A stretch of DNA of 64,000 nt from Candidatus Hydrogenedentota bacterium (GTDB lineage: Bacteria > Hydrogenedentota > Hydrogenedentia > Hydrogenedentales > JAGMZX01), in NCBI GenBank assembly GCA_029556545.1, contig JAKQEQ010000049.1, forward strand, positions 1 through 64,000, written 5' to 3'. Below the pieces are notes generated by a model. The model had not been told where the DNA came from, did no database searches, and saw only the letters and a list, made by a program, of their open reading frames with translations. The translations under genes were made by a program, and so were the position numbers. Below, one piece after another: positions 1-64,000 of this stretch (its first letter is position 1; the number at the start of each line of letters is the position of its first letter).

Positions 1-59
1 TCCCGCAGAGCATGAAAATGCGCGACGCATGTGGACTGCGCAAGCTTGCTTGCGCTCTT

Positions 60-107
60 GTCCGGCAAGCTAGCTTGCTGGACGGGAAAGCTGGAGCAAG
101 CTCCAGC
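60..107. repeat. pair of intergenic palindromes
   Basis: Two adjacent inverted repeats are visible. Bases 60-83 form a 24-base near-perfect palindrome with one G/T mismatch. Bases 90-107 form a 7-bp stem (GCTGGAG/CTCCAGC) with a 4-base loop. They lie beyond the 3' end of the minus-strand beta-mannosidase. I see no convincing gene between base 1 and 222. They may be REP-like elements; the function is unknown. Confidence 0.5.
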
Positions 108-190
108 ACTCCAAAGCGCGTCGATTTTCGGAGTAGCACGAGCATGAGCACGGAATCGGTTCTTCGGCCTCTTTATGGGGCCTTCCTCAT

Positions 191-211
191 ACCACCCGTT
201 CTACGGGTGGT
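191..211 (-). terminator. possible hairpin terminator after beta-mannosidase
   Basis: A perfect 9-bp inverted repeat (ACCACCCGT / ACGGGTGGT) with a 3-base loop begins 11 bases past the stop codon of the minus-strand beta-mannosidase. There is no T-run after it, so intrinsic termination is uncertain. Confidence 0.4.
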
Positions 212-222
212 TGCCGATTGCG

Positions 223-2169
223 CTACGACCTGAATACCTGTTGCAACGCGAAGTACGCCGGTTTGGGCCGCCGATCGAAGTCGATGACGGCGTTGTTGGC
301 GGGACACGGGAAACAGTCGTGGCCCATCCAGATGATGAAGCCGCCGCACCTCGGGAAACGCCCCTTGCAGCAGGCCGCCGCGATGGCGTAGGCGGCCGCT
401 TGTTGCGCCTGCGTCTCCCGGACATAGGCGGGCAGGCCGTCGGCAATCGCCAACGCGCCCAGGCTCGCCTCGAAGCGGTCCCATTGCGTCCACCACGCCG
501 CGGTGTGCTGCCAGTATTCGCCCTCGGGCGGCCAACACGACAGGCCGCCCGCGTACTTGAGTATGGCGTCCGCAGCCATCGCGCCGGGCATGCCCACTTC
601 GGACCGGAACAACGCGTCGTCGCCTTCCCAGTAGGCGCGCCATGCGTCGAGGTCCGCGAATCCGGCCATGCCCCACGGGCCGTGGATATCGTGGTGCTTG
701 CCCTTGCCGTATTCGGCGGCGTGGGCGTAGAAGAGCGGCCCGCTCGGCGAAGTCGGGATAAACCGATGTTCAGGGTCGTCCTCCTCGACGACGCGCTTCA
801 GCGCGGCGATGCAGGGATGGGACTCGTCCACCGGAACCGCGTCCGCCAAGGTCAGTTCATTGCCGCCGCACCACAACAGCATCGAGGCGTGATGCGCCCG
901 CCGTTGGATGTACGAACGCGCGATGCGGGTCAGCGCGTCGATGGCGTCCGGCGCTTCCGGCGGGAGATTCTCGACGCCCGAGGAAGACAGCGGAAATTCC
1001 TGCCAGACCAGGATGCCCACGCGGTCGCACAGGTCGTAGAACACCTCCTTTTCGAGTATGCCGCCGCCCCAGACACGCAGCACGTTACAGCCCATCTCGC
1101 GGTAGAGGTCGATCAGCGCCTTGTAGTCCTCTCTCGCGACGTCGTGGTACACCGTCCGGGGCGGGACCCAGTTCGCCCCTTGCAGGAACACCGGGACGCC
1201 GTTGACCTCGCATAGCCAGGGCAGCGCGTCGTCGGGCGCGCCCGCGCACGGACGCCACACGACCCGCTTGAACCCGACCTGCCGCTCGGTGCGCCACAGG
1301 GGAACCCCGCGCGCGTCCGCCACGCGCACTTCGAGCGTGTAGAGCGACTGGTCGCCCGCGCCGTTCGGCTGCCACGGCTTCACGGCGAGGCCGTCCAACG
1401 CGAGCGTTGTCGCGGTCAAATTCAACGGCGCGCGCGCGCGTCCGCACTCCCGATCCCCGTCGCGGAGGCACAAGATGACTTCCAACCCGTCGTCGGGGAT
1501 ACCCTCGACGGCCACCGCCACCTCGACACGGCCCGTGGCATGGTCCTCGGCGAGCGTCGCGCGGACGCGCTCGAGGCGGAACGCGGCCGAGGGCCCCGTT
1601 TCGAGGACGAGGGCGTCCCAGACGCCGATCGGGACAAGCCGGGGGCACCAGTCCCAACTGTAGGGGTACCGAGGCTTGAAGTAGCGCGACCGGGAGGTGT
1701 ACCCGATTTGGCCCTGCTCGGGCGGGGCCTCCTCGAAGCAGATGCCGAGCGTGTGCGCCTCGCCGTCGCCGAGTTGGGCGGTCAAGTCGAATCGATGCGG
1801 GATGAGCGCGCCCTCGAAGCGCGCCGCCTCGCGGTTGTCCACAAGTATCCACCCCGCGTAATCGAGCCCCTCCGCGACCAGCACGGCCCGTTCGCCCGGC
1901 GCGAGCAACCCCGCCGGGACCGTGGTCTCGAAGAACCAGTGCCGGTGCTCGACCCACTCGCACGCCCGCGACTGCACGCCCACGTTCCAGTCCGGCAGCA
2001 GCCCCGCGGCGAACAGCGCCGCCTGCGCCGAGCCGGGGACCTTCGCGGGTATCGGGCCGATATCCGGCCGCATGTGCGCGTTCTCACCCGGCTTGCGGCC
2101 CAGTATCCAGGAGTAGGGCCGCCAGCCCTCGAGGGTCCAGGCGAATTGTGACAGGTCGTGTAGCGGCAT
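223..2169 (-). CDS. GH2-family beta-mannosidase-like glycoside hydrolase
   Basis: The 648-residue protein is predicted to release beta-linked mannose from the ends of oligosaccharides. The order of parts fits GH2 beta-mannosidases: an N-terminal jelly-roll carrying the WTLEGWRPYSW and YAGWILVDN segments, an Ig-like middle, then a TIM barrel. The barrel holds WCGGNE near residue 435, where Glu should be the acid/base, and RSEVGMPG near residue 523, where Glu should be the nucleophile. I chose the ATG at 2169 because GGAGGA lies just upstream; an in-frame start at 2226 has no such site. No signal peptide is evident, so it is probably cytoplasmic. It is shorter than many family members (about 800-850 residues), mainly at the C-terminus. 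Specificity for mannose is inferred from the family. Confidence 0.85.
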   Translation of the reverse strand: MPLHDLSQFAWTLEGWRPYSWILGRKPGENAHMRPDIGPIPAKVPGSAQAALFAAGLLPDWNVGVQSRACEWVEHRHWFFETTVPAGLLAPGERAVLVAEGLDYAGWILVDNREAARFEGALIPHRFDLTAQLGDGEAHTLGICFEEAPPEQGQIGYTSRSRYFKPRYPYSWDWCPRLVPIGVWDALVLETGPSAAFRLERVRATLAEDHATGRVEVAVAVEGIPDDGLEVILCLRDGDRECGRARAPLNLTATTLALDGLAVKPWQPNGAGDQSLYTLEVRVADARGVPLWRTERQVGFKRVVWRPCAGAPDDALPWLCEVNGVPVFLQGANWVPPRTVYHDVAREDYKALIDLYREMGCNVLRVWGGGILEKEVFYDLCDRVGILVWQEFPLSSSGVENLPPEAPDAIDALTRIARSYIQRRAHHASMLLWCGGNELTLADAVPVDESHPCIAALKRVVEEDDPEHRFIPTSPSGPLFYAHAAEYGKGKHHDIHGPWGMAGFADLDAWRAYWEGDDALFRSEVGMPGAMAADAILKYAGGLSCWPPEGEYWQHTAAWWTQWDRFEASLGALAIADGLPAYVRETQAQQAAAYAIAAACCKGRFPRCGGFIIWMGHDCFPCPANNAVIDFDRRPKPAYFALQQVFRS

Positions 2170-2321
2170 GGCGCGCTTCCTCCAGCGTTGTCCCCATAGT
2201 GCCAGATTCCGCGGGCGTACGCCCACCGCGCGAAACCGGCGCGCGGGAGACCGGGTCTATCCATCAAACGATTGATGGATACCTTTCGCCTGCTTTCGGG
2301 CGATCACGGGGAGAGACCCGC

Positions 2322-3020
2322 ATGGCCTACCAGCACGACGCCCAACTGGCCAACATCGTAACGTCCTACTGCACCTGTTTCGGCGGCATACTGCCGCTAC
2401 TCTTCACCGCGTTCACGCGCAGACATCCCGCGCGCTGGGTCTTCGTATACGCCTGCGTTCTCATCACCGGCGTCCCCACCGTCTGGCTGCACGCGATGGA
2501 GGGGAATCGCGTGGCCTCGTTATTCGACGTGGGCACCAACATTCTTCTGGCGTATGCGATCCAGATCGCGTTCAGCCTGGACTTCCTTCAGCCGAGGACG
2601 CGGCGGACGTTGATTGCCGTGATGGCGGTCGTGAACCTCCTGGTGTGGACTTATCTCGCCCTGGAAGTCCGCGCTGTCGAGAAGACGCCGCTGCTGAATT
2701 TCGGCGGTTTCGGGCAGTTCTATGCGGGCGAAGTAGCGCTTATCCTGAACGCCTGGGTCGCCGTCGGCGTGATCGCGGTGTCATACGCCAAGATTCCGCG
2801 CCACGCGCGGCCCCTCTTCTGGATGTTCTTCTCGTTCTTCCTGGCGGGCATGCTCATCGCCGCCGCCGGCAACGATCAGATCAGCATCTACATCTTCCCT
2901 TGGCACGCCTTCTGGCACGTCCTCGGCTGCATGGGCTTCATCACGCTGTGGGTGTTCAATCACCATCGTTTCTTCGGGCTGCCCGAAGTTGATTCCGGGC
3001 GCGGTATGATTCACCCTTAG
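2322..3020 (+). CDS. multi-pass membrane protein, possibly CREST-like
   Basis: The 232-residue protein is very hydrophobic, with about seven predicted membrane spans from residue 8 to 220. I did not recognise it with certainty. Two features recall the CREST superfamily of membrane hydrolases (alkaline ceramidase, PAQR, Per1): an acidic residue in LFDVGTN at the edge of an early span, and an HxxxH pair (WHAFWH) in the last span. In that superfamily such residues bind a metal. The start at 2322 follows GGGAGAG; the longer frame from 2148 overlaps the divergent beta-mannosidase gene. It stands alone between a divergent gene and sfsA. The biochemical role is inference only. Confidence 0.5.
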   Translation: MAYQHDAQLANIVTSYCTCFGGILPLLFTAFTRRHPARWVFVYACVLITGVPTVWLHAMEGNRVASLFDVGTNILLAYAIQIAFSLDFLQPRTRRTLIAVMAVVNLLVWTYLALEVRAVEKTPLLNFGGFGQFYAGEVALILNAWVAVGVIAVSYAKIPRHARPLFWMFFSFFLAGMLIAAAGNDQISIYIFPWHAFWHVLGCMGFITLWVFNHHRFFGLPEVDSGRGMIHP

Positions 3021-3094
3021 ACGTCGTCACAATCGCGGTCTCGCCGGCGAGCGTTCTCGGGCGCGTCCGCGAACCGCAAGACAAGGTTGCCGAC

Positions 3095-4276
3095 ATGTCC
3101 GGATCACGCCGGTTCTTCAGCACGCCCATATTCAAGATGCGCTTCGTGGCGCGGCCCAACCGGTTTCTGGTGCATGGCCGCGCGCCGGGCCGTCCGCGTA
3201 TCGAGGCGTTCCTGCCGAATCCAGGCCGGCTGCGCGAACTGCTGCTCCCGGGCGCAACGTTGTACGTGACGGAGAGCCCGGACCCCGGCGCGACGCGGAA
3301 GACGCGCTTCACCGCCGTGGCCGTCGAGCGGGACGGCGCGCCGGTGCTCCTGCACACGCACGCGACCAACGCGGTGGCGCGGCGACTCCTCGAGCAGCGG
3401 CGGGTCCCCACGCTCGAGCACGCCGCCATCGCGCGCGCGGAAGCGCCCGTCGGCCGCAGCCGCTTCGATTTCCTCTTGCGCGACGCCGAAGGCGATCTCT
3501 ACCTCGAAGTGAAGTCGTGTACGCTTTTCGGCAACGGCGTCGCCATGTTCCCCGACGCCGTCACCGAGCGCGGGCGCAGACACCTGCTCGAACTGGCCGA
3601 ACTCGCGCGGGACGGCGTGCGTGCCGCTGTGCTCTTCGTCGTCCACACGCCCAACGTGCGCTGGTTCATGCCGGACTACCATACGGACCTCGCGTTCAGC
3701 AGAACGCTGCTCGATGTGCGCGATCGCGTGCGCATCCTGCCCGTGTCCGTGACGTGGCGCGACGACCTGACCCTTGCGCGCGAGGCACGTTTACTGGAGA
3801 TACCCTGGGCGCACATCGACCGCGAGGCGCGGGACAGCGGGGCGTACCTGTTGCTTCTCGAACTCGAAGACGCCGCGCGCATCGAGGTCGGCGCGCTCGG
3901 GACTGTTTCGTTCCGCAGGGGCCACTACGTCTACGTCGGGTCCGCGATGGCCAACCTCGCCGCGCGGATGGCCCGCCATCTGCGCCCACACAAGACGCGC
4001 CACTGGCACATCGACTACCTGCGGCCCCGCGCGGCGCGCGTCGAAGCCCTGGCCGTCCGCGCCTCTTCGCGCCTCGAATGCGACCTCGCCCATGCGCTCG
4101 GGCGCGTTCTCGAACCCGGCCCGCGCGGCTTCGGCTGCACCGACTGCGCCTGCGCCACCCATCTCTTCTTCAGCGCCGCGCCGCCCCTCGACCGCCGCGA
4201 CGTGCATGACATCCTCGAGCGTTTCCGTATGCGCCAACCACAAATTGTTTGTGGTTCAGGTTCCAGCCCATCTTGA
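3095..4276 (+). CDS. sfsA: SfsA nuclease-like protein fused to a DUF123/GIY-YIG-like domain
   Basis: The 393-residue protein joins two domains. Residues 1 to about 235 match SfsA (sugar fermentation stimulation family): an OB-like part with FLPNPGRLREL, then a PD-(D/E)XK-like core with RFDFLLRD and YLEVKSCTL. The C-terminal part, from about residue 245, matches DUF123, a GIY-YIG-related domain, with HYVYVGSAM, HWHIDYL and the Cys-rich GCTDCACATHLFF end. SfsA proteins are usually about 230-240 residues, so the tail is an added module. Both halves relate to nuclease folds, so a nucleic-acid role is plausible. The last codons include a palindrome (4239-4259) that also sits at the gene end. Confidence 0.85.
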   Translation: MSGSRRFFSTPIFKMRFVARPNRFLVHGRAPGRPRIEAFLPNPGRLRELLLPGATLYVTESPDPGATRKTRFTAVAVERDGAPVLLHTHATNAVARRLLEQRRVPTLEHAAIARAEAPVGRSRFDFLLRDAEGDLYLEVKSCTLFGNGVAMFPDAVTERGRRHLLELAELARDGVRAAVLFVVHTPNVRWFMPDYHTDLAFSRTLLDVRDRVRILPVSVTWRDDLTLAREARLLEIPWAHIDREARDSGAYLLLLELEDAARIEVGALGTVSFRRGHYVYVGSAMANLAARMARHLRPHKTRHWHIDYLRPRAARVEALAVRASSRLECDLAHALGRVLEPGPRGFGCTDCACATHLFFSAAPPLDRRDVHDILERFRMRQPQIVCGSGSSPS

Positions 4277-4331
4277 AGAACTTTCCGTGCACGCGGATAA
4301 TGAGTTCGTAGTGCAGGCTTCAGCCTGCCTC
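4239..4331. repeat. palindrome plus CGTAGTGCAG-type intergenic repeat
   Basis: Bases 4239-4259 form AACCACAAA-ttg-TTTGTGGTT, an exact inverted repeat at the 3' end of the sfsA fusion. Bases 4304-4331 hold GTTCGTAGTGCAGGCTTCAG followed by CCTGCC, a short hairpin-forming unit. A related unit appears twice at 28135-28220, so this is a dispersed family. Confidence 0.55.
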
Positions 4332-4370
4332 TAAAAGCTTCCACGCGCGCGGCGTGACAGGAGAAGGGTC

Positions 4371-5687
4371 ATGAAAGACGGCATCAATCGCAGGGAGTTT
4401 CTGGGCAAGAGCGCGGGCGTGGCGGCGGGGTTGGCGGCGGTGAACGCGCTCACGGCGCGGCGGATTCAGGCCGCGGATGCGCCGGTACGGGTCGGGGTCA
4501 TCGGCACGGGGAATCGCGGGCGCAGTCTCATGGGCACGATGCTCGGGATGCCGGGCGTCCTCTTCCCGGCGGTCTGCGACATCAACCCGGACGCTGCGGC
4601 GGCGGCGAGCGCGATAGTCGAGAAGGCAGGGCTACCGAAGCCGGAGGTCTACGTCGGGGACGCATTACACTATCGCGATCTGATCGCGCGGGACGACCTC
4701 GACGCCATTATCATCGCCACGTACTGGCAGTGGCATGCGCCGATGGCCGTGGATGCCATGAAGGCGGGCAAGTACACGGGCGTCGAGGTGCCGGCCGCGC
4801 TCACGTTCGACGAGTGCCGGCAACTGGTCGATACGCACGAGCAGACCAAGGTCCCCTGCATGATGCTCGAAAATTGGAGCTTCCGGCGCGACAATCTGGC
4901 GGTCTTGAACATGATCCGACAGGGCCTGCTCGGGGAGATGGTGCACTGCCATTGCGCGCACTCGCACGACTGCATCGATCACTGGTTCTTCGACACGCAG
5001 GGGAACATCCGCTGGGGCGGCGAGTTCCTGCTCAAGCGGAACTGCGACCAGTACCCCACGCATAGTCTCGGGCCCGTGCTGAGCTGGCTCGATATCAACT
5101 GCGGCGACGCCTTCGACTACTGCACTTCGGCCGCCACCGATTCGCGGGGCATTAACGCCTATTTCCGGCGGAAGTTTGGGCCGGACCACCCCAACGCGCA
5201 ACGCGAATACAAGCAAGGCGACATCGTCACCTCCCTCGTGCGCACGAAAAAGGGCAAGACCATCGTCATCAATTACGACATGCAACTCCCGCGCCCCTAC
5301 GACAACCGCTGGACGGTCCAGGGCACGCTCGGCCTCTACAACGAACAGCGTGACGCCGTCTACATCGAGGGCCGCAGCCCGAAATACCACGAATGGGAGT
5401 CGTTCCCGCCCTACCAGGCCGAGTTCGACCATGCGTGGTGGAAGGCGATGGAGGCCGAAGCCAACGCCGCGGGCCACGGCGGCACCGACTACCTCGAACT
5501 CTCGCTATTCCTCAAGGCCGTCCGCGAGAAGGGACCCACGCCCATCGACGTTTACGACAGCGTGACCATGAGCAGCCTCATCCCGTTGTCCGAGGCCTCG
5601 ATCGCGCAGGGCAGCGCGCCTGTCCCGTGCCATGATTACACGCGCGGCCAATGGGCGACGCGCAAGCCGGCCTTCGCGGTGGCGTGA
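4371..5687 (+). CDS. Tat-exported Gfo/Idh/MocA-family oxidoreductase
   Basis: The 438-residue protein is a predicted NAD(P)-dependent sugar or polyol dehydrogenase. It begins with a twin-arginine leader (NRREFLGKSAG followed by an alanine-rich stretch), so it should be exported folded with its cofactor. The Rossmann motif VGVIGTGNRGR follows at about residues 40-50, then the Gfo/Idh/MocA dinucleotide half and a C-terminal alpha/beta half. In place of the usual EKP motif it has VEVPAALT, so the common catalytic Lys region differs. Such exported members are abundant in PVC-like bacteria; their substrates are mostly unknown. It starts 94 bases after the sfsA fusion. The start is supported by GGAGAAGG upstream. 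Confidence 0.85.
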   Translation: MKDGINRREFLGKSAGVAAGLAAVNALTARRIQAADAPVRVGVIGTGNRGRSLMGTMLGMPGVLFPAVCDINPDAAAAASAIVEKAGLPKPEVYVGDALHYRDLIARDDLDAIIIATYWQWHAPMAVDAMKAGKYTGVEVPAALTFDECRQLVDTHEQTKVPCMMLENWSFRRDNLAVLNMIRQGLLGEMVHCHCAHSHDCIDHWFFDTQGNIRWGGEFLLKRNCDQYPTHSLGPVLSWLDINCGDAFDYCTSAATDSRGINAYFRRKFGPDHPNAQREYKQGDIVTSLVRTKKGKTIVINYDMQLPRPYDNRWTVQGTLGLYNEQRDAVYIEGRSPKYHEWESFPPYQAEFDHAWWKAMEAEANAAGHGGTDYLELSLFLKAVREKGPTPIDVYDSVTMSSLIPLSEASIAQGSAPVPCHDYTRGQWATRKPAFAVA

Positions 5688-5728
5688 TATCGGTCCGCCA
5701 AGAACATCTTGAGGCGGGGGCGACCCTA

Positions 5729-6670
5729 TCAATCGCGCGTCTTGTCCCCGGTATGGATAATGCGGAGCGTGTCCCCTTCGTCGCGCATGGGGAAAAACGT
5801 GGGCCGTGACGGATGGGCGTTGGGCGCGTGCAGGGACATCATCAGCAGCCCGTCGAAGGTGTGGAAGAGCATCGCATGCCCGCCGCAGCCGTCAAAGACC
5901 GGTTCGGCCTGCTGTTCCCAGGGACCTTCAATCCGCCCTGACCGGCTCCGGGCGAGGCCGACCTTGTACTTGCCGTCCTCGCCGAAACTGGACCAGAGCA
6001 TCAACAGCCGGCCCGACTTCGAGCGATAGAGCCAGGGGCCATCGGTCACCTTGTCCTTTTTCGGCGCGACCCAAGGCGCCTCGGAGGCGCGGAAGAGCAG
6101 GATGGGTTCCCCTTCGGCGCGCGATAGGTCCTCGGAAAGCCGCATGGCCTGAATCTCGCCGTCCGTGACTTGCAGCCACTCATGACAGAAGACCATCCAG
6201 GGGTCGCCCGCGTCATCCACGAAGAGCGTGCCGTCCAGACACAGCCAGTCCTTTGGCGTCTGCGGCGTGTTCCCGATCGGGACAAACGGTCCGCGCGGCG
6301 CATCCGCCACGCAGATGTGGGTGGCGCGGGCGGAACTGTTTTCCCGTGCGAAGGTGGCGAACAGGTAGTAGCGGCCTTTCCAGCGGTGCACCTCCGGCGC
6401 CCAGAAATCGCGGTCCGCCCAGAAACCTTCAGGCGCCTCGAAAACGGGGATCGGCCCCTGCCATGTTTCGAGGTCCTTGCTCGTGTAACACAGGAACGGC
6501 TCAGCGCCCCATTTCGGGCGCGTGCCGTACATGTAATACAACCCTTCTTCCGGCACAAGCAGGATAAACGGGTCCCGGATCGCAATCGCCTCGCGGGGGA
6601 CGGACCCGCCCACCGCGCCCGTCGCTTCACCCGTCGCCAACAGCATCAACAGCCCAATGTTCCACGCCAT
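5729..6670 (-). CDS. secreted GH43-like glycoside hydrolase
   Basis: The 313-residue protein is a predicted five-bladed beta-propeller hydrolase of the GH43 type. The first catalytic Asp is likely in AIRDPFILL. Family-typical segments follow: YYMYGT, FWAPEVHRWKGRYYLFAT, DGTLFVDDAGDPWMVFCHEW and TDGPWLYRSKSG. GH43 enzymes act on arabinose, xylose or related side chains, but the substrate cannot be read from the sequence. I chose ATG 6670, after AAAGGAG, because it gives a clean signal peptide (MAWNIGLLMLLATGEATG); the frame opens earlier at 6724. It lies 50 bases downstream of the ORF6N gene on the same strand. Confidence 0.8.
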   Translation of the reverse strand: MAWNIGLLMLLATGEATGAVGGSVPREAIAIRDPFILLVPEEGLYYMYGTRPKWGAEPFLCYTSKDLETWQGPIPVFEAPEGFWADRDFWAPEVHRWKGRYYLFATFARENSSARATHICVADAPRGPFVPIGNTPQTPKDWLCLDGTLFVDDAGDPWMVFCHEWLQVTDGEIQAMRLSEDLSRAEGEPILLFRASEAPWVAPKKDKVTDGPWLYRSKSGRLLMLWSSFGEDGKYKVGLARSRSGRIEGPWEQQAEPVFDGCGGHAMLFHTFDGLLMMSLHAPNAHPSRPTFFPMRDEGDTLRIIHTGDKTRD

Positions 6671-6720
6671 CTGCGCAACGCTCCTTTCTCGCAGTCTTCC
6701 ACGACAATCGCCATGCGCCA

Positions 6721-7266
6721 TCAACCGTCGTACTCTTTTTGAAACCCGAACCTGCGCTTGGCCGTGGGGACGGGCGTCATCAGTTGGCGGACTACGGCGA
6801 CCAAGGCGCGGATGCTGTCGTCGTGCTGGTCAATCCGGTGTTCGACGGCATCAAGACGACGCGACAGTTCCGCCGTCGCGGCGAGAGCTTCGCGCATCTT
6901 GACGAAGGCGCGCACGACGTAGACGCTCATCTCGACGGCGCGCGGACTATTAAGCACCGACGCCGCCATGATGGCGCCGTGTTCGGTGAAAGCGCGGGGC
7001 AGCGCCGGCGAGAATTTCAAGCGGGCAAGGTGGTCACAATTTGTGACCACCTCGCGCTTCTCCGTTTTGGTCAACACGAACATGAAATCGTCGGGCGGGA
7101 ACCGGTCGGCATTACGCTTGACGGCCTGATTGAACGCCTTTGTCGAGACGCCATACAGCGCCGCGAGGTCCGCGTCCAGGATCACGCGGCGTCCGCGGAT
7201 GGTCAGTATCCGCGACTCCACGGGCGGGACATCGGCAATGGCCGATTTCGGGTTGGCCCTGGTCAT
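6721..7266 (-). CDS. ORF6N domain protein
   Basis: The 181-residue protein matches the ORF6N family: ILTIRGRRVILDADLAALYGV near the N-terminus, then KRNADRFPPDDFMF and FTEHGAIMAASVLNSPRA. ORF6N domains occur in phage antirepressor-like proteins and are also common as single chromosomal genes. The C-terminal 50 residues look like a short coiled coil (TAELSRRLDAVEHRIDQHDD) and end in a basic tail. There is no other phage-like gene nearby, so a prophage is not supported. DNA binding is the expected activity; its target is unknown. Confidence 0.8.
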   Translation of the reverse strand: MTRANPKSAIADVPPVESRILTIRGRRVILDADLAALYGVSTKAFNQAVKRNADRFPPDDFMFVLTKTEKREVVTNCDHLARLKFSPALPRAFTEHGAIMAASVLNSPRAVEMSVYVVRAFVKMREALAATAELSRRLDAVEHRIDQHDDSIRALVAVVRQLMTPVPTAKRRFGFQKEYDG

Positions 7267-7344
7267 TTGAAGGTGTTCCCTCCTACTTGCATTATCGGCC
7301 CGCTACGGACGGCGCGTCCGCCACCGGGGATGCGGGCATCAGCC

Positions 7345-9339
7345 TCACTGCTTCCAGATGCAGCGGTAGTTGAAGCGCCGGTTCGGGGCGGTGTCGCCGT
7401 TGACGCACAGCGAGATCGGGTCTTTCAGGTCGGCGGGATTGTCGGCCCATTTGAAATCAAAGGTTATCGCGTCGCCTTCCAGGCCGAGTTTTTGCCTTGG
7501 GATGGCCAGTTCCAGGGCCTTCCCGGCATAGCGATAGGGGAGTTGCGTCACTTCGGTCCAGGGGGTATCGCCAGCGTCAGCGTCGTACCGCATCAACCTC
7601 GTGACGGTTTCGTCGACGACCTTGTAGTTGACGAGATAATCGTAGCCGTGCCAGCCGGTGCCGTGGTCTTGGTCGGCGTCAATGAGCAAGAGCATCCAGT
7701 GGTTGCCCGTGTGCGGGGTGAGCGGCTCGCGGGTCTCCGCGAGGAAATACACGTTGTCCTGGCCGACGGCGACCTTGCAGGCGACGATGTCATTGCGCCC
7801 GGAATCGTTCTTGTAATGCAGACCACCATAGCCGGGGTAGTCGCGGTGGAACGTGTCCCCGGCGGTGTCCCGGCACTCGACGTCGACCGCGTCCCAGTCC
7901 TCGAATTCGCCGTCGATTTCGATCGCGCGCAGTCCGCGCGACTCGGGTATCGGGCGCGCGCCCTTGTAGCGGCGGATGTTCTGCGCCATCTGCATGTAGT
8001 AATTGTCGGTGTAGCCGTCCTTCATGGGGTGGATGCAGCGGTTGAACTCCGAATTGTACTGGTCCACGAAGAAGAACGGATTATCGCGGCGCATGAACTT
8101 GAAGGTCTGCCCCTCGGGCGGCTGATACTTGCCCGCCGTCCACTCGTTCCAGTCGTTGATATAGATGAATTGGGGATTGGCCGCAAGCGCTTCTTCCCAT
8201 CGTTCCTGGAAATAGATGCCGTAGCCTTCCGGGTTCTCGACCGTCTTGCCGAGCCACGGGACATGGGTCGGCACGGGCAGGTCGTATTCGTTCAACTCCG
8301 GTTCGCCGTGCTCGCGGGTCCAACACTTCCCGGTCAGACTCGACGGATGCTGCGCGGGCGTAACCGCCGCCTCCTCCTTGACGCCCTTGTGCCGCGAGAC
8401 CAGGTCGTCCGGGTTCATCGCCTTCACGCGGTCGTCGCCGAGGTCATAGCCGAAACTCCAGTAGTCCTCCGAGCCGATGGCGCGCGACCCGGCCCATTCG
8501 TAATATCCCCACCACATCGTGCGCAACGTGAAGAATTCCTTCACCTCCTGGGAGTAGTCCGTGAAGAATTCCTCCGTGTACTTCGGGTCGCCGTAATGCG
8601 GGTGATTCGGGTCGGTCTTCGCGGCCGCGTCATAGTTGGGGTTCGGGTGCTTGATGTCATGGCCGGTCGAATCGATGGTCGGCTTGCCGTTGTAGAGCAA
8701 CAACGGCTTTCCGTCCCAGTGGAACCAGAGGTCCTTGTATTTCTCCGCGGCGTAGATGCGATCGTACAAGTCCTGCACCACGACGATGGACGGGCCGTTG
8801 TACGCCCAGAAACAGAACTGCGGGACCTTGTTGCCCTCGGCTTTCATTCGCTGCATCACCGGAAACACGACGTCCCACTCGTCCCAATACCGCACCGCGT
8901 TCGTGACATCCATCACCAGCACGTCCACGCCCGCGTCCGCGAGCATCGACATGTCCTTCCGAATGACGTACTCGTCCTTGCTCAGGAAATAGCCCATCTC
9001 CGGCTCGCCCCAGTGATACATCCCCTCGGTCCACAGCGGATGCGCTGCGTCCAGGCGCGCGCTCGGGTCCTGCGCGAGAATCTTCGTCACGTCGCCGCTC
9101 CAGGGGCTTTTCATTTTCGCGTGCCCGTCGCTGTGCCACGTGATGTAGAAAATGCCGACCACGCGCCGCTGGTCCGTCTTCGGCGACCCGACCGCCGCCG
9201 CGTCGGGCATCGTGCGCCCGAGCGCGTCCGTCGCCACCCAGGTATCGGGATAGACATCGCGGTAATACGGCTCCTCCGAACGCGCCGTCATCACGGCGCA
9301 CAGCGCAAGCAACGGAAGAATCAGCAGGTGGATTTTCAT
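7345..9339 (-). CDS. secreted GH71/GH99-like protein with C-terminal CBM9-like domain
   Basis: The 664-residue protein has a signal peptide (MKIHLLILPLLALCAVMTARS). The central part resembles GH71/GH99-like TIM-barrel proteins: VVGIFYITWHSDGH, MSMLADAGVDVLVMDVTNA and FIYINDWNEWTAG. The last 160 residues resemble CBM9-like or carbohydrate-binding beta-sandwich domains (AIEIDGEFEDWDAV, NVYFLAETREPL). It should act on polysaccharides outside the cytoplasm, possibly alpha-mannan-type or beta-glucan substrates, but specificity is inferred only from the fold. I chose ATG 9339, preceded by GGGAGC, over an upstream in-frame start. The gene is isolated from its neighbours by about 75-135 bases on each side. 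Confidence 0.8.
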   Translation of the reverse strand: MKIHLLILPLLALCAVMTARSEEPYYRDVYPDTWVATDALGRTMPDAAAVGSPKTDQRRVVGIFYITWHSDGHAKMKSPWSGDVTKILAQDPSARLDAAHPLWTEGMYHWGEPEMGYFLSKDEYVIRKDMSMLADAGVDVLVMDVTNAVRYWDEWDVVFPVMQRMKAEGNKVPQFCFWAYNGPSIVVVQDLYDRIYAAEKYKDLWFHWDGKPLLLYNGKPTIDSTGHDIKHPNPNYDAAAKTDPNHPHYGDPKYTEEFFTDYSQEVKEFFTLRTMWWGYYEWAGSRAIGSEDYWSFGYDLGDDRVKAMNPDDLVSRHKGVKEEAAVTPAQHPSSLTGKCWTREHGEPELNEYDLPVPTHVPWLGKTVENPEGYGIYFQERWEEALAANPQFIYINDWNEWTAGKYQPPEGQTFKFMRRDNPFFFVDQYNSEFNRCIHPMKDGYTDNYYMQMAQNIRRYKGARPIPESRGLRAIEIDGEFEDWDAVDVECRDTAGDTFHRDYPGYGGLHYKNDSGRNDIVACKVAVGQDNVYFLAETREPLTPHTGNHWMLLLIDADQDHGTGWHGYDYLVNYKVVDETVTRLMRYDADAGDTPWTEVTQLPYRYAGKALELAIPRQKLGLEGDAITFDFKWADNPADLKDPISLCVNGDTAPNRRFNYRCIWKQ

Positions 9340-9475
9340 AGCGGGCTCCCACGCATCGGCTTGGCGCGGCGCCATTGCCGCGCATCGCCCCGATTATTCC
9401 GAAAACGACCCGCGCGGCACAACCCGCCTACGGCGGGCAAGCCCCGGCGAGGCTGTCCGCCGTCAGCCCCGCAGC

Positions 9476-9775
9476 TCATCGCTCATAGATCACCTCGCCC
9501 TCGCTAATCTCCTCGAGCGTGGCGCCCGTGGCGTCCGGACGCACGGGGATGATGTCCAAGGGTATGAGTTCGGCGACCGGCCGTGTCATTCGCCGGTACT
9601 TGAGGGCCAAGGGCAAATACTCTCCGTTGCGATCCAAAAACACGGCCACGTCCATATCGTTCGGGGAATCGGCGGTGAGAAACGACCCGAACACAACGAT
9701 CTTGCGAATCTCCGGCGCGCCGGACAGACAGTCCGCCACCCGCTGTTTGAGTTCGGACTTGTCGCATCGAGTCAT
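9476..9775 (-). CDS. MNT-type nucleotidyltransferase-domain protein
   Basis: The 99-residue protein has a minimal nucleotidyltransferase core: VVFGSFLTADSPNDMDVAVF gives the GS and DxD-type metal-binding motif, and LDIIPV may be the third strand. In MNT/HEPN systems such proteins act as antitoxin that nucleotidylates a HEPN RNase toxin. No HEPN gene lies next to it, so it is an orphan here. A second MNT gene with a damaged HEPN partner is at 53297-53671. Confidence 0.7.
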   Translation of the reverse strand: MTRCDKSELKQRVADCLSGAPEIRKIVVFGSFLTADSPNDMDVAVFLDRNGEYLPLALKYRRMTRPVAELIPLDIIPVRPDATGATLEEISEGEVIYER

Positions 9776-9929
9776 CGTGAGTTTCTCCGAGGAGTCATTC
9801 TACCCCTTCAGACGACATAGCGCCAACGTCCCATTTCTTACACTCTTTCACTTGAGGCAAGGAGTATCAGGCGTCAAGGCCACGGCCCCCGAGCCGCCAT
9901 TTCCGGGGTGTGAGGGTCCTTCTCCCCGC

Positions 9930-11687
9930 CTACCACTCCCAGCGGGGGGTGACGGCCTGGATGTAGCCGACGGGTTCGGCGGTTTCGGGCGGGTCGAGGG
10001 CGACGCCGAGGTTTTCGAGGACGGTGCCCTCGGCGAGATTCAGGTCGACGAGGGCCTTCTGGTAGTCGATGAGGGCCTGGACTTCCTGGGTCTGTGCGAG
10101 GGTAAGGTCCTGCTGGACGAGGAGAACCTGGTAGCTGGTCGTCACGCCGAGGCGCAGGCGTTTCTCCTCGGCGACGACGTTGACTTCCTGGAACTCGCGG
10201 GCCTGGCGGGTGCTCTCGACAAGGGTCTGGTTGGCGAAGACGTTGCGCATGGCGACGTGGACGTTGACCATCAGGCCTTGGCGCACGTTCTCGAAACGTT
10301 GCTCGGCCTGCTCGCGGGTGAGTTGCGCGCGCAGGTGCTGGCCGCGCGCGGCGCGGTTGCCGATGGGCACGGACCCTTGTAGCCCGATGGACATGGCGTC
10401 GACGTCGCCCGCGCGCATGCCGTAGAAGACCTGGCGCGGCTTGTGGTCGCGGCCGCCCTGGGCGTAGGACCCGACAACGTCGAGTTTGGGCAGCATCTGG
10501 TTGCGCGTGCGCATTTCCTCGAGTTTCGCGTTCTCGATCTCGAACTCGGAGGCCTTCAACTCGGGGCGGTTCCGCAGCGCGCGCTCGACACTGACCGCGA
10601 TCTGATCCTCGAGATTCGAGGGATCGATCCAGAGGCCCGAGGCAAAGCCGGGCCGGTCCGTCGGGAGGATGCGCGCCGTCGAGAAGAGGTCGCCGTCGCG
10701 GATATCGAGCAGTTGCTTGAGCGCGTCTTCCGCGTGGCCGACGGCGGCGCGGGCGGCGATGAGTTCGCTCTGGCGCATGGCGACGCCCGCCTTGGCCTGG
10801 AGCACGTCGATGTCGGCGGCGGTGCCGAGTTGGCGGCGCGTCTCGTTGATGTGCAACAGCCGCTCCGCGTTATCGAGTGATTCCTCGCGCACGGTGAGGC
10901 GCTCGATGGCGCCGGTGAGATCCCAGTACGCCTTTACGACGCCGGCGACGGTGTTCATGACCGATGCCCGGAACTGCTCTTCGGCGGCGGCGCGCGCGTT
11001 GCGGGCCTGCCTGATCCGCACCTTGTTCACTGACGGACCGAAGCCGCTCAGGATCGGCTGCGTGAGGGAGAGCGAGAGCAGCCCGTCCCATTCCTCGATG
11101 AACTTGCCGAAGGTGTTTTCCTCCTTGTTCATGGCGAACGTGAGGTTGTACATCGTGCCGGTGTGCAGCTTGCCCATCACGGAGGTCCGCGTCGTGGTAT
11201 TCCACGACTCGACGCTCGTTATGCCGCCGTAAGCGATCAAGGTCTGCGATGCGATGGTTGACGCTTTCGTATACAGGATATCGGTGCCGAGAATGGGATC
11301 GAACTCGCCTTTCGCCGTCAGCACGTCGCCGTCCACCTTGCGCGGTTCGAATTCGGCGAGAAGAATGTCGGGGTTGCGGTCGAGCGCGATCAGGATACAG
11401 TCGTTCAGGGCCAGGCGGATTTCGGATCGGCCCAGGCTCGCCTCAAGGGCCAGCCGCAGCGCGTCGAGATCGATCAGGTCCGCGTCGATGCGGCGGCTCA
11501 CGCTGTCGTCCGCTTCACGAAGCACCGCGTCGTAGCGGAGGCCGAGTTGCGGTTTCTCCAACGGCGCCGGCGCCGCGGCGTCGGCGGCCTCCGCCGGTTG
11601 CGCTTCCTCGACCGGCTGCGCTCCCGCGCCGCCCGGCCCCATCGCCAGCATGAGGCAATAGCATAAGAAAACTTGTCCGTGGCGCAT
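9930..11687 (-). CDS. TolC-like outer membrane efflux protein
   Basis: The 585-residue protein is predicted to form the outer-membrane/periplasmic channel of an efflux or type I secretion system. It has a signal peptide (MRHGQVFLCYCLMLAMG) and two long helical repeats typical of the family, e.g. LALNDCILIALDRNPDILLAEF for the first and ENRPELKASEFEIENA-like sequence for the second. TolC proteins trimerise. The ATG at 11687 is supported by GGAGGAG upstream; the frame extends back to 11759 without such support. There is no adjacent membrane-fusion or inner-membrane pump gene. Two more TolC-like proteins lie at 13282 and 41227. Confidence 0.85.
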   Translation of the reverse strand: MRHGQVFLCYCLMLAMGPGGAGAQPVEEAQPAEAADAAAPAPLEKPQLGLRYDAVLREADDSVSRRIDADLIDLDALRLALEASLGRSEIRLALNDCILIALDRNPDILLAEFEPRKVDGDVLTAKGEFDPILGTDILYTKASTIASQTLIAYGGITSVESWNTTTRTSVMGKLHTGTMYNLTFAMNKEENTFGKFIEEWDGLLSLSLTQPILSGFGPSVNKVRIRQARNARAAAEEQFRASVMNTVAGVVKAYWDLTGAIERLTVREESLDNAERLLHINETRRQLGTAADIDVLQAKAGVAMRQSELIAARAAVGHAEDALKQLLDIRDGDLFSTARILPTDRPGFASGLWIDPSNLEDQIAVSVERALRNRPELKASEFEIENAKLEEMRTRNQMLPKLDVVGSYAQGGRDHKPRQVFYGMRAGDVDAMSIGLQGSVPIGNRAARGQHLRAQLTREQAEQRFENVRQGLMVNVHVAMRNVFANQTLVESTRQAREFQEVNVVAEEKRLRLGVTTSYQVLLVQQDLTLAQTQEVQALIDYQKALVDLNLAEGTVLENLGVALDPPETAEPVGYIQAVTPRWEW

Positions 11688-11841
11688 ACGCTCCTCCCGC
11701 CATCCGCGGCCTGAATATGGTTGCACTATACCCCCCTTCGCCATGAGGCGCGCCTCCACGGCGTCAGTCTACGGATATGGGTGGGGGCAGTCAATTCGCC
11801 GCGGCGGCGCGTGGCGGCACGCGCCTCCCGCTGGCGATTCT

Positions 11842-11860
11842 CATGGGCGAGACGCCCATG
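11842..11860. repeat. REP-like hairpin, core GGGCGTCTCGCCC
   Basis: The sequence CATGGGCGAGACGCCCATG is a perfect 8-bp stem with a 3-base loop, 16 bases past the stop of the minus-strand DUF1844 gene. On the other strand its core is GGGCGTCTCGCCC, the same as at 59846-59864, with a variant at 22811-22829. It may act as a terminator or REP element. Confidence 0.55.
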
Positions 11861-11875
11861 CCACGGTGGACTTGA

Positions 11876-12313
11876 TCAGGGCTGTTTGAGGTCCCGCGGG
11901 TGGATGGGGCCGCCCTCGAGGGCGCTTTCGTGCATCTGCTGCACCCGGGCCACGTACACCTGCTGCAACTCGGCAATGGTTGCGGTCAGGCGTCCGGATT
12001 CCTGCGGCGTCAGGTTGCCCTTCGTCTTATCGCGCAGAATCATCAGCAGGTCGATGGAATACTTGGCCTCGTCCAGGTCGATGACCACTTCCTGCGTGCC
12101 GCGCGGGGCGATGACGCCCAGCGCGAACATCGTCTGCGCGGCGAGGCTCGACACGAGCGTCATAAAGGAAGCCGCCTCGGCGGGCGGGGCCGCCGCCTCC
12201 TCCTCGGAGGGCTGCGCTTCGCCCTGCTGACGCGCCTGGGCCTCCGCCTTTTCGCGTTGCACCCGGGCCTTCCAATCTTGGTCGACGATGATTTCCGGGG
12301 ATTCTTCCGCCAT
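11876..12313 (-). CDS. DUF1844 protein
   Basis: The 145-residue cytoplasmic protein has a charged N-terminal half (IIVDQDWKARVQREKAEAQ), then the conserved DUF1844 core: FMTLVSSLAAQTMFALG and DLDEAKYSIDLLMILRDKTK. The C-terminus is helical. DUF1844 proteins are widespread in PVC and delta-proteobacterial genomes, and their function is not known. The ATG at 12313 follows AAGGAGGG with good spacing, which decides it over an earlier in-frame start at 12373. It precedes the minus-strand TolC gene, with a REP-like hairpin between. Confidence 0.85.
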   Translation of the reverse strand: MAEESPEIIVDQDWKARVQREKAEAQARQQGEAQPSEEEAAAPPAEAASFMTLVSSLAAQTMFALGVIAPRGTQEVVIDLDEAKYSIDLLMILRDKTKGNLTPQESGRLTATIAELQQVYVARVQQMHESALEGGPIHPRDLKQP

Positions 12314-12424
12314 GCGCGGACCCTCCTTCACGGGAAATGCGACGACGCCGTCGCGCCGGCATACGCCCGCCACGGACGGGCGCGCCGCCGGCGCCGTTTA
12401 CGCCGCGCGGCGTCGCGCATCACA

Positions 12425-12514
12425 CTACTTGTTCTTGTGGCGATTCTGCCTGCGCTTCTTCTTCCGCTTGTGCTTGTTGATTTTCGCTTTGCGAACTTTT
12501 CTTCCGCCGGCCAA
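12425..12514 (-). CDS. 29-residue basic AURKAIP1/COX24-like protein
   Basis: A 29-codon frame starts at TTG 12514, eight bases after a perfect AGGAGG, and ends at TAG 12425. It is almost entirely Lys, Arg, His and Asn (for example KVRKAKINKHKRKK), with no acidic residue. This matches the AURKAIP1/COX24-type short proteins, which are ribosome- or RNA-associated basic peptides of about 30 residues in many bacteria. It lies 33 bases downstream of ndk on the same strand, so it may be co-transcribed. The assignment rests on composition, size and the ribosome binding site. Confidence 0.6.
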   Translation of the reverse strand: MAGGRKVRKAKINKHKRKKKRRQNRHKNK

Positions 12515-12547
12515 CTTCGTTACCTCCTCGCGCCCGCGCGCCGCGCC

Positions 12548-12997
12548 TCAGCGCAGCCACTGCTCGTCGGGCATCGTGTACGTTAGCAATTCCTCGGGAT
12601 AGAAATAGAGGGCGATTTCCCGGGCCGCGGTCTCGGGCGAATCCGACGCATGCACGATGTTATTCTGCGTGCTGAGGCCGAAATCGCCGCGGACCGTGCC
12701 CACGTCCGCCTTCAGACAATTGGTCGCCCCGTTCATCTTGCGCACCTGCGCCACCGCGTCCGGCCCTTCCCAGACCATCTGCACCGTCGGGCCGGAAGTG
12801 ATGAACGCGACCAGACTATCGAAGAAGTCCTTGCCCGCGTGCTCGGCGTAGTGCCGCTTCGCCGTGGTCTCGTCGATGATCCGCATGCGCATAGCGACCA
12901 GTTTCAGGCCGCGCCGCTCGAAGCGGCCTATGCACTCGCCGATCAATCGACGACCCACCCCGTCGGGCTTTACCATTACGAACGTGCGTTCCGTCAC
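12548..12997 (-). CDS. ndk: nucleoside diphosphate kinase
   Basis: The 149-residue protein transfers phosphate from NTPs to NDPs through a phospho-histidine, balancing the nucleotide pool in the cytoplasm. Key motifs are intact: the N-terminal [12 protein letters not shown], the middle [15 protein letters not shown], and the active-site block [11 protein letters not shown] with the catalytic His. Length matches the family (about 140-150). The 29-codon basic gene follows 33 bases downstream. A possible promoter lies at 13108-13137. Confidence 0.97.
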
Positions 12998-13107
12998 GGT
13001 TCCTGATTCTTTCCAAAAAATGGAGACGCGCTGTCACAAACAACGCACACCAAACCCGCGACAACGTCCTTGGAAAGCGCGCCGGGGCCGGCATGCACAG
13101 GCAAAAC

Positions 13108-13137
13108 ACTATAGCAAACGGAGCCGAATCCCTGCAA
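13108..13137 (-). promoter_or_regulatory. possible promoter for ndk
   Basis: Reading the minus strand, TTGCAG (13137-13132) and TATAGT (13113-13108) are 18 bases apart, a fair sigma70-like match, about 110 bases upstream of the ndk ATG. It is a weak -35 and a good -10. Confidence 0.4.
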
Positions 13138-13199
13138 ATAACGAATGAGACGCATGATTCCCATCCGGGAGGGGCCGCCCCGGCCGGTATCGCGCGGCG

Positions 13200-13229
13200 T
13201 TGACTCATTTCGGGTCGGTTCCGTAGTAT
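13200..13229 (+). promoter_or_regulatory. possible sigma70-type promoter for TolC-like gene
   Basis: TTGACT (13200-13205) and TAGTAT (13224-13229) are separated by 18 bases, about 50 bases upstream of the ATG at 13282. Confidence 0.5.
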
Positions 13230-13281
13230 GCCTTCGAGGGTAGCGCCCACGCGGGCGGATTTTGTGGGAAAGGCAACCAGC

Positions 13282-14760
13282 ATGCGACCTGTACTCTTCC
13301 TGGCCATTGGGTTTTCAGCCGCCATAGGTGGGGCCGAGGAATCGGCATACTCTCCGGATGCACGGGAAATCAGCGCATTGACCGAGATGTTAAGCGATGT
13401 GCTCGAGGGCGTCGAGAACGTCGAGGCGGCCGTCCCGGCGCAGTCCGCCGGTGAAGCTATAGTGCTTGACGCGCGGCGATGCGTCCAGTTGGCCCTCGAA
13501 CGCAATGCGCAGGTCTTTGCGACGGCGGCGGACGTGGCCGCGCGCGAGGCCCAGCACGGCCAGGCAAAGTCCTTGCGTTGGCCGCAGATCAAGGGGCACG
13601 CGGTGTACTCGTATATCGAGGGGCTGCCCGTGGATCTTTATTCGACCGGCGCGCTGAGTTTTCTGGCCGAATCGATCAGCGCCGAGAAATGGCAGGTGAA
13701 CGCGGGGTTCTCTCTCGATCAGGTGCTATACGCGGGCGGACGCATCCGGGCGGCGTCGCGCGCCTCGAAACATCTCGCGGAATCCGAGGCGTGGAAGCGC
13801 GAGGTGGTGCTGGCGGAGCTCGAATTCCAGGCGCGGCAAGGGTTCCACGATACACTGCTGACACGGGCGCTGGTGCTTGTGGCGGAAGAGACGGTCGCCA
13901 CCTTTGAACGCCACCTGGCCGACGCGCGCCAGATGCTCGATGTGGGGTTGATCAGCGATTTCGAGGTGTTGCGCGCCCAGACCGAGGTCGGGGCGCGTGC
14001 GGCGGACCTCGAAACCGCACGGGGCGCGGAGCGGATCGCCGTCGTCAACCTGCTGCGCATTCTCGCCATGCCACAGGATACGCCGGTGGTCCTGGACGGC
14101 AAGGTGGAATGGACGCCCCTCGATGCGCCGGTTTCAGCGCTGATTGAGGAGGCGAAACTGAATCGACCGGAGCTGCGGGCCCTCGAGCGCGGCATCGCGG
14201 CGGCGCGCGAGCAGGTCACGGCGAAACGGGCGGCGTACCTGCCGAGCGCGGGCGCGAAGGTGCTTTGGGAACAGATGGAGGGCGGCACGTCCGTACTCCC
14301 CGAGGGCTGGACCTTCAACGTCGGTCTGGAATGGGAACTGTCCGCGGGCGGGCGGCGGAAACAGGAAGTCATCGAGGCGCAGGCGCAGTTGCGCAGCCTC
14401 GAATATCAACGTGAGGACGTCGCGCGGCTGGTCGAGCTCGATGTGCGGCAGGCGGCGTTGCGCGTGCAGGAATCCATCGCGAAGATTCGCGCGGAGAAGG
14501 GCACAGTCGCTCTGGCCGAAGAGGGCCTGCGCATGGCGCAGTTGCGGTTCCAGGAAGGCGTCGGCACACAAGTCGAGACGCTCGATGCCGCGTTGGCCCT
14601 GACCGGCGCGCGTACGCAACTGGTCCGCGCGCTGCGCGATTATGCGGTCGCCGTAGCCGCGCTGGACAAGGCGCTGGGCCGGTCGTGGGGGAACCGCGAG
14701 CGGCCCACGCCAAGATCAGACGGTTCGGACCGATCGGACCGATCGGACGGATCAAATTGA
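13282..14760 (+). CDS. TolC-like outer membrane protein
   Basis: The 492-residue protein has a signal peptide (MRPVLFLAIGFSAAIGG) and the two-fold long helices of TolC-family efflux channels: VLDARRCVQLALERNAQVFAT in the first half and LIEEAKLNRPELRALERGI in the second. It should sit in the outer membrane as a trimer. The ATG at 13282 is preceded by GGGAAAGG and a plausible promoter at 13200-13229. No pump partners are adjacent. The last 15 residues are odd: a 9-base DNA repeat encodes a Ser-Asp-Arg-rich tail. Confidence 0.85.
   Translation: MRPVLFLAIGFSAAIGGAEESAYSPDAREISALTEMLSDVLEGVENVEAAVPAQSAGEAIVLDARRCVQLALERNAQVFATAADVAAREAQHGQAKSLRWPQIKGHAVYSYIEGLPVDLYSTGALSFLAESISAEKWQVNAGFSLDQVLYAGGRIRAASRASKHLAESEAWKREVVLAELEFQARQGFHDTLLTRALVLVAEETVATFERHLADARQMLDVGLISDFEVLRAQTEVGARAADLETARGAERIAVVNLLRILAMPQDTPVVLDGKVEWTPLDAPVSALIEEAKLNRPELRALERGIAAAREQVTAKRAAYLPSAGAKVLWEQMEGGTSVLPEGWTFNVGLEWELSAGGRRKQEVIEAQAQLRSLEYQREDVARLVELDVRQAALRVQESIAKIRAEKGTVALAEEGLRMAQLRFQEGVGTQVETLDAALALTGARTQLVRALRDYAVAVAALDKALGRSWGNRERPTPRSDGSDRSDRSDGSN
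14722..14748. repeat. 9-base tandem repeat at gene 3' end
   Basis: About three copies of a CGGACCGAT-like 9-mer occur inside the last codons of the TolC-like gene, followed by the palindrome GATCAAATTGATC. The unit resembles, on the other strand, the GTCCGACC repeats at 41144-41205. Confidence 0.5.
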
Positions 14761-14791
14761 TCCGAACCATCATGCCCGCGGGCTTGGCCGC

Positions 14792-17335
14792 TTACTCCGC
14801 GCGATAGCCCAATCCCGAAACCACTCCGCCGTCAGCCGCGCGCAGTCGCATGCAGAACGCCCAGGAACCGCCGCCGTTGGGAACCTTTACCAGAATCGTG
14901 TTCTCGCCCTCGTTGAGGCTAATGGCGAATTGGTCTTCGCCGGGTTTGAGGCCGCGCGTCGTGTCCACGGAATGCACGACCGTGCCGTTGACCCACATCT
15001 TCGGGCCGTCGTCGCTGCCGATTTCCGCGACGAGTTCGACGTTCTCGGGCGCAATCACCGTCGTGCGCAGATAGGCGACGCGGTTGTCGCCGCCGAGAGT
15101 ACGCGCGAAATCGACGAGCCATGGCCTATCGGCGTCAGCGCCGACGGGGGCCGGCTGCCAGACGACCCCCGTGGCGTCGGGGACCTCCGGCGGGAACGCC
15201 ATGTCGTGGAGATCGGCGCGGCCCTTGCCGTGCTCGAAGTACGGGCCGGACATCTCCCACGCCACGACGTAGTCCTCGAACCGCGCAATCAGGTCGCGAA
15301 TACTCTGAACCTGATTCGCGACGCTCGATTCCTGGCTCATCGCGAACACGCGGTCCAGCAGCGCCTCGATATCCTCGCGATGGGCCGCGCAGAGCGGGCG
15401 CGCCAGCTTCAAGGCGGCCGCAACGGCTTCGTCCTGAAGTCCTGCATCGTCGAAATACGGCATGACCAGTTCAAGCGCGCCCCGGCGCGGCACGTTACCC
15501 AAGCCGCTCAGGATTATCTTCCGTTCGTCCACGTTCCGTGCGTCTTGCAGCAGTTGCGCGAAACACCCTAGCGTGTCGCCGACGGGACGGTCGCTCGGCA
15601 GCGCGAGCAGCCGCACATAGCCGCGTAACGCGCGCGCGCGCGGCGCGGGCGCCGTCTCACGGTCCAGCGCGACGCGCAGGTCTTCGAGCACCTCCACCCG
15701 CGGCCAGTCCGCGAGCGCGCCAATCGCGGCGATGCGCACGGGATCTTCCTCAGCCTGCGCGGCCGCGCGTAACGCCGGCAGCGACGCGGCGTCGCCGAGC
15801 GCGCCGAGTATCTTGAGTAGCGACGCCTTTACCTCCTCCTTCGCCGCGCCGTCGAGTGCGGCGAGTAGCGGCGCATTGCGCGCCAGTTCGTCCGGAACGC
15901 GCTTCGTCGCCGCCACGATAGCCTTCTCCACGGCTTCCCGGTCTTCGTCCGTGTTCATGGCGGCAAGGAGACCCGCCAACGCGGGGAGGTCTTCCGCGCG
16001 GGCGAGTACGCCGAGCGCCCTGGAGGCCATCGCGCGGACCTCCGCCTCGGGGTCTGTGGCCAATTCGAGCAGTTTCGGGACGGCAGCCTCGACGCGGCGC
16101 TCAGATACGGCGCGGATCAACTCGATGCGCACTTCCGGCTCGCCTTTATCGAGCCCGCCGAGCACCGTCTGGTCCACGTCTGCACCGCGAAGGGCGTACA
16201 GCGCGTCGCGCACGGCCAGGCGTTCACGCCCCGAGCCCGCCGCCGCAAGGCGGGCCAGCATCATGACGTCCGCGGCGGTGCCCACCCGCGCCATCGCACG
16301 AATCGCCGCTGAACGCATGGAGGCGTTGTCGCTGCCGACAACGCGCAAGACGGCTTCGCGCGCCTTCGGGCCGCCCCGCTCGGCGAGCACATCGATCATC
16401 AATGCCCGGCTCTCGGGCGGCATATCGCTCAATTGCGCGGCGAGTTTCGCCGTCGTGTCGCCTCCCGGGAGTTCGCGTGCAAGCAGGATCGCCATGTCGC
16501 GGCGGTCCTCGCCATCGCTCTTCAGCGCCATGAGCACCACATCCACGCCCTCATCGCCGAGCGCCGTGACCAAGCCGCGAAAGGCCGCCGCGCCCGCGCG
16601 GCCCGAAACGTCAAGCAGGTCGTTGTAGATGCGGATGGCGTCCTGCTTCTTCCCGTCAGCCAGGAGCTGGTCCGCACAGGACAAGAGGGCGTCATGCAGC
16701 GCGCCCGCGTTGGCGTCGGGCGTTCCCGCCGCAATTGCTTCGAGCGCCTGCAACGCCGCCACGCCGCCGATCTGGCCCAGCGCCCGCATCGCCGCGCCCG
16801 CGATTATCGGGTCCGCGTTTCGGACGAGGTCGGCCAGCGCCGCCGTTGCCGCCGCACAGCCCCGGTTGCCCAGCGATGCAATGATTCCTATCTTCACGAC
16901 CCCTTCGGCGGACGGCAGGGTCTCGAGCAGCGCCACGTCAGCCTCCGGGACCGGAATTCGCTCAAGGGCGTACCGGGCCATGTCTGCGGTGGCCGGGTCG
17001 GCGAACAACGCGGCCAGGGCGGGCACGGCGGCCGCGTCGCCCAGGAGCACCAATTGTCGGCACACGAACTGTTTGCAGTCGAAGGTGGCGTCGCTTTCGA
17101 GGAGTGCCGCCAGTCGGGCCGCGAGCGCCTGCTTTGCCTCGGGCGTCGCGAGCGCCGCGCGCACCAAATCCTCGACCGCTGTCAGGGATTCGCGGCTCTC
17201 GCCAAAACGGTAACTGGCGATTGCGGCTACGGGGTCGTCCTGCGCGCGGGCGGTTGTACCCGCGATTACAGCCATGGCGCAAGTCACCGCGAGGGCCATG
17301 GTTCGAACGCCGTGTTTTCTCATCTCATGCTTCAT
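14792..17335 (-). CDS. secreted HEAT-repeat protein with C-terminal beta-sandwich
   Basis: The 847-residue protein has a signal peptide ending near TTARAQ. Residues 30 to about 680 are HEAT-like repeats, e.g. ADLVRNADPIIAGAAMRALG, AVLRVVGSDNASMRSAAIRA and ELATDPEAEVRAMASRALG. The final 160 residues form a beta-rich domain with NVELVAEIGSDDGPKMWVN and NEGENTILVKVPNGGGSW, typical of PA14/NPCBM-like domains in secreted PVC proteins. HEAT solenoids bind proteins or polymers; here a periplasmic or surface scaffold role is inferred. It lies on the same strand as the next Tat oxidoreductase (17384), 48 bases downstream of it, so co-transcription is possible. Confidence 0.8.
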   Translation of the reverse strand: MKHEMRKHGVRTMALAVTCAMAVIAGTTARAQDDPVAAIASYRFGESRESLTAVEDLVRAALATPEAKQALAARLAALLESDATFDCKQFVCRQLVLLGDAAAVPALAALFADPATADMARYALERIPVPEADVALLETLPSAEGVVKIGIIASLGNRGCAAATAALADLVRNADPIIAGAAMRALGQIGGVAALQALEAIAAGTPDANAGALHDALLSCADQLLADGKKQDAIRIYNDLLDVSGRAGAAAFRGLVTALGDEGVDVVLMALKSDGEDRRDMAILLARELPGGDTTAKLAAQLSDMPPESRALMIDVLAERGGPKAREAVLRVVGSDNASMRSAAIRAMARVGTAADVMMLARLAAAGSGRERLAVRDALYALRGADVDQTVLGGLDKGEPEVRIELIRAVSERRVEAAVPKLLELATDPEAEVRAMASRALGVLARAEDLPALAGLLAAMNTDEDREAVEKAIVAATKRVPDELARNAPLLAALDGAAKEEVKASLLKILGALGDAASLPALRAAAQAEEDPVRIAAIGALADWPRVEVLEDLRVALDRETAPAPRARALRGYVRLLALPSDRPVGDTLGCFAQLLQDARNVDERKIILSGLGNVPRRGALELVMPYFDDAGLQDEAVAAALKLARPLCAAHREDIEALLDRVFAMSQESSVANQVQSIRDLIARFEDYVVAWEMSGPYFEHGKGRADLHDMAFPPEVPDATGVVWQPAPVGADADRPWLVDFARTLGGDNRVAYLRTTVIAPENVELVAEIGSDDGPKMWVNGTVVHSVDTTRGLKPGEDQFAISLNEGENTILVKVPNGGGSWAFCMRLRAADGGVVSGLGYRAE

Positions 17336-17383
17336 GACGCTGTATACCTCATCCGCGCGCGTCGCGCGGTTTCCGCGTTCCGG

Positions 17384-18733
17384 TTACAGATGCCACGGCG
17401 CACGCATCGCGCGGTCCAGCATGCGCGCGGTTTCGGGGTCGTCCAGAACGGCCTCGTTTCTTGGATCCCAACGGACGCGTCGTTCGAGCCGCATGGCGAT
17501 GTTGCCCAGATGCGCGATGGCAATCGCCCGGTGCGCCACCTCGATGGGCGTGATCGTCTCCCGCCGCGTTTGCATGCATTCGAGGAAGTTGCGCGCGTGG
17601 TTGTCGCTTGCATAGAGATGGATTTCGTTCGGCCCGATGACCGAGTCCTTGAGCGCCGCGGGCTCTGTGGTCAGGTGGCCGCGATCGACGTGGACCCAGC
17701 CGTCCGAACCGATGAATTTCGCGCCGCCCGGGTAACTGTTCGACACCATCATGGTGAACCCGTTCGGGGCGACGGGGCTTGCGCCGGGCGGATACTTGCA
17801 GGCGAACTTGTAGTTGGTCGCGGCGTCGTACAGCCCGTCGCGGGGATACTCGCCGCGGCCTTCGACCTCGACGGGTCCGGTGTACTCCGTGCCCATACCC
17901 CAATTTGCTATGTCGCAGTGGTGCGCCGCCCAATCCGTGAGTTGGCCGCCCGAGTAATCGAGAATCCACCGGAAATTCCAGTGGCAGCGCTTCTCGGTGT
18001 ACGGAGCATGCGGTGCGGGGCCCAGCCAGAAGTCATAATCGAATCCGTCGGGGACGGGCATTTCAGGCTGCGGCTCGCAACTGGGGCCGGTCGGCAGGCC
18101 CACTTCAACCGTATGTACCTCGCCGATGCGCCCGTTGCGCACGAGTTCGCAGGCGTGCCGAAAGTGACTTTGCGAACGCTGCCAACTGCCCGTCTGCCAG
18201 ACGATGCCGTACCGATGCACCGCGTCGACCATGGCGCGGCCTTGGGGTATCGTCAAGGCGAGCGGCTTTTCAGCATAGATATCGAGGCCGCGCCGCGCCG
18301 CGGCGATGGCGGGAATCGCGTGCCAGTGGTCCGGCACCGCGATGGACACGCAATCCAGGTCGTCGCGCGCCAGCAGTTCACGGAAGTCGTTGTACTCGGC
18401 GCAGTCCGTATTCCTGTAGCGTTCGTCCACAATGCGTTTGGCGTTCAGGCGATGTTCGCGGTCCACGTCGCATACCGCGACCACCTGGAGCTCGGGCATA
18501 CCGAGAAAGCCCGTCATGTTGCCCGTGCCCTGACTGCCCGTGCCGATGCAACCCATCGTGAAACGATTGCCCGGCGCGGGTCGCGCCGCGGCGCCGAAGG
18601 CCGAGGCCGGTACGATATAAGGAAACGCAACGACGCCTGCGGCAAGCGCCGTCGTGCGTCTCAGGAACCGACGCCGGTCCAGTGGGCGGTCCGCGCGAGA
18701 ATTAGACAAGAAATCCGTAGTCTCCTTCTTCAT
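17384..18733 (-). CDS. Tat-exported Gfo/Idh/MocA-family oxidoreductase
   Basis: The 449-residue protein carries a twin-arginine leader (DRRRFLRRTTALAAGVVAF). The mature part has the nucleotide-binding motif MGCIGTGSQGTGN, VAVCDVDREH, then the conserved AEKPLALTI with the family Lys. The C-terminal domain has DYSGGQLTDWAAHHCDIANW, typical of exported PVC-type members. It is predicted to oxidise or reduce a sugar derivative outside the cytoplasm. The ATG at 18733 has GGAGG upstream. It lies between the kinase gene (upstream, same strand, 25 bases) and the HEAT-repeat gene, so these three may be one unit. Confidence 0.87.
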   Translation of the reverse strand: MKKETTDFLSNSRADRPLDRRRFLRRTTALAAGVVAFPYIVPASAFGAAARPAPGNRFTMGCIGTGSQGTGNMTGFLGMPELQVVAVCDVDREHRLNAKRIVDERYRNTDCAEYNDFRELLARDDLDCVSIAVPDHWHAIPAIAAARRGLDIYAEKPLALTIPQGRAMVDAVHRYGIVWQTGSWQRSQSHFRHACELVRNGRIGEVHTVEVGLPTGPSCEPQPEMPVPDGFDYDFWLGPAPHAPYTEKRCHWNFRWILDYSGGQLTDWAAHHCDIANWGMGTEYTGPVEVEGRGEYPRDGLYDAATNYKFACKYPPGASPVAPNGFTMMVSNSYPGGAKFIGSDGWVHVDRGHLTTEPAALKDSVIGPNEIHLYASDNHARNFLECMQTRRETITPIEVAHRAIAIAHLGNIAMRLERRVRWDPRNEAVLDDPETARMLDRAMRAPWHL

Positions 18734-18758
18734 CAGCCGAAATCCTCCATTACTGCGC

Positions 18759-21700
18759 TCACGGCAGCACATTGACGGCGTAGGTCATACAAGGCAGTCC
18801 CTGCTGGTCGGTATCACCGGCGGCGGGGAAATTGGCGTGGACGACGGTTTCGGTCCCCATTTGGCGCGAGAACGTCACGCGCATGTAGAGCCGGGCGGTG
18901 CCGGGACGGTTGAACGTCACCGGGACGCGCAGGGTCTGGGTCGCGCCGCGCGGCCACATGCGCACATATTTCTCGACCAAGGTGTGCGCCGGGACCATCT
19001 TCTCCGGCGATCGCCGCCAGACGCCGCCGTCTTTGTAGAAACGGTTGATCACTTTGCCGCCGGCGGGCCACAGATCATACGCGCCATCCGGCGCCAGCGG
19101 CGCCTCCGGGCCACAGCCCTCGATCGAGACGACGAGCGTGCCTATCTGGTCCGCGCCAACCCAGTTCGCCGCCTGGACCTCGATGGTCGCCGGGCTGCCG
19201 ACACTCACCGAGTTCGGGTAGGTCAGACTCACGTGCTCGAAAGCGGTCGTCTCGTAGTGAGTCGCGGCGGCGGGCGCCGCCACGCGCACCGGCAACACGC
19301 CCAGCACTTCTTCGCCGATCACGGCATACACCCGCAATTCCTGGGCACCCCCAACTGTCGAGGGCAGGCGCGACACCGCCACCATGCGGTCGCCCGCCCG
19401 CCGCACGGTCAATCCCGCATCGGCGCGCCATTCGATTCGGTCGCTTGGGATATTCTCCGGCGTGGTCGTGAAGTGCACCTGGGCCTCGGTTTGCGCGCCG
19501 GAGAGCGCGAGGGTGGCGGGCGTGAACCGGACCTCCCGCGCCGCGATGGGGCGCGCCGCGTGCACTTGCAGGCGCCCGACAATGGCGTTGTGGCTGCGAA
19601 TCTCGAGCGTCGCTTCCCGCTCTTCTCCTTCGGCGAAGCGCGCGGCCTCCATCGAAACAATGAGTTGCCCGCTCGGGGTCCGCTGCCACGTTATCCCGGT
19701 CCCGTCTCCAGACAACGTGAATTCGAGGCGCGACGCCGCCTCCCGGGCCACTTCCGGGGGCTGAGGGGAAATGCTGACGTAGGCCATGGGCTTGTCGGGT
19801 GTCAGGTCCACGCGCGCCGGATACACCTCGACGTAATCGACGGTGGCCGGCCCCGCCAGAAGCACCTTGATCTCCCCTACGGACCGCCCCTGAAAACGGG
19901 CCTCGATGACGGCTTCCTTGGCTTCTCCTTCCGCGAGACGCACCAGCGGCCCGAGGAGCACCTCGAGTTGGCGCGGACCTTTCCGATTCACAACCACTTC
20001 ATACGTGTTCGATTGAAACCGCAGCGCGTCGAGGGCCTGCGCGGACAGGTCAGGCGGCGCCACGTCAAACTCGATTTCCGCGTGACGATCCGCATTCGTC
20101 AGGCGCAACGCGCCCGAAAGAAACACCACTTTCGGCAGGCTTGAAAACGGCGCGAGCGTTACGGCGAGTTGCCCGACCACGCCGCCGCTGTACCACGCGG
20201 TGACCGTGCGCGTTTTCGGCTCTTCGCCCTCGATGACCGCCGAGTCGCGCAGCGCCACGGCAATCTCCTGCGGGGCCTTGCGCGTGACGGCGAGTTCGTA
20301 GCCGTCGGCCCGGAAGCTGATGGCTTCGAGCACCTCGGGCGGCACGCCCGCCGGGTCCACGTCGAACCGCACGTCCGCGCGCCGCACTTCATTACTCAGA
20401 CGCACGGCGCCGCCAAGGAAGAAAACCCGAGGGGTGTACGCCATGGCAAGCAACTCGACGCGCAGCGCGCCCACCTGGCGCCCGCAGCACCACGCCGTGA
20501 GCATTTGCGATTCGCGCGCCAGACCCGTCAAGCGCACGCCGGGCTTCAGCGCGACTTCGAGCACATTCCGGCTGATACGATTGAGTACGAGCCGCGCATC
20601 GGCGCTCTGGAATTTCAACTCGGAAAATACCGTCTCGGGAAGCGACTCCGGCGTGGTCTCGAAATAGACTTCCGCCGAGGGGTCCGCGTTGGTCAACAAC
20701 ACGCCGTCCGACGCGAACTCGATCTTGTCCAGCACGCAGGCCGGCGCCACGTGGACCGGCAGTTCGGCCACGACAACGTCGCGGATTGTGGCGCGGAGAT
20801 GGGCGTCAATAGCCGCCTCATTCCGGGCGCCCGCGTCAAGGGACACCCGCATCGTCGTATCGCTGTCCCGCACCACCTGCACCGGCGCATCGCCGGGCAC
20901 GATCTGAAACGAGACGTTCACGCTGGAGACCGGCTGCCCCGCGGCGGACCGCACCTCGAAGGAAACGCGTTCACTCGGTTGCCCGGCGCCGATGTGCACC
21001 GACGCCGGGGTAAAGGAGAATTGCAGCAACTCGACCGGATTGCGCAGACGCACGGGCAATACGCCCAACTCGAGGTCATAATCCTCGAGGCGGGCGATCA
21101 CTTTGTGGACCGATTCCTCCCCGAACGGCACATCAAAGGAGGACGTCTTGATGTACACGGCACCGTCGCGCGGCCACGCCGACACGGGACCGCTCGCGTA
21201 CCATGAAACGCCCTCGAGGCGCGCGCTTGGCGGCGACGCCTCGAAGGGCACTTCAGCGAAGTCCTGGACCGGATCAAGCACCACTTCCGCCACGGAGAAA
21301 ACCAGGCGGCGTGGCACATCGGGCGGCAATACTCGTGACGCGCTCTCGACGCCCTGTTGTACCTGTGAACTAACAGGTGCCGTGGCTATGGGGCGCGACT
21401 CGACGTCACGCGGGACGGGAGCGGGCGGCTGCGCGACCTCGCGGGGCGGTTCCGGTTCCGTCGACCTCGCCTCCGGAGGGGGCGTGGGGACGGTCTGCAC
21501 GGGCGCGTCATGCAGGGGCTGCGGCCCGGCGTATCGCCACCACAGCCCCCCGGCCACTATCACGATGGCCGCTGCGAGCGCGAGTCCGAAGAGCGCCCGG
21601 CGCGACAGGGGCTGGGAAACCCACGGTGCGGCGACCGGCGTCGGGGTCCGTTGCGGAGACGGCGTAATCACGTCGGTGAGGTGGTCCTGCCCGGACGGCG

Positions 21701-22544
21701 AGCTTGTTCTTATGCCTTCCAGATGGACGCGGATGTCCTCGCACACCGCGTCCGCGTTGTCGTATCGGTCTTCGGGCCGTTTCGCCGTCATGCGATACAC
21801 GATGCTGCAGACCTGCGGCGGCACATCCGCGCTGATCTCTTGCAACGAGGGCAGCGGCAGCTCGACGATCTGCCGCATGAGCGCCAGCGGCGTATCCGCG
21901 CCGTAAGGAGTCCGCCCGCTGAGCATCTCGAACAGGACAATCCCCAGTGAGTAAATGTCCGATCGTTGGTCCGGCTTGAGCCCCTCGCACTGTTCCGGCG
22001 ACATGTAACGCGGTGTGCCCAGGACCGCGCCTTCCGCCGTCAGTTGGGTCGCGCTGTGGATGCCCCGGGCGAGGCCGAAGTCCATGACCTTCACACGACC
22101 GAACTCGTCGATCATAATGTTGTCCGGCTTGATGTCGCGATGGACCATGCCGACGCGGTGGGCGGCTTTCAGCGCATCCGCGGCCTGGAGCGTGATTTCA
22201 AGCGCGCGCCCCACCGACAAGCGCCCGGCTTCCCGGATGAGCGTTGTCAGGGTCTTGCCCTTGATGTACTCCATGGCGATGTAGCGCACGTCCTCGTGCT
22301 TACCGACGGCGTAAATCGAAACGATGTTCGGATGGCTCAGGCTGGCGGCAAAACGGGCCTCGCGCTCGAAGCGCTTCGCGAAGGAGATGTCCGCCGAGAT
22401 ATTCGAGGGCAGGACTTTCAGCGCTACAGTGCGTTGCAGGGAGCGCTCGTGCGCCTCGTACACGACACCCATCCCCCCGCGACCAACCTCGCGGAGGACC
22501 TCATAATCGCCCACGACTTTGCCCACCAAAGGCTCGTCCGGCAT
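18759..22544 (-). CDS. membrane-anchored Ser/Thr protein kinase with repetitive extracytoplasmic region
   Basis: The 1261-residue protein has an N-terminal Hanks-type kinase domain (about 14-280): glycine loop GRGGMGVVYEA, ATP-binding Lys in ALKVL, catalytic HRDIKPDN, DFG, and APE-like SPEQC. A single membrane span follows at about 313-333 (RALFGLALAAAIVIVAGGLWW), so the rest should be outside. A Pro-rich linker leads to about 850 residues of beta-sandwich repeats of roughly 90-100 residues. Examples are the repeats starting RVFFLGGAVRLSNE and KVVFLSGALRLTNAD. These may sense cell-wall or surface ligands. It starts 413 bases downstream of the pup/Ub-like cluster and is not obviously part of it. 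Confidence 0.9.
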   Translation of the reverse strand: MPDEPLVGKVVGDYEVLREVGRGGMGVVYEAHERSLQRTVALKVLPSNISADISFAKRFEREARFAASLSHPNIVSIYAVGKHEDVRYIAMEYIKGKTLTTLIREAGRLSVGRALEITLQAADALKAAHRVGMVHRDIKPDNIMIDEFGRVKVMDFGLARGIHSATQLTAEGAVLGTPRYMSPEQCEGLKPDQRSDIYSLGIVLFEMLSGRTPYGADTPLALMRQIVELPLPSLQEISADVPPQVCSIVYRMTAKRPEDRYDNADAVCEDIRVHLEGIRTSSPSGQDHLTDVITPSPQRTPTPVAAPWVSQPLSRRALFGLALAAAIVIVAGGLWWRYAGPQPLHDAPVQTVPTPPPEARSTEPEPPREVAQPPAPVPRDVESRPIATAPVSSQVQQGVESASRVLPPDVPRRLVFSVAEVVLDPVQDFAEVPFEASPPSARLEGVSWYASGPVSAWPRDGAVYIKTSSFDVPFGEESVHKVIARLEDYDLELGVLPVRLRNPVELLQFSFTPASVHIGAGQPSERVSFEVRSAAGQPVSSVNVSFQIVPGDAPVQVVRDSDTTMRVSLDAGARNEAAIDAHLRATIRDVVVAELPVHVAPACVLDKIEFASDGVLLTNADPSAEVYFETTPESLPETVFSELKFQSADARLVLNRISRNVLEVALKPGVRLTGLARESQMLTAWCCGRQVGALRVELLAMAYTPRVFFLGGAVRLSNEVRRADVRFDVDPAGVPPEVLEAISFRADGYELAVTRKAPQEIAVALRDSAVIEGEEPKTRTVTAWYSGGVVGQLAVTLAPFSSLPKVVFLSGALRLTNADRHAEIEFDVAPPDLSAQALDALRFQSNTYEVVVNRKGPRQLEVLLGPLVRLAEGEAKEAVIEARFQGRSVGEIKVLLAGPATVDYVEVYPARVDLTPDKPMAYVSISPQPPEVAREAASRLEFTLSGDGTGITWQRTPSGQLIVSMEAARFAEGEEREATLEIRSHNAIVGRLQVHAARPIAAREVRFTPATLALSGAQTEAQVHFTTTPENIPSDRIEWRADAGLTVRRAGDRMVAVSRLPSTVGGAQELRVYAVIGEEVLGVLPVRVAAPAAATHYETTAFEHVSLTYPNSVSVGSPATIEVQAANWVGADQIGTLVVSIEGCGPEAPLAPDGAYDLWPAGGKVINRFYKDGGVWRRSPEKMVPAHTLVEKYVRMWPRGATQTLRVPVTFNRPGTARLYMRVTFSRQMGTETVVHANFPAAGDTDQQGLPCMTYAVNVLP

Positions 22545-22957
22545 TACAGCGATCCCTTACGACAACACCCGCCCCAGCAAGAACATAACACCGTCTTTCT
22601 CCCGGAGTAAAGCGAAGACCACAATATACAGCCGCCTGATGGGTCGGCACACCGCATATGGAGGTCTTCGCGGAGTCCATCAACACGCGACCCACGGCGC
22701 CTCATCGCCCCTCGCTCGATACAATACCACCGGACTCCAATGGAGTTTCCGGTTTTCGGCATAGATCTTCAATCTCCGGCAGAGATGGAGGTAACTTGTC
22801 CTGAACGCGGCATGGGCGTCCCGCCCCTGAACTCATATCAAGGACAAGACGCCCGTATTACGCGAAGCAATCCGACGCCGGCCCGGCGCGCACACCGAGG
22901 CGCGTCCCGCGCATGACTCAGAGCCCGTGCATTTTTGCTGCTCCGGTCATGGTCCCC
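22545..22957. other. intergenic region between kinase and tagging cluster
   Basis: No gene is supported in these 413 bases. A REP-like hairpin (CATGGGCGTCCCGCCCCTG, 22811-22829) lies 130 bases past the last gene of the cluster and could mark its 3' end. The kinase promoter presumably lies here, but I see no strong match. Confidence 0.5.
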
Positions 22958-24148
22958 TCAACTTTCCTCGTCCTGCGCGGGTTCGCGCACGTATGCGCGC
23001 CGGGCGGCAAAATAGAGGTCTTCGAGTCCCACCACCGCCACCCCCTGAAGCGCAGCGCGGGCGGCGGCGGCGTCAAGCAGGGTGACCGCGCTGCCGGGAG
23101 GGCTGCCCGCCGTATCCGGGAGGGTTTCCGCGGCGGCGGCGGCTCCTTGCGCCAGATGCTCGTCAATTGTCACGGCGTGATGCGCCGCGATGGCGGGAAC
23201 ATGGGCGGCGACCATAGCGGCGGTCGCATCGCGGGGCGGCGCCTCGAGTGTCACGACATGAACACGCCGGCGCAGGGGCGCTTCCAGAAAGAGCGGCAGG
23301 TGCCGCGGCAGGAGCGTCCCAAGGATCGGAATGCCGCGGTCCAGCGCGTTCGCGAGGATCAGCGGCCCATGCCGCATGTCGCACACGGCGAGTTCCGCGT
23401 GCTCGAGCGCGAGAACCCGACGCGGCTGCCCCTGCATTTCCTGCAGCAGTGCACCGAGCAGGTTCTCGCGCTCGCCTTCGAGCACCACACCGGAGAATAA
23501 CCGTTCCAGATTCACGGCGAGAAGCGCGAACTCGGGGTCCCGCTCCGTGAGCATGCGCGCCACGCCGTGCAGCAGGTTCGTCTTGCCCGCGCCCGACTCG
23601 CCCGTCACGAGCGCGAAGCGCGATTCACCCCACCGCCTGACGCACGACGCCGCTTCGATCACGGCTTCGTCGCGGGCGACGCACGGCCACGCCGTTCCCT
23701 CGCGCGCGCGTGCCGCAAGGTCGTCCGCGATCCCCGCCAGCAGTCCGGCGCCGTCGGCGTCGCGCAGCGCGGGCGGCGCGGGCGCATGCAACACCGGTTC
23801 GCGCCCCTGCGAACCGAGAAGGTCCAGGACGCGCTCCATGGCCCGGTCCCGGGCGCGGGTTCCGCTCGGTTCGAAAAACAGGGCCTTCCAACCGCCCGCG
23901 TCCCAGCCGCGCGCGAAAAGCCGTTGGATTTCGGGGTTGCCCCCCGTGTAGGCAAGGTCGGCGTCCACGAGCACAAGGACTGCCTCCTTCTGCGGCACGA
24001 GTTTCAGGAGCAGGTTCGTTCGGGACTTCGAGAAGTGGTCCGCATGGACGGGGACGCCCCGCAGCAGGGTGGCGTCCCGATCGCTTATGTCGATCGCCAC
24101 CTGGAGCCGTTCCAGGCGCTTGGCAAGACGAGCGGTGAACGGTTGCAT
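22958..24148 (-). CDS. stand-alone ClpB/ClpA D1-like AAA+ ATPase of the tagging cluster
   Basis: The 396-residue protein ends the cluster. Residues about 155-390 align by eye with the first AAA+ domain of ClpA/ClpB: VARDEAVIEAASCVRR, Walker A GESGAGKTN (183-191), VNLERLFSGVVLEGERENLL, HHAVTIDEHL, and LLDAAAARAAL. The Walker B region reads VLALEHAEL where FIDELH is normal, so the acidic pair is Glu-His; hydrolysis may be weak or lost. The 150-residue N-terminal part is not a Clp-N domain and I do not recognise it. There is no second AAA+ domain, M-domain or ClpP loop. GAGGAGGGG precedes the ATG, 14 bases after the upstream stop. It may be a remodelling or regulatory ATPase for tagged proteins. 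Confidence 0.7.
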   Translation of the reverse strand: MQPFTARLAKRLERLQVAIDISDRDATLLRGVPVHADHFSKSRTNLLLKLVPQKEAVLVLVDADLAYTGGNPEIQRLFARGWDAGGWKALFFEPSGTRARDRAMERVLDLLGSQGREPVLHAPAPPALRDADGAGLLAGIADDLAARAREGTAWPCVARDEAVIEAASCVRRWGESRFALVTGESGAGKTNLLHGVARMLTERDPEFALLAVNLERLFSGVVLEGERENLLGALLQEMQGQPRRVLALEHAELAVCDMRHGPLILANALDRGIPILGTLLPRHLPLFLEAPLRRRVHVVTLEAPPRDATAAMVAAHVPAIAAHHAVTIDEHLAQGAAAAAETLPDTAGSPPGSAVTLLDAAAARAALQGVAVVGLEDLYFAARRAYVREPAQDEES

Positions 24149-24162
24149 GGGAAGGCCCCTCC

Positions 24163-26043
24163 TCAGGCCACGCAGTCCGGCGCACGTTCCATGTTACGCG
24201 TCCGCCAGACGTAGCGGCTTTGGTCCGCAGTCACGCGGACCACTTCGCAGCCCGCGCTGTCGAGGCCGACGACGCGCAGTATCGTCGCCCGCTGACCGAC
24301 AAACTGATCCATGTCCGCGTTCCAGTTCTGATTTCCGTCGACCGATTCGTGGCGTCCGAGAATGATGGGATCCCCCACACTGAAGCGCCCCGGTTGCTCG
24401 CCTGGAGCCGGTCGTCTTCCCTCGCGCCGTATGAGAGACTCGAAGGACGGGGGCATGCCGAATTGCGCCGCCGCCATGACACGAAGCCGCTCATCGTCGC
24501 TCTTCCATTCCTCGCGGGTGGTCAGCGGGTCCGACAGATCAAGCCACTCCCCCGTACGCGCATTGAAGATACCGCTCCAATCCGCGTTCGAACCGCGGTT
24601 GCCCGCCAGTTCCTTGATCCACTTGCCGCGCAACGCGGCGCGGGTCGTCGCCGGCGGCGTCGTCATGGCCTCGTCCACGCGGTCCACGCCGGGCGCATGA
24701 TGTTCAAGCAGGCCGGCACGGTCCATCTCGGCGAAGATGCCGCCCTCGCCAAGTCGCCCGAAGCAGGTATCGGCCTCGAAGAGCCGCAGCCGGAGGTCGA
24801 GGAATGCATCCAGATCGTCCCACGTGAGGTCGTGCCGACGCAGGACGGGCGTCAACCGCCTGACGCGCGGGGCGGCGGGGCTGTCGCCCGTAAGCGCGTC
24901 CTGGAGCGTGATGCTTATTGGGGTCTCGGGCTTCCGGCGCTGCAACACGGCGCCGACCTGTTGTACGACATTGGACCAGACCGCGATCTGGTCCCAGGTC
25001 AGCCCCTGTCGCCGCGCCATCTCCGTGTAGATCGCGTACTTGATTGCCCAGTCCAGTTTCGTGGCGGCGGCGGCCGCGCCCCCTTCCTCAAGCAGGTCCA
25101 GCACGGCTCGCCACCTGCCGCAGAGGGCTTCGGCCCACTCCGGCATGAACGGTTCGCCGATGGCCATCTCCGCCAGATGCAGGTAGTGCCGCTGGATGTC
25201 GAGCGCGCGCACGGACCGACCGGTCTCGGTCTCCGCCGTGGCCCGGCGACAGGTCGGGTCATTGGCGAAGTCGCGCATGGCTTCGAGCGGCGCCCGCAGG
25301 CGCATGCCTTCGCCGGGGCGAAGCCCGGCGTCGACCATGGCCAGCACGAGGGCGGTGGTCCCGTGGCGCAGCACGGCGGCTTCCTCGGAATGGAGGCTTT
25401 CGCCGCAGTACAGGTGCAGCCGATGCCCCGACCGCGCGAGCGGCTCGTCTTTCGTGTGGAAGATGCCCCGTGCGTTGGTCGAGTGATAGGAGACCACGTG
25501 ACACAAGTGCGCGACCCGGGGCGACAGCGTGAAGTTGGCCCCGAGCGAGAGGTTGCTGAAGCCGCCGCCGCCGGTGTAGATCAGGCGCGACGCGAGGTGG
25601 GAGACGAGTTCGTTGGGCAGACGATCGGGGTTGCTGGTGTACCTGTAGCTGCCATGACAGCCCCATGTCGCCTGCGACACCCCGACGTCGTAGCCGATGT
25701 TGTTGCGGTACACATGAGCCGCCGCGACGGTCGGGTTCTCGCGTCGCAACTCCTCGGCCAGCCCGACCAGGATGCGGTCCGCCGCGAGTTGCCAACGCAC
25801 GACGTCCCAGGGGCTGGTCACTTCGGGACTCGCGATCTCAGGATGGCCGCCGCAATCGATGTAGAAGCGGCTGCCGTTCTCCACAAACATGCCGCCCGGG
25901 CCCGCGCCCGGCAGGTAGCGCAGGGTTCGCTCCGCCGCGTGATACAGCATACCCATGGCATCGCTCTGATCGACGCGCGCGCCGTCCTGGTAGAAGGCCG
26001 AGAGCATGTATTCCGTCTCGACCCCCATCACGGTTTCGGCCAC
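24163..26043 (-). CDS. PafA/Dop-family protein (Pup ligase or deamidase), with extra C-terminal domain
   Basis: The 626-residue protein belongs to the Pup ligase/Dop family of glutamine-synthetase-fold enzymes. The N-terminus has the metal/ATP motif GVETEYM (Glu9, Glu11), and SRFYIDCGGHPEIASPE contains Asp63, at the place of the catalytic Asp of PafA and Dop. HTKDEPL and RLHLYCGESL match the later conserved NTRDEP and RLHV(I)xGDSN blocks, although the latter is divergent. No long Dop-loop follows the first strand, so a ligase role is somewhat favoured. Residues about 555-626 form an added beta-barrel-like domain (FSVGDPIILGRHESVDGNQN). The start is GTG 26043, two bases after the pup stop, with GGAG inside the last pup codons. 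A later ATG (26028) would cut into the motif region and has no ribosome binding site. Confidence 0.85.
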   Translation of the reverse strand: MAETVMGVETEYMLSAFYQDGARVDQSDAMGMLYHAAERTLRYLPGAGPGGMFVENGSRFYIDCGGHPEIASPEVTSPWDVVRWQLAADRILVGLAEELRRENPTVAAAHVYRNNIGYDVGVSQATWGCHGSYRYTSNPDRLPNELVSHLASRLIYTGGGGFSNLSLGANFTLSPRVAHLCHVVSYHSTNARGIFHTKDEPLARSGHRLHLYCGESLHSEEAAVLRHGTTALVLAMVDAGLRPGEGMRLRAPLEAMRDFANDPTCRRATAETETGRSVRALDIQRHYLHLAEMAIGEPFMPEWAEALCGRWRAVLDLLEEGGAAAAATKLDWAIKYAIYTEMARRQGLTWDQIAVWSNVVQQVGAVLQRRKPETPISITLQDALTGDSPAAPRVRRLTPVLRRHDLTWDDLDAFLDLRLRLFEADTCFGRLGEGGIFAEMDRAGLLEHHAPGVDRVDEAMTTPPATTRAALRGKWIKELAGNRGSNADWSGIFNARTGEWLDLSDPLTTREEWKSDDERLRVMAAAQFGMPPSFESLIRREGRRPAPGEQPGRFSVGDPIILGRHESVDGNQNWNADMDQFVGQRATILRVVGLDSAGCEVVRVTADQSRYVWRTRNMERAPDCVA

Positions 26044-26045
26044 GA

Positions 26046-26246
26046 CTACTGCGCTCCTCTCTGCACGTTCGCGTTCAAGAAGGCCTGACAGTTGCCAGAC
26101 AGGGCGCGCGCCGCCAAGTCGCCGCCGCGCGCGGCAATGGTTTCCGCGCGGCGTGTCATGCCCTCGAGCCGTCCACCGCCGCTTTCATCATCGGCGCCGG
26201 GCGCGCCGGCCGCAGGGGCGTCATGGGGTCTCTCTCGTAACAACAT
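26046..26246 (-). CDS. pup: Pup, prokaryotic ubiquitin-like protein
   Basis: The 66-residue frame starts at ATG 26246, seven bases after a perfect AGGAGG, and ends at TAG 26046. Pup proteins are about 60-70 residues, disordered, and end in Gly-Gly-Gln/Glu. This one has a Gly/Asp/Glu/Ala-rich first half and a C-terminus reading NCQAFLNANVQRGAQ. It matches the mycobacterial Pup end (NAEDFVRAYVQKGGQ, from memory) in spacing and in Asn, Phe, Ala, Val-Gln, Gly and the final Gln. The final Gln means a Dop-type deamidase would be needed before ligation. It sits between two PafA/Dop-family genes, which is the strongest support. The frame is nested in a longer open frame up to 26573 that overlaps the upstream gene. 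Confidence 0.9.
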   Translation of the reverse strand: MLLRERPHDAPAAGAPGADDESGGGRLEGMTRRAETIAARGGDLAARALSGNCQAFLNANVQRGAQ

Positions 26247-26294
26247 TCTTCGTCCTCCTGTTCGTATTGCGGCCACAAGGCCGCCCTCAGTTCT

Positions 26295-26330
26295 TACTCG
26301 TACTCGTACTCGTACTCGCACTCGCACTCG
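26295..26330. repeat. hexanucleotide tandem repeat upstream of pup
   Basis: Four exact TACTCG units (26295-26318) are followed by two CACTCG units (26319-26330). They lie between the stop of the upstream PafA/Dop-family gene and the pup ribosome binding site. Slippage here would change the length of the pup leader, not a protein. Confidence 0.85.
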
Positions 26331-26356
26331 ACGCTCGCACCGCGGACCGACTCCGC

Positions 26357-28114
26357 TCAGTCCGTGGCGACCACGGCGCTCGTCGCCGACGCGTAGCTCC
26401 TTCCGCTCGTTGTCGGCGGCGTCGCCAGCGCCTCCAGAATCAACTCGTTGTCGCCGACGGCAAACAACCGCTCCATCGCCGCACGGGTAAAGCCGAGCGG
26501 GTTGGCGAGATAGATTGTCTGCCGCGAGATTCCCGATCTCCCCACACGTCCCCACACCACCAGCCGGTCCCAATCGACCGAATCGATGTCATCAGGGTCC
26601 AGCGTGCGCAGCAGCATGGCGCGCGTCCAGGCGCGCGTATCCTCGGGCGGCGCCTGGACCAGGCGCGCGATGTGCGCCTCTTCGACGATCCGCTCGACCA
26701 GTCCCTCCTGCTCATAGGCCCAATACAGGCCCTCGGCTTCGTCGAGACTCGAGTACAGTTGGTCGAGATAGCGCAGTTCGGGCGACTCCCACGTGAGACC
26801 AGGGTGGCGATCCAGCGCGCCGCGGAGAATCTCGCGCTTGAGCACCCAGTCCAGCCGCCCCGCCAACGTTTCCCAGTCGCCCCGCTCGAGCCGCTCGAGC
26901 GTGTCAGCCCAAAGCGCGAAAATTTCACCGGCCCGCGGCACCGTGGCCTCGCAATCGCCGGACGCGACAAAGGGCGCGGCCTCCTCGAGGAAGAGGCGCT
27001 GGAGCTCGACGGCCGTTACGACGCGGCCGTCGGCGAGGCGCGCGCGCGCCTTGAGCGTCGGGTCGTGGCTGTAGAGCAGCCCCGCCTCGACCGGATCGTC
27101 GAGCATCAGGCGCCCCTTGGTCCTGCCCGCCTCGAGCATCGCGAGAACGATCTGCAACACGCCGATCTTCAGGAGGCATGCCGTGTGGGTGAGATTACTG
27201 TCATAGAAAATACAGTGGAGGCGGCGATAGCGCGGGGCCTCCTCCTCGTCGCGGCGGTAGCTCCACCCGCCGCACAGCGCCTCGTCGCGGGAGTTCACCA
27301 GAGGCCGCTGCACGGTAGTGGCGATGCCCGTGAGCGCCTCCATGAAGTCCATACGCTGACTCAGTTGGTACGCGACCGGCGGCGCGCCGTTCTCGCTGCC
27401 CACCTTGCCCTGGCCAGTAAAGACGATGCTCGATACCTGGTACGCGGCGAGATAGAGCATGGGATACAACTTGCGGTGGAATATGTCCTCCCAAAGTTTT
27501 TCGGTCAACAGCACGTTGACGTGGCTGCCGTACGAGTTACCCCGGCCGTCGCTGTTGTTCGCCAGCACGACGACGCGCTGCCCTTCCGGAAGCCTCGCGT
27601 TCGCCCGTCGCATCGCGCCGCGCGCGACGCGCAGCATGGCGTGCCACGCCGCCACCCAGTCATGGGCGTTCGTCACCTCGGGCAGGCAAATTTCCAGGTG
27701 TCCTAGATCAATATAACAGCATCCACCGTTCTCCGCCAAGAAGCGCCGTCCCCAGTCCTGCGGGTCAAACGCGCTATATCCGGTGGAATACGAGTACCCG
27801 TAGTCCGCGCCCGCGTTGCCGCCCCAGTTGCCGTAACCGGAACTGAAACCACCGCCGCCGTACCCTGCCGAGACCGATTGCCCGCCCCGCGCGCGCGCCG
27901 CGCGGCACGCTTCGCATTGGCACGCGGATCGCCCGGCAGAGCGCGGCAAGCCTTGGATTTCGCGCAGGAGCGCGTGCGCGGCCTCGCCGCCCGTGCCTTG
28001 GGAACGTTCGAGTCCCTGGATGAAATTGCCGAGTTCGATATCGCCGCCGCACAATTTGACGACGCGCCGCGGCGTCTTCCCGGCGCCTCCTCCGGTGCTC
28101 TTCTGCATTCTCAT
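26357..28114 (-). CDS. PafA/Dop-family protein with Gly/Tyr-rich insertion
   Basis: The 585-residue protein is a second Pup ligase/Dop-family enzyme. GGDIELGNF (Glu27) corresponds to the IETEFG motif and CCYIDLGHLEICLPE (Asp136) to the catalytic Asp block. NNSDGRGNSYGSH, FTGQGKVG, NSRDEAL, and YRRLHCIFYDSNL follow in the order expected. Between them, residues 35-120 are a large insertion containing SACQCEAC and a Gly/Tyr/Ser-rich run. It occupies the place where Dop has its regulatory Dop-loop, and the FTGQG block also resembles Dop, so I lean to depupylase/deamidase, but weakly. The stop is 110 bases before pup. A dispersed repeat separates it from the upstream ATPase gene. Confidence 0.85.
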   Translation of the reverse strand: MRMQKSTGGGAGKTPRRVVKLCGGDIELGNFIQGLERSQGTGGEAAHALLREIQGLPRSAGRSACQCEACRAARARGGQSVSAGYGGGGFSSGYGNWGGNAGADYGYSYSTGYSAFDPQDWGRRFLAENGGCCYIDLGHLEICLPEVTNAHDWVAAWHAMLRVARGAMRRANARLPEGQRVVVLANNSDGRGNSYGSHVNVLLTEKLWEDIFHRKLYPMLYLAAYQVSSIVFTGQGKVGSENGAPPVAYQLSQRMDFMEALTGIATTVQRPLVNSRDEALCGGWSYRRDEEEAPRYRRLHCIFYDSNLTHTACLLKIGVLQIVLAMLEAGRTKGRLMLDDPVEAGLLYSHDPTLKARARLADGRVVTAVELQRLFLEEAAPFVASGDCEATVPRAGEIFALWADTLERLERGDWETLAGRLDWVLKREILRGALDRHPGLTWESPELRYLDQLYSSLDEAEGLYWAYEQEGLVERIVEEAHIARLVQAPPEDTRAWTRAMLLRTLDPDDIDSVDWDRLVVWGRVGRSGISRQTIYLANPLGFTRAAMERLFAVGDNELILEALATPPTTSGRSYASATSAVVATD

Positions 28115-28134
28115 GACGATCCCTTCTTCTTCTG

Positions 28135-28220
28135 CGTTCGTAGTCCAGCCTTCAGGCTGTCTTGTTCGTAGTGCAGCCTTTAGGCTGTCCTAAGCGCAGA
28201 CTAAAGCCCGTACTACGAAC
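28135..28220. repeat. two CGTAGT-type hairpin units between operon genes
   Basis: Two related units (CGTAGTCCAGCCTTCAGGCT and CGTAGTGCAGCCTTTAGGCT) are followed by an inverted end (GTACTACGAAC). They lie in the 111-base gap between the Mpa-like ATPase and the second PafA/Dop-family gene. A third copy is at 4304-4331. They could form transcript hairpins inside the operon. Confidence 0.7.
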
Positions 28221-28225
28221 TGTGT

Positions 28226-29884
28226 TTACGCCACATTCAAGTACCGCCTCGGCCGCACCACGCGCGGCGTAATCGGCTCGACGCTCACGACCTGCACGTC
28301 CTGGGGCAAGTCCGGCACATAGGAACGAATGTTCTGCGGCGTGAGCGTCGTGCGGAGTTGTTCGAGCGCTTCCGCAACGGCATTCTCGACGTCCTCGACG
28401 GTGATTCCCGATGCTCCGGTCGCAATCTCGCGGCGGCAGGCGCTGCGCCGCGCGGTGCGGCAGACCTGCTCGAAGACGCGCCCGCTCGCAAGTTCCCGCG
28501 CGCGGATGGTGCGGGTCTGGCTGTCGGCAAGACGAATCTTGCACACCGCGTTGTCGCCGTTCGGCGCGTAGAAACGGGAGACCGCCACATCAATCACGTC
28601 TTCCCGCGTTCCCGCGGCGTCGTGACCGTTGACCGCATAGGGAAGCGACTCGGGCAGGTGCACGCCGAAGATGGCGCGCCCGGCGTCGAGGTCCGGCGGC
28701 GGCACGTAGATTTGCAGGTCGGAAAGGCGCTGCATGAGCGCCGGGTCCAGCAAGTCCTTGCGGTTCGTCGCCGCCACGATGATGCCCGGAAGCCGCCCGT
28801 TAAAGCCGTCAAGCCCCTCGAGCCAGCAACTCGTCACGTCGTCGCGCCACTTGTTCAAGCTGTCCCCCCGGACGCGCCCCATGCTCTCGGCGTCGTCGAA
28901 GAAGGCCACCCAGTCCTCCTCGCGCCGCAGCATGTCAATCAAGCGCCGGATGTTCTGCTGGGTTTCGCCCACGTATGCGCTGAGGTAGTCGCTGGGCTGG
29001 ATGTGGGCGAACTTGAAGCGGCGGCCGAGCAGCCGCGAGCATTCCGCGGCGATGAAGCGCGCGGTGGTCGTTTTCCCGCAGCCGGGCGGTCCCCAGAAAA
29101 GGATCGAGCTTCCGAGTTCGAGGCGGTACTTGGCGGCCACGTCCGGCTTCTCGTACCTCCCGAGAATGAGGAGGTGGATATCCTCCAGCATGGCGTCCAG
29201 GCCGCCGATCTGTTCCCGCCTGATATCGGGCGCCTCTTCGAGGAAGATGCGGCGCGGCTCCTTGCGTTCAAGCCGCTCATAGACAAACCACGTGTTGTGG
29301 TCCCAACGCACCAAGTCGCCCGGCTCGAGCACCGTATCCAACAGCGCGCCGGCCCGGTGCAACACGACCTCCTCGTCCCGCCAGCGGACCACGACACGCG
29401 CCGCGTCGATGTTTCGCTCGAACGACGCGATCTCGCCGCAGGGCGGCGGTCCCAGCGCCGACCGTTCCAGTACGACATTCAGGTCATGCGCCAGCAGCAC
29501 CTCGCCGCCGATGTCCGCGGGCGAGAGTTCAACCTCGTTAGCGATGGCCACGACGCGCCGGGCGGAACCGTGCGCGACGACCGCGCGGGTCCCTTCGCGC
29601 GTCTCGATATGCCCGAGGAAGACCGCCGGGTGCCACGGCGGCGCCAGCGCCTCGCGCTTCAGTTCCTCGAGCGTCCCCGCGAGTTCGCGGTTCACGCCGT
29701 GAAGTTCCGTCACGGTGGCGCCGAGTGTCTGAAGCCGGTCGAGCATATACCGATCGAGCAGTTCCGCCTTACGCGGCGCGGTCGCGCGGAACTGGTTCAT
29801 CAGCATGAGCTTCTCATCGATGCCCGGCGCCCTTTCGCCCACGGCCCCGATCATTTCGAGAAAACTCTGGTCTGGTATCGACAT
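28226..29884 (-). CDS. Mpa/ARC-like AAA+ ATPase
   Basis: The 552-residue protein follows the plan of Mpa/ARC, the ATPase that unfolds pupylated proteins for the 20S proteasome. It has an N-terminal coiled coil (about 38-80), two OB-like segments (about 85-205), then AAA+. The AAA+ part has EQIGGLDAMLEDI, Walker A WGPPGCGKTT (264-273), YVGETQQNIRRL, and sensor AATNRKDLLDPAL. Walker B is VAFFDDAES, so Asp331 replaces the usual Glu. The C-terminus ends RRYLNVA; Mpa ends in Gly-Gln-Tyr-Leu, which docks the 20S core, so the docking Tyr-Leu is followed by three more residues. AGGAGG precedes the ATG, 12 bases after the JAMM gene stop. Confidence 0.85.
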   Translation of the reverse strand: MSIPDQSFLEMIGAVGERAPGIDEKLMLMNQFRATAPRKAELLDRYMLDRLQTLGATVTELHGVNRELAGTLEELKREALAPPWHPAVFLGHIETREGTRAVVAHGSARRVVAIANEVELSPADIGGEVLLAHDLNVVLERSALGPPPCGEIASFERNIDAARVVVRWRDEEVVLHRAGALLDTVLEPGDLVRWDHNTWFVYERLERKEPRRIFLEEAPDIRREQIGGLDAMLEDIHLLILGRYEKPDVAAKYRLELGSSILFWGPPGCGKTTTARFIAAECSRLLGRRFKFAHIQPSDYLSAYVGETQQNIRRLIDMLRREEDWVAFFDDAESMGRVRGDSLNKWRDDVTSCWLEGLDGFNGRLPGIIVAATNRKDLLDPALMQRLSDLQIYVPPPDLDAGRAIFGVHLPESLPYAVNGHDAAGTREDVIDVAVSRFYAPNGDNAVCKIRLADSQTRTIRARELASGRVFEQVCRTARRSACRREIATGASGITVEDVENAVAEALEQLRTTLTPQNIRSYVPDLPQDVQVVSVEPITPRVVRPRRYLNVA

Positions 29885-29896
29885 AGTTGCGTCCTC

Positions 29897-30952
29897 CTAT
29901 GACGAGGCTTCGCCTCGTCCGCCATCTGCCCGCAGCATGTGAAAACCACGCTGCAAAATCCGCGTACGCCGCCACCCGTAGAGGTCGAAGCGCAAGCCTC
30001 GTTGCCCGTCCGTGACGACCAGCGCGACGCTGTAAGCGTGCGGGAACAACGTCGCGTGAACTTGCTGGTCCGCCGCGCTGAAGAAGCATTCTAGGGAACA
30101 GGTCGCGCGCTTCTCCGGCGGGCAGTCCTTGCACCACTCCTTCGCCGGGTGCGAGTGGTACCACCCGAGGGGCGTCTCGGAACCGCCGCGCAGTCGGATC
30201 GCGTCCCGCGCGGCGGCCCAGGTTTCCCCGGTAAACGTAAGCGAGGCGCTGTCCGCCTGGACATGTTCCGCGGGCAATTGCGCCGTCACCTCGGCGAATA
30301 ACTCGCCCGCGTCCGCGTCGCGGCAGAGCCGCCCAATGAGCATGCCGCCCGTCTCGCACGGTCCGGCGTCTCGCACGAGCGCCGCAATCCGTTCCAGCAT
30401 CGAGGCGGGGAAGAACACCGGGAAGTCGTCGGTCGTGTCGGGCCCGCAGACCATGGACCGCGCGAGGTACGGATCGAGCGCGCTTGCATGGACCGGCAAC
30501 GGGTCGCCCGCCTCGCGGATGCGCACAGAACCGTCGTCGCTCGGCCCGCCGCAGCCATTCTTCTCGTGCGCAAGCACGCCGTACTGGAACGTATCGCCCT
30601 CCTTCAGCACCCCCCGCGCCACCAACTGCACCGAAGCCGCCTCGGCCAGCTTGCGGAAGTAGGTGATTGGCACAATCACGCCGCCGTCCGCGTCCGGATC
30701 GGGGCCGGCCGCGACGTTCTCCAGCGCCACCTTCACGCCCGCCACGTGCGGCCGGCCCGACTTCGTATCCCAGATAGGCTGGACAACACCGTCGCTGTGA
30801 AAGGCGTCCGGCGACAACCGGCCCCGGCGCAGCGCGGTAAGCCGCGCGTCCTCGTAGGCGGGGCCCCAATCCGGCTCGACCGCGGCTTCGCCAAGGCGGT
30901 CGCCGTCCTCCTTGTAGAGCGTCAGGATGAAGCTGTAAGAGCTTTCAACCAT
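29897..30952 (-). CDS. JAB/MPN (JAMM) metallopeptidase of the tagging cluster
   Basis: The 351-residue protein has a C-terminal JAMM domain with all expected zinc ligands: Glu200 (ETGGMLIGRL), HSHP with His266 and His268, and Ser292-Ala-Ala-Asp295. Such peptidases cleave ubiquitin-like tags from precursors or targets. Four Cys residues (274, 277, 285, 289) in the loop between HSHP and SxxD could form a zinc knuckle, which is unusual. The first 150 residues form a separate domain I do not recognise. I chose ATG 30952, preceded by GAGAGGG, over GTG 30970. Its last codons lie in a hairpin (29901-29919). Confidence 0.9.
   Translation of the reverse strand: MVESSYSFILTLYKEDGDRLGEAAVEPDWGPAYEDARLTALRRGRLSPDAFHSDGVVQPIWDTKSGRPHVAGVKVALENVAAGPDPDADGGVIVPITYFRKLAEAASVQLVARGVLKEGDTFQYGVLAHEKNGCGGPSDDGSVRIREAGDPLPVHASALDPYLARSMVCGPDTTDDFPVFFPASMLERIAALVRDAGPCETGGMLIGRLCRDADAGELFAEVTAQLPAEHVQADSASLTFTGETWAAARDAIRLRGGSETPLGWYHSHPAKEWCKDCPPEKRATCSLECFFSAADQQVHATLFPHAYSVALVVTDGQRGLRFDLYGWRRTRILQRGFHMLRADGGRGEASS
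29901..29919. other. intercistronic hairpin at JAMM gene end
   Basis: GACGAGGCTTCGCCTCGTC forms an 8-bp stem with a 3-base loop within the last codons of the JAMM gene, just before the ribosome binding site of the Mpa-like gene. Confidence 0.55.
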
Positions 30953-30971
30953 ATTCAACCCTCTCTTCACA

Positions 30972-30988
30972 GCGGGCGCGTCGCCCGC
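30972..30988. other. intercistronic hairpin between Ub-like and JAMM genes
   Basis: GCGGGCGCGTCGCCCGC forms a 7-bp GC stem with a 3-base loop. It is 5 bases past the Ub-like stop and 20 bases before the JAMM ATG. It may protect or pause the transcript. Confidence 0.5.
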
Positions 30989-30993
30989 GATCC

Positions 30994-31266
30994 TCAGCCC
31001 GCCGCGATATCCCTCTGGATTGTTAGAGCATCGTTTGGTTCGAGCACGTCGCCGACGATCTCGCTGTTGTGCAAATGTCGGCCTTCGCGATCGAGGCGGG
31101 CGGTCCAGACTGTTTCCTCGCCATCCCCGGGATTCGCCGGGAGATGGAGCCGGTCAAGAATCCGGCCAAAGGCCTCGCCCCACGAGGCTTCAAGCGGAAG
31201 TTCAGTCACGTAACTCCGCTGGCCGGTCATGTCTCTGACCCGCACGCTCACAGTTTCTGCTGCCAT
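30994..31266 (-). CDS. YukD-like ubiquitin-like beta-grasp protein
   Basis: The 90-residue protein has the beta-grasp order: two N-terminal strands (VSVRVRDMTGQ, SYVTELPL), a helix (WGEAFGRILDRLHL), then strands with TVWTARLDREGRHLH and a final LEPNDALTIQRD. This fits YukD/ubiquitin-like proteins of prokaryotic E1/E2 operons. The C-terminus is Ile-Ala-Ala-Gly, a single terminal Gly rather than Gly-Gly. It could be used without cleavage, since Gly is already last. GGAGGTGA precedes the ATG at 31266. It overlaps the end of the upstream orphan gene by 19 bases. E1, E2, RING and JAMM genes in the same run support conjugation. Confidence 0.8.
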   Translation of the reverse strand: MAAETVSVRVRDMTGQRSYVTELPLEASWGEAFGRILDRLHLPANPGDGEETVWTARLDREGRHLHNSEIVGDVLEPNDALTIQRDIAAG

Positions 31267-32174
31267 GAAATCACCTCCTCTCGGACCCGGTTCGAACCCC
31301 GCGCCTGTCCGGCCTCCGGGGACCATCCCCGACGGCGCAGAAAGGCGCTTGCGACGCGCGGACTGCTCAAGGCGAGTAGAGGCCCGCCGCACAAGCCCGC
31401 GGCCACCGTCAATGCTTCGAGCACGCGCCCCAACAGGAAACTCTGCGGCCGATCCTCCCACTGGTGCTCGAATCCGACCCCCTCGTCCGTCGTCACCGGG
31501 CGCACCAGACGGACCAGCCCCGAAGCCGCCAGCAGCAGACTGCCGGCGGCGGCGCGACACGCGGGGTCGACGCCCTCGGGCGCATGGAAGCGCCACTGCG
31601 CGCGCGGCGGGGAGCCGCACGTCAGCAGCACGCGCTCGGAACAGCGAGCGCGCCCCACCTCGACCGCCACGTCGCCCGTGGCGCGGGGCGCGCTCTGCCA
31701 TCCTGCTTCGGCGCAGAGTTTGGCCCAGTCGATTGTTTCCGCGTCGCCTTCAAGCGGCGCCGCGCAGGACACTGCCGCCCCCTGTTCGTGCCATGCCTGG
31801 CGTATGCCCTCAAGCGCGCGCGCCACCGGAGATCGCAGGTCCACTCCGCGCGTCAGCGGGATTTCCGCGAACAACCTGGGCTGGCCGCCGTCGCCGATGC
31901 CGAAGCGCACCCCACCCCGCAACGTTGCGTTGCGCTCGATCAACGCCAGCGCCCCCTCGGGGCTGTCCTCCAGAAGTTTGTGTATGGCTTCCGAGCACGG
32001 CGCCCGCAACAGAAGCCAGTCCGGTTGCAGGCGCGCCCCGCCGCGGACCATCACGCCGTTCTTCGTTGTGAACGCGAACGCGTCCGCACCACACGGCTCG
32101 ATGCCCGCGCCGGCCTCCTCGAAGGCGTCGCGCACTGCCTTCAACCACGGATTCGCGGAAGTTGTTGTTATCAT
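31248..32174 (-). CDS. orphan two-fold protein of the tagging cluster
   Basis: The 308-residue protein is not recognised. It seems built from two similar halves of about 130 residues. Each half has a helix, a strand-rich part, then a helix-turn with a run of small hydrophobics: LLEDSPEGALALIERNATLR in the first, AAGSLLLAASGLVRLVRPVT in the second. That layout recalls YbjN or type III secretion chaperone-like folds, but I cannot confirm it. The start is ATG 32174 with AGGTGA upstream; GTG 32183 is possible. It lies between the E2-like and Ub-like genes, 9 bases after the former and overlapping the latter, so a role as tag-carrier or substrate adaptor is possible. Confidence 0.7.
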   Translation of the reverse strand: MITTTSANPWLKAVRDAFEEAGAGIEPCGADAFAFTTKNGVMVRGGARLQPDWLLLRAPCSEAIHKLLEDSPEGALALIERNATLRGGVRFGIGDGGQPRLFAEIPLTRGVDLRSPVARALEGIRQAWHEQGAAVSCAAPLEGDAETIDWAKLCAEAGWQSAPRATGDVAVEVGRARCSERVLLTCGSPPRAQWRFHAPEGVDPACRAAAGSLLLAASGLVRLVRPVTTDEGVGFEHQWEDRPQSFLLGRVLEALTVAAGLCGGPLLALSSPRVASAFLRRRGWSPEAGQARGSNRVREEVISWQQKL

Positions 32175-32183
32175 GGCGCTCAC

Positions 32184-32702
32184 CTATGATGCCTCCGCCG
32201 CACGCACGTTCACCGCGACGCGCCGCCGCTTGAGGGGCCGCTTGTCAACCGGAAGCCGATCGAGGCATCGCCGCCCCCATGCCGCGGCCTCGTGGTTGAG
32301 CGCGTCGCCCCAGTTGACCTTCTGATAGGTCCAGATATCATAACACTGGTACAGTATATCAACTAGCTGTGTCCCTTCGCCGAGGCGACCCGGGCAGATG
32401 AAGGGCGCCCTAATTTGCGGGTGCCAGGCGTGGGGCGGGCACAACCAGGTGAGTACTTCGAAGGGCGTGCAGCGCTGCAGATAATCGTCCGGAAACCATA
32501 TGCCGACGTCGCAGAACGGCGCCTCCCCGATCTCCCCCGTCACCGGGTCACGCACGAGGCCGCGCGCGTGAAAACGCGCAATATACTTCCGCACGGGGTC
32601 TCCGGCAAACGGCTTGAGTTCAAGAATGTCGCTCTGGTCCGCGAGTTCCATTGCCGCGACCAAGTTGCGTTCGAGAAACGATCTCGTCTGATAGTCCAAC
32701 AT
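32184..32702 (-). CDS. E2-like (UBC-fold) conjugating enzyme
   Basis: The 172-residue protein has the E2 landmarks: the beta-meander ending with WFPDDYLQRCTPFEVL, then PPHAWHPQI (His94-Pro95) and the presumed catalytic Cys103 in FICPGRLGEGTQLVDILYQ. Bacterial E2s of E1/RING operons share the HPN-like and C-x-G-R-like segment followed by a helix. Eukaryotic E2s have HPN with Asn 10 residues before Cys; here Asn is Gln. The ATG at 32702 overlaps the E1 stop by one base (TGATG) and has GGAGG upstream, so translation is likely coupled. The tail is basic (KRPLKRRRVAVNV). It should take the Ub-like protein from the E1 and pass it on with the RING protein. Confidence 0.8.
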   Translation of the reverse strand: MLDYQTRSFLERNLVAAMELADQSDILELKPFAGDPVRKYIARFHARGLVRDPVTGEIGEAPFCDVGIWFPDDYLQRCTPFEVLTWLCPPHAWHPQIRAPFICPGRLGEGTQLVDILYQCYDIWTYQKVNWGDALNHEAAAWGRRCLDRLPVDKRPLKRRRVAVNVRAAEAS

Positions 32703-33838
32703 CAGACCTTCCTCCACGGCGCGTGCGCGAAGCCGTTACACGCCAGTTGCAGGTGGACCGGACTCCGGTCCGGCGCGGACACCGTAAACACGTCGCCGGG
32801 GCGCAGGCCGAGTTGCGCGAGACTGCGGCGCCGCTCGGCGGCGCTGAGTTCGGTCAGCACGAGTTGATCGACGAGGTCGAAGCCCGCGGCGATATTGCGT
32901 TCGCCGCACAACCGGCACAGGCGCTGCCGCGCCGTGAGGCGGTCCGCGAGTCGCAGCGGGATCGCTATACGGCCACAGCCGTTCGCGCAAGTCAGCGCCC
33001 GCGTGAACCGCCGATGTTCGAGGGACAAGGCGCTTGGCTCGCGGGACAGCGCCGCTTCCGCGAACACGTCGCCAAGGGCCACATCCTCGGGGCGCACGTC
33101 CAGGATGCGGATATCCCACCGCTGATGATCAAAGCGGCACGCGGGATTCCGCGTGAAGCGCGTCACTGTGCAGGTCTGATTCCGAAGATCGAACATCGCT
33201 TGGCGGCTGACGGCCGGCGCTTTCAGGCCCGTCCCTAACAATGCGCTCACCTCAATGGCCTGGAGGCCGGCCGCCAGCGCGCCGAGCGCGGAAGGCGCAT
33301 TCGTCGCGGCAGTCGCCGCGGTACTGCCATCGCAGTGGTATTCCTTGGCCAGGTTCCGGTAGTGGCCCTCGTGCCACGCACATTCCAGGCACGGCGCGTC
33401 GTCGCCGGACAGGTACACACTGACCCGCGCCAACAAGTCAGGGCCGTCCACGGCAACGTCGACCAGCGGCAACCCGAGCCGCCACGCCACCTGGTTCATG
33501 TAGAGGCGCGCACCACGGGAATCGACACAAGAGACGAGTATCCCGCCTCGCAACCAGCCCCAGGGCACGTCCTCGATCCGGCCGACGAAGGCCGCGGTCG
33601 CGCGAACGCCGAACCGGCGCAACCAACGCGCTTGTACGGCCGCCTTCGGCTTGCCGACATCGCACGGCAAGATCCGCTGTGAAACGAGGTTCTTGGCTTC
33701 GTAGGAATCGTAATCCACGAACAACACGGGGCCGGCCCCCGGGATACTGGGGATCAATGCGGCGAACGGGCTGCCGGTATTGCCGCAGCCGACCACGATG
33801 AGCGGCGCATTGGCGTCTATGACGACTGTGTCAGACAT
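32702..33838 (-). CDS. E1/ThiF-like adenylating enzyme
   Basis: The 378-residue protein has the E1/ThiF/MoeB Rossmann core. It shows VVGCGNTGSP (17-24), VDYDSYEAKNLVSQR (41-55, matching DxDxVexxNLxRQ), VSCVDSRGARLYMNQVA and a CLEC segment near residue 153. The C-terminal third has two Cys pairs (CANGCG and CRLCG) that may bind zinc, plus a short beta-rich end (PGDVFTVSAPDRSPVHL) that could hold the E2. It should adenylate the C-terminus of the Ub-like protein. The ATG at 33838 overlaps the RING gene by 8 bases (ATGTCTGA). An upstream start at 33982 would only extend into the RING gene. Confidence 0.87.
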   Translation of the reverse strand: MSDTVVIDANAPLIVVGCGNTGSPFAALIPSIPGAGPVLFVDYDSYEAKNLVSQRILPCDVGKPKAAVQARWLRRFGVRATAAFVGRIEDVPWGWLRGGILVSCVDSRGARLYMNQVAWRLGLPLVDVAVDGPDLLARVSVYLSGDDAPCLECAWHEGHYRNLAKEYHCDGSTAATAATNAPSALGALAAGLQAIEVSALLGTGLKAPAVSRQAMFDLRNQTCTVTRFTRNPACRFDHQRWDIRILDVRPEDVALGDVFAEAALSREPSALSLEHRRFTRALTCANGCGRIAIPLRLADRLTARQRLCRLCGERNIAAGFDLVDQLVLTELSAAERRRSLAQLGLRPGDVFTVSAPDRSPVHLQLACNGFAHAPWRKV

Positions 33839-34409
33839 GGCGGTAGAGTTCCTCGGGCGTCCACACGAACGTCCCGTCCAACGCCGGAAGCGGCTGGCGG
33901 CAGCTCTTACAGGTGGGGGCGATCGTGTAGCAGGGCAGCGGCCGATCTGGATCGTCCGGCATGTCGTGGTACCAGGCGCCACACCGGCTGCAACGCCGGA
34001 CCTGTTGGCCAGGCAGAAGTTCCAGAAGACAACAGGGGCAGGTCACTTGCCGCCCGAGGTCCGGCATGACCTCGGATTGCGATAGCCGCTCGGTCGAGAA
34101 GAACGCGCGCACGCCGCCCGGCAGCCGGATTTCGTCACGATCGGCGAGCAAGTGAATGCCAAGGCGAATCGCTTCGCCATTCACACGCACGGCTGGGTCC
34201 CCGGTCAGGATCGCCCAGTGACCCTCGCCGTCCTGGTCGCATGGCATCAACGTGGTCGCTCCCTGCAGCGCGTCCGCCTCTTCAATCGGGCGCAGGGCCA
34301 CCGCGCCGTCGTCCATTTCGATCAGGCCGGCCATCACCTGATCAAGGCTGAGGGGTTCCCAGACGCGCTTCGCGTCTTCATTCTTGACTTGCCGCCACAA
34401 TTGCGCCAT
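33831..34409 (-). CDS. FHA-like plus RING-like zinc protein, candidate E3
   Basis: The 192-residue protein heads the cluster. Residues about 34-106 look like an FHA domain, with AVRVNGEAIRLGIHLLADRDEI as the NG and GDxI-type strand pair. The C-terminal part has eight or nine potential zinc ligands: CPCC (124-127), CSRC (140-143), His148, Cys160 and CKSC (167-170), spaced like a prokaryotic RING/treble-clef domain. RING proteins bring E2s to substrates; FHA domains read phosphothreonine. So this may be a phosphorylation-dependent E3. ATG 34409 is preceded only by a weak GAGGCGG; an upstream ATG at 34478 remains possible. Confidence 0.75.
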   Translation of the reverse strand: MAQLWRQVKNEDAKRVWEPLSLDQVMAGLIEMDDGAVALRPIEEADALQGATTLMPCDQDGEGHWAILTGDPAVRVNGEAIRLGIHLLADRDEIRLPGGVRAFFSTERLSQSEVMPDLGRQVTCPCCLLELLPGQQVRRCSRCGAWYHDMPDDPDRPLPCYTIAPTCKSCRQPLPALDGTFVWTPEELYRHV

Positions 34410-34520
34410 GATGCCGCCGCCTCGCCGTTCGAAACTTTCGACTGACTGTCGAGCGCGCTTTGCGCCCTTCCAACGCATTGATTATCCGATCTCAGGAATG
34501 GGGATGCGGCGATCTCGCGA

Positions 34521-34629
34521 GTGTTACAGTCCGTGGGCGTTCATATTGAGCAGGATAGACGGGGGTAACACGGTTGGGGTGGGCGGCGGTGTTACACGGG
34601 CGTTACAATCGCGATACGTGGTGTTACAG
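34521..34629. promoter_or_regulatory. iterated GTGTTAC motifs upstream of the tagging cluster
   Basis: Five copies of a GTTAC-type word lie in the 264-base region between the upstream oxidoreductase and the RING gene. They are GTGTTACAG 34521-34529, GTAACAC 34565-34571 (inverted), GTGTTACAC 34589-34597, GTTACAA 34602-34608 and GTGTTACAG 34621-34629. The GTTACA starts at 34591, 34602 and 34623 are 11 and 21 bases apart, near whole helical turns. This is a plausible operator array for the cluster. The core promoter is not obvious. No gene is supported at 34410-34673. Confidence 0.6.
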
Positions 34630-34673
34630 CGTATTCGGGGATTCGCAGCGGTCCGCGTTTGTCGGCGTTGGGC

Positions 34674-35903
34674 TCACATCCGATCGAAGCTTGGAATGTC
34701 CAGTTGTTCGCCGTCTTTGAAGCTTGATTGATGCGCCACGATGCCGGGCACACAGAACGCCAACGACTCATATAGATCGATAGCCGGCTCACGGTCCTCG
34801 ACAAGCGCGTCGATGAATTCGGCGGTAATGAACGCGTGCGACCGGCCATGCCCTTTGTCGTATCGCATCTTCTCCGGGACCTCCCGCCAGTAATCGGGCA
34901 GCGCGGCGACGCTTGCGCCGTCGTCGTACTTCATGGCGAATGGCTGGCCGGCGGGCCCCTCCATATATAACGCCGCCCTACTGCCCAGCCATTGCGCCCG
35001 CTCGCCGTGGGCGTGGATGTTCCACGCCACGTTGCAACGGAACGGATGCCCCTTGTCGGTCAGGAACATGGCCATGCCGTTGGTGAACGGGTTGTTGTAC
35101 ACGTTGTCCTGAAACGCGGGCTCGACGGTCTCCCGCAGCCCGACGCACGAGACCTTCGTGAGCCGCTCGCCCGTCACACCGACGAGAAACGCCGTCGAAT
35201 GCGTCGGATACAGCATCGGCGGGAAGCCGTAGCGCCACGTCTTTTTTCCGTCGTGCCACGACAGCGCGTCCCGCCCGTAGCCGATGAGCGGATGGTAGTA
35301 TTCGCCTTCGCTGTAGACCATTTCGCCGAAATCGCCGCGCGCGAAGAGCCGCCGCGCCGTGATGGTTTCCCAGCGGTAGTAGCTCGTCTCCGCGTTCATG
35401 TACTTGAGCCCGGTGCGCTCCTTGACCTCCTTCATCATCGCCGCCTCCTCGAGGGTCATACACGCGGGGCACGCGCTGATCACGTGCTTGCCGTGATCCA
35501 TGCACAGTTTCACGTGCCGCGCGTGGTCCGGCGCGGGCGTGAATACGGCCACGGCGTCTATTTTCGGATCGAGCACGAGCTTTTCGAGGGACTCATAGGC
35601 CTTCTCGCACTCGTAGCGGCCCTGCAACTGCGCGCGACGGTCCGGGATCAGGTCGCTCACCGCCTCGACAATACAATTCGGGTGTTCGTGCCAGTGAAAA
35701 GACAGGCCGAAGCGCCCGCCCACGACCCCGATGCGGACCTTCTTGTCCGCGCGCGACGTCCATTCCGGCAGCGCCAGTTCCTCCAGCGATTGCGCCGCAA
35801 GCGCGCCCGCCGCCAGTAACGCCGCCCCGGACGCCAGAAACCCGCGCCGGTCCATCGTCCCCGAGAATGCGCTCCCGATGCCGCGAGCCTGTTCCTTCTT
35901 CAT
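34674..35903 (-). CDS. Tat-exported Gfo/Idh/MocA-family oxidoreductase
   Basis: The 409-residue protein begins with a Tat-like leader (MDRRGFLASGAALLAAG, near residue 17). The Rossmann region is slightly altered: IGVVGGRFGL. The middle has AVFTPAPDHARHVKLCMDHG and SACPACMTLEEAAMM in place of the usual EKP block, so the usual Lys is missing. The C-terminal half has GEYYHPLIGYG and a Trp-rich segment. It should act outside the cytoplasm on an unknown substrate. It lies upstream of the tagging cluster on the same strand, separated by 264 bases with a repeat array, so separate regulation is likely. Confidence 0.82.
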   Translation of the reverse strand: MKKEQARGIGSAFSGTMDRRGFLASGAALLAAGALAAQSLEELALPEWTSRADKKVRIGVVGGRFGLSFHWHEHPNCIVEAVSDLIPDRRAQLQGRYECEKAYESLEKLVLDPKIDAVAVFTPAPDHARHVKLCMDHGKHVISACPACMTLEEAAMMKEVKERTGLKYMNAETSYYRWETITARRLFARGDFGEMVYSEGEYYHPLIGYGRDALSWHDGKKTWRYGFPPMLYPTHSTAFLVGVTGERLTKVSCVGLRETVEPAFQDNVYNNPFTNGMAMFLTDKGHPFRCNVAWNIHAHGERAQWLGSRAALYMEGPAGQPFAMKYDDGASVAALPDYWREVPEKMRYDKGHGRSHAFITAEFIDALVEDREPAIDLYESLAFCVPGIVAHQSSFKDGEQLDIPSFDRM

Positions 35904-36076
35904 TTACGTGTCCCCTTTGCCGGTTCCCAGTGTTTTCCGCGCAGTCCATCGCCGCAACGGTCTGCGCGACGGCCCATTCTCCCGCATCCACGCGGCGATT
36001 GCAACGGCGGGCGGGGCGCGCGCGCTTGATCCGCGCGCCGTTGCCGTCGATACTTGGAGCCACTGGAGGAATTTGC

Positions 36077-37201
36077 ATGCCCGCACAGGAAACCGCAGCG
36101 AAGGAAGCCGCCGCCGCGCCGGAGCGCGTCATGTCCGTGGACGCGCTGCGCGGCTTTGACATGTTCTGGATCATCGGCGGCCAGGGGCTCGTCGTTTCGT
36201 TTCTGCGATTGTTCATGGACCCGCTGCACCCCGTGCTCGATGAGCAACTCAAGCACGCGGCGTGGGAAGGCTTCACCGCGTGGGACCTGATCATGCCGCT
36301 GTTCCTCTTTATCGTCGGCACGTCCATGGCATTCTCGTTCGATCGGCGCGTGCGGGAGGGGCAGAGCCTCAAACACATTTATCTCAAGATACTCCGGCGC
36401 TTCGTGTTGCTTTGGGTTTTCGGCATGATGGTGCAGGGCAACCTCCTCGAGTTCGATCTGAGCAAGCTGCATGTGTTCAGCAACACGCTCCAGGCGATTG
36501 CGGTCGGCTATCTGATCGCGGCGGTGGCGCTGCTGCACCTGCCGCTCGCGGCGCAAGTCGCCGTAGCAGGCGCGCTACTCGGGGTGTACTGGCTTCTGAT
36601 GATGTTCGTCCCGACCCCCGGCCACGGCGGCCCCGTGCTCGAACCGAAGGCGAATCTCGCGCTCTATATCGACGAACTGATCCTCGGCCGCTTCCGCGAC
36701 GGCACGACCTACACGTGGATCCTCAGCAGCCTCGGTTTCACGGCCACGACGCTGCTCGGCGTGTTCGCCGGTCGCATCCTCAAGGCGCAATGGAACGCCG
36801 TGCTCAGGTTGCTTGCCCTCGTCGCGATGGGCGGCGCGTGCCTCGCCGGCGGCTGGTACTGGAGCTGCCACTTCCCGATCATCAAGCACGTATGGTCAAG
36901 CACGATGGTGCTCTGGGCGGCGGGACTGAGCTGTTTGCTGCTGGCGTTCTTCTATCTTGTCATCGACGTGATCAAGTTCCGCATCTGGGCGGTCCCGTTC
37001 GTCGTCATCGGCATGAACGCCATCGCGGCCTACGTCGGCGCGCACGTGTTGCCCATCGACGCCATCGGCACGGCGCTTGCCGGGGGCCTTGCGAAGCATT
37101 TCCTCGGCTTCGGCGCGTTCCTTCTTGCCGTTGTCAACTTCGCCGTCGTCTGGTTTGTCCTCTATTACATGTACCGGAACAAGACGTTCCTGAAGGTGTA
37201 A
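36077..37201 (+). CDS. membrane acyltransferase-like protein (DUF5009/HGSNAT-type)
   Basis: The 374-residue multi-pass membrane protein begins with MSVDALRGFDMFWIIGG. That opening is typical of DUF5009 and heparan-alpha-glucosaminide N-acetyltransferase-like proteins. About ten spans follow. Other family landmarks are WDLIMPLFLFIVGTSMAFSF and the late KHVWSSTMVLWAAGLS segment with a conserved His. Members are thought to move acetyl or acyl groups across the membrane onto sugars. The start at 36077 has GGAGGA upstream and excludes a long in-frame extension that overlaps the divergent gene. The acceptor sugar is unknown. Confidence 0.8.
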   Translation: MPAQETAAKEAAAAPERVMSVDALRGFDMFWIIGGQGLVVSFLRLFMDPLHPVLDEQLKHAAWEGFTAWDLIMPLFLFIVGTSMAFSFDRRVREGQSLKHIYLKILRRFVLLWVFGMMVQGNLLEFDLSKLHVFSNTLQAIAVGYLIAAVALLHLPLAAQVAVAGALLGVYWLLMMFVPTPGHGGPVLEPKANLALYIDELILGRFRDGTTYTWILSSLGFTATTLLGVFAGRILKAQWNAVLRLLALVAMGGACLAGGWYWSCHFPIIKHVWSSTMVLWAAGLSCLLLAFFYLVIDVIKFRIWAVPFVVIGMNAIAAYVGAHVLPIDAIGTALAGGLAKHFLGFGAFLLAVVNFAVVWFVLYYMYRNKTFLKV

Positions 37202-37274
37202 TCGCAGGAGCGGGAAGACACGGTAACGGCGTGCAAGACCGGCCGAAAAACGCCGGTGAGTGAGGAGTGCTGTC

Positions 37275-38492
37275 ATGAATGTGGACTGGGCCGCGGTTGC
37301 GGCGATCGAGGAGCAATTGGACGGCGCGCTGCGCGAGCGCATCGCGCAGGCGGCGGACGCCGTCGTCGCGGCCAAGGAACGCGGCGGGCGGGTCGTCGTC
37401 GTGACGGGCAGCGGCCCGAACCTGCACGAGGGCGTGACCACGCTGCTGGCCGAACTGATGCGCGCGGGCGTCGTGGACGGCGTGGCCACGAGCTCGGCGG
37501 TCGTCGCCCACGAGATGGGCGGCGCGCTTGATAAGGTGAAGCGGTGCGACGGGGCCGCGCTGGGCGTGCCCGAGCACCTGCTGCCCCTGGGCGGCGAATT
37601 CGAACTCACGGAAATGGATGACGCCGTGCTCCGCGAGATTGCGGCGGATATCCCGGTTGATTTCGAGTTGATCGAGCGCCTGAAACGGGCCACGGGCAAG
37701 ACCATCATCAAGGCGGCGGGTAATCTCGGCTATCCCGTGGGCCTGTGGATCGAACACGTCGCGCGCGAAGTCCTCGAAATGGCGCGGCGGCGGGGCGCGT
37801 CCTTCGAGGAAATCGCCGGGCTCGGCGCGGACCCGCGCACCATGATCGGCATCGGCGTCGAAAAGGGCCTGCCCGTCCTCGTGACCATCCCGCAATTGGT
37901 TGGCGGCGGCGCGGTCGGCCTGTGCGTCGGCGACAGCCTCAGCATCACCGAGCGGGCGGAACGACTGGCCCGCATGCTCGACGGCGCGAACGTGATCATC
38001 GAGTCCGGCCTCGCCCTGGCGCAGGAAGTGCACGACGGCCCCTTCGAGTGTTTCACGGGCCACGGCCTGTGGTCCGGCTGGCAGGGCGGATACTCATACC
38101 GCCTCGAGGGCAAGACCCTCGTGCGCATCGACCTCGACCCCGCGCTCGACGCCGTCTGGAACGCCCAACGCGAGGGCGGCGCGGTCCAGCGGGCCATCGC
38201 CGACGGCCAACCGAAAACCAAACTCTTCAAGGTCCCCTTCCGCATGGAGATGTCCGGGTTCGCGCGGCACCCCGGCAGCATCCCGATAGTCGCGGACTTG
38301 GGCGTTGTCTGGCCCGTGATCGCGCGCCGCATCGCCGAGCGTCTGCGCATCGACCTGGAATTCGTGTCGTATCCGCAGCAGACGCCCGAGGGCCAGGCCA
38401 TGCGCGAATGGATTGCCCGCGAGATTCGCCCCTTTTCGCACGCGAAGATGCTCGATGCGGCGGCGGCCTACGGTGAGGCGGAGTTCGGTTGA
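37275..38492 (+). CDS. deoxyhypusine-synthase-like protein
   Basis: The 405-residue protein is not firmly recognised. An N-terminal Rossmann-like half has RVVVVTGSGPNLHEG and LLAELMRAGVVDGVATSSAVVAHEMGGAL, which resembles the deoxyhypusine synthase pattern (nucleotide loop, then Vd-x-vvTt-x-x-x-xHD). A later PVLVTIPQLVGGGAVG could match the synthase active-site strand. Deoxyhypusine synthases use spermidine and NAD; bacterial homologues exist without eIF5A targets. The ATG at 37275 is preceded by TGAGGAG; GTG 37260 is less likely. It lies 73 bases after the acyltransferase-like gene and 95 before comM. Confidence 0.5.
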   Translation: MNVDWAAVAAIEEQLDGALRERIAQAADAVVAAKERGGRVVVVTGSGPNLHEGVTTLLAELMRAGVVDGVATSSAVVAHEMGGALDKVKRCDGAALGVPEHLLPLGGEFELTEMDDAVLREIAADIPVDFELIERLKRATGKTIIKAAGNLGYPVGLWIEHVAREVLEMARRRGASFEEIAGLGADPRTMIGIGVEKGLPVLVTIPQLVGGGAVGLCVGDSLSITERAERLARMLDGANVIIESGLALAQEVHDGPFECFTGHGLWSGWQGGYSYRLEGKTLVRIDLDPALDAVWNAQREGGAVQRAIADGQPKTKLFKVPFRMEMSGFARHPGSIPIVADLGVVWPVIARRIAERLRIDLEFVSYPQQTPEGQAMREWIAREIRPFSHAKMLDAAAAYGEAEFG

Positions 38493-38539
38493 CACCGCCG
38501 TGGGCGCTTGACCACAATGCGCCCGTCGACGTTTGCTGT

Positions 38540-38555
38540 ACAAGCTTCGGCTTGT
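38540..38555. other. short intergenic hairpin before comM
   Basis: ACAAGCTTCGGCTTGT forms a 6-bp stem between the deoxyhypusine-synthase-like gene and comM. It could end the first transcript. Confidence 0.4.
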
Positions 38556-38587
38556 CCCAACAGTGTCTGGGGAGGATACCCCATAGC

Positions 38588-40129
38588 ATGCTCGCCCGAG
38601 TGCAATCGTGCGCGGTTTTCGGGATCGACGCCTATCCGCTGGCTGTCGAGGTGGATGCGGTCCCCGGCCAATGGAGGATCGAGGTCGTCGGCCTGCCCGA
38701 CACCGCCGTAAAGGAGAGCCGCGACCGCGTCTGGTCGGCCATTCGCAACTCGGGCTTTCACGGCCCGCGCGGGCGCGTGCTGGTCAACCTTGCGCCCGCG
38801 GACATGCGCAAGGAGGGCAGCGCACTCGACTTGCCCATCGCCATCGGCATTCTCGCCGCGACCGAACAACTCGCGGGCGAGCGGCTGGCCGATTACATGC
38901 TCGTGGGTGAATTGGCGCTGGACGGCTCGGTGCGGCCCGTGGCCGGCGCGCTGGCGATGGCCATCGCCGCGAAGGAGCACAAGCGGCGCGGTATTCTGCT
39001 GCCCATCGAGAACGCGGAGGAGGCGGGCGTCGTCCGCGGCGTGGATATCCTGCCCGTCAACACGCTGCGCGAGGCGGCGGATTTCCTGAGCGGTAAGACC
39101 GATATGCGGCCGTTTCAGACGGACGTGGCCAGCGTCTTCGCCGCCGCGCGCGGCACGTATCCCGATCTGACCGAGGTCAAGGGCCAGGCCCACGTGAAGC
39201 GCGCGCTGACCGTCGCGGCGGCGGGCGGGCACAACCTGCTCATGCAGGGGCCGCCCGGCACGGGCAAGACCATGCTGGCGTCGCGTCTGCCGGGCATCCT
39301 TCCCGACTTGACCTTCGAGGAGGCCCTCGAGACGACGCGCATCTTCAGCGTCGCCGGGCGTCTCGACGGCCGGCGCGCGCTCATCGTACAGCGCCCGTTC
39401 CGCAGCCCGCACCACACCGCGACCACGGTGTCCATCGCGGGCGGCGGCGCGGGGCAGCAACCCATGCCGGGCGAGGTCAGCCTCGCGCATAACGGCGTGC
39501 TCTTCCTCGACGAGTTCCCCGAGTTCAACCGGGCGGCCCTCGAGGTGCTGCGCCAGCCGCTCGAAGAGGGGCTGGTCCACATCCGCCGCGCCAACTACGC
39601 GGTCACCTACCCGAGCCGCTTCATGCTCGTCGCGGCGATGAATCCGTGCCCCTGCGGCTGCCTGGGCGACCCACACCGTTCGTGCCGGTGCAGCCCCGGC
39701 GCCATCGAGCGCTACGTGGGCCGCATCTCGGGGCCGCTGCTCGACCGCATCGACATCCACGTAGACGTGCCCGCCCTCTCCTTCGACCAACTCCTCGATC
39801 ACCGGCCCAGCGGCGCGAGCACCGCCGAAGTGCGCGCCGTCGTCCAGGCCGCCCGCGAACGCCAGCGCGCCCGGTACAAGGGGCGCTTCACGTGCAACGC
39901 CCACCTCGACAGCAAGGCCGTGCGTCAGCATTGCGCGCTGACCGACAGCGCACGACGCCTGCTCGAGAGCGCCCTCGAACAATTCGGCCTCAGCGCCCGC
40001 GGCTACGACAAGGTGCTCCGCGTCGCCCGCACCCTCGCCGACCTCGACAATGCCGAGACCATCGGCGACAACCACATCGGCGAAGCGGTCCAGTACCGCC
40101 CGAAGGAACAGGCGCACGTCCCGACGTGA
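38588..40129 (+). CDS. comM: ComM/YifB-family Mg-chelatase-like AAA+ protein
   Basis: The 513-residue protein matches ComM/YifB, an AAA+ helicase that helps branch migration during natural transformation. An N-terminal Lon-protease-like fold has VEVVGLPDTAVKESRDRV-type sequence and VLVNLAPADMRKEGSALDLP. The AAA+ part has Walker A GPPGTGKTM, Walker B GVLFLDEF, and the zinc-like MNPCPCGCLGD block. The C-terminal Mg-chelatase domain has LSARGYDKVLRVARTLADL. Length fits the family (about 500-510). The ATG at 38588 follows GGGGAGGA. No other competence gene is adjacent. Confidence 0.93.
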   Translation: MLARVQSCAVFGIDAYPLAVEVDAVPGQWRIEVVGLPDTAVKESRDRVWSAIRNSGFHGPRGRVLVNLAPADMRKEGSALDLPIAIGILAATEQLAGERLADYMLVGELALDGSVRPVAGALAMAIAAKEHKRRGILLPIENAEEAGVVRGVDILPVNTLREAADFLSGKTDMRPFQTDVASVFAAARGTYPDLTEVKGQAHVKRALTVAAAGGHNLLMQGPPGTGKTMLASRLPGILPDLTFEEALETTRIFSVAGRLDGRRALIVQRPFRSPHHTATTVSIAGGGAGQQPMPGEVSLAHNGVLFLDEFPEFNRAALEVLRQPLEEGLVHIRRANYAVTYPSRFMLVAAMNPCPCGCLGDPHRSCRCSPGAIERYVGRISGPLLDRIDIHVDVPALSFDQLLDHRPSGASTAEVRAVVQAARERQRARYKGRFTCNAHLDSKAVRQHCALTDSARRLLESALEQFGLSARGYDKVLRVARTLADLDNAETIGDNHIGEAVQYRPKEQAHVPT

Positions 40130-40145
40130 GGGCGGACACGATGGC

Positions 40146-41039
40146 TCACGGCGCGGGGATGCGGAAGATGTTGCTCTGGGTCGGGCTGGCCTCGCGCGTG
40201 AAATAGATGTGGCCGTCGCTGGACCAGCACGGCTGCCGCTCGTTGGCGGGAGTGGAGGTTACCTGCCGCACCTGGCCGCCGTCCACGTTCATGACCCAGA
40301 TGTCGAAATTGCCGGTGCGCGCCGAGGCGAATGCGATCTGTTTGCCGTCCGGCGACCAGCACGGGCTCTCGTCGTCTTTCGGGTCGTTGGTCAACTGGGT
40401 TTGCAGGCCGCCATCCGCGTTCATGACCCAGATATCTTTATTCTTCGTCCTGCGCGACACGAACAACACCTTCGTTCCATCCGGCGAGAAGCGCGGTTCG
40501 TCGCCCTCGGTGAGCAGACGCGGCGTATTCGCCTGCGACACGCTGTCGGCAACCACGATATTCATGTTCTCTTTGAATTGAATGCGTTTGTACGGCGCCG
40601 TGGCGAAGAGTAAGCCGCCGCCTTTCGGCCCATAAGACGGCCACTCCTCCACGTCGGTCCGGTCCGTGATCTGGAGGAAGCCCGAACTGCCGTCGCTCGC
40701 CATTTCGTAGAGGTCGCCGTGGCCGGTGCGCCGCGACGAGAAGATGATCTTCTTTCCGTCGGGCGACCAACTCGGGCCGTGATCGTCCTTGGCGCTCTGG
40801 GTGAGCTGGACAACGCCCGCCTCGCCGAAGGTGACGACGTAAATGCAGAAGTCGCCCGTCCGGTTCGATGCGAAGGCGAGCCGCTTGCCGTCGGGCGACA
40901 CCACCGGGTCTACGTCCCGCTTGTCGCTGAAAGTGACTTGCACGGCGTTGTCCTGGGCCGCCGCCGCCAGACCCAGCAGCAGCGCCAGCGCCGTGATACA
41001 ACAGATCCTGAGGTCCCTGCGAATTCCATAGCCGTTCAT
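40146..41039 (-). CDS. secreted TolB-like beta-propeller protein
   Basis: The 297-residue protein has a signal peptide (ITALALLLGLAAAAQ) and at least five WD40-like/PD40 repeats. Examples are DVDPVVSPDGKRLAFASNRT, HGPSWSPDGKKIIFSSRRTG and ESPCWSPDGKQIAFASARTG. It resembles the C-terminal propeller of TolB, but lacks the N-terminal TolB domain, so it is not a full Tol-Pal component. Many PVC genomes carry such periplasmic propellers of unknown role. AAAGGAG precedes the ATG. It is convergent with comM, 16 bases apart. Confidence 0.8.
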   Translation of the reverse strand: MNGYGIRRDLRICCITALALLLGLAAAAQDNAVQVTFSDKRDVDPVVSPDGKRLAFASNRTGDFCIYVVTFGEAGVVQLTQSAKDDHGPSWSPDGKKIIFSSRRTGHGDLYEMASDGSSGFLQITDRTDVEEWPSYGPKGGGLLFATAPYKRIQFKENMNIVVADSVSQANTPRLLTEGDEPRFSPDGTKVLFVSRRTKNKDIWVMNADGGLQTQLTNDPKDDESPCWSPDGKQIAFASARTGNFDIWVMNVDGGQVRQVTSTPANERQPCWSSDGHIYFTREASPTQSNIFRIPAP

Positions 41040-41143
41040 GCCCCTTCTCCTTTGCGGTTGCAGTTTCGAGGATTCAGCCTAGCGACGCGGGCCGCGCCAG
41101 TCAAGGAAGTTCTTTGCAATGCACTATCCCAGCGGCTCCCTCG

Positions 41144-41205
41144 GTCTGACCCGTCCGACCTGTCTGACCCGTCCGACCTGTCCGACCCGTCCGACCTGTC
41201 CGACC
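41144..41205. repeat. tandem 18-base repeat
   Basis: About 3.4 copies of GTCTGACCCGTCCGACCT-like units are head to tail (41144-41161, 41162-41179, 41180-41197, and a partial). The half-unit is 9 bases (GTCCGACCY). It lies between two minus-strand genes. A related 9-mer array is at 14722-14748. Confidence 0.85.
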
Positions 41206-41226
41206 GAAACTCTTTTGGGTCGCGGT

Positions 41227-43707
41227 TCAGGGGGCCTCTGAGGCGAAGTACGCCTGGATGCGTTCCCGCAGGGCCGCGCGATCCTCGTCCTCGGCGAGAA
41301 AGCCGAAATACGCGATGGCGCGGTCCAGTTCCATGAGGTCGGTAAAGAACTGATAGATGGACCCGGCCGCGGCCAGGTCGGCGGTGAGTCCGGCGTTCTG
41401 CGCGTCGAGCAGTTCGATGACCGGGGCCGTGCCGCGCGCGTAGTTGTCGCTTACAAGCTCCAGGTTCTTATGAGCCGCTTCCATGCGCGCCCGCGCGTGG
41501 TCGATATTGGTGTAGGACGCTCCGGCCTGGTGCGCAGCGACGCGGATGCGCTCCTCGATCTTTTCCTGAACCGCGGCGCGTTGGATCCGTAGCTCCTCAA
41601 GTTTTTTGTCCGCCTGGAGCCGTTCCGCCTTGCGTGCGCCGCCGGCGTAAAGCGGCAAGGACGCATTTAACCCAAAGGTCCAGTCCGTGTCTTCTTCCGC
41701 CGCGGGCATGAACAAAGCGGCGAGGCCGCCGGACCCCGCGCCTTCACCGCCGAAAGCAAGGTTACGCTTCGCCTCCGCCTGCAAGCCGACGGTGGGTACG
41801 TAATACGCCCGCTTTGTGGCTGTAACGAAGCGTTCCTGCGCCGCGATGCCCTCGTCCAGTTGCGCCAGTTCGGGAGCGCGGCCGACCCCCTCGCGGACCA
41901 TGAAATCACGGAACAAGGCGAAACTCCGGGGCGTATCCAGATACCGCGCGGCGAAATCGCGCGCGGGAAGCAGCAATTCGTCGTCGATGCCGATTTCCTG
42001 GGTCGTGAATCCTTCTTCTTGCGGTAGATTAAGGATACGGTTGAGGTCGATCTCAGCGGCCTCGCGCCGGGCGGTTGCGTTCATGACCTCGCTGCGCGCG
42101 CCGGCGAGTTCGCTCTCCCAACGGTAGACCTCGCCAAGGCCCGCCGTGCCGATGGTCTGGCGGGCTTTCGCAAGTTCGAGGTGCGTGCGGGTCAGCCGCA
42201 GGTTGTTCTTCTGGATGCGCTCGAAGGTCTTCGCGCGCAACACGTTTAGATACGCCACCGCCGCCAGTTGCGTAACGTCCAGTTCCAAGCCCGCGTATTC
42301 GCGGCGCAGGGCCTCCTGCAACCGCTTCGATATTTCGAGGTGCGCGTGCGCCTTGTCGTCGTAGAGCAACTGCCGCAGCGTCACCGACGCGCTCCAGCTT
42401 CGCTCCGGCTGGTACGGCGTCGCCAGGTCCTGGTCGATCACCACGGCCATCGTCGAGGCGTCGAAGTGCGGTTTCAGATTCGCCCGCGCCGCGGCGATGT
42501 TCCAGGCGCCGCCCTCGACCGCGCGTTGCTTCACGGCCAGGTCGAGGTTCGCCGCAAGCGCCGCCTCGACGGCGCTACGCAGCGTGAATTCGCGCGCCGC
42601 TTGGTCCGGTTCCTCGTACAGGAGATTCGCCTCGGCAAGCACGGCGAAGGTCGGCTGATAGCCGACGGCGCGGGCGGTCGCCATGTTCAGCGTGAGCCGC
42701 TCGCCGTCGGGGAACGCGACGGGGAGGCGCTCCGGCGGTTCGCCGTCCAGGATGCGCTGGGCGTACAGGGCGACCCGCCGTGCGAGGCGCGTCTGGTCCG
42801 CCTCGCGCCGCAACGACGCCAAGACGCCGCGCGCGACCTCGGCCTCACCCATGAGCGAGAAGCTCGGCAGCTTGCGCGCGATCAGCCCGCGGGCCAACGC
42901 ATCGAATTCGGCATCTGGCAAACGCAGCAGCGGTCCGACGTAAACCGCCTCGGCGTCTGGCGGCAGCGCAGCCAGGGTTTCCGATGCCGTGGCACCCGCT
43001 GGAATGGCCGTGATTTCGAGCCCGAGGCCCGCCGTTGCCTTCAGGGCGTTTTCTGGAATCGCCGGTATGCCTTCGAGCAGCTCTCGTCCCGCCAGGACGG
43101 CCAACTTCGTGAAGGGGACCAATTCTAGGAATGCCTCGATATCTCGCCGCAACGGCGCCGGGCTGGTGATGTACACGAGATTGCGCACGCCGCTCGCGCC
43201 GTCGCGCCGCGGCGCGCCCAGGACCTCACTGTCCACCACGTGCGCGGCGATGACCGGCTTCGGGAGCGGACCGCGCAGCACCGCGTTGGCCGAGGCCATG
43301 AGGCCGACCGTAATCACCATGTCCACGGCGGGCTCGCGCAGGAGGCGGCTCATCGCGGCGTCCACGCCCGGCATGGTCCAGTCGCCTTCGAGCATATGGA
43401 CATCCGGAAAGCGGACCTCGAATCTCCCGCGCAACAGTTCTTCCATCTCGCGCTGGAACGCTTCGCGCGCGCCCGCGCGCTCGAGGGGACCGTCCGATAC
43501 GAAGCCGATGGTCACGGGCCGCGGCTCCCGCACCCACGCCGGTAGGGGGGGGATGTCCTCCAATCCCACGAGGGCCGTGTCCAACTCCTTGACGGACGTG
43601 GTGTTGGAAGGGGCCTCGACAAGCGGCTGGGCAGCGGCGAAGATACCCCACACCATCAGACACACCACGCATGAGCAGGTCGAAGCCGGCTTTGGAGCGC
43701 GAATCAT
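41227..43707 (-). CDS. substrate-binding domain fused to TolC-like channel
   Basis: The 826-residue protein joins two families. After a signal peptide (SCVVCLMVWGIFAAAQ), residues about 60-370 resemble the periplasmic ABC substrate-binding family PF04392: VTIGFVSDGPLERAG, VDMVITVGLMASANAV and LPSFSLMGEAEVARGVLASL. The C-terminal 430 residues form a TolC-like protein with two long helical repeats (LRSAVEAALAANLDLAVKQRAV, NLELVSDNYARGTAPVIELL). TolC proteins are usually separate from binding proteins, so this is an unusual fusion that could couple ligand sensing to the channel. The ATG at 43707 has GGAGG upstream; ATG 43722 is also possible. Confidence 0.8.
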   Translation of the reverse strand: MIRAPKPASTCSCVVCLMVWGIFAAAQPLVEAPSNTTSVKELDTALVGLEDIPPLPAWVREPRPVTIGFVSDGPLERAGAREAFQREMEELLRGRFEVRFPDVHMLEGDWTMPGVDAAMSRLLREPAVDMVITVGLMASANAVLRGPLPKPVIAAHVVDSEVLGAPRRDGASGVRNLVYITSPAPLRRDIEAFLELVPFTKLAVLAGRELLEGIPAIPENALKATAGLGLEITAIPAGATASETLAALPPDAEAVYVGPLLRLPDAEFDALARGLIARKLPSFSLMGEAEVARGVLASLRREADQTRLARRVALYAQRILDGEPPERLPVAFPDGERLTLNMATARAVGYQPTFAVLAEANLLYEEPDQAAREFTLRSAVEAALAANLDLAVKQRAVEGGAWNIAAARANLKPHFDASTMAVVIDQDLATPYQPERSWSASVTLRQLLYDDKAHAHLEISKRLQEALRREYAGLELDVTQLAAVAYLNVLRAKTFERIQKNNLRLTRTHLELAKARQTIGTAGLGEVYRWESELAGARSEVMNATARREAAEIDLNRILNLPQEEGFTTQEIGIDDELLLPARDFAARYLDTPRSFALFRDFMVREGVGRAPELAQLDEGIAAQERFVTATKRAYYVPTVGLQAEAKRNLAFGGEGAGSGGLAALFMPAAEEDTDWTFGLNASLPLYAGGARKAERLQADKKLEELRIQRAAVQEKIEERIRVAAHQAGASYTNIDHARARMEAAHKNLELVSDNYARGTAPVIELLDAQNAGLTADLAAAGSIYQFFTDLMELDRAIAYFGFLAEDEDRAALRERIQAYFASEAP

Positions 43708-43937
43708 GCTACCGTCCTCCATCGTGTGATTGCCCCTCCTCGCTCCCTCAACGCTTGCGCAGCCCGTCAAGACCCCGCAACGGTCCCCAGGAAGAGCGCC
43801 GCACATTCGAGGTATTATTATAAAGGCGTCTTTTTGTGTGCAAACCGCGGACGACGTGACCGCCGAGAAACCGAATCGGCGAGATCGCGTGTCCAATGCG
43901 CGGCGAAGCGCAAAGCCCGCAAGGGAGGGTCTGAACC

Positions 43938-45245
43938 ATGCACCGCGTCTTGTTCCTACTGACAGCGGGTCTTGTCCTGGCGTTCGTCGCGTCGGCGGAG
44001 CCGCTCACGTTGAGCCGGAAGACCGCGGTCTTTCAGCACGATATGGAGGAGCGCTTTCTGCTCGACGGGCAGGCGCTCTGCAAGCTGAAGCTGCCGACGC
44101 CGGATCGGGAGTTTACGGCCTATAACATGCCGGACAACGCCTACATGACGGGCATGTACGTGGGCGCGCTCTCGATGAAGTACGCCGTGACCGGCGCCGA
44201 AGAGGACCGCGCGGCGGCGGGGCGCTCGCTCCAAGCGCTGCACCTGCTCTGCACGGTGAGCGGCAAGCAGGGGTTGTTGGCGCGCGCGGCCTGGCCCGTG
44301 GACCGGCCCCTGGACGACGACGGGGAATGGCGCGTCTCCGCCGATGGCAAGTACAAGTGGCGCGGCGACGTGAGCACCGATCAGATGGACGGCGTCTTCT
44401 ACGGCCTTTCGATGGCGTTCGACCTGATGGCCGATGCAGAGGACAAGGCGTTGATCGCGGCGGACGCGGCGGCGCTGGCGGGCCATGTGCTCGACAACGA
44501 CCTGCGAATCGTCGACGTGAACGGCAAGACTACGGCCTGGGGCAAGTACTATCCGCAATACGCGCGGGTGCTCGAGCCGATGAACGCGCTCCTGCTGCTG
44601 CAATTGCTGAAGGTCGCGCACCACGTCACGGGCGAGGCGCGCTTTGCGGAAGCTTACCGGAAGTGGGCCATAGACGAGGGATACGCCAGGACGGCGCTGC
44701 GGGCGCGCAGGTTGCGCAATCCGAACTTCCGCGGCGCGGTCAATCACTCGGACGACGTGCTCCTGTTCCTCGCTTACGAGCCTTTGCTCCGTCTCGAAAC
44801 GGACCCTGAACTGCGCGCGACACTCCTGGACAGCTTCCGCCGATCCTGGGAAGGCACGGAGCGTTTCCCCGGCATGAAGCCCGAGGCCAATCCGCTCTAT
44901 GCCTTCCTCGCCGCGAAATATCTCGATGACGCCTCGCAGGTGGAGGCAAGCGTGGACACGTTACGCTGGTTCCCCCTCGACATGAAATGGAATCGCGACA
45001 CCATTGCCCGTTATGAAGCGCAATTCGGTTTCACTTTCGACCCGGCGGTGCGCAGCCCCGAGCCCGCGCCGAAAGCGCCGCTTCCCATCGACCGCCGGGA
45101 GAAGTCGTGGTCCGCCTGGGTGCAGGACCCGTACAACAGCCCCGGAGACCGCGCGACGGACAGCCCGATGGTGTACAACGGCCACGACTATCTGATCGGT
45201 TACTGGATGGGCCGGTATTACGGCTATATCGGGGCAGAGGACTGA
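43938..45245 (+). CDS. secreted alpha-barrel-like protein, function unknown
   Basis: The 435-residue protein has a signal peptide (MHRVLFLLTAGLVLAFVASA). The mature part is rich in helices with aromatic and acidic residues: YNMPDNAYMTGMYVGALSMKY, DVSTDQMDGVFYGLSMAFD, YPQYARVLEPMNALLLLQL. This recalls the (alpha/alpha)6 barrels of glycoside hydrolases and lyases, but I recognise no family. GGGAGGG precedes the ATG. It is convergent with the YfhO-like gene 8 bases away. A role in polysaccharide breakdown is plausible. Confidence 0.65.
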   Translation: MHRVLFLLTAGLVLAFVASAEPLTLSRKTAVFQHDMEERFLLDGQALCKLKLPTPDREFTAYNMPDNAYMTGMYVGALSMKYAVTGAEEDRAAAGRSLQALHLLCTVSGKQGLLARAAWPVDRPLDDDGEWRVSADGKYKWRGDVSTDQMDGVFYGLSMAFDLMADAEDKALIAADAAALAGHVLDNDLRIVDVNGKTTAWGKYYPQYARVLEPMNALLLLQLLKVAHHVTGEARFAEAYRKWAIDEGYARTALRARRLRNPNFRGAVNHSDDVLLFLAYEPLLRLETDPELRATLLDSFRRSWEGTERFPGMKPEANPLYAFLAAKYLDDASQVEASVDTLRWFPLDMKWNRDTIARYEAQFGFTFDPAVRSPEPAPKAPLPIDRREKSWSAWVQDPYNSPGDRATDSPMVYNGHDYLIGYWMGRYYGYIGAED

Positions 45246-45253
45246 GCGCGGCC

Positions 45254-47482
45254 TTAGCGCGCCCGGACACGGCGCAGGAACGCCGCAACGCCCGCCACGA
45301 TGAGCCCCGCGAGCATGAGGAAACTGATCGTCAATCCAACAGTGACCGATCGTGGCTCATACGTAAACACAACACGATGTTGTCCCGCCGGGACCGCCGC
45401 GCCGCGAAACAGCCCGTTCGCGCGCAAGATGGGCTGGGGTTCTCCGTCGCGGACCGCGCGCCAGCCGGGCGCAAAGGAGTCCGCCAGCACAAGGATGCCG
45501 TCCGCGGGCGCATCCACGTGAACGACGACGTGTTCCGGCGTGATCGTTTCGACAGCGCAGGGGACCAGGGTCTCGCTCGGGGCGGCGGGCGGGGCGGTCT
45601 GAGGCATGATGCCCTCGATGACGCACGCGGCGCGCGGATCGAATTGCGGGTCCGCGAGCGCTGCGAGGGCCGCGTCAAAGTTCGGGGCCGCGCGGTAAGC
45701 GGGAACCCAGAACGCGCGCGGCAACGCGCTGTCATTTTGGAATACGACGTGATCGTTAACCCGAACCGGCGGCCCGAGGCGCACCGTGCCCTCCGGCCAC
45801 GGCGATTCCGTGAAGGGGCTGTCCGCAGCGACCGCCAGGCTGCCGACGGCCATGAGATTCACGGCGTCGGGATACGCGGCATCGGGCGCGATTCCGAGGC
45901 GGCTGCGCGGCCCGGTCTCCGCAACCGCGGCCAAGCCGCGCCACCACCGGGCCTGCTCGCGCGTCAACGGCCAGAACACGCCGCCGGCAAGCGGCGCGTC
46001 CGCGAGGAACCCAGCGTTCGGCGATAGTGCCGTATCGATCGGGGAAGTCGCCACGTGAATGCGCGCTTCCGGCGCCGCAGCGCGCACTACAGCTAGCGTG
46101 TCCGGCAAGGTTTCGTGAGGGGGCGTCCCGAAGGGATGGGTGAACCGGTTGCCGTTGGCGGCGGCGAGATCCACGGCTTGAACAAGCGAGAGGAACGCCG
46201 TGAGCCCGGCGACTAGCGTTCGCGCGCGCGGCGCTGCGAGCAACGCGACGAGCACGAGCGTCAGCAACGCAACGCGGCCCACAGCGGGGGGCGTCCCGAT
46301 TACGACAAGGCCAATGATGAGCGCCGCGGCGGCAGCGATGGGCCCCCAGAAGCGCGGCGAACGCATGTCGCGACCAACGGAAAACAGGGCGTCGACGCCG
46401 ATGCCCGCGAGCACCGACACGCTGAACGCGAGGGGCAGAAAACACGCGCGCAACGCGGTCTGACCCGTGGCGGCGGCCGCGAGACACAATGCCGCCGCGA
46501 TGCTGAAGTAGACGGTGCCGGTGCGCGCGCCGGGATGAAAGAACGCGGCGGGCAGTACGAGCAGCGCCGCCATGCCGAAATACCCACGCCGGGGCAGGTA
46601 GTCGGGCGCGGCGGAAACGGTCTGCGCCAGCAACGCGGCTAGTCCGCCGGGCGCCTGCCCGGCAAGATCGACATGGGTCAACGTTTGCAGCGGCGCGTCG
46701 AGACCGGCCAGCCAGCCAAGCGTTGGCGCCCATTGTACGGCGGCAAGGCCGAACGCGACAGCCGCGCCCAGCGCGAGCCGAAGCAGTGCGCGCGAAACGG
46801 CGGATGCTTTCGCCGAGCCGCCAAATGCGAGCAGCACGGCATAGGGCGCGGTCAGCAACAGGAACGCGATGGCTGCCGCTGGTGAACCGCAGAGGAACAG
46901 GAGCGCCAGCGTGATGCCGGGCACGGCGGCGCTCGCCGCATTCGATCGCGGCGGGAAGACGGTGACCGCCCAGAAGAGCCATGGGGCGCAGGCCATCGCG
47001 TTCGCGAGTTCGGGCCGCGACATGGCGGCGGCGGCCGCGCCCGAAAAAGCATAGGTCACGCCCGTGAACAGGGCGCTCATATCGCGCAGTCCGAGTGACC
47101 GCGCGAAGAGGGCGCATCCAAGACCCATCAGTGCAAGACACAGCGCGGCGTGCCAAGCCATCGCCGTCGGCGTGGGCAAAAGAAGGAACACCACATTGAA
47201 CGGGTGGAACAGGCCGGTGGCGGGGTTCGCGAGGAAGGGCGCGCCGCAGAACTGCGCATCGGTCCACAGCGGGAGTTGACCCTGCCGCAGCCGCCCGAAC
47301 CCATACTGAAACACGGGCAGGACGCGCTGGTAGAGGTCCGCGTTTTCGAGGGCCTCGCGCGCGCCGTGCTCGGGCCGCTCGACGGCCCGCCAGTAGACCG
47401 GCGCGGCGAGCAGGAACAGCACCGCCGTGAAGAGCACCGGCCAGAACGGGCCGCGATTCCGCGCGCCGGGCAGCGTGGTCAC
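45254..47482 (-). CDS. YfhO-like membrane protein
   Basis: The 742-residue protein has about 12 predicted membrane spans followed by a C-terminal beta-rich domain and one last span. It resembles YfhO, a GT-C-type glycosyltransferase-like family that modifies cell-wall polymers. The segment after the first span contains ADLYQRVLPVFQYGFGRLRQ and PLWTDAQFCGAPFLANP; a conserved QxPLWtxxxfcGxP-like signature is typical of YfhO. The likely start is GTG 47482, whose GTGA overlaps the TGA of the preceding oxidoreductase gene, so translation may be coupled; the frame opens earlier at 47632. Confidence 0.8.
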   Translation of the reverse strand: MTTLPGARNRGPFWPVLFTAVLFLLAAPVYWRAVERPEHGAREALENADLYQRVLPVFQYGFGRLRQGQLPLWTDAQFCGAPFLANPATGLFHPFNVVFLLLPTPTAMAWHAALCLALMGLGCALFARSLGLRDMSALFTGVTYAFSGAAAAAMSRPELANAMACAPWLFWAVTVFPPRSNAASAAVPGITLALLFLCGSPAAAIAFLLLTAPYAVLLAFGGSAKASAVSRALLRLALGAAVAFGLAAVQWAPTLGWLAGLDAPLQTLTHVDLAGQAPGGLAALLAQTVSAAPDYLPRRGYFGMAALLVLPAAFFHPGARTGTVYFSIAAALCLAAAATGQTALRACFLPLAFSVSVLAGIGVDALFSVGRDMRSPRFWGPIAAAAALIIGLVVIGTPPAVGRVALLTLVLVALLAAPRARTLVAGLTAFLSLVQAVDLAAANGNRFTHPFGTPPHETLPDTLAVVRAAAPEARIHVATSPIDTALSPNAGFLADAPLAGGVFWPLTREQARWWRGLAAVAETGPRSRLGIAPDAAYPDAVNLMAVGSLAVAADSPFTESPWPEGTVRLGPPVRVNDHVVFQNDSALPRAFWVPAYRAAPNFDAALAALADPQFDPRAACVIEGIMPQTAPPAAPSETLVPCAVETITPEHVVVHVDAPADGILVLADSFAPGWRAVRDGEPQPILRANGLFRGAAVPAGQHRVVFTYEPRSVTVGLTISFLMLAGLIVAGVAAFLRRVRAR

Positions 47483-48474
47483 GCCAGCAACTCGCGTACC
47501 GTGACCCAGCGGCGCTCCTTGGCGGCGCGCACCATGGCATGCGTCGCGGCCAGGCTGTTCAGGTTGTCCCGCCCGCTGGTTTCCGGCTCGGTGTTCGCGG
47601 TCAGGGCGCGCGCAAACGCTTCGAGCAGCCACGCCTGATGCGCGGGCTCGAACTTGACCAGCGGGACCGCGCGGCGGCTGCCGGGTTTATCGGAGAAGAA
47701 GACCTGCTCGCCTTCGAGCATGAGCGCGCCTTTCGAGCCATCGAAGCGCCAGTCCGCGTTCCAGGTGGTTTCCCAACCGCCGCTGACCCAACTCGCGCAG
47801 TAATTCGCCGTCGCGCCGTTCTCGCACCGCCATTGGGCCATGACCGTCGCATCGCCCTTATACCAGCTCCACGGCGCGCCGACACTGGCCGCCTGCACCG
47901 AGGCAATGTCCGTGCCGAGGACGCCCCGGAGCATATCCACGTGGTGGATGCTCATGTCGAGGATGAGCGGATAGGGCATCTCCTCGCGGTAGCCGCCGAA
48001 ATGCGGGCCCTTGTGGAAGCGAATCTCGACGTAACCCACGTCGCCGAGGCGGCCCTTCTCGATGAAGCGCTTAATCGTTTGCGTCACGGGCTGGTAGCGG
48101 TAATTCTGTGCGACCATGAGCGTGCGCTTTGCCTGTTTCGCCCGCGCCACGAGGTCCTTCGCGTCCTTCACAGTCGGCGCGAGCGGCTTCTCGCAGAGCA
48201 CGTGCAGGCCACGCCTGAACGCTTCGGCGCAGACCTGCCGCCGGAACCGCTGGGGCGTGACATCGAGCAGCGCCTCCGCCTCGACCACCGCGATGGCTTC
48301 GCGATAGTCGGTGAAGCAGCGGTCGCGCGGCATGCCGTGGCGCGCGGCCGCCGCGATCAGGTTCGCCTCGTTGGTATCGACGTAGGCCACGCCCGCCCAC
48401 GCGGAGGACGCCGCGACCACGTCGGTCCATTCGCGGCCCATGCCGCCCACCCCGACCTGAATGATGCGCTTCAT
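47479..48474 (-). CDS. cytoplasmic Gfo/Idh/MocA-family oxidoreductase
   Basis: The 331-residue protein has no export signal. It starts directly with the Rossmann fold (RIIQVGVGGMGREW), and has VLCEKPLAPTVKDAKDLV with the family Lys, then MSIHHVDMLRGVLG in the C-terminal half with the conserved His. It is a predicted NAD(P)-dependent sugar dehydrogenase. The ATG at 48474 is the natural start; the frame opens at 48519. It overlaps the downstream YfhO-like gene by 4 bases and is 37 bases after the acyl-CoA dehydrogenase gene, so they may be co-transcribed. Confidence 0.87.
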   Translation of the reverse strand: MKRIIQVGVGGMGREWTDVVAASSAWAGVAYVDTNEANLIAAAARHGMPRDRCFTDYREAIAVVEAEALLDVTPQRFRRQVCAEAFRRGLHVLCEKPLAPTVKDAKDLVARAKQAKRTLMVAQNYRYQPVTQTIKRFIEKGRLGDVGYVEIRFHKGPHFGGYREEMPYPLILDMSIHHVDMLRGVLGTDIASVQAASVGAPWSWYKGDATVMAQWRCENGATANYCASWVSGGWETTWNADWRFDGSKGALMLEGEQVFFSDKPGSRRAVPLVKFEPAHQAWLLEAFARALTANTEPETSGRDNLNSLAATHAMVRAAKERRWVTVRELLA

Positions 48475-48511
48475 GATCGTGCTCCGGTTGTCGCGTAAGG
48501 GACCGCTCCCC

Positions 48512-49714
48512 CTACACATCCGCCTCGGTAAATTGCGCCAGGATGCGCTTCGCCGCGGATAGTTTGTGGACCTCGTCCGGGCCGTCGTAGATGCGCCCGG
48601 CGCGTTCGTTTCGGAAGAACAGCGCCAGCGGCGTGTAATCGGTCGTGCCGAGGCCGCCGTGCACCTGAATCGCGCGGTCGATGACCCGCATCATCGTGTT
48701 CGCGGCGTGGAACTTGATGAGCGAAATCTCGACCCGCGCCTCCTTCGGACCACACTGGTCAATGCACCACGCCGCGTGCAGTACGGCGAGCCGCGCGGCG
48801 TTGATCTCGGCGCGGCTTTCCGCGATCCACGCGCGGACAATCTGCTGGTCCGCGAGCGTGTGATCGGGCGTCACGCGGCGTTGCAGCGCGTAACGGCACA
48901 TGAGTTCGAAACTGCGCTCGCACACGCCCATCCAACGCATGCAATGATGGATGCGTCCGGGTCCGAGCCGGTCCTGCGCGATGAGAAAGCCCGCGCCGTC
49001 CGGGCCGAGGATGTTGTCCACGGGCACGCGCACGTTCTCGTAGCGAATGCGCGAATGACTGGCCCAATCCTCGCCGCGCCACCCCATCGAGGGCGTGTTT
49101 TCCTCGATACACACGCCGGGCGTATCGATGGGCACGAGAATCTGGCTTGCGCGCAGGTGCTTCGGCGCGTCCGGGTTCGTAATCGCCATCACGATGGCGA
49201 AAGACGCGCCGTCCGCGCCCGTGCTGAACCACTTCGTGCCGTTGATGACCCACTCGTTGCCGTCGCGGACCGCCGTGGTGCCCATCCAGACGGGGTTCGA
49301 GCCGGGGTAGTCCGGCTCCGTCATCGAGAAGCAACTGCGGATGTCCCCCGCGAGCAGCGGCGTCAGGAACCGCTCCTTTTGCTCGTCGGTCCCGTACTTG
49401 ATCAGAATCTCCATGTTGCCGGCGTCGGGCGCCTGGCAATTGAAGGTGTAATGCCCCAAAGGCGAGCGCCCGAGTTCCGCGCTCACGAGGCCGTGTTCGA
49501 GCGTGCTCAGGCCCATACCGCCGTATTCCTTATGGATTTGCGGCAGCCACAGCCCTTCTTGCTTTACTTTCGCGCGCTTCTCCCGCAGCGCGTCCAAGAC
49601 GACCCGGAACCCCTGGGTGAGATAGTCGCGTTCGAGGGGAATGAGTTCCTCGTCCACAAACGCGCGCACACGACGAGTCACCTGCTGCATTCGGTCGGAA
49701 ATACTGAAATCCAT
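48512..49714 (-). CDS. acyl-CoA dehydrogenase-family flavoprotein
   Basis: The 400-residue protein has the three-part plan of acyl-CoA dehydrogenases: helical N-terminus, beta-barrel, helical C-terminus. Landmarks are CFSMTEPDYPGSNP for FAD/substrate, WVINGTKWFSTGA, and QVHGGLGTTDYTPLALFFRNERAGRIYDG near the end. It should oxidise an acyl-CoA at the alpha-beta bond with FAD. The ATG at 49714 has GGGAGG upstream. No other beta-oxidation gene is near, so the substrate is not clear. Confidence 0.92.
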   Translation of the reverse strand: MDFSISDRMQQVTRRVRAFVDEELIPLERDYLTQGFRVVLDALREKRAKVKQEGLWLPQIHKEYGGMGLSTLEHGLVSAELGRSPLGHYTFNCQAPDAGNMEILIKYGTDEQKERFLTPLLAGDIRSCFSMTEPDYPGSNPVWMGTTAVRDGNEWVINGTKWFSTGADGASFAIVMAITNPDAPKHLRASQILVPIDTPGVCIEENTPSMGWRGEDWASHSRIRYENVRVPVDNILGPDGAGFLIAQDRLGPGRIHHCMRWMGVCERSFELMCRYALQRRVTPDHTLADQQIVRAWIAESRAEINAARLAVLHAAWCIDQCGPKEARVEISLIKFHAANTMMRVIDRAIQVHGGLGTTDYTPLALFFRNERAGRIYDGPDEVHKLSAAKRILAQFTEADV

Positions 49715-49840
49715 CTCCCGGCCTCCCGTTACTGCGTTCGACGGAAAGAGTACACCACGGGGCGGGGCCGGTGAAAGCCGCAGACAGCGGAACATACCGC
49801 GTCTACTGCTCAGGCGGTAGGACGTGGCGTGCGGCGGGAA

Positions 49841-50458
49841 CTACAGGTGACAGTGGGCAAGGCCGCGCTTTTCGAGGTACTGCTGGTGGTATTCCTCGGC
49901 GCGCCAGAACGTTGCCGCAGGCTGAATCTCCGTGGCGATGGGCCGCGCGTGCTTGCCGGAGCGATCGAGGGCATCCTTGGAAGCCCGCGCCGCGGCTTCC
50001 TGCTCGGGCGTGTGGAAGAAGACGACCGAGCGGTATTGGGTACCGAAATCCGGGCCTTGCCGGTTCACCTGGGTCGGATCATGGCAGGTCCAGAACACGT
50101 CGAGCAGTGCGTCGTAGGAAACCTTGTCCGGGTCGTACACGACCTCGACCACCTCCGCATGCCCGGTCCGGTCCGTGCACACGTCCTTGTAGGTGGGGCT
50201 TTCGAGCGCGCCGCCCATGTAGCCCACGGACGTGGCCGTCACGCCGTCAATGCGCCGAAATGCCGCCTCGACGCCCCAGAAACACCCCGCTCCGAAGGTG
50301 GCTTGCTCCATGATTCGCTCCTCGCCGGGTTGCGGAGCGTCCTCCTCGCGCGCGGCGGTTTCAGCGGTGGGCGCCCCCGATACGGGACCGCCGCAACCGG
50401 CCGTTACGCACCACGCCGCGCCGCCGAACAGCATCGTCAGGAAAACACGCCGCGACAT
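49841..50458 (-). CDS. msrA: lipoprotein peptide-methionine (S)-S-oxide reductase
   Basis: The 205-residue protein reduces methionine-S-sulfoxide in proteins. The catalytic block [14 protein letters not shown] is intact, and later [10 protein letters not shown] fits the family C-terminus. The first 20 residues form a lipoprotein signal ([22 protein letters not shown]), so the enzyme should be anchored outside the cytoplasm. Recycling Cys residues are few: besides the catalytic one, WTCHD and AHCHL near the end. The ATG at 50458 has AGGGA upstream; the frame opens at 50530. Confidence 0.93.
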
Positions 50459-50555
50459 CTCGATATCCCTGCCTTTGGCCGCGCCCCGACGCAGCTCGCG
50501 CCGGGGAACGCCTCGCGGTATAGGCAACACGCGGCAGGCGGGGATTATTGCGGCG

Positions 50556-51779
50556 CTACTCGGCTTCCACCACGAGGTCCGGGTTCTCCGGTCCGAAGTG
50601 CTTCAGCATGACGAGCGGGTCCGCCTTGCTCGGGTTGCTGATAACGACGCCCGCTTTCGCGGCCGCCTCGGACACGAAATACTCGTCCTGGGTCAGTTGG
50701 CCGTAGCGGATCAACGCGGGCGATTCGATGTCCCATACGCCCAGCTTGCCGTGGCCTTGCATGCAGATGAGCCCGTAGGCCGCGCCGTCCTTGATGGTCA
50801 CGGTGCCGCCCGGCAGGACCGTGAGTTCCTTCGCGCTGAACGCGGCGGACTTGTAGCAAATCCAGTTGTCGATGTAGCCCTCGGCCTTCATCTGCTCGAT
50901 GGGCTTCACCGGTTTCGGGCGCATAAAGTGTTTCTTGGCGAAGTTCGGATCGACGTTCAGTTCCCAGTCGATGACCTCGACCAGGTAGTCGAAGTCGCCC
51001 TTCTTGTCCGGGGGCGTGTCTTTCCAGAGCAGTTCCTCGGGCACGATCGAATCGCCCGTGAGCGACTGATACATGGCGAAGACATCCGACGCCTTCTGCG
51101 GCTCGTAGGTGCAGAGGCTGCCCGGCGCGTGGAGCACGCCGGGGGGCACGTCCCAGCCCGTGCCCGGTTCGAGCCGATACGCCGCCGACAGATTGGTCAG
51201 CTTGTTGTCGCCCTTGACATAATCCATGAGTGCCTGGCGCACCTGCTCCTTCGTCACACCGGGCTGGAGCCCGAAGAACGTGTACGGGAAATCGCCGCCG
51301 TGGTTGTTCACCTGCGGCGGGAAGTAATACGCCTCCGGTTTGCCGAGTTGCTTCACCCGCGCGGCGTGCGCGTCGTCATGGTGGATGTGGTGCGGCAGCG
51401 CGCCCTTGTTGTCGAAGAACTTCGAGTACATCGGCCAGCGGCCATGCTCGTTCCAGATGCGGTCGCCGATCAATGCGCCCTTGAGATCCGCCACGGCGTC
51501 CCGCAGCAATACCCGCTCCGTCTTGCCGCCGTCCTCGAAGACAATGAAGCTGAGTCCTTCATTCGGGCTGGTGAGCGGGCCGTTGTCCGCGGGCGTGGTC
51601 GAAGAGAACCACCGCTCGTCGATGCCGCCGCGCACGCCGCCCATCGCGTAGTAGTCGTCCGGGTGCAGCTTGATGCGCCGGCCCGGCACGCAAAACGAGC
51701 GCGGCACCCACGTGGGCGCGAGCCGCACGATCCCTTTGCCTTGTTCCAGTGCCTTTTCGGCCAATGCTTTCGTGGACAT
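50556..51779 (-). CDS. cupin, sugar-isomerase-like
   Basis: The 407-residue protein resembles cupin-type phosphomannose-isomerase-like proteins. The [10 protein letters not shown] motif gives probable metal ligands, [15 protein letters not shown] is the second cupin segment, and a C-terminal cupin-like part follows ([18 protein letters not shown]). It should bind a divalent metal and a sugar or sugar acid. It is 21 bases after an oxidoreductase gene on the same strand, so both may belong to one sugar pathway. The exact reaction is unknown. Confidence 0.72.
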
Positions 51780-51800
51780 CCTTGCTTCCTTTCGATTCGA

Positions 51801-52937
51801 TTAGGCGCCGACGGCCTGCCACGTCCCGGATTTCGCCGATTTCAGGACCGCGTCGCAAACATACTGCGTTTCGAGCGCGCCGCGGAAGGTGGGCTGCGCC
51901 GGTTCGCCGGTTTCGAGCCCCTTGATAAAGTCCGCGACACCGTGAATGAACGAGTGTTCGTATCCGATTTGCAGTCCGGGGACCCACCACTTGTCCATGT
52001 AGGGCATGTCCGAGTCGGAGACATGCACCGAACGCCAGCCGCGCACGATCGAGTCGTCGCGGTGGTCGAAGTAGTTGAGGCGATGCAGGTCGTGCAGGTC
52101 CCACTGGATGCTGGCGTGCTCGCCGTTGATTTCGAACGTATATAGCGCTTTGTGGCCGCGGGCGTAACGGGTGGACTCGAACGTGGCCAGCGATCCGTTG
52201 TTGAACCGGGCGAGGAACGCGCAGGCGTCGTCGATGGTCACCGGCTCGACCTTGCCCGTCAGGTTGTGTTGGCGCTCCTTCACGAAAATCTCCGTCATGG
52301 CGGTGACGCTGCTGATGGGGCCGTTCAGCCACAGCGCGGTGTCGATGCAATGCGCGAGCAGGTCGCCCGTGACGCCGGCGCCGGCCGCCGCGGCGTCGAG
52401 CCGCCAGAGGCCCGTGCCGCCTTGGGGCAGATCCGCGGAGATGGTCCAGTCCTGAAGAAAGACTGCGCGGTAGTGGAAGATGCGGCCCAGACGCCCTTGG
52501 TCGATGAGCAGCTTCGCGAGCGTCACGGCGGGCACGCGCCGGTAGTTGTACCAGACCATGTTCGCCACGCCCGCCTTCTCGACGGCCTCGACCATTTCGA
52601 GGCCCTCGGCGGGATTCATGGAGAGCGGCTTCTCGCAGAGCACCATCTTGCCCGCCTGCGCCGCCGCGATGGCGATGTCGTGGTGATAGTTGTTCGGCGT
52701 GCAGATATCGATTGCGTCGATATCCTTGCGCTCGACCAGCTTACGCCAGTCGGTCTCGACGCCCTCGTAGCCCCAGTTGTCCGCGAACGCCTGTATCTTG
52801 TCCTTGCTGCGCGCGCAGGCGGCCTTCAACACAGGCTCGTACGACAAGTCGAAGAACTTGCCCGCCTGGCGATAGGCGTTCGAGTGCGCCCGCCCCATGA
52901 ACCCGTAGCCGATTAAGCCAACGTTAAGTTCTTTCAT
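51801..52937 (-). CDS. cytoplasmic Gfo/Idh/MocA-family oxidoreductase
   Basis: The 378-residue protein has [19 protein letters not shown] at the start, [19 protein letters not shown] with the family Lys, and [21 protein letters not shown] followed by a conserved HCIDTALWL. No signal peptide is present. It is similar in type to inositol dehydrogenase-like enzymes. The cupin gene follows 21 bases downstream, which suggests a joint sugar or inositol-type pathway. The isomerase gene upstream is separated by the HEPN/MNT genes. Confidence 0.9.
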
Positions 52938-52980
52938 AATGCTGATTCTCCCACTTCCTGCATTGAAGAGACAGTGCCTT

Positions 52981-53361
52981 TCAGAGACCTAGTGTCAACC
53001 TGCTTGCGGCGCGAATGCGCCGACAACGGTTCCGCGCATCTCGGGCGGTTTCTTGGTCGGCTGAGTCGCCCGGATATCGAAAACTGACGGCAAATTCGGA
53101 CAAGAAAGCCAAATCTTCTCGATGAATCTCTCATATAGGCAACTTCGCAAGCACCAAATCAAGAAGTGCGGCTAGATCATGTGTTTTGGGGAGAGTGACT
53201 CCCATTTCGTGGAGCATTGCCTTCAGGTATTTCTCCGCACACTGTTGCGCATGGAAACAAGCTCCGTCATAGTTCGGATTCTTCCGTGCATGTGATTCAC
53301 GTTCCACGGTCCAATAGTCCGCTTCCGCTTTCTGAATCCACGCAAGAGTTATCGGCGTCAT
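52981..53361 (-). pseudogene. HEPN-domain gene broken by an in-frame TGA
   Basis: From ATG 53361 the frame encodes a HEPN-like start (WIQKAEADYWTVERESHAR, FHAQQCAEKYLKAMLHEMGV, KTHDLAALLDLVLAKLPI) and meets TGA at 53133-53131. The same frame continues past the stop with the normal HEPN end: EIHREDLAFLSEFAVSFRYP and then TARDARNRCRRIRAA, up to TGA 52981. So the gene has one premature stop in the loop before the RYP motif. It overlaps the MNT gene by 65 bases, as HEPN/MNT pairs often do. HEPN proteins are RNase toxins; this one is probably dead unless the stop is read through or is a sequence error. Confidence 0.75.
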
Positions 53362-53671
53362 ACAGCACGATGCCCGTTTGCACCACTTCCCGCACGAAAT
53401 CGTCGCCCATCTCGAGCCGCTCACGTACTTTCTCCGGACTGCGCACGAGGATGTCGGCGGGAAACGGCGGCCTCACTTCAAGGCGAATCTGCACGGATTT
53501 TTCCCACGGCTTCCCTTCGTGCGGCATGATGACCAGCAAGTCGACGTCCGAGTCCGGTGTCGCCTTGCCGCACGCATATGATCCGAAGAGGACAACCCGT
53601 TCCGGCTGGAAGCGCCGTCCGATTTCACCGGCAACCCGGCGTATGTCCCGCATTCGTGTCATCTCACCCAT
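53297..53671 (-). CDS. MNT-type nucleotidyltransferase
   Basis: The 124-residue protein has the minimal nucleotidyltransferase motif VVLFGSYACGKATPDSDVDL, then RPPFPADILV as a third Asp strand. In MNT/HEPN pairs it silences the toxin by adding nucleotides. Its HEPN partner overlaps downstream but has a premature stop. It starts within the last codons of the sugar isomerase gene (8-base overlap), so it may be co-transcribed with it. The C-terminal 25 residues are read over the HEPN start and may carry no function. Confidence 0.85.
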   Translation of the reverse strand: MGEMTRMRDIRRVAGEIGRRFQPERVVLFGSYACGKATPDSDVDLLVIMPHEGKPWEKSVQIRLEVRPPFPADILVRSPEKVRERLEMGDDFVREVVQTGIVLYDADNSCVDSESGSGLLDRGT

Positions 53672-54560
53672 ACTTCTTGTTCAATTCATCGACCGCTTTC
53701 TTGCAGCGCTCGGTGACGGCCCAGGCGTCGGGCCAGAAGCACAGGTCCACGGTCCACCAGTCGTGCTTGATGCCTGACGCGACGAGTTCCGGCACGAGTT
53801 CGTCGAAATCGAGGATGCCCTCGCCGAAGGGCGCATGTGTGCTGGTTTCGTCGTCGTGGAGCGTGCCGTCCGAGTCGATGAGGTGGATATGGTTAATCTT
53901 GCCGCGCAGTTTCCGCGCGAGTTCGAGCGCGCCGCCGGGCAGCGTCTCTTTCTTGCCGGGCTGCCGCGCGCCGACGGCGGCAACCATATGGGCGTGGCAC
54001 GTGTCGAACATGATGCCGAAGTTGTCGTCGTTCACCTCGTCAACGATACGCAGGATGTCCGACGGCTTGTTGAAGGCAAAGCCCGGCTCGAACTCCCACG
54101 TGACGTACACGCCCTGGTCCGCGGCCTCGTCCGCGCAGCGCTGCCAGGTCTCGACGACCCGCTTGCGAGCCGTTGCCTCGTCCACCTGCTCGAAGATGGT
54201 CGGCGGCTGCACGGCGTCGACGCGGATGCCCGGAATCCCGAGGTCGACGCAGAACTCGAGGTTCTTGCGGAACTCGTTGAGGTATGGCGTCGTGTCCTCC
54301 GTGTCGATCAAGCGCTGACTCCACAGGTTCGCGGCCATGCCGGAGAAGGCGAGTCCCGCGTCGGCTACGCCCTGCCTGCACGCGGCCCGCTGTTCCTTGT
54401 CCGGCATGATGTCCGGGTTCGGGTGGATGCCGAAGCCTCCCAGTTCGACGCCGTCAAACTTGAGCGCCTGCAACTGCCGCAGGATTTCCTCCCACGGGAC
54501 CGGGTTGTCCGCATACGGACCAATCGAGAATGCCCACGTACCAATCGAGATTCTTTTCAT
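53664..54560 (-). CDS. sugar phosphate isomerase/epimerase (xylose isomerase-like TIM barrel)
   Basis: The 298-residue protein is a TIM barrel of the AP endonuclease family 2 type. It has LKFDGVELGGFGIHPNPD, GIRVDAVQPP, VTWEFEPGFAFNKPSDIL, NDDNFGIMFDTCHAHMV, INHIHLIDSDGTLHDDET and WTVDLCFWPDAW. The Glu, Asp, His and second Glu/Asp positions could bind a metal. It probably converts sugars or inositol derivatives in the cytoplasm. It fits the nearby sugar oxidoreductase and cupin genes. The ATG at 54560 is chosen over 54596 because the protein then starts at the first strand. Confidence 0.87.
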   Translation of the reverse strand: MKRISIGTWAFSIGPYADNPVPWEEILRQLQALKFDGVELGGFGIHPNPDIMPDKEQRAACRQGVADAGLAFSGMAANLWSQRLIDTEDTTPYLNEFRKNLEFCVDLGIPGIRVDAVQPPTIFEQVDEATARKRVVETWQRCADEAADQGVYVTWEFEPGFAFNKPSDILRIVDEVNDDNFGIMFDTCHAHMVAAVGARQPGKKETLPGGALELARKLRGKINHIHLIDSDGTLHDDETSTHAPFGEGILDFDELVPELVASGIKHDWWTVDLCFWPDAWAVTERCKKAVDELNKKYG

Positions 54561-54699
54561 GGCTCTTACTCGCTTTCTTGGGTTCCCCATTGTCAATCCG
54601 GCCCATCGGCCGAGACCTTATACTAGCAGATGCCGCCCCGGGATGGAATGTTTCTGTCACGCTGAAGCCGCCCAAAGGTTCGCGTCGGGGATTCCCCCG

Positions 54700-55440
54700 C
54701 TACGATATCTCGTCGCGGCGATCACGCGGCGTCTCGTTCGATGCGGAACGTGCGCGCCTGGCGGGCTTTCGCGGCGCGCGGACGGCGGTTCGCGGCGCCT
54801 CGTCGCCGTTGCCGTCGCCAGACGGGCCGGCGGATTCGGGTTGCGCGCCTTCGGCCGTCCGCGACAACGGCGCATCGGCGTCCCCCAGCGCCTCCCGGCC
54901 ATTGCCGCACAGGCCCACGATGCGCGCGGCGAGTTCGGCGGCGCGCAGTTGCGTGGCGTCGTCGCCGTGAAGCAGTTTTTCAAGGACAACGCTTTTCACG
55001 AGGTCCGCGTTCAGCGTCTGCTCGGGAACGGGCTGGTCATTGTAATGGCGCGGCAACGCGGGGGCGCCGTGCAGGGCCGCGATGCATTCGTTGCGCGCGG
55101 CGTGCACGTGCGCGTTGTCGGGATAGTCATGGAGCAAGGCGTCCAGCAGCACGAGGGCTTCGGCATATCGGTGCGCATTATAGAGATCGACCGCGGCGGC
55201 GAACTTGCGCCATGATTCCTCGCGGGGCTCGCTGACGCGCCGCGCCACGGCGCGGTGGCGCCCAAGCAGCCCGCTGCCCGGTCGTCTCGCGGGATCGGGC
55301 GTGTGGCCCGGGCCTCGGGTATTCTGGGCGGTGATGCGCACTTCCGCGCCGCAACTGGGGCACAATCCGACCCTGCCCATCGCGGACGCGGGCACGAGCA
55401 TCTCTTGACCGCAAGCACAGGTAAGGGACAACTTCTCCAC
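54700..55440 (-). CDS. zinc-ribbon and TPR-like protein
   Basis: The 246-residue protein starts at GTG 55440, after TGGAG. The first 35 residues form a zinc ribbon (LTCACGQEMLVP and LCPSCGAEVRIT). Residues about 75-125 look like a TPR-type helix pair (FAAAVDLYNAHRYAEALVLLDALLHDYPDNAHVHAARNE is split in two). The C-terminal 60 residues are low-complexity Arg/Glu/Pro. I do not recognise the family. It is just downstream of the coiled-coil gene on the same strand (33 bases), so the two may act together. Confidence 0.65.
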   Translation of the reverse strand: MEKLSLTCACGQEMLVPASAMGRVGLCPSCGAEVRITAQNTRGPGHTPDPARRPGSGLLGRHRAVARRVSEPREESWRKFAAAVDLYNAHRYAEALVLLDALLHDYPDNAHVHAARNECIAALHGAPALPRHYNDQPVPEQTLNADLVKSVVLEKLLHGDDATQLRAAELAARIVGLCGNGREALGDADAPLSRTAEGAQPESAGPSGDGNGDEAPRTAVRAPRKPARRARSASNETPRDRRDEIS

Positions 55441-55473
55441 GGGTTTGCTCCAGTGCGAGCGCGCGGCTGCCGC

Positions 55474-57012
55474 TTATGATCCCGGCCCCATGAAGCGCAG
55501 GAGAGCATCGACCATCGCGTCTTTGCCGCTCTTCTTCTCCGCGTCCGACGGCGGTTGGCCCTCCTCCCGGGGTTGTTCCGACGCCTCCGCATCATCGTGA
55601 GACGGCGCGCGACCGCCCCAGAGCCCGAGGGCTTCCGCCATGCTTTCGCGGCCAGTTTGGCGCCGGGGTTTCGCTTCCGGCGGCGGTTCGACCGACGGCG
55701 CACTCGGCGGCGGCTCCTCCTCCGCCACTTCCTTACCCCAGTCCTCAAGGGCTTCGGCCAAGGAAGCCTCGTCGCGTTCGATTTCAAGCGACGGCGCGCT
55801 CGGCGTCTCCGCTTCCGCCTCGCCTTCTTCCTCGCCGGGAAGACGCGCCCCGACATCGGCTTCGGCCGTGGGCGACGGCGCGGCTTCTTCCGTCTCGGCC
55901 ACGGCGATGGCTTCAGACTCTTGCATTCCCCACTCTTCGAGGGCGGCCGCCAGTTCGTCAGCAACCTCCGCTTCCTCGACGACAGGAGCGGATTCCAGGG
56001 GCGCGATTGGTGACTCATCGAGACGGGGGCCGATCTCGAGACCGTGTTCCGCTTCCGCTTCGACCGCTTCCTCCTCGACAACCGCCGCCTCCTCAACCGC
56101 CTCTTCCTCGACGGCGATCGGCTGTTCGAGGCGGTCGAGCGCCCACGGGGGCGGCTCGTGCGCGAGGGCTTCAGGCTCGACGAACTTGTCCAGCAGTCCC
56201 GCCTGGGTCTGGGCCTGCTGTACCCGTCCCTCGAGGGCGCGAATACGCGCCTCAGCCCGGATTTGGGCGGCCCGCGCCTCAGCGAGTTCCTCGGTCAGCT
56301 TCTTCACCTGTCGCGCGTTGTAGGCGGCCCGGGCCTCGGCGGCCTCGATGGCCAATCGCGTCGAGGACAGTTGCGCGGCCATCTGGCTGTCGGCAAGGTC
56401 CTCCGGCATTAGCGCGGCTCTCGACACGCCAGGCGATTGCTTGAATTCGCCCTCGGCGTCGCTCGTGCGCAGTTCCGCTTCCATCAGCCAGGTCTCGAAC
56501 GCGGCGAATTCGGCCGTGGGTTTCTTCGCCGCCGCCGCGGGCGGCGCAAAGATGCCCAAGTCATGCAGCCCGGCCTCGGGAGCAGGGGCGGACGCGGGTG
56601 CGGCCTGATACGCCTCAGCCTGACGCAAGCGTGACTCTGCTTCCCGTAGCCGCGTCTCGAGCGCGGCGCGGACCTCTCGTTGCTCGAGCAGTTCCGCGCG
56701 CAACCGATCGAGTTCCCCGATCACGTTCGTAACCGCGGGGCGGGCGGGCTTGGCGGGCGGTGCGGGCGGCGTTTTCGCGACCGGCGCGCTCGTCGCACGG
56801 GTGGCAACGGGCGGCGCCGGTTCCGGCGGTTTCTTGACGGACTTGGGGCGCCGGTCCGCTTTCTTGGCGGCGGCCCCTTTCGCCGTGGCTGTCTCCGCGG
56901 CCGCTTTGCCGCTTGCCGCCCGCTTCACCTTCTTCTTCTCTTTCTTCTTTCCCGGACGTTTATTGGCCGCGACCGGATGCAGACCGCCCAGGAGTTCGTC
57001 GAATTCGCGCAT
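55474..57012 (-). CDS. coiled-coil protein with repeated ALxxWG motifs
   Basis: The 512-residue protein has a Lys/Ala/Pro-rich N-terminus, a coiled coil of about 40 residues (LDRLRAELLEQREVRAALET), a second coiled coil (VKKLTEELAEARAAQIRAEA), and an acidic Glu/Ala-rich C-terminal half. The C-terminal half holds four copies of a short amphipathic motif: ELAAALEEWGM, SLAEALEDWGK, SMAEALGLWGG and AMVDALLRFMG. These could be docking peptides for a partner. I do not recognise the family. The ATG at 57012 follows GAGGACGAGG; the frame opens at 57216. It is on the same strand as the zinc-ribbon gene. Confidence 0.6.
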   Translation of the reverse strand: MREFDELLGGLHPVAANKRPGKKKEKKKVKRAASGKAAAETATAKGAAAKKADRRPKSVKKPPEPAPPVATRATSAPVAKTPPAPPAKPARPAVTNVIGELDRLRAELLEQREVRAALETRLREAESRLRQAEAYQAAPASAPAPEAGLHDLGIFAPPAAAAKKPTAEFAAFETWLMEAELRTSDAEGEFKQSPGVSRAALMPEDLADSQMAAQLSSTRLAIEAAEARAAYNARQVKKLTEELAEARAAQIRAEARIRALEGRVQQAQTQAGLLDKFVEPEALAHEPPPWALDRLEQPIAVEEEAVEEAAVVEEEAVEAEAEHGLEIGPRLDESPIAPLESAPVVEEAEVADELAAALEEWGMQESEAIAVAETEEAAPSPTAEADVGARLPGEEEGEAEAETPSAPSLEIERDEASLAEALEDWGKEVAEEEPPPSAPSVEPPPEAKPRRQTGRESMAEALGLWGGRAPSHDDAEASEQPREEGQPPSDAEKKSGKDAMVDALLRFMGPGS

Positions 57013-57232
57013 CGCCTCGTCCTCGATTCTCGCCGTGTTCCCGCGCATGTTCCGGAAGCCGGCGCGCGCATGGTTTCGGTAGCGCCGCGGCGGCCAACCC
57101 CGATCTCGGGGCGCGTTCCCTCGCAGGCAGTGTAGCACAATGCCCCGCGCAATGATAAGCGCCGATTTGCCGTTTCGTGGCGCCGGAGGTCGAGCCGGCA
57201 AGACGCGGTATCGCAATCGTGCGACAAATTCT

Positions 57233-57261
57233 TTGATTTTTTCGTAAGAACTTGCTAAATT
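57233..57261 (+). promoter_or_regulatory. sigma70-type promoter for fmdB-like gene
   Basis: TTGATT (57233-57238) and TAAATT (57256-57261) are separated by exactly 17 bases in an AT-rich stretch, about 80 bases before the TTG start at 57342. The rest of 57013-57341 holds no gene and presumably also the divergent promoter for the coiled-coil gene. Confidence 0.6.
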
Positions 57262-57341
57262 ACGCGATTCCCAAAGGGTCGATCCGGACGGCGCCCGGCG
57301 TGTTGCCGGCGCGCGTTTTCTATTCTGAAAGGAGCATAGTC

Positions 57342-57671
57342 TTGCCTACGTATTCGTATTCGTGCAAGAAGTGCGGACACGAGTTCGACGTGTTTCACGG
57401 GATCAAGGAGACGCCGCGCGTCAAGTGCGCCGCGTGCGGCAGCGCCCGCTGCGAACGGTTGATCGGAACCGGCGCGGGCATCATCTTCAGGGGCGGCGGC
57501 TTTTACGAGACGGATTTCAAACAGAAGAAAGGCGCGCCGCCATCCGAGGCGGGCGCGAAAGCCGAAGGCGGCGACGGCAAGAAGACCGGCGACAGGGCGG
57601 CGTCCGAGAAGGCCGCCACGAAGAAGGAATCCTCGAAGCACGGGAAATCGACCACCGCCGCGAAGGACTGA
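57342..57671 (+). CDS. FmdB-family zinc-ribbon protein
   Basis: The 109-residue protein has the FmdB/CxxC regulatory motif: PTYSYSCKKCGHEFDVFHGI, then VKCAACGSARCERLIG. The rest is a Gly/Lys/Ala-rich tail. The family binds zinc and often precedes metabolic genes; some members act as regulators. The start is TTG 57342, seven bases after AAAGGAG, and gives the usual MPTYxYxC opening. It is 73 bases upstream of argD and downstream of a good promoter, so it may lead the arginine operon. Confidence 0.85.
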   Translation: MPTYSYSCKKCGHEFDVFHGIKETPRVKCAACGSARCERLIGTGAGIIFRGGGFYETDFKQKKGAPPSEAGAKAEGGDGKKTGDRAASEKAATKKESSKHGKSTTAAKD

Positions 57672-57744
57672 GCCGGGCGGGGGGGAATACGCATACGCGG
57701 CGGTCAAGACATACGGGCGGCAGGCGCCCGGGGAGAAGTTGACC

Positions 57745-58938
57745 ATGAATACCGATGAGATTAAAGCCCTCAACGACCAGTACGTTATCAACACCTACGG
57801 GGCGCGGAAACTTGCGCTCACGCGCGGCGAGGGCGTCACGCTTTGGGATGCGGACGGCAAGGAGTACCTGGATTGCTTCGCCGGGATCGCCGTCACGAAC
57901 CTCGGGCACTGCCACCCCGCGGTCACGGAGGCCATTTGCGAGCAGGCGCGCAAGCTGGTGCACGTGTCGAATCTCTACTACATCGAGCCGCAGGTGCGGC
58001 TTGCGGAACTGTTGAGTACGCAATGTTTCGCCACGAAGTGGTTCTTTTGCAACGGCGGCGCGGAGGCCAATGAGGCGGCCATCAAGCTGGCGCGGCGTTA
58101 TTGGGCGCAGAAGGGGACGCCGCGCGGCACAATCGTGACGGCGGAGCAGTCGTTTCACGGCCGCACACTCGCCACCATCACGGCCACGGGCCAACCCAAG
58201 TACCAACAGGGCTTCGAGCCGCTGCCGAAAGGCTTCAAGTACGTACTATTCAACGACGTTGCGGCCCTCGATCAGGCCCTCACGCCCGATGTAGGCGCGG
58301 TCCTCCTCGAACCGCTCCAGGGCGAGGGCGGAGTCCGCGTGCCGGATCCCGAGTATCTGGCGCAAGTGCGGCAACTCTGCGACAGCAAGAACGTGCTGCT
58401 CATTTTCGACGAGGTGCAGACGGGGATGGGCCGGACCGGGCGCTTCCTCGCGCACCAGCATTACGGCGTTACGCCGGATATCATCACGCTGGCCAAGGGC
58501 CTGGCCAACGGCGTGCCCATCGGCGCGATGGGTTGCACCGACGACGCGGCGAGCGGGTTCAGCCCCGGCATGCACGCTTGCACCTTCGGCGGCAACCCGC
58601 TCAGCGCGGCCGCCGCGCTGGCGACGGTGAGCGTCATTACGGCTCCGGGCTTCCTCGAAAACGCGCGGGCCGTGGGCGAATACTTCTTCCAGCGGCTCCG
58701 GGAAACGGCGACCCAGCATACGGGCATCGCGGAAGTGCGGGGCATGGGACTGATGATCGGCGTCGAGCTCCAGGAGGCGGTCGCGCCGCTTGTGGACAAG
58801 CTGCTCGAGGCCGGCATCATCTGCGGGCCCGCGGGGCCGAAGGTCCTGCGGTTCGTGCCGCCCCTTATCATCGGTGCCGAACATGTGGACCGCGTAATCG
58901 CCGTACTCAGCGCCGCGCTGGGAGAACTGGGATGGTAA
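57745..58938 (+). CDS. argD: acetylornithine aminotransferase
   Basis: The 397-residue PLP enzyme transfers an amino group from glutamate to N-acetylglutamate semialdehyde to make N-acetylornithine. Landmarks are YLDCFAGIAVTNLGHCHP, FFCNGGAEANEAAIKLARRY, LIFDEVQTGMGRTG, and the PLP Lys in ITLAKGLANGVPIGA. The length fits ArgD (about 390-400). GGGGAGAAG precedes the ATG. It overlaps argF by 7 bases (ATGGTAA), so translation of the two is coupled. Confidence 0.93.
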   Translation: MNTDEIKALNDQYVINTYGARKLALTRGEGVTLWDADGKEYLDCFAGIAVTNLGHCHPAVTEAICEQARKLVHVSNLYYIEPQVRLAELLSTQCFATKWFFCNGGAEANEAAIKLARRYWAQKGTPRGTIVTAEQSFHGRTLATITATGQPKYQQGFEPLPKGFKYVLFNDVAALDQALTPDVGAVLLEPLQGEGGVRVPDPEYLAQVRQLCDSKNVLLIFDEVQTGMGRTGRFLAHQHYGVTPDIITLAKGLANGVPIGAMGCTDDAASGFSPGMHACTFGGNPLSAAAALATVSVITAPGFLENARAVGEYFFQRLRETATQHTGIAEVRGMGLMIGVELQEAVAPLVDKLLEAGIICGPAGPKVLRFVPPLIIGAEHVDRVIAVLSAALGELGW

Positions 58939-59837
58939 CCGATTTTCTATCCTTCGCGGGATTGTCGCCCGACGAAATCACGGCGTTGCTCGACTTGGCG
59001 GACGAACTCAAGCGGAAACAGCGGCAGGGCGTCGAGCATCACTATCTCAAAGGCAAGACCCTCGCCATGATATTCGAGAAGGCGAGCCTGCGCACGCGGG
59101 TGACTTTCGAGGTGGGCATGTTCCAACTGGGCGGGCTGGCCGTCTTGCTCGAAACGGAACTCGGCAAACGCGAATCCGTGCCTGACGTCGCCCGCAACCT
59201 TGACCGTTGGGTCCAGGGCATCGTCGCGCGCACGTTTCGGCACGACGATGTCGTCACCCTCGCCGCGCACGCGTCCGTGCCGGTAATCAACGCGCTCACG
59301 GACAAGCTGCACCCGTGCCAGATTCTCGCGGATGTGCAGACGCTCCGGGAGCATAAAGGCCGGAATCTGGCCGGCGTCAAGGTGGCGTTCGTCGGGGACG
59401 GCAACAATGTCTTCAATTCATGGGCCGAATTCGCGCTCCATTTCCCAATCGACCTGCGGCTCGCGTGCCCGCCCGGTTACGAGGGCGACGCCGCGCTGCT
59501 GGCGGCCGTCCGCGATCGCGGCAAGGGCAGCGTCCTCGTGACGCACGACCCGGGCGAAGGGGTCAAAGGCGTCGACGTCGTGTATACGGACGTGTGGACC
59601 AGCATGGGACAGGAGGGCGAGGCCGCCGAGCGAAACGCCGCGTTCGCGCCGTATCAGGTGAATGCGAACCTCATGGCGCTCGCTGATCCCGACGCCATCT
59701 TCATGCACTGCCTCCCCGCGAAACGGGGGCTCGAAGTAACCGACGACGTTATCGACGGGCCGCGGTCCGTCGTGTTCGACGAGGCCGAGAACCGCATGCA
59801 CACGCAGAAAGCGGTGCTCGTCACGTTGATGGGATAA
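58932..59837 (+). CDS. argF: ornithine carbamoyltransferase
   Basis: The 301-residue enzyme joins ornithine and carbamoyl phosphate to make citrulline. The phosphate loop is FEKASLRTRVTFE, a variant of the FxKxSTRTR motif with Leu at the Thr position. HPCQILADVQTL is the carbamoyl-phosphate motif, and FMHCLPAKRG provides the ornithine HCLP site. The ATG at 58932 lies within the argD end. A REP-like hairpin follows in the gap before argG. Confidence 0.95.
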   Translation: MVTDFLSFAGLSPDEITALLDLADELKRKQRQGVEHHYLKGKTLAMIFEKASLRTRVTFEVGMFQLGGLAVLLETELGKRESVPDVARNLDRWVQGIVARTFRHDDVVTLAAHASVPVINALTDKLHPCQILADVQTLREHKGRNLAGVKVAFVGDGNNVFNSWAEFALHFPIDLRLACPPGYEGDAALLAAVRDRGKGSVLVTHDPGEGVKGVDVVYTDVWTSMGQEGEAAERNAAFAPYQVNANLMALADPDAIFMHCLPAKRGLEVTDDVIDGPRSVVFDEAENRMHTQKAVLVTLMG

Positions 59838-59845
59838 TACCGCGG

Positions 59846-59864
59846 CACGGGCGTCTCGCCCGTG
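59846..59864. repeat. REP-like hairpin, core GGGCGTCTCGCCC
   Basis: CACGGGCGTCTCGCCCGTG is a perfect 8-bp stem with a 3-base loop, between argF and argG. It shares the core with 11842-11860 and nearly with 22811-22829. It could stop or dampen transcription into argG. Confidence 0.6.
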
Positions 59865-59917
59865 AGTGAAAGACTGTGAGCAGGATGCTCACGCCACAAC
59901 AAGCGGAGACCTGGACC

Positions 59918-61132
<1,215 letters not shown>

Positions 61133-61167
61133 CGCCTCGCGTGACGTGAGGTGGGGAAGGCGCGGGC

Positions 61168-61389
61168 TCATAGGGCAAGTGAAATGGCTTCGCTGTAGAT
61201 TTCGGCGTAAACGGGGTCGCCATGGGCGATGCGGGATTCAAGGTGCGCCTCGACAGCCTCGCGGATGTTGGCGCACGCTTCTTCCTGGCTTTCGCCCTCG
61301 GCATAGCAGCCTTGCAAGCCCGGACAGAGGGCAATGATACGTCCGTCTTCGTCCTGTTCGTAGACTATGGTGAACCGGTAGTGCTTCAT
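61168..61389 (-). CDS. HicB-like antitoxin
   Basis: The 73-residue protein has the HicB partial RNase-H fold: YRFTIVYEQDEDGRIIALCPGLQGCYAEGESQEEA is its core (two segments), and NIREAVEAHLE the helix. HicB proteins normally neutralise the HicA toxin. No HicA gene is adjacent on either side, so it is an orphan. It lacks a C-terminal DNA-binding helix domain. It is convergent with argG. Confidence 0.8.
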   Translation of the reverse strand: MKHYRFTIVYEQDEDGRIIALCPGLQGCYAEGESQEEACANIREAVEAHLESRIAHGDPVYAEIYSEAISLAL

Positions 61390-61487
61390 GGAGTCCTATC
61401 CTTCCCTGCATTCTGTCCGTGAAGCCGTCCAAGGGCGAGCCAACGCGAACCTATACGAGCACGCACGCTGGTTTGACAGTTCCCGCG

Positions 61488-61585
61488 GATGGGGACACGT
61501 CCCACGCGAAGACGCGCACGTACCAGTCTTCTGCTGATCGGGGACACCTCTCGCGCGAAGACGCGCTCGCTTGTGCCAGTCCCCG
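61488..61585. repeat. GGGGACAC-type direct repeat
   Basis: Two similar blocks (61488-61528 and 61536-61585) share GATGGGGACAC/GATCGGGGACAC, then GCGAAGACGCGC and CCAGTC. They lie between the HicB and pseudopilin genes. Such GGGGACAC-type boxes are common repeats in PVC-like genomes and are not coding here. Confidence 0.55.
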
Positions 61586-61615
61586 TCAGGAACGCGGCGC
61601 GCGCCGCAACCAATA

Positions 61616-62584
61616 TCAGCTCCCAATGATGCCTGCAACTCTGGCGACGACGCCGTTGCAGGGGCCCGGGCCGTTTTCGATGTAGCGCAGGAAATCGACA
61701 TGGCCGTCCAGGTACAGGAAATTCGATCCGCCCGGAACGTGGTTGAAGATGTACACATCCGTGCTGAGCAGGTCGCCCATGATCCATATCGTGCTTTGCG
61801 CCTGCGCGGTTGCCGCCGGATTGTTAATGTCCGTGATCATGAAGCGCTCGATGCCTTCCCGGAACCGATATACGGTGTTCCCGCGTCCATTGCCGAGTTG
61901 CGCTCCCCAATTCGATAGATCAATGTCGGAATCCGCCTTTGGAGGGTTATCCGTCATAGTGGGTAGTAACACGTCCAGCAACGTGTAGGCGATTTGGGCG
62001 TTGCCCTGCCCACTCAGGTCCTCGTCAATAAGCACACCGATCGTGGCCAGATTGACGATCGGATCGGTTGGGTCCTGCTGGTCAAACACCCACCCAAGGT
62101 ACATGTAACTCGAATCGATAAACATCAACCCCCGCTGTGCGTCCTCGCAGGGAAGGTGTACTTCCGGCTCACCCGTAACAGGATTGAATGCGTCTGCGGG
62201 GGTGTGCTCCGCGTCCGACGGACACACGATAATGGCCGGATCCGTCAGGTACTCGGGATAGACCGGACGCAGGTCCGGCCCAGCGGCGGCGATAAGATCA
62301 TTCACATCCTCTATGGCCATCGTATCGCAATCAATGGTGTCGCCGATATACGCGAGGATCGGCGGAAACCGCTCGCCGGGGTCTTCGTTCGCGTACATCT
62401 TAAACACAAGCCCCCATTCCTTCAGATTGTTTTGGCAACTGGCCCGACGCGCCGATTCACGGGCGCGCGCCAGCGCCGGGAGCAGAATGGCCGCCAAGAT
62501 GCCGATGATGGCAATCACGACCAACAGCTCGATGAGTGTGAAACCCGCGTTACGCCGGATGCCTGGATACGATGAATACATCAT
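61616..62584 (-). CDS. type IV pseudopilin-like protein (H-X9-DG type)
   Basis: The 322-residue protein begins with a prepilin leader and methylation/cleavage site ([20 protein letters not shown]), cut after Gly and before Phe. The C-terminal half has [17 protein letters not shown], the H-X9-DG signature region. Many such proteins occur in Planctomycetes, Lentisphaerae and related phyla. They are thought to be pseudopilins of a type II-like system or surface proteins. The ATG at 62584 follows GAGGAGGAC. It ends next to the GGGGACAC repeats. Confidence 0.88.
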
Positions 62585-63203
62585 GACTACGTCCTCCTCA
62601 TTGGTGGCGGCGCGCCGCCTTCGCGGCCCGTCGTCGTCCAGGTTTTGACTACATCCGTGAGGGACATCTTAACTCTAGCGTATTCTTGTCAATTTAGCAA
62701 TAGGGTTTTCAGTTAGCAATAGGGTTTTCAGTCTATCTTCGGGTACTTGCGGGGTGGCGGACCCGGCATTTCCTGGATTTTCTTTTTCCGGCGCGCGCCG
62801 CACGGAGCAGAAAGTTATCCACAGAATACTCACACCGTCTTGAGTGGATGGTCCCTGCGTTCATGCTGATTCGACTTGTCTTCACAAACTACTGCAATTC
62901 AACTACTTAGGAGATCCTTTCTTTCGAGGGAACAGGCATGCTCCCTGTCGGACGAACGCCGCGGTTCTGTCCACAATTCACCGCGCTGCATCCTTAGGAG
63001 TGCGGCCATGAGAAGCGGGATACCGGCAGCCCGACATGGCACTGTCAAGAAATATCCGGCGCCCGAAATGCACAAGTCCCCGGCAGGCATCAGGCTAGCG
63101 GGGTCGCGTGCCATGGCGCGGATTTCGCATTTCCTATGAAGCGGTGTGCCCGAGCCCTCGCGTCTGGTAAACTGTTGACGGCTCGTCATGGGAGGGTGTG
63201 CAA
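62585..63203. other. long intergenic region with repeat and DnaA-box-like site
   Basis: No established gene lies here. There is an exact 19-base tandem repeat (62694-62731) and one perfect DnaA-box word TTATCCACA (62815-62823). A possible 43-codon frame (63008-63139) has AGGAG upstream, but no recognised product. The rsmD promoter probably lies at its 3' end. Confidence 0.6.
62694..62731. repeat. exact 19-base tandem duplication
   Basis: The unit TTAGCAATAGGGTTTTCAG occurs twice, head to tail (62694-62712, 62713-62731), in an AT-rich zone upstream of the pseudopilin gene. Confidence 0.95.
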
Positions 63204-63749
63204 ATGCGTGTCATCGCCGGTCGCGCGCGCGGGGTGCGCCTCGAGGAACCGGGCGACTTGGCGATCCGGCCCACGCTGGACCGGGTGCGCGAGGCCCTGT
63301 TCAGCATTCTCGGGCCGCGCCTTCCGAGGGCGCATTTCCTGGACTTGTTCGCGGGGACGGGCGCGAACGGCATCGAGGCGATCAGCCGCGGCGCGGCTTC
63401 CGCCACGTTTGTGGACAGTCATCCGCGGGCGGTGGCGCTTATCCGCCGCAATCTCGCGAAAGCGGGTCTGCACACCGATGGCCGCGTGTTGCTGCTGTCC
63501 GTCCCCGAGGAATTGCCCCTGATCCGGCGCGGCGATACGCGCTACGATATCGTCTTTGCCGATCCGCCCCACGCGTTCAACGACTTCGCCGGTCTGCTTG
63601 ACGGGCTCGCGGCCGGGGACCTGCTTGCCGCACAAGGGGTTGTGGTACTCGAACACGACCCGCGCGCCGCGGCGCCCGATGCGGTCGGCGGGTTGTCCCG
63701 CTATCGCATGGCGCGCTACGGACGCACGGCGTTGTCGTTCTTCTCTTGA
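63204..63749 (+). CDS. rsmD: 16S rRNA guanine-N2 methyltransferase
   Basis: The 181-residue protein uses S-adenosylmethionine to methylate a guanine in 16S rRNA (G966 in E. coli). It has MRVIAGRARG and RPTLDRVREALFSIL at the N-terminus, FLDLFAGTGANGIEAISRGA as the SAM loop, and DIVFADPP as the catalytic NPPY-type motif (DPP). Length matches RsmD (about 180-190). The ATG at 63204 follows GGGAGGG. nrdR lies 133 bases downstream. Confidence 0.95.
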   Translation: MRVIAGRARGVRLEEPGDLAIRPTLDRVREALFSILGPRLPRAHFLDLFAGTGANGIEAISRGAASATFVDSHPRAVALIRRNLAKAGLHTDGRVLLLSVPEELPLIRRGDTRYDIVFADPPHAFNDFAGLLDGLAAGDLLAAQGVVVLEHDPRAAAPDAVGGLSRYRMARYGRTALSFFS

Positions 63750-63782
63750 CCGCGCATATTGTATTCGAGGTCTCCGATGCGG

Positions 63783-63872
63783 CACAATATATGGGGATGG
63801 GGGCCGGTGCGGCGGATGCTGCTCCTGGATGCGTGGATAGGGTGTTGTGTAATGGAAAGACACAACATATAG
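63783..63872 (+). promoter_or_regulatory. possible NrdR-box-like sites before nrdR
   Basis: CACAATATAT (63783-63792) and CACAACATATAG (63861-63872) resemble half of the NrdR box (acaCwATATaTwGtgt-like). The second overlaps an inverted repeat, TGTTGTGT (63843-63850) and ACACAACA (63860-63867). NrdR might regulate its own gene, but the sites are 78 bases apart, not about 31. Confidence 0.4.
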
Positions 63873-63882
63873 AGGGTGAAAT

Positions 63883-64000
63883 ATGCGCTGCCCGTTTTGC
63901 AGTCACAGTCAGGCCCGCGTGGTGGATTCCCGCGCATCAAAAGAGGGCGACGCCATACGTCGCCGGCGCGAGTGTCTCAAGTGCGGGCGGCGATTCACGA
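63883..64000 (+). CDS. nrdR: NrdR ribonucleotide reductase repressor, 5' part
   Basis: The frame is open to the window end, so only the first 39 residues are visible. They match the NrdR zinc ribbon: [17 protein letters not shown], then [13 protein letters not shown]. NrdR represses ribonucleotide reductase genes in response to dATP/ATP bound to its ATP-cone, which would lie beyond the window. AGAGGG precedes the ATG. Confidence 0.93.

Follow-up and report, generated by a model that had tools for sequence, protein, structure and literature searches.

Predicted operator sites in front of a ubiquitin-like/Pup-ligase gene cluster: a TGTAAC repeat array in a Hydrogenedentota bacterium

The window analysed here, 64,000 nucleotides from a Candidatus Hydrogenedentota bacterium (genome G000, 6.1 Mb), carries at 22958-34409 a complete set of ubiquitin-like conjugation genes (E1, E2-like, RING-like, Ubl and JAB), arranged in a single run that also includes an AAA ATPase and two Pup-ligase-family genes. 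An intergenic leader with a repeat array lies between this cluster and a Gfo/Idh/MocA oxidoreductase gene. Conservation is given relative to a sister species (G001), the only genome of the same genus that was found, and site positions on the coding strand are counted from the ATG at 34409.

34674-35903, minus strand: Gfo/Idh/MocA oxidoreductase gene, upstream of the leader
34410..34673, minus strand: intergenic leader and putative promoter region with the array, 264 bp, from the Gfo/Idh stop (34674) to ATG 34409
34623..34628, minus strand: TGTAAC site at -219, 21 bp from the next site; absent from the sister species
34602..34607, minus strand: TGTAAC site at -198, pairs with -187 as TGTAAC-N5-TGTAAC; absent from the sister species
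34591..34596, minus strand: TGTAAC site at -187, position conserved in the sister species (-185)
34565..34571, plus strand: inverted partial copy, GTAACAC on the plus and GTGTTAC on the minus strand; not conserved in the sister species
34557..34565, minus strand: conserved block CCCCCGTCT, between the two conserved TGTAAC sites
34523..34528, minus strand: TGTAAC site at -119, position conserved in the sister species (-118)
34481..34486, minus strand: GATAAT, candidate -10 element, conserved
33831..34409, minus strand: first cluster gene, RING-like, 192 aa, weak Prok-RING_1 match
within 22958..33982, minus strand: E1 (ThiF), E2-like, 311-aa protein, Ubl-like, JAB and AAA ATPase
within 22958..33982, minus strand: further, two Pup-ligase-family proteins and an AAA-type ATPase

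The names E2 and Ubl derive from sequence reading and synteny, with no Pfam match, and the Prok-RING_1 match of the first gene has an E value of 0.015 here and of 7e-6 for the Verrucomicrobia homolog (locus L091). The gene order of the cluster is kept in the sister species and largely so in loci of Verrucomicrobia, Armatimonadetes and Planctomycetota. In the sister species it reads Gfo/Idh, RING-like, E1 (∼62% identical to the E1 here), E2-like, 311-aa protein, JAB, AAA, two Pup-ligase-family genes and AAA-type ATPase; the query for the short Ubl gene came from a slightly wrong frame and did not retrieve it there.

Five copies of GTGTTAC, one of them inverted, had originally been predicted in front of the cluster. 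We could confirm the array, but since one of the five copies is GCGTTAC (34600-34606), the word common to all of them is GTTAC. Exact GTGTTAC is present at 34521-34527 (+), 34565-34571 (-), 34589-34595 (+) and 34621-34627 (+), and only two more exact copies occur outside the array in the 64-kb window. The 6-mer GTTACA/TGTAAC describes four of the five copies in a single orientation (-219, -198, -187 and -119 on the coding strand), while the inverted copy is without the last base. The anticipated spacing of three copies was likewise found, with GTTAC starting at 34591, 34602 and 34623, i.e. 11 and 21 bp apart, and the close pair reads exactly TGTAAC-GCCCG-TGTAAC (34591-34607). The fourth direct copy lies 68 bp off, which corresponds to ∼6.5 turns, and is therefore out of phase with the other three. 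In agreement with the statement that no gene accounts for the array, a codon-hexamer gene scan calls none there, and the first cluster gene begins only at ATG 34409.

An equal density of GTTAC in other intergenic DNA of the genome had been named as the outcome that would speak against the prediction. In a background sample of 424 kb, from which a home-made hexamer gene scan delimited 157 intergenic stretches (72 kb), GTTAC occurs at 1.02 per kb in intergenic DNA outside the leader, and the 264-bp leader contains five copies vs 0.27 expected, so that the outcome named as refuting did not occur. TGTAAC is present on the coding strand four times vs 0.06 expected at an intergenic rate of 0.237 per kb (Poisson P ∼6e-7). 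The arrangement TGTAAC-N5-TGTAAC was found once in 6.1 Mb, namely in the array, and two of the five direct TGTAAC pairs with a gap of up to 30 bp in the whole genome also belong to it, while palindromes of the form TGTAAC-N(0-30)-GTTACA are missing genome-wide.

Measured between the Gfo/Idh stop and the following ATG, the leader comprises 257 bp in the sister species vs 264 bp here, and the alignment of the two extends over their full length. Only 1 of 1000 shuffles aligned as well and none of 20,000 placed the two TGTAAC sites alike, whereby these nulls leave shared ancestry unmodelled and show homology and words in conserved blocks, not a formal probability of function. The two sites agree in position within 2 nt, and CCCCCGTCT and GATAAT are in register across both leaders. 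The leader of the sister species lacks the N5 pair, the -219 site and the inverted copy, and retains only the single sites at -185 and -118. Most likely, to judge from this alignment, the -187 and -119 sites are ancestral in the genus and those at -198 and -219 are particular to this genome. The sister species also carries 447 extra bases before the RING-like ATG (L032 394-840), in which a 108-aa open reading frame exhibits no coding signal by the hexamer model of G000. The assembly is doubtful there, because an N-run and a duplicated stretch are present inside the RING-like gene (L032 1083-1182).

A short word could also have recurred by chance and be without function, two of its copies having survived because the species share a recent ancestor. 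We regard this as unlikely, albeit the most serious of the alternatives, since 9 of the 157 intergenic stretches contain a 7-mer with four or more copies inside 110 bp, the sister species is the sole comparison, and half of the copies are not conserved. However, the other dense 7-mers in these nine stretches are mostly tandem repeats with a unit of 7 or 9 bp, or words that overlap themselves, and the leader outside the conserved blocks has strongly diverged between the two species. Moreover, the choice of TGTAAC as the word was made on this genome and preceded its test in the sister species, where three copies in ∼709 bp have a P of ∼7e-4 at the intergenic rate of G000.

Other repeats of this genome were considered as well. 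A genome-wide repeat family was rejected, since GTGTTACA occurs 44 times in 6.1 Mb vs 72 times for the reversed control. The sole other close pair of this 8-mer among the matches listed is the inverted pair GTGTTACA-N12-TGTAACAC in non-coding DNA (L002 1501-1528, corresponding to C9:93658-93685 of G000). The one-mismatch pair TGCAACTGGCGTGTAAC at 32735-32751 lies in the coding end of E1, is not common to the sister species and was judged a coincidence. Tandem repeats of 9 bp, GTCCGACCC and GATCGGACC, are located between genes or at gene ends at 41144-41205 and 14714-14753, and comparable 9-bp arrays exist elsewhere in the genome (L063, L068 and L072).

We consider it probable, at roughly 0.6, that the repeats are operator sites in the promoter region of the ubiquitin-like/Pup-ligase cluster, a prediction drawn from the sequence. 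A DNA-binding regulator would recognise TGTAAC (GTTACA) and control a leftward promoter, whose -10 element is probably GATAAT at 34481-34486, with a start near 34474. The end of GATAAT is 71 nt away from the ATG here and 69 nt away from the corresponding ATG in the sister species. No good -35 element was found in the leader, and no sigma-54 promoter of the -24/-12 type (TGGCAC-N5-TTGC) was seen when the leader was read by eye. Relative to the putative start, the proximal site would be centred near -51 and the upstream ladder would span ∼-119 to -151. The two added sites (-198 and -219) would give rise to the 11/21-bp ladder on one helix face in this genome. Against operator sites it counts that the conserved pair is 68 bp (∼6.5 turns) apart and not in phase, that the N5 pair, the -219 site and the inverted copy are confined to this genome, that the conservation concerns one sister species only, for which some word retention is expected from ancestry anyway, and that the cluster itself encodes no regulator. 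As a kind of element, a conserved array of operators is ordinary.

The element might instead serve the upstream Gfo/Idh gene, by 3' end processing, termination or antisense control, as the Gfo/Idh stop lies almost equally far from the conserved sites in both species (77 and 74 nt) and the 447-bp insertion of the sister species parts them from the RING-like ATG. This appears quite improbable to us, since the conserved blocks run on to the ATG, GATAAT included, and no intrinsic terminator was found between Gfo/Idh and the cluster. Least probable are words that act in the transcript as a hairpin or as sites for an RNA-binding protein: in the predicted fold, pairing is possible between the inverted and the proximal copy, but the sister species does not retain the inverted arm, and RNA structure and a known RNA family were both rejected, as the fold is no better than shuffles (z -0.14) and no credible Rfam match was obtained.

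For the operator sites, a search for the GTGTTAC-type words upstream of homologous clusters had been suggested as a check. An E1 query against genome contigs gave no loci, and a search with a Pup-ligase alignment gave six. Homologous clusters are present in Verrucomicrobia (L091), Phycisphaerae (L092), Armatimonadetes (L093) and Planctomycetota (L094); genomes G054 and G057 have related Pup-ligase genes on contigs that begin inside the cluster, so the upstream comparison excludes both. Neither TGTAAC nor a comparable array was found upstream of the Verrucomicrobia and Planctomycetota clusters, the two with upstream sequence present. In these two phyla the check was negative, and conservation of the word across phyla was rejected. 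In Planctomycetota a divergent sigma-54 activator gene (L094 1387-3093) adjoins the cluster and a -24/-12-like sequence, TGGCATAACTTGTGC, lies upstream of the RING-like gene (L094 3377-3391), features which suggest a different control of the same cluster. Since TGTAAC is missing in both loci and a sigma-54 activator is found in one of them, regulation of the cluster seems to differ by lineage. An open reading frame next to the Verrucomicrobia cluster (L091 2023-2760) that looked winged-helix-like by eye was dropped, having no Pfam match, a predicted structure of low confidence (pLDDT 41) and no relative in G000 or G001.

The original prediction spoke of binding sites for a dedicated regulator. 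Putative binding sites are supported by the two positions kept in the sister species and the genome-unique close pair, whereas the word "dedicated" was not borne out, as the cluster genes conserved in both species have no match to a DNA-binding family in Pfam and the word is missing upstream of the Verrucomicrobia and Planctomycetota clusters. The other genes of the window that were scanned did not yield an ordinary transcription factor either. A single genomic occurrence of the close pair is consistent with a narrow regulon without proving it.

Half-sites of KdpE, which belongs to the OmpR/PhoB family, are 6-bp direct repeats with a 5-bp gap (PMC3264566). Paired half-sites with such a gap are present at 34591-34607, but they are not kept as a pair in the orthologous promoter of the sister species. 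The genome of G000 has three Trans_reg_C matches, two of which are ordinary OmpR/PhoB response regulators (C134:154671 and C151:134424); neither is near the cluster, and the flanking stretches fetched around both contain no TGTAAC. In two species of the same order, G037 (L109 1501-1517) and G034 (L112 1148-1164), GTTACA-TTCRR-GTTACA lies 64-111 bp before orthologous OmpR/PhoB response-regulator genes, where this 17-bp pattern is likely an autoregulatory site. The word is absent upstream in two of four orthologs of the G034 response regulator, an ortholog is absent from G000 and G001, and the order taken together shows no enrichment of TGTAAC-N5-TGTAAC. By analogy, the geometry of the array and the pattern in G034 and G037 provide a lead toward an OmpR/PhoB regulator rather than proof, and naming a response regulator of this family as the binder is a tentative guess, well short of even odds. 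It is doubtful that combined ubiquitin-like and Pup-like tagging is governed from this array by a dedicated switch, whether two-component (OmpR/PhoB-type) or signal-responsive in another way. If this were true, the array would provide a first transcriptional handle on tagging systems of this class. If the repeats are operators, a defined DNA bait and few candidate regulators would help to establish when bacteria turn on a composite ubiquitin-like/Pup-like tagging cluster.

The coupling of ubiquitin-like conjugation genes with Pup-ligase-family genes is mentioned in an excerpt of PMC7159879. Like the clusters published there, the one described here combines E1, E2-like, RING-like, Ubl and JAB with Pup-ligase-family genes; unlike them it stems from another lineage, and the excerpt is silent on regulation. 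At the actinobacterial Pup-proteasome locus, the WYL regulator PafBC is encoded at the locus (PMC8223512), which shares with our case a Pup-ligase-bearing locus and the question of its transcriptional control. In contrast to PafBC, no gene of this type was found in the cluster, and the cluster and other window genes scanned gave no Pfam match to a WYL-domain winged-helix regulator. The KdpE site before kdpFABC (PMC3264566) differs from the array in the word of the half-site, in the further copies 21 and 68 bp away, in the close pair that is not conserved in the sister species and in that no response regulator is linked to the cluster. Both arrangements nevertheless have in common two 6-bp direct-repeat half-sites with a 5-bp gap, at 34591-34607 in the array, located upstream of an operon.
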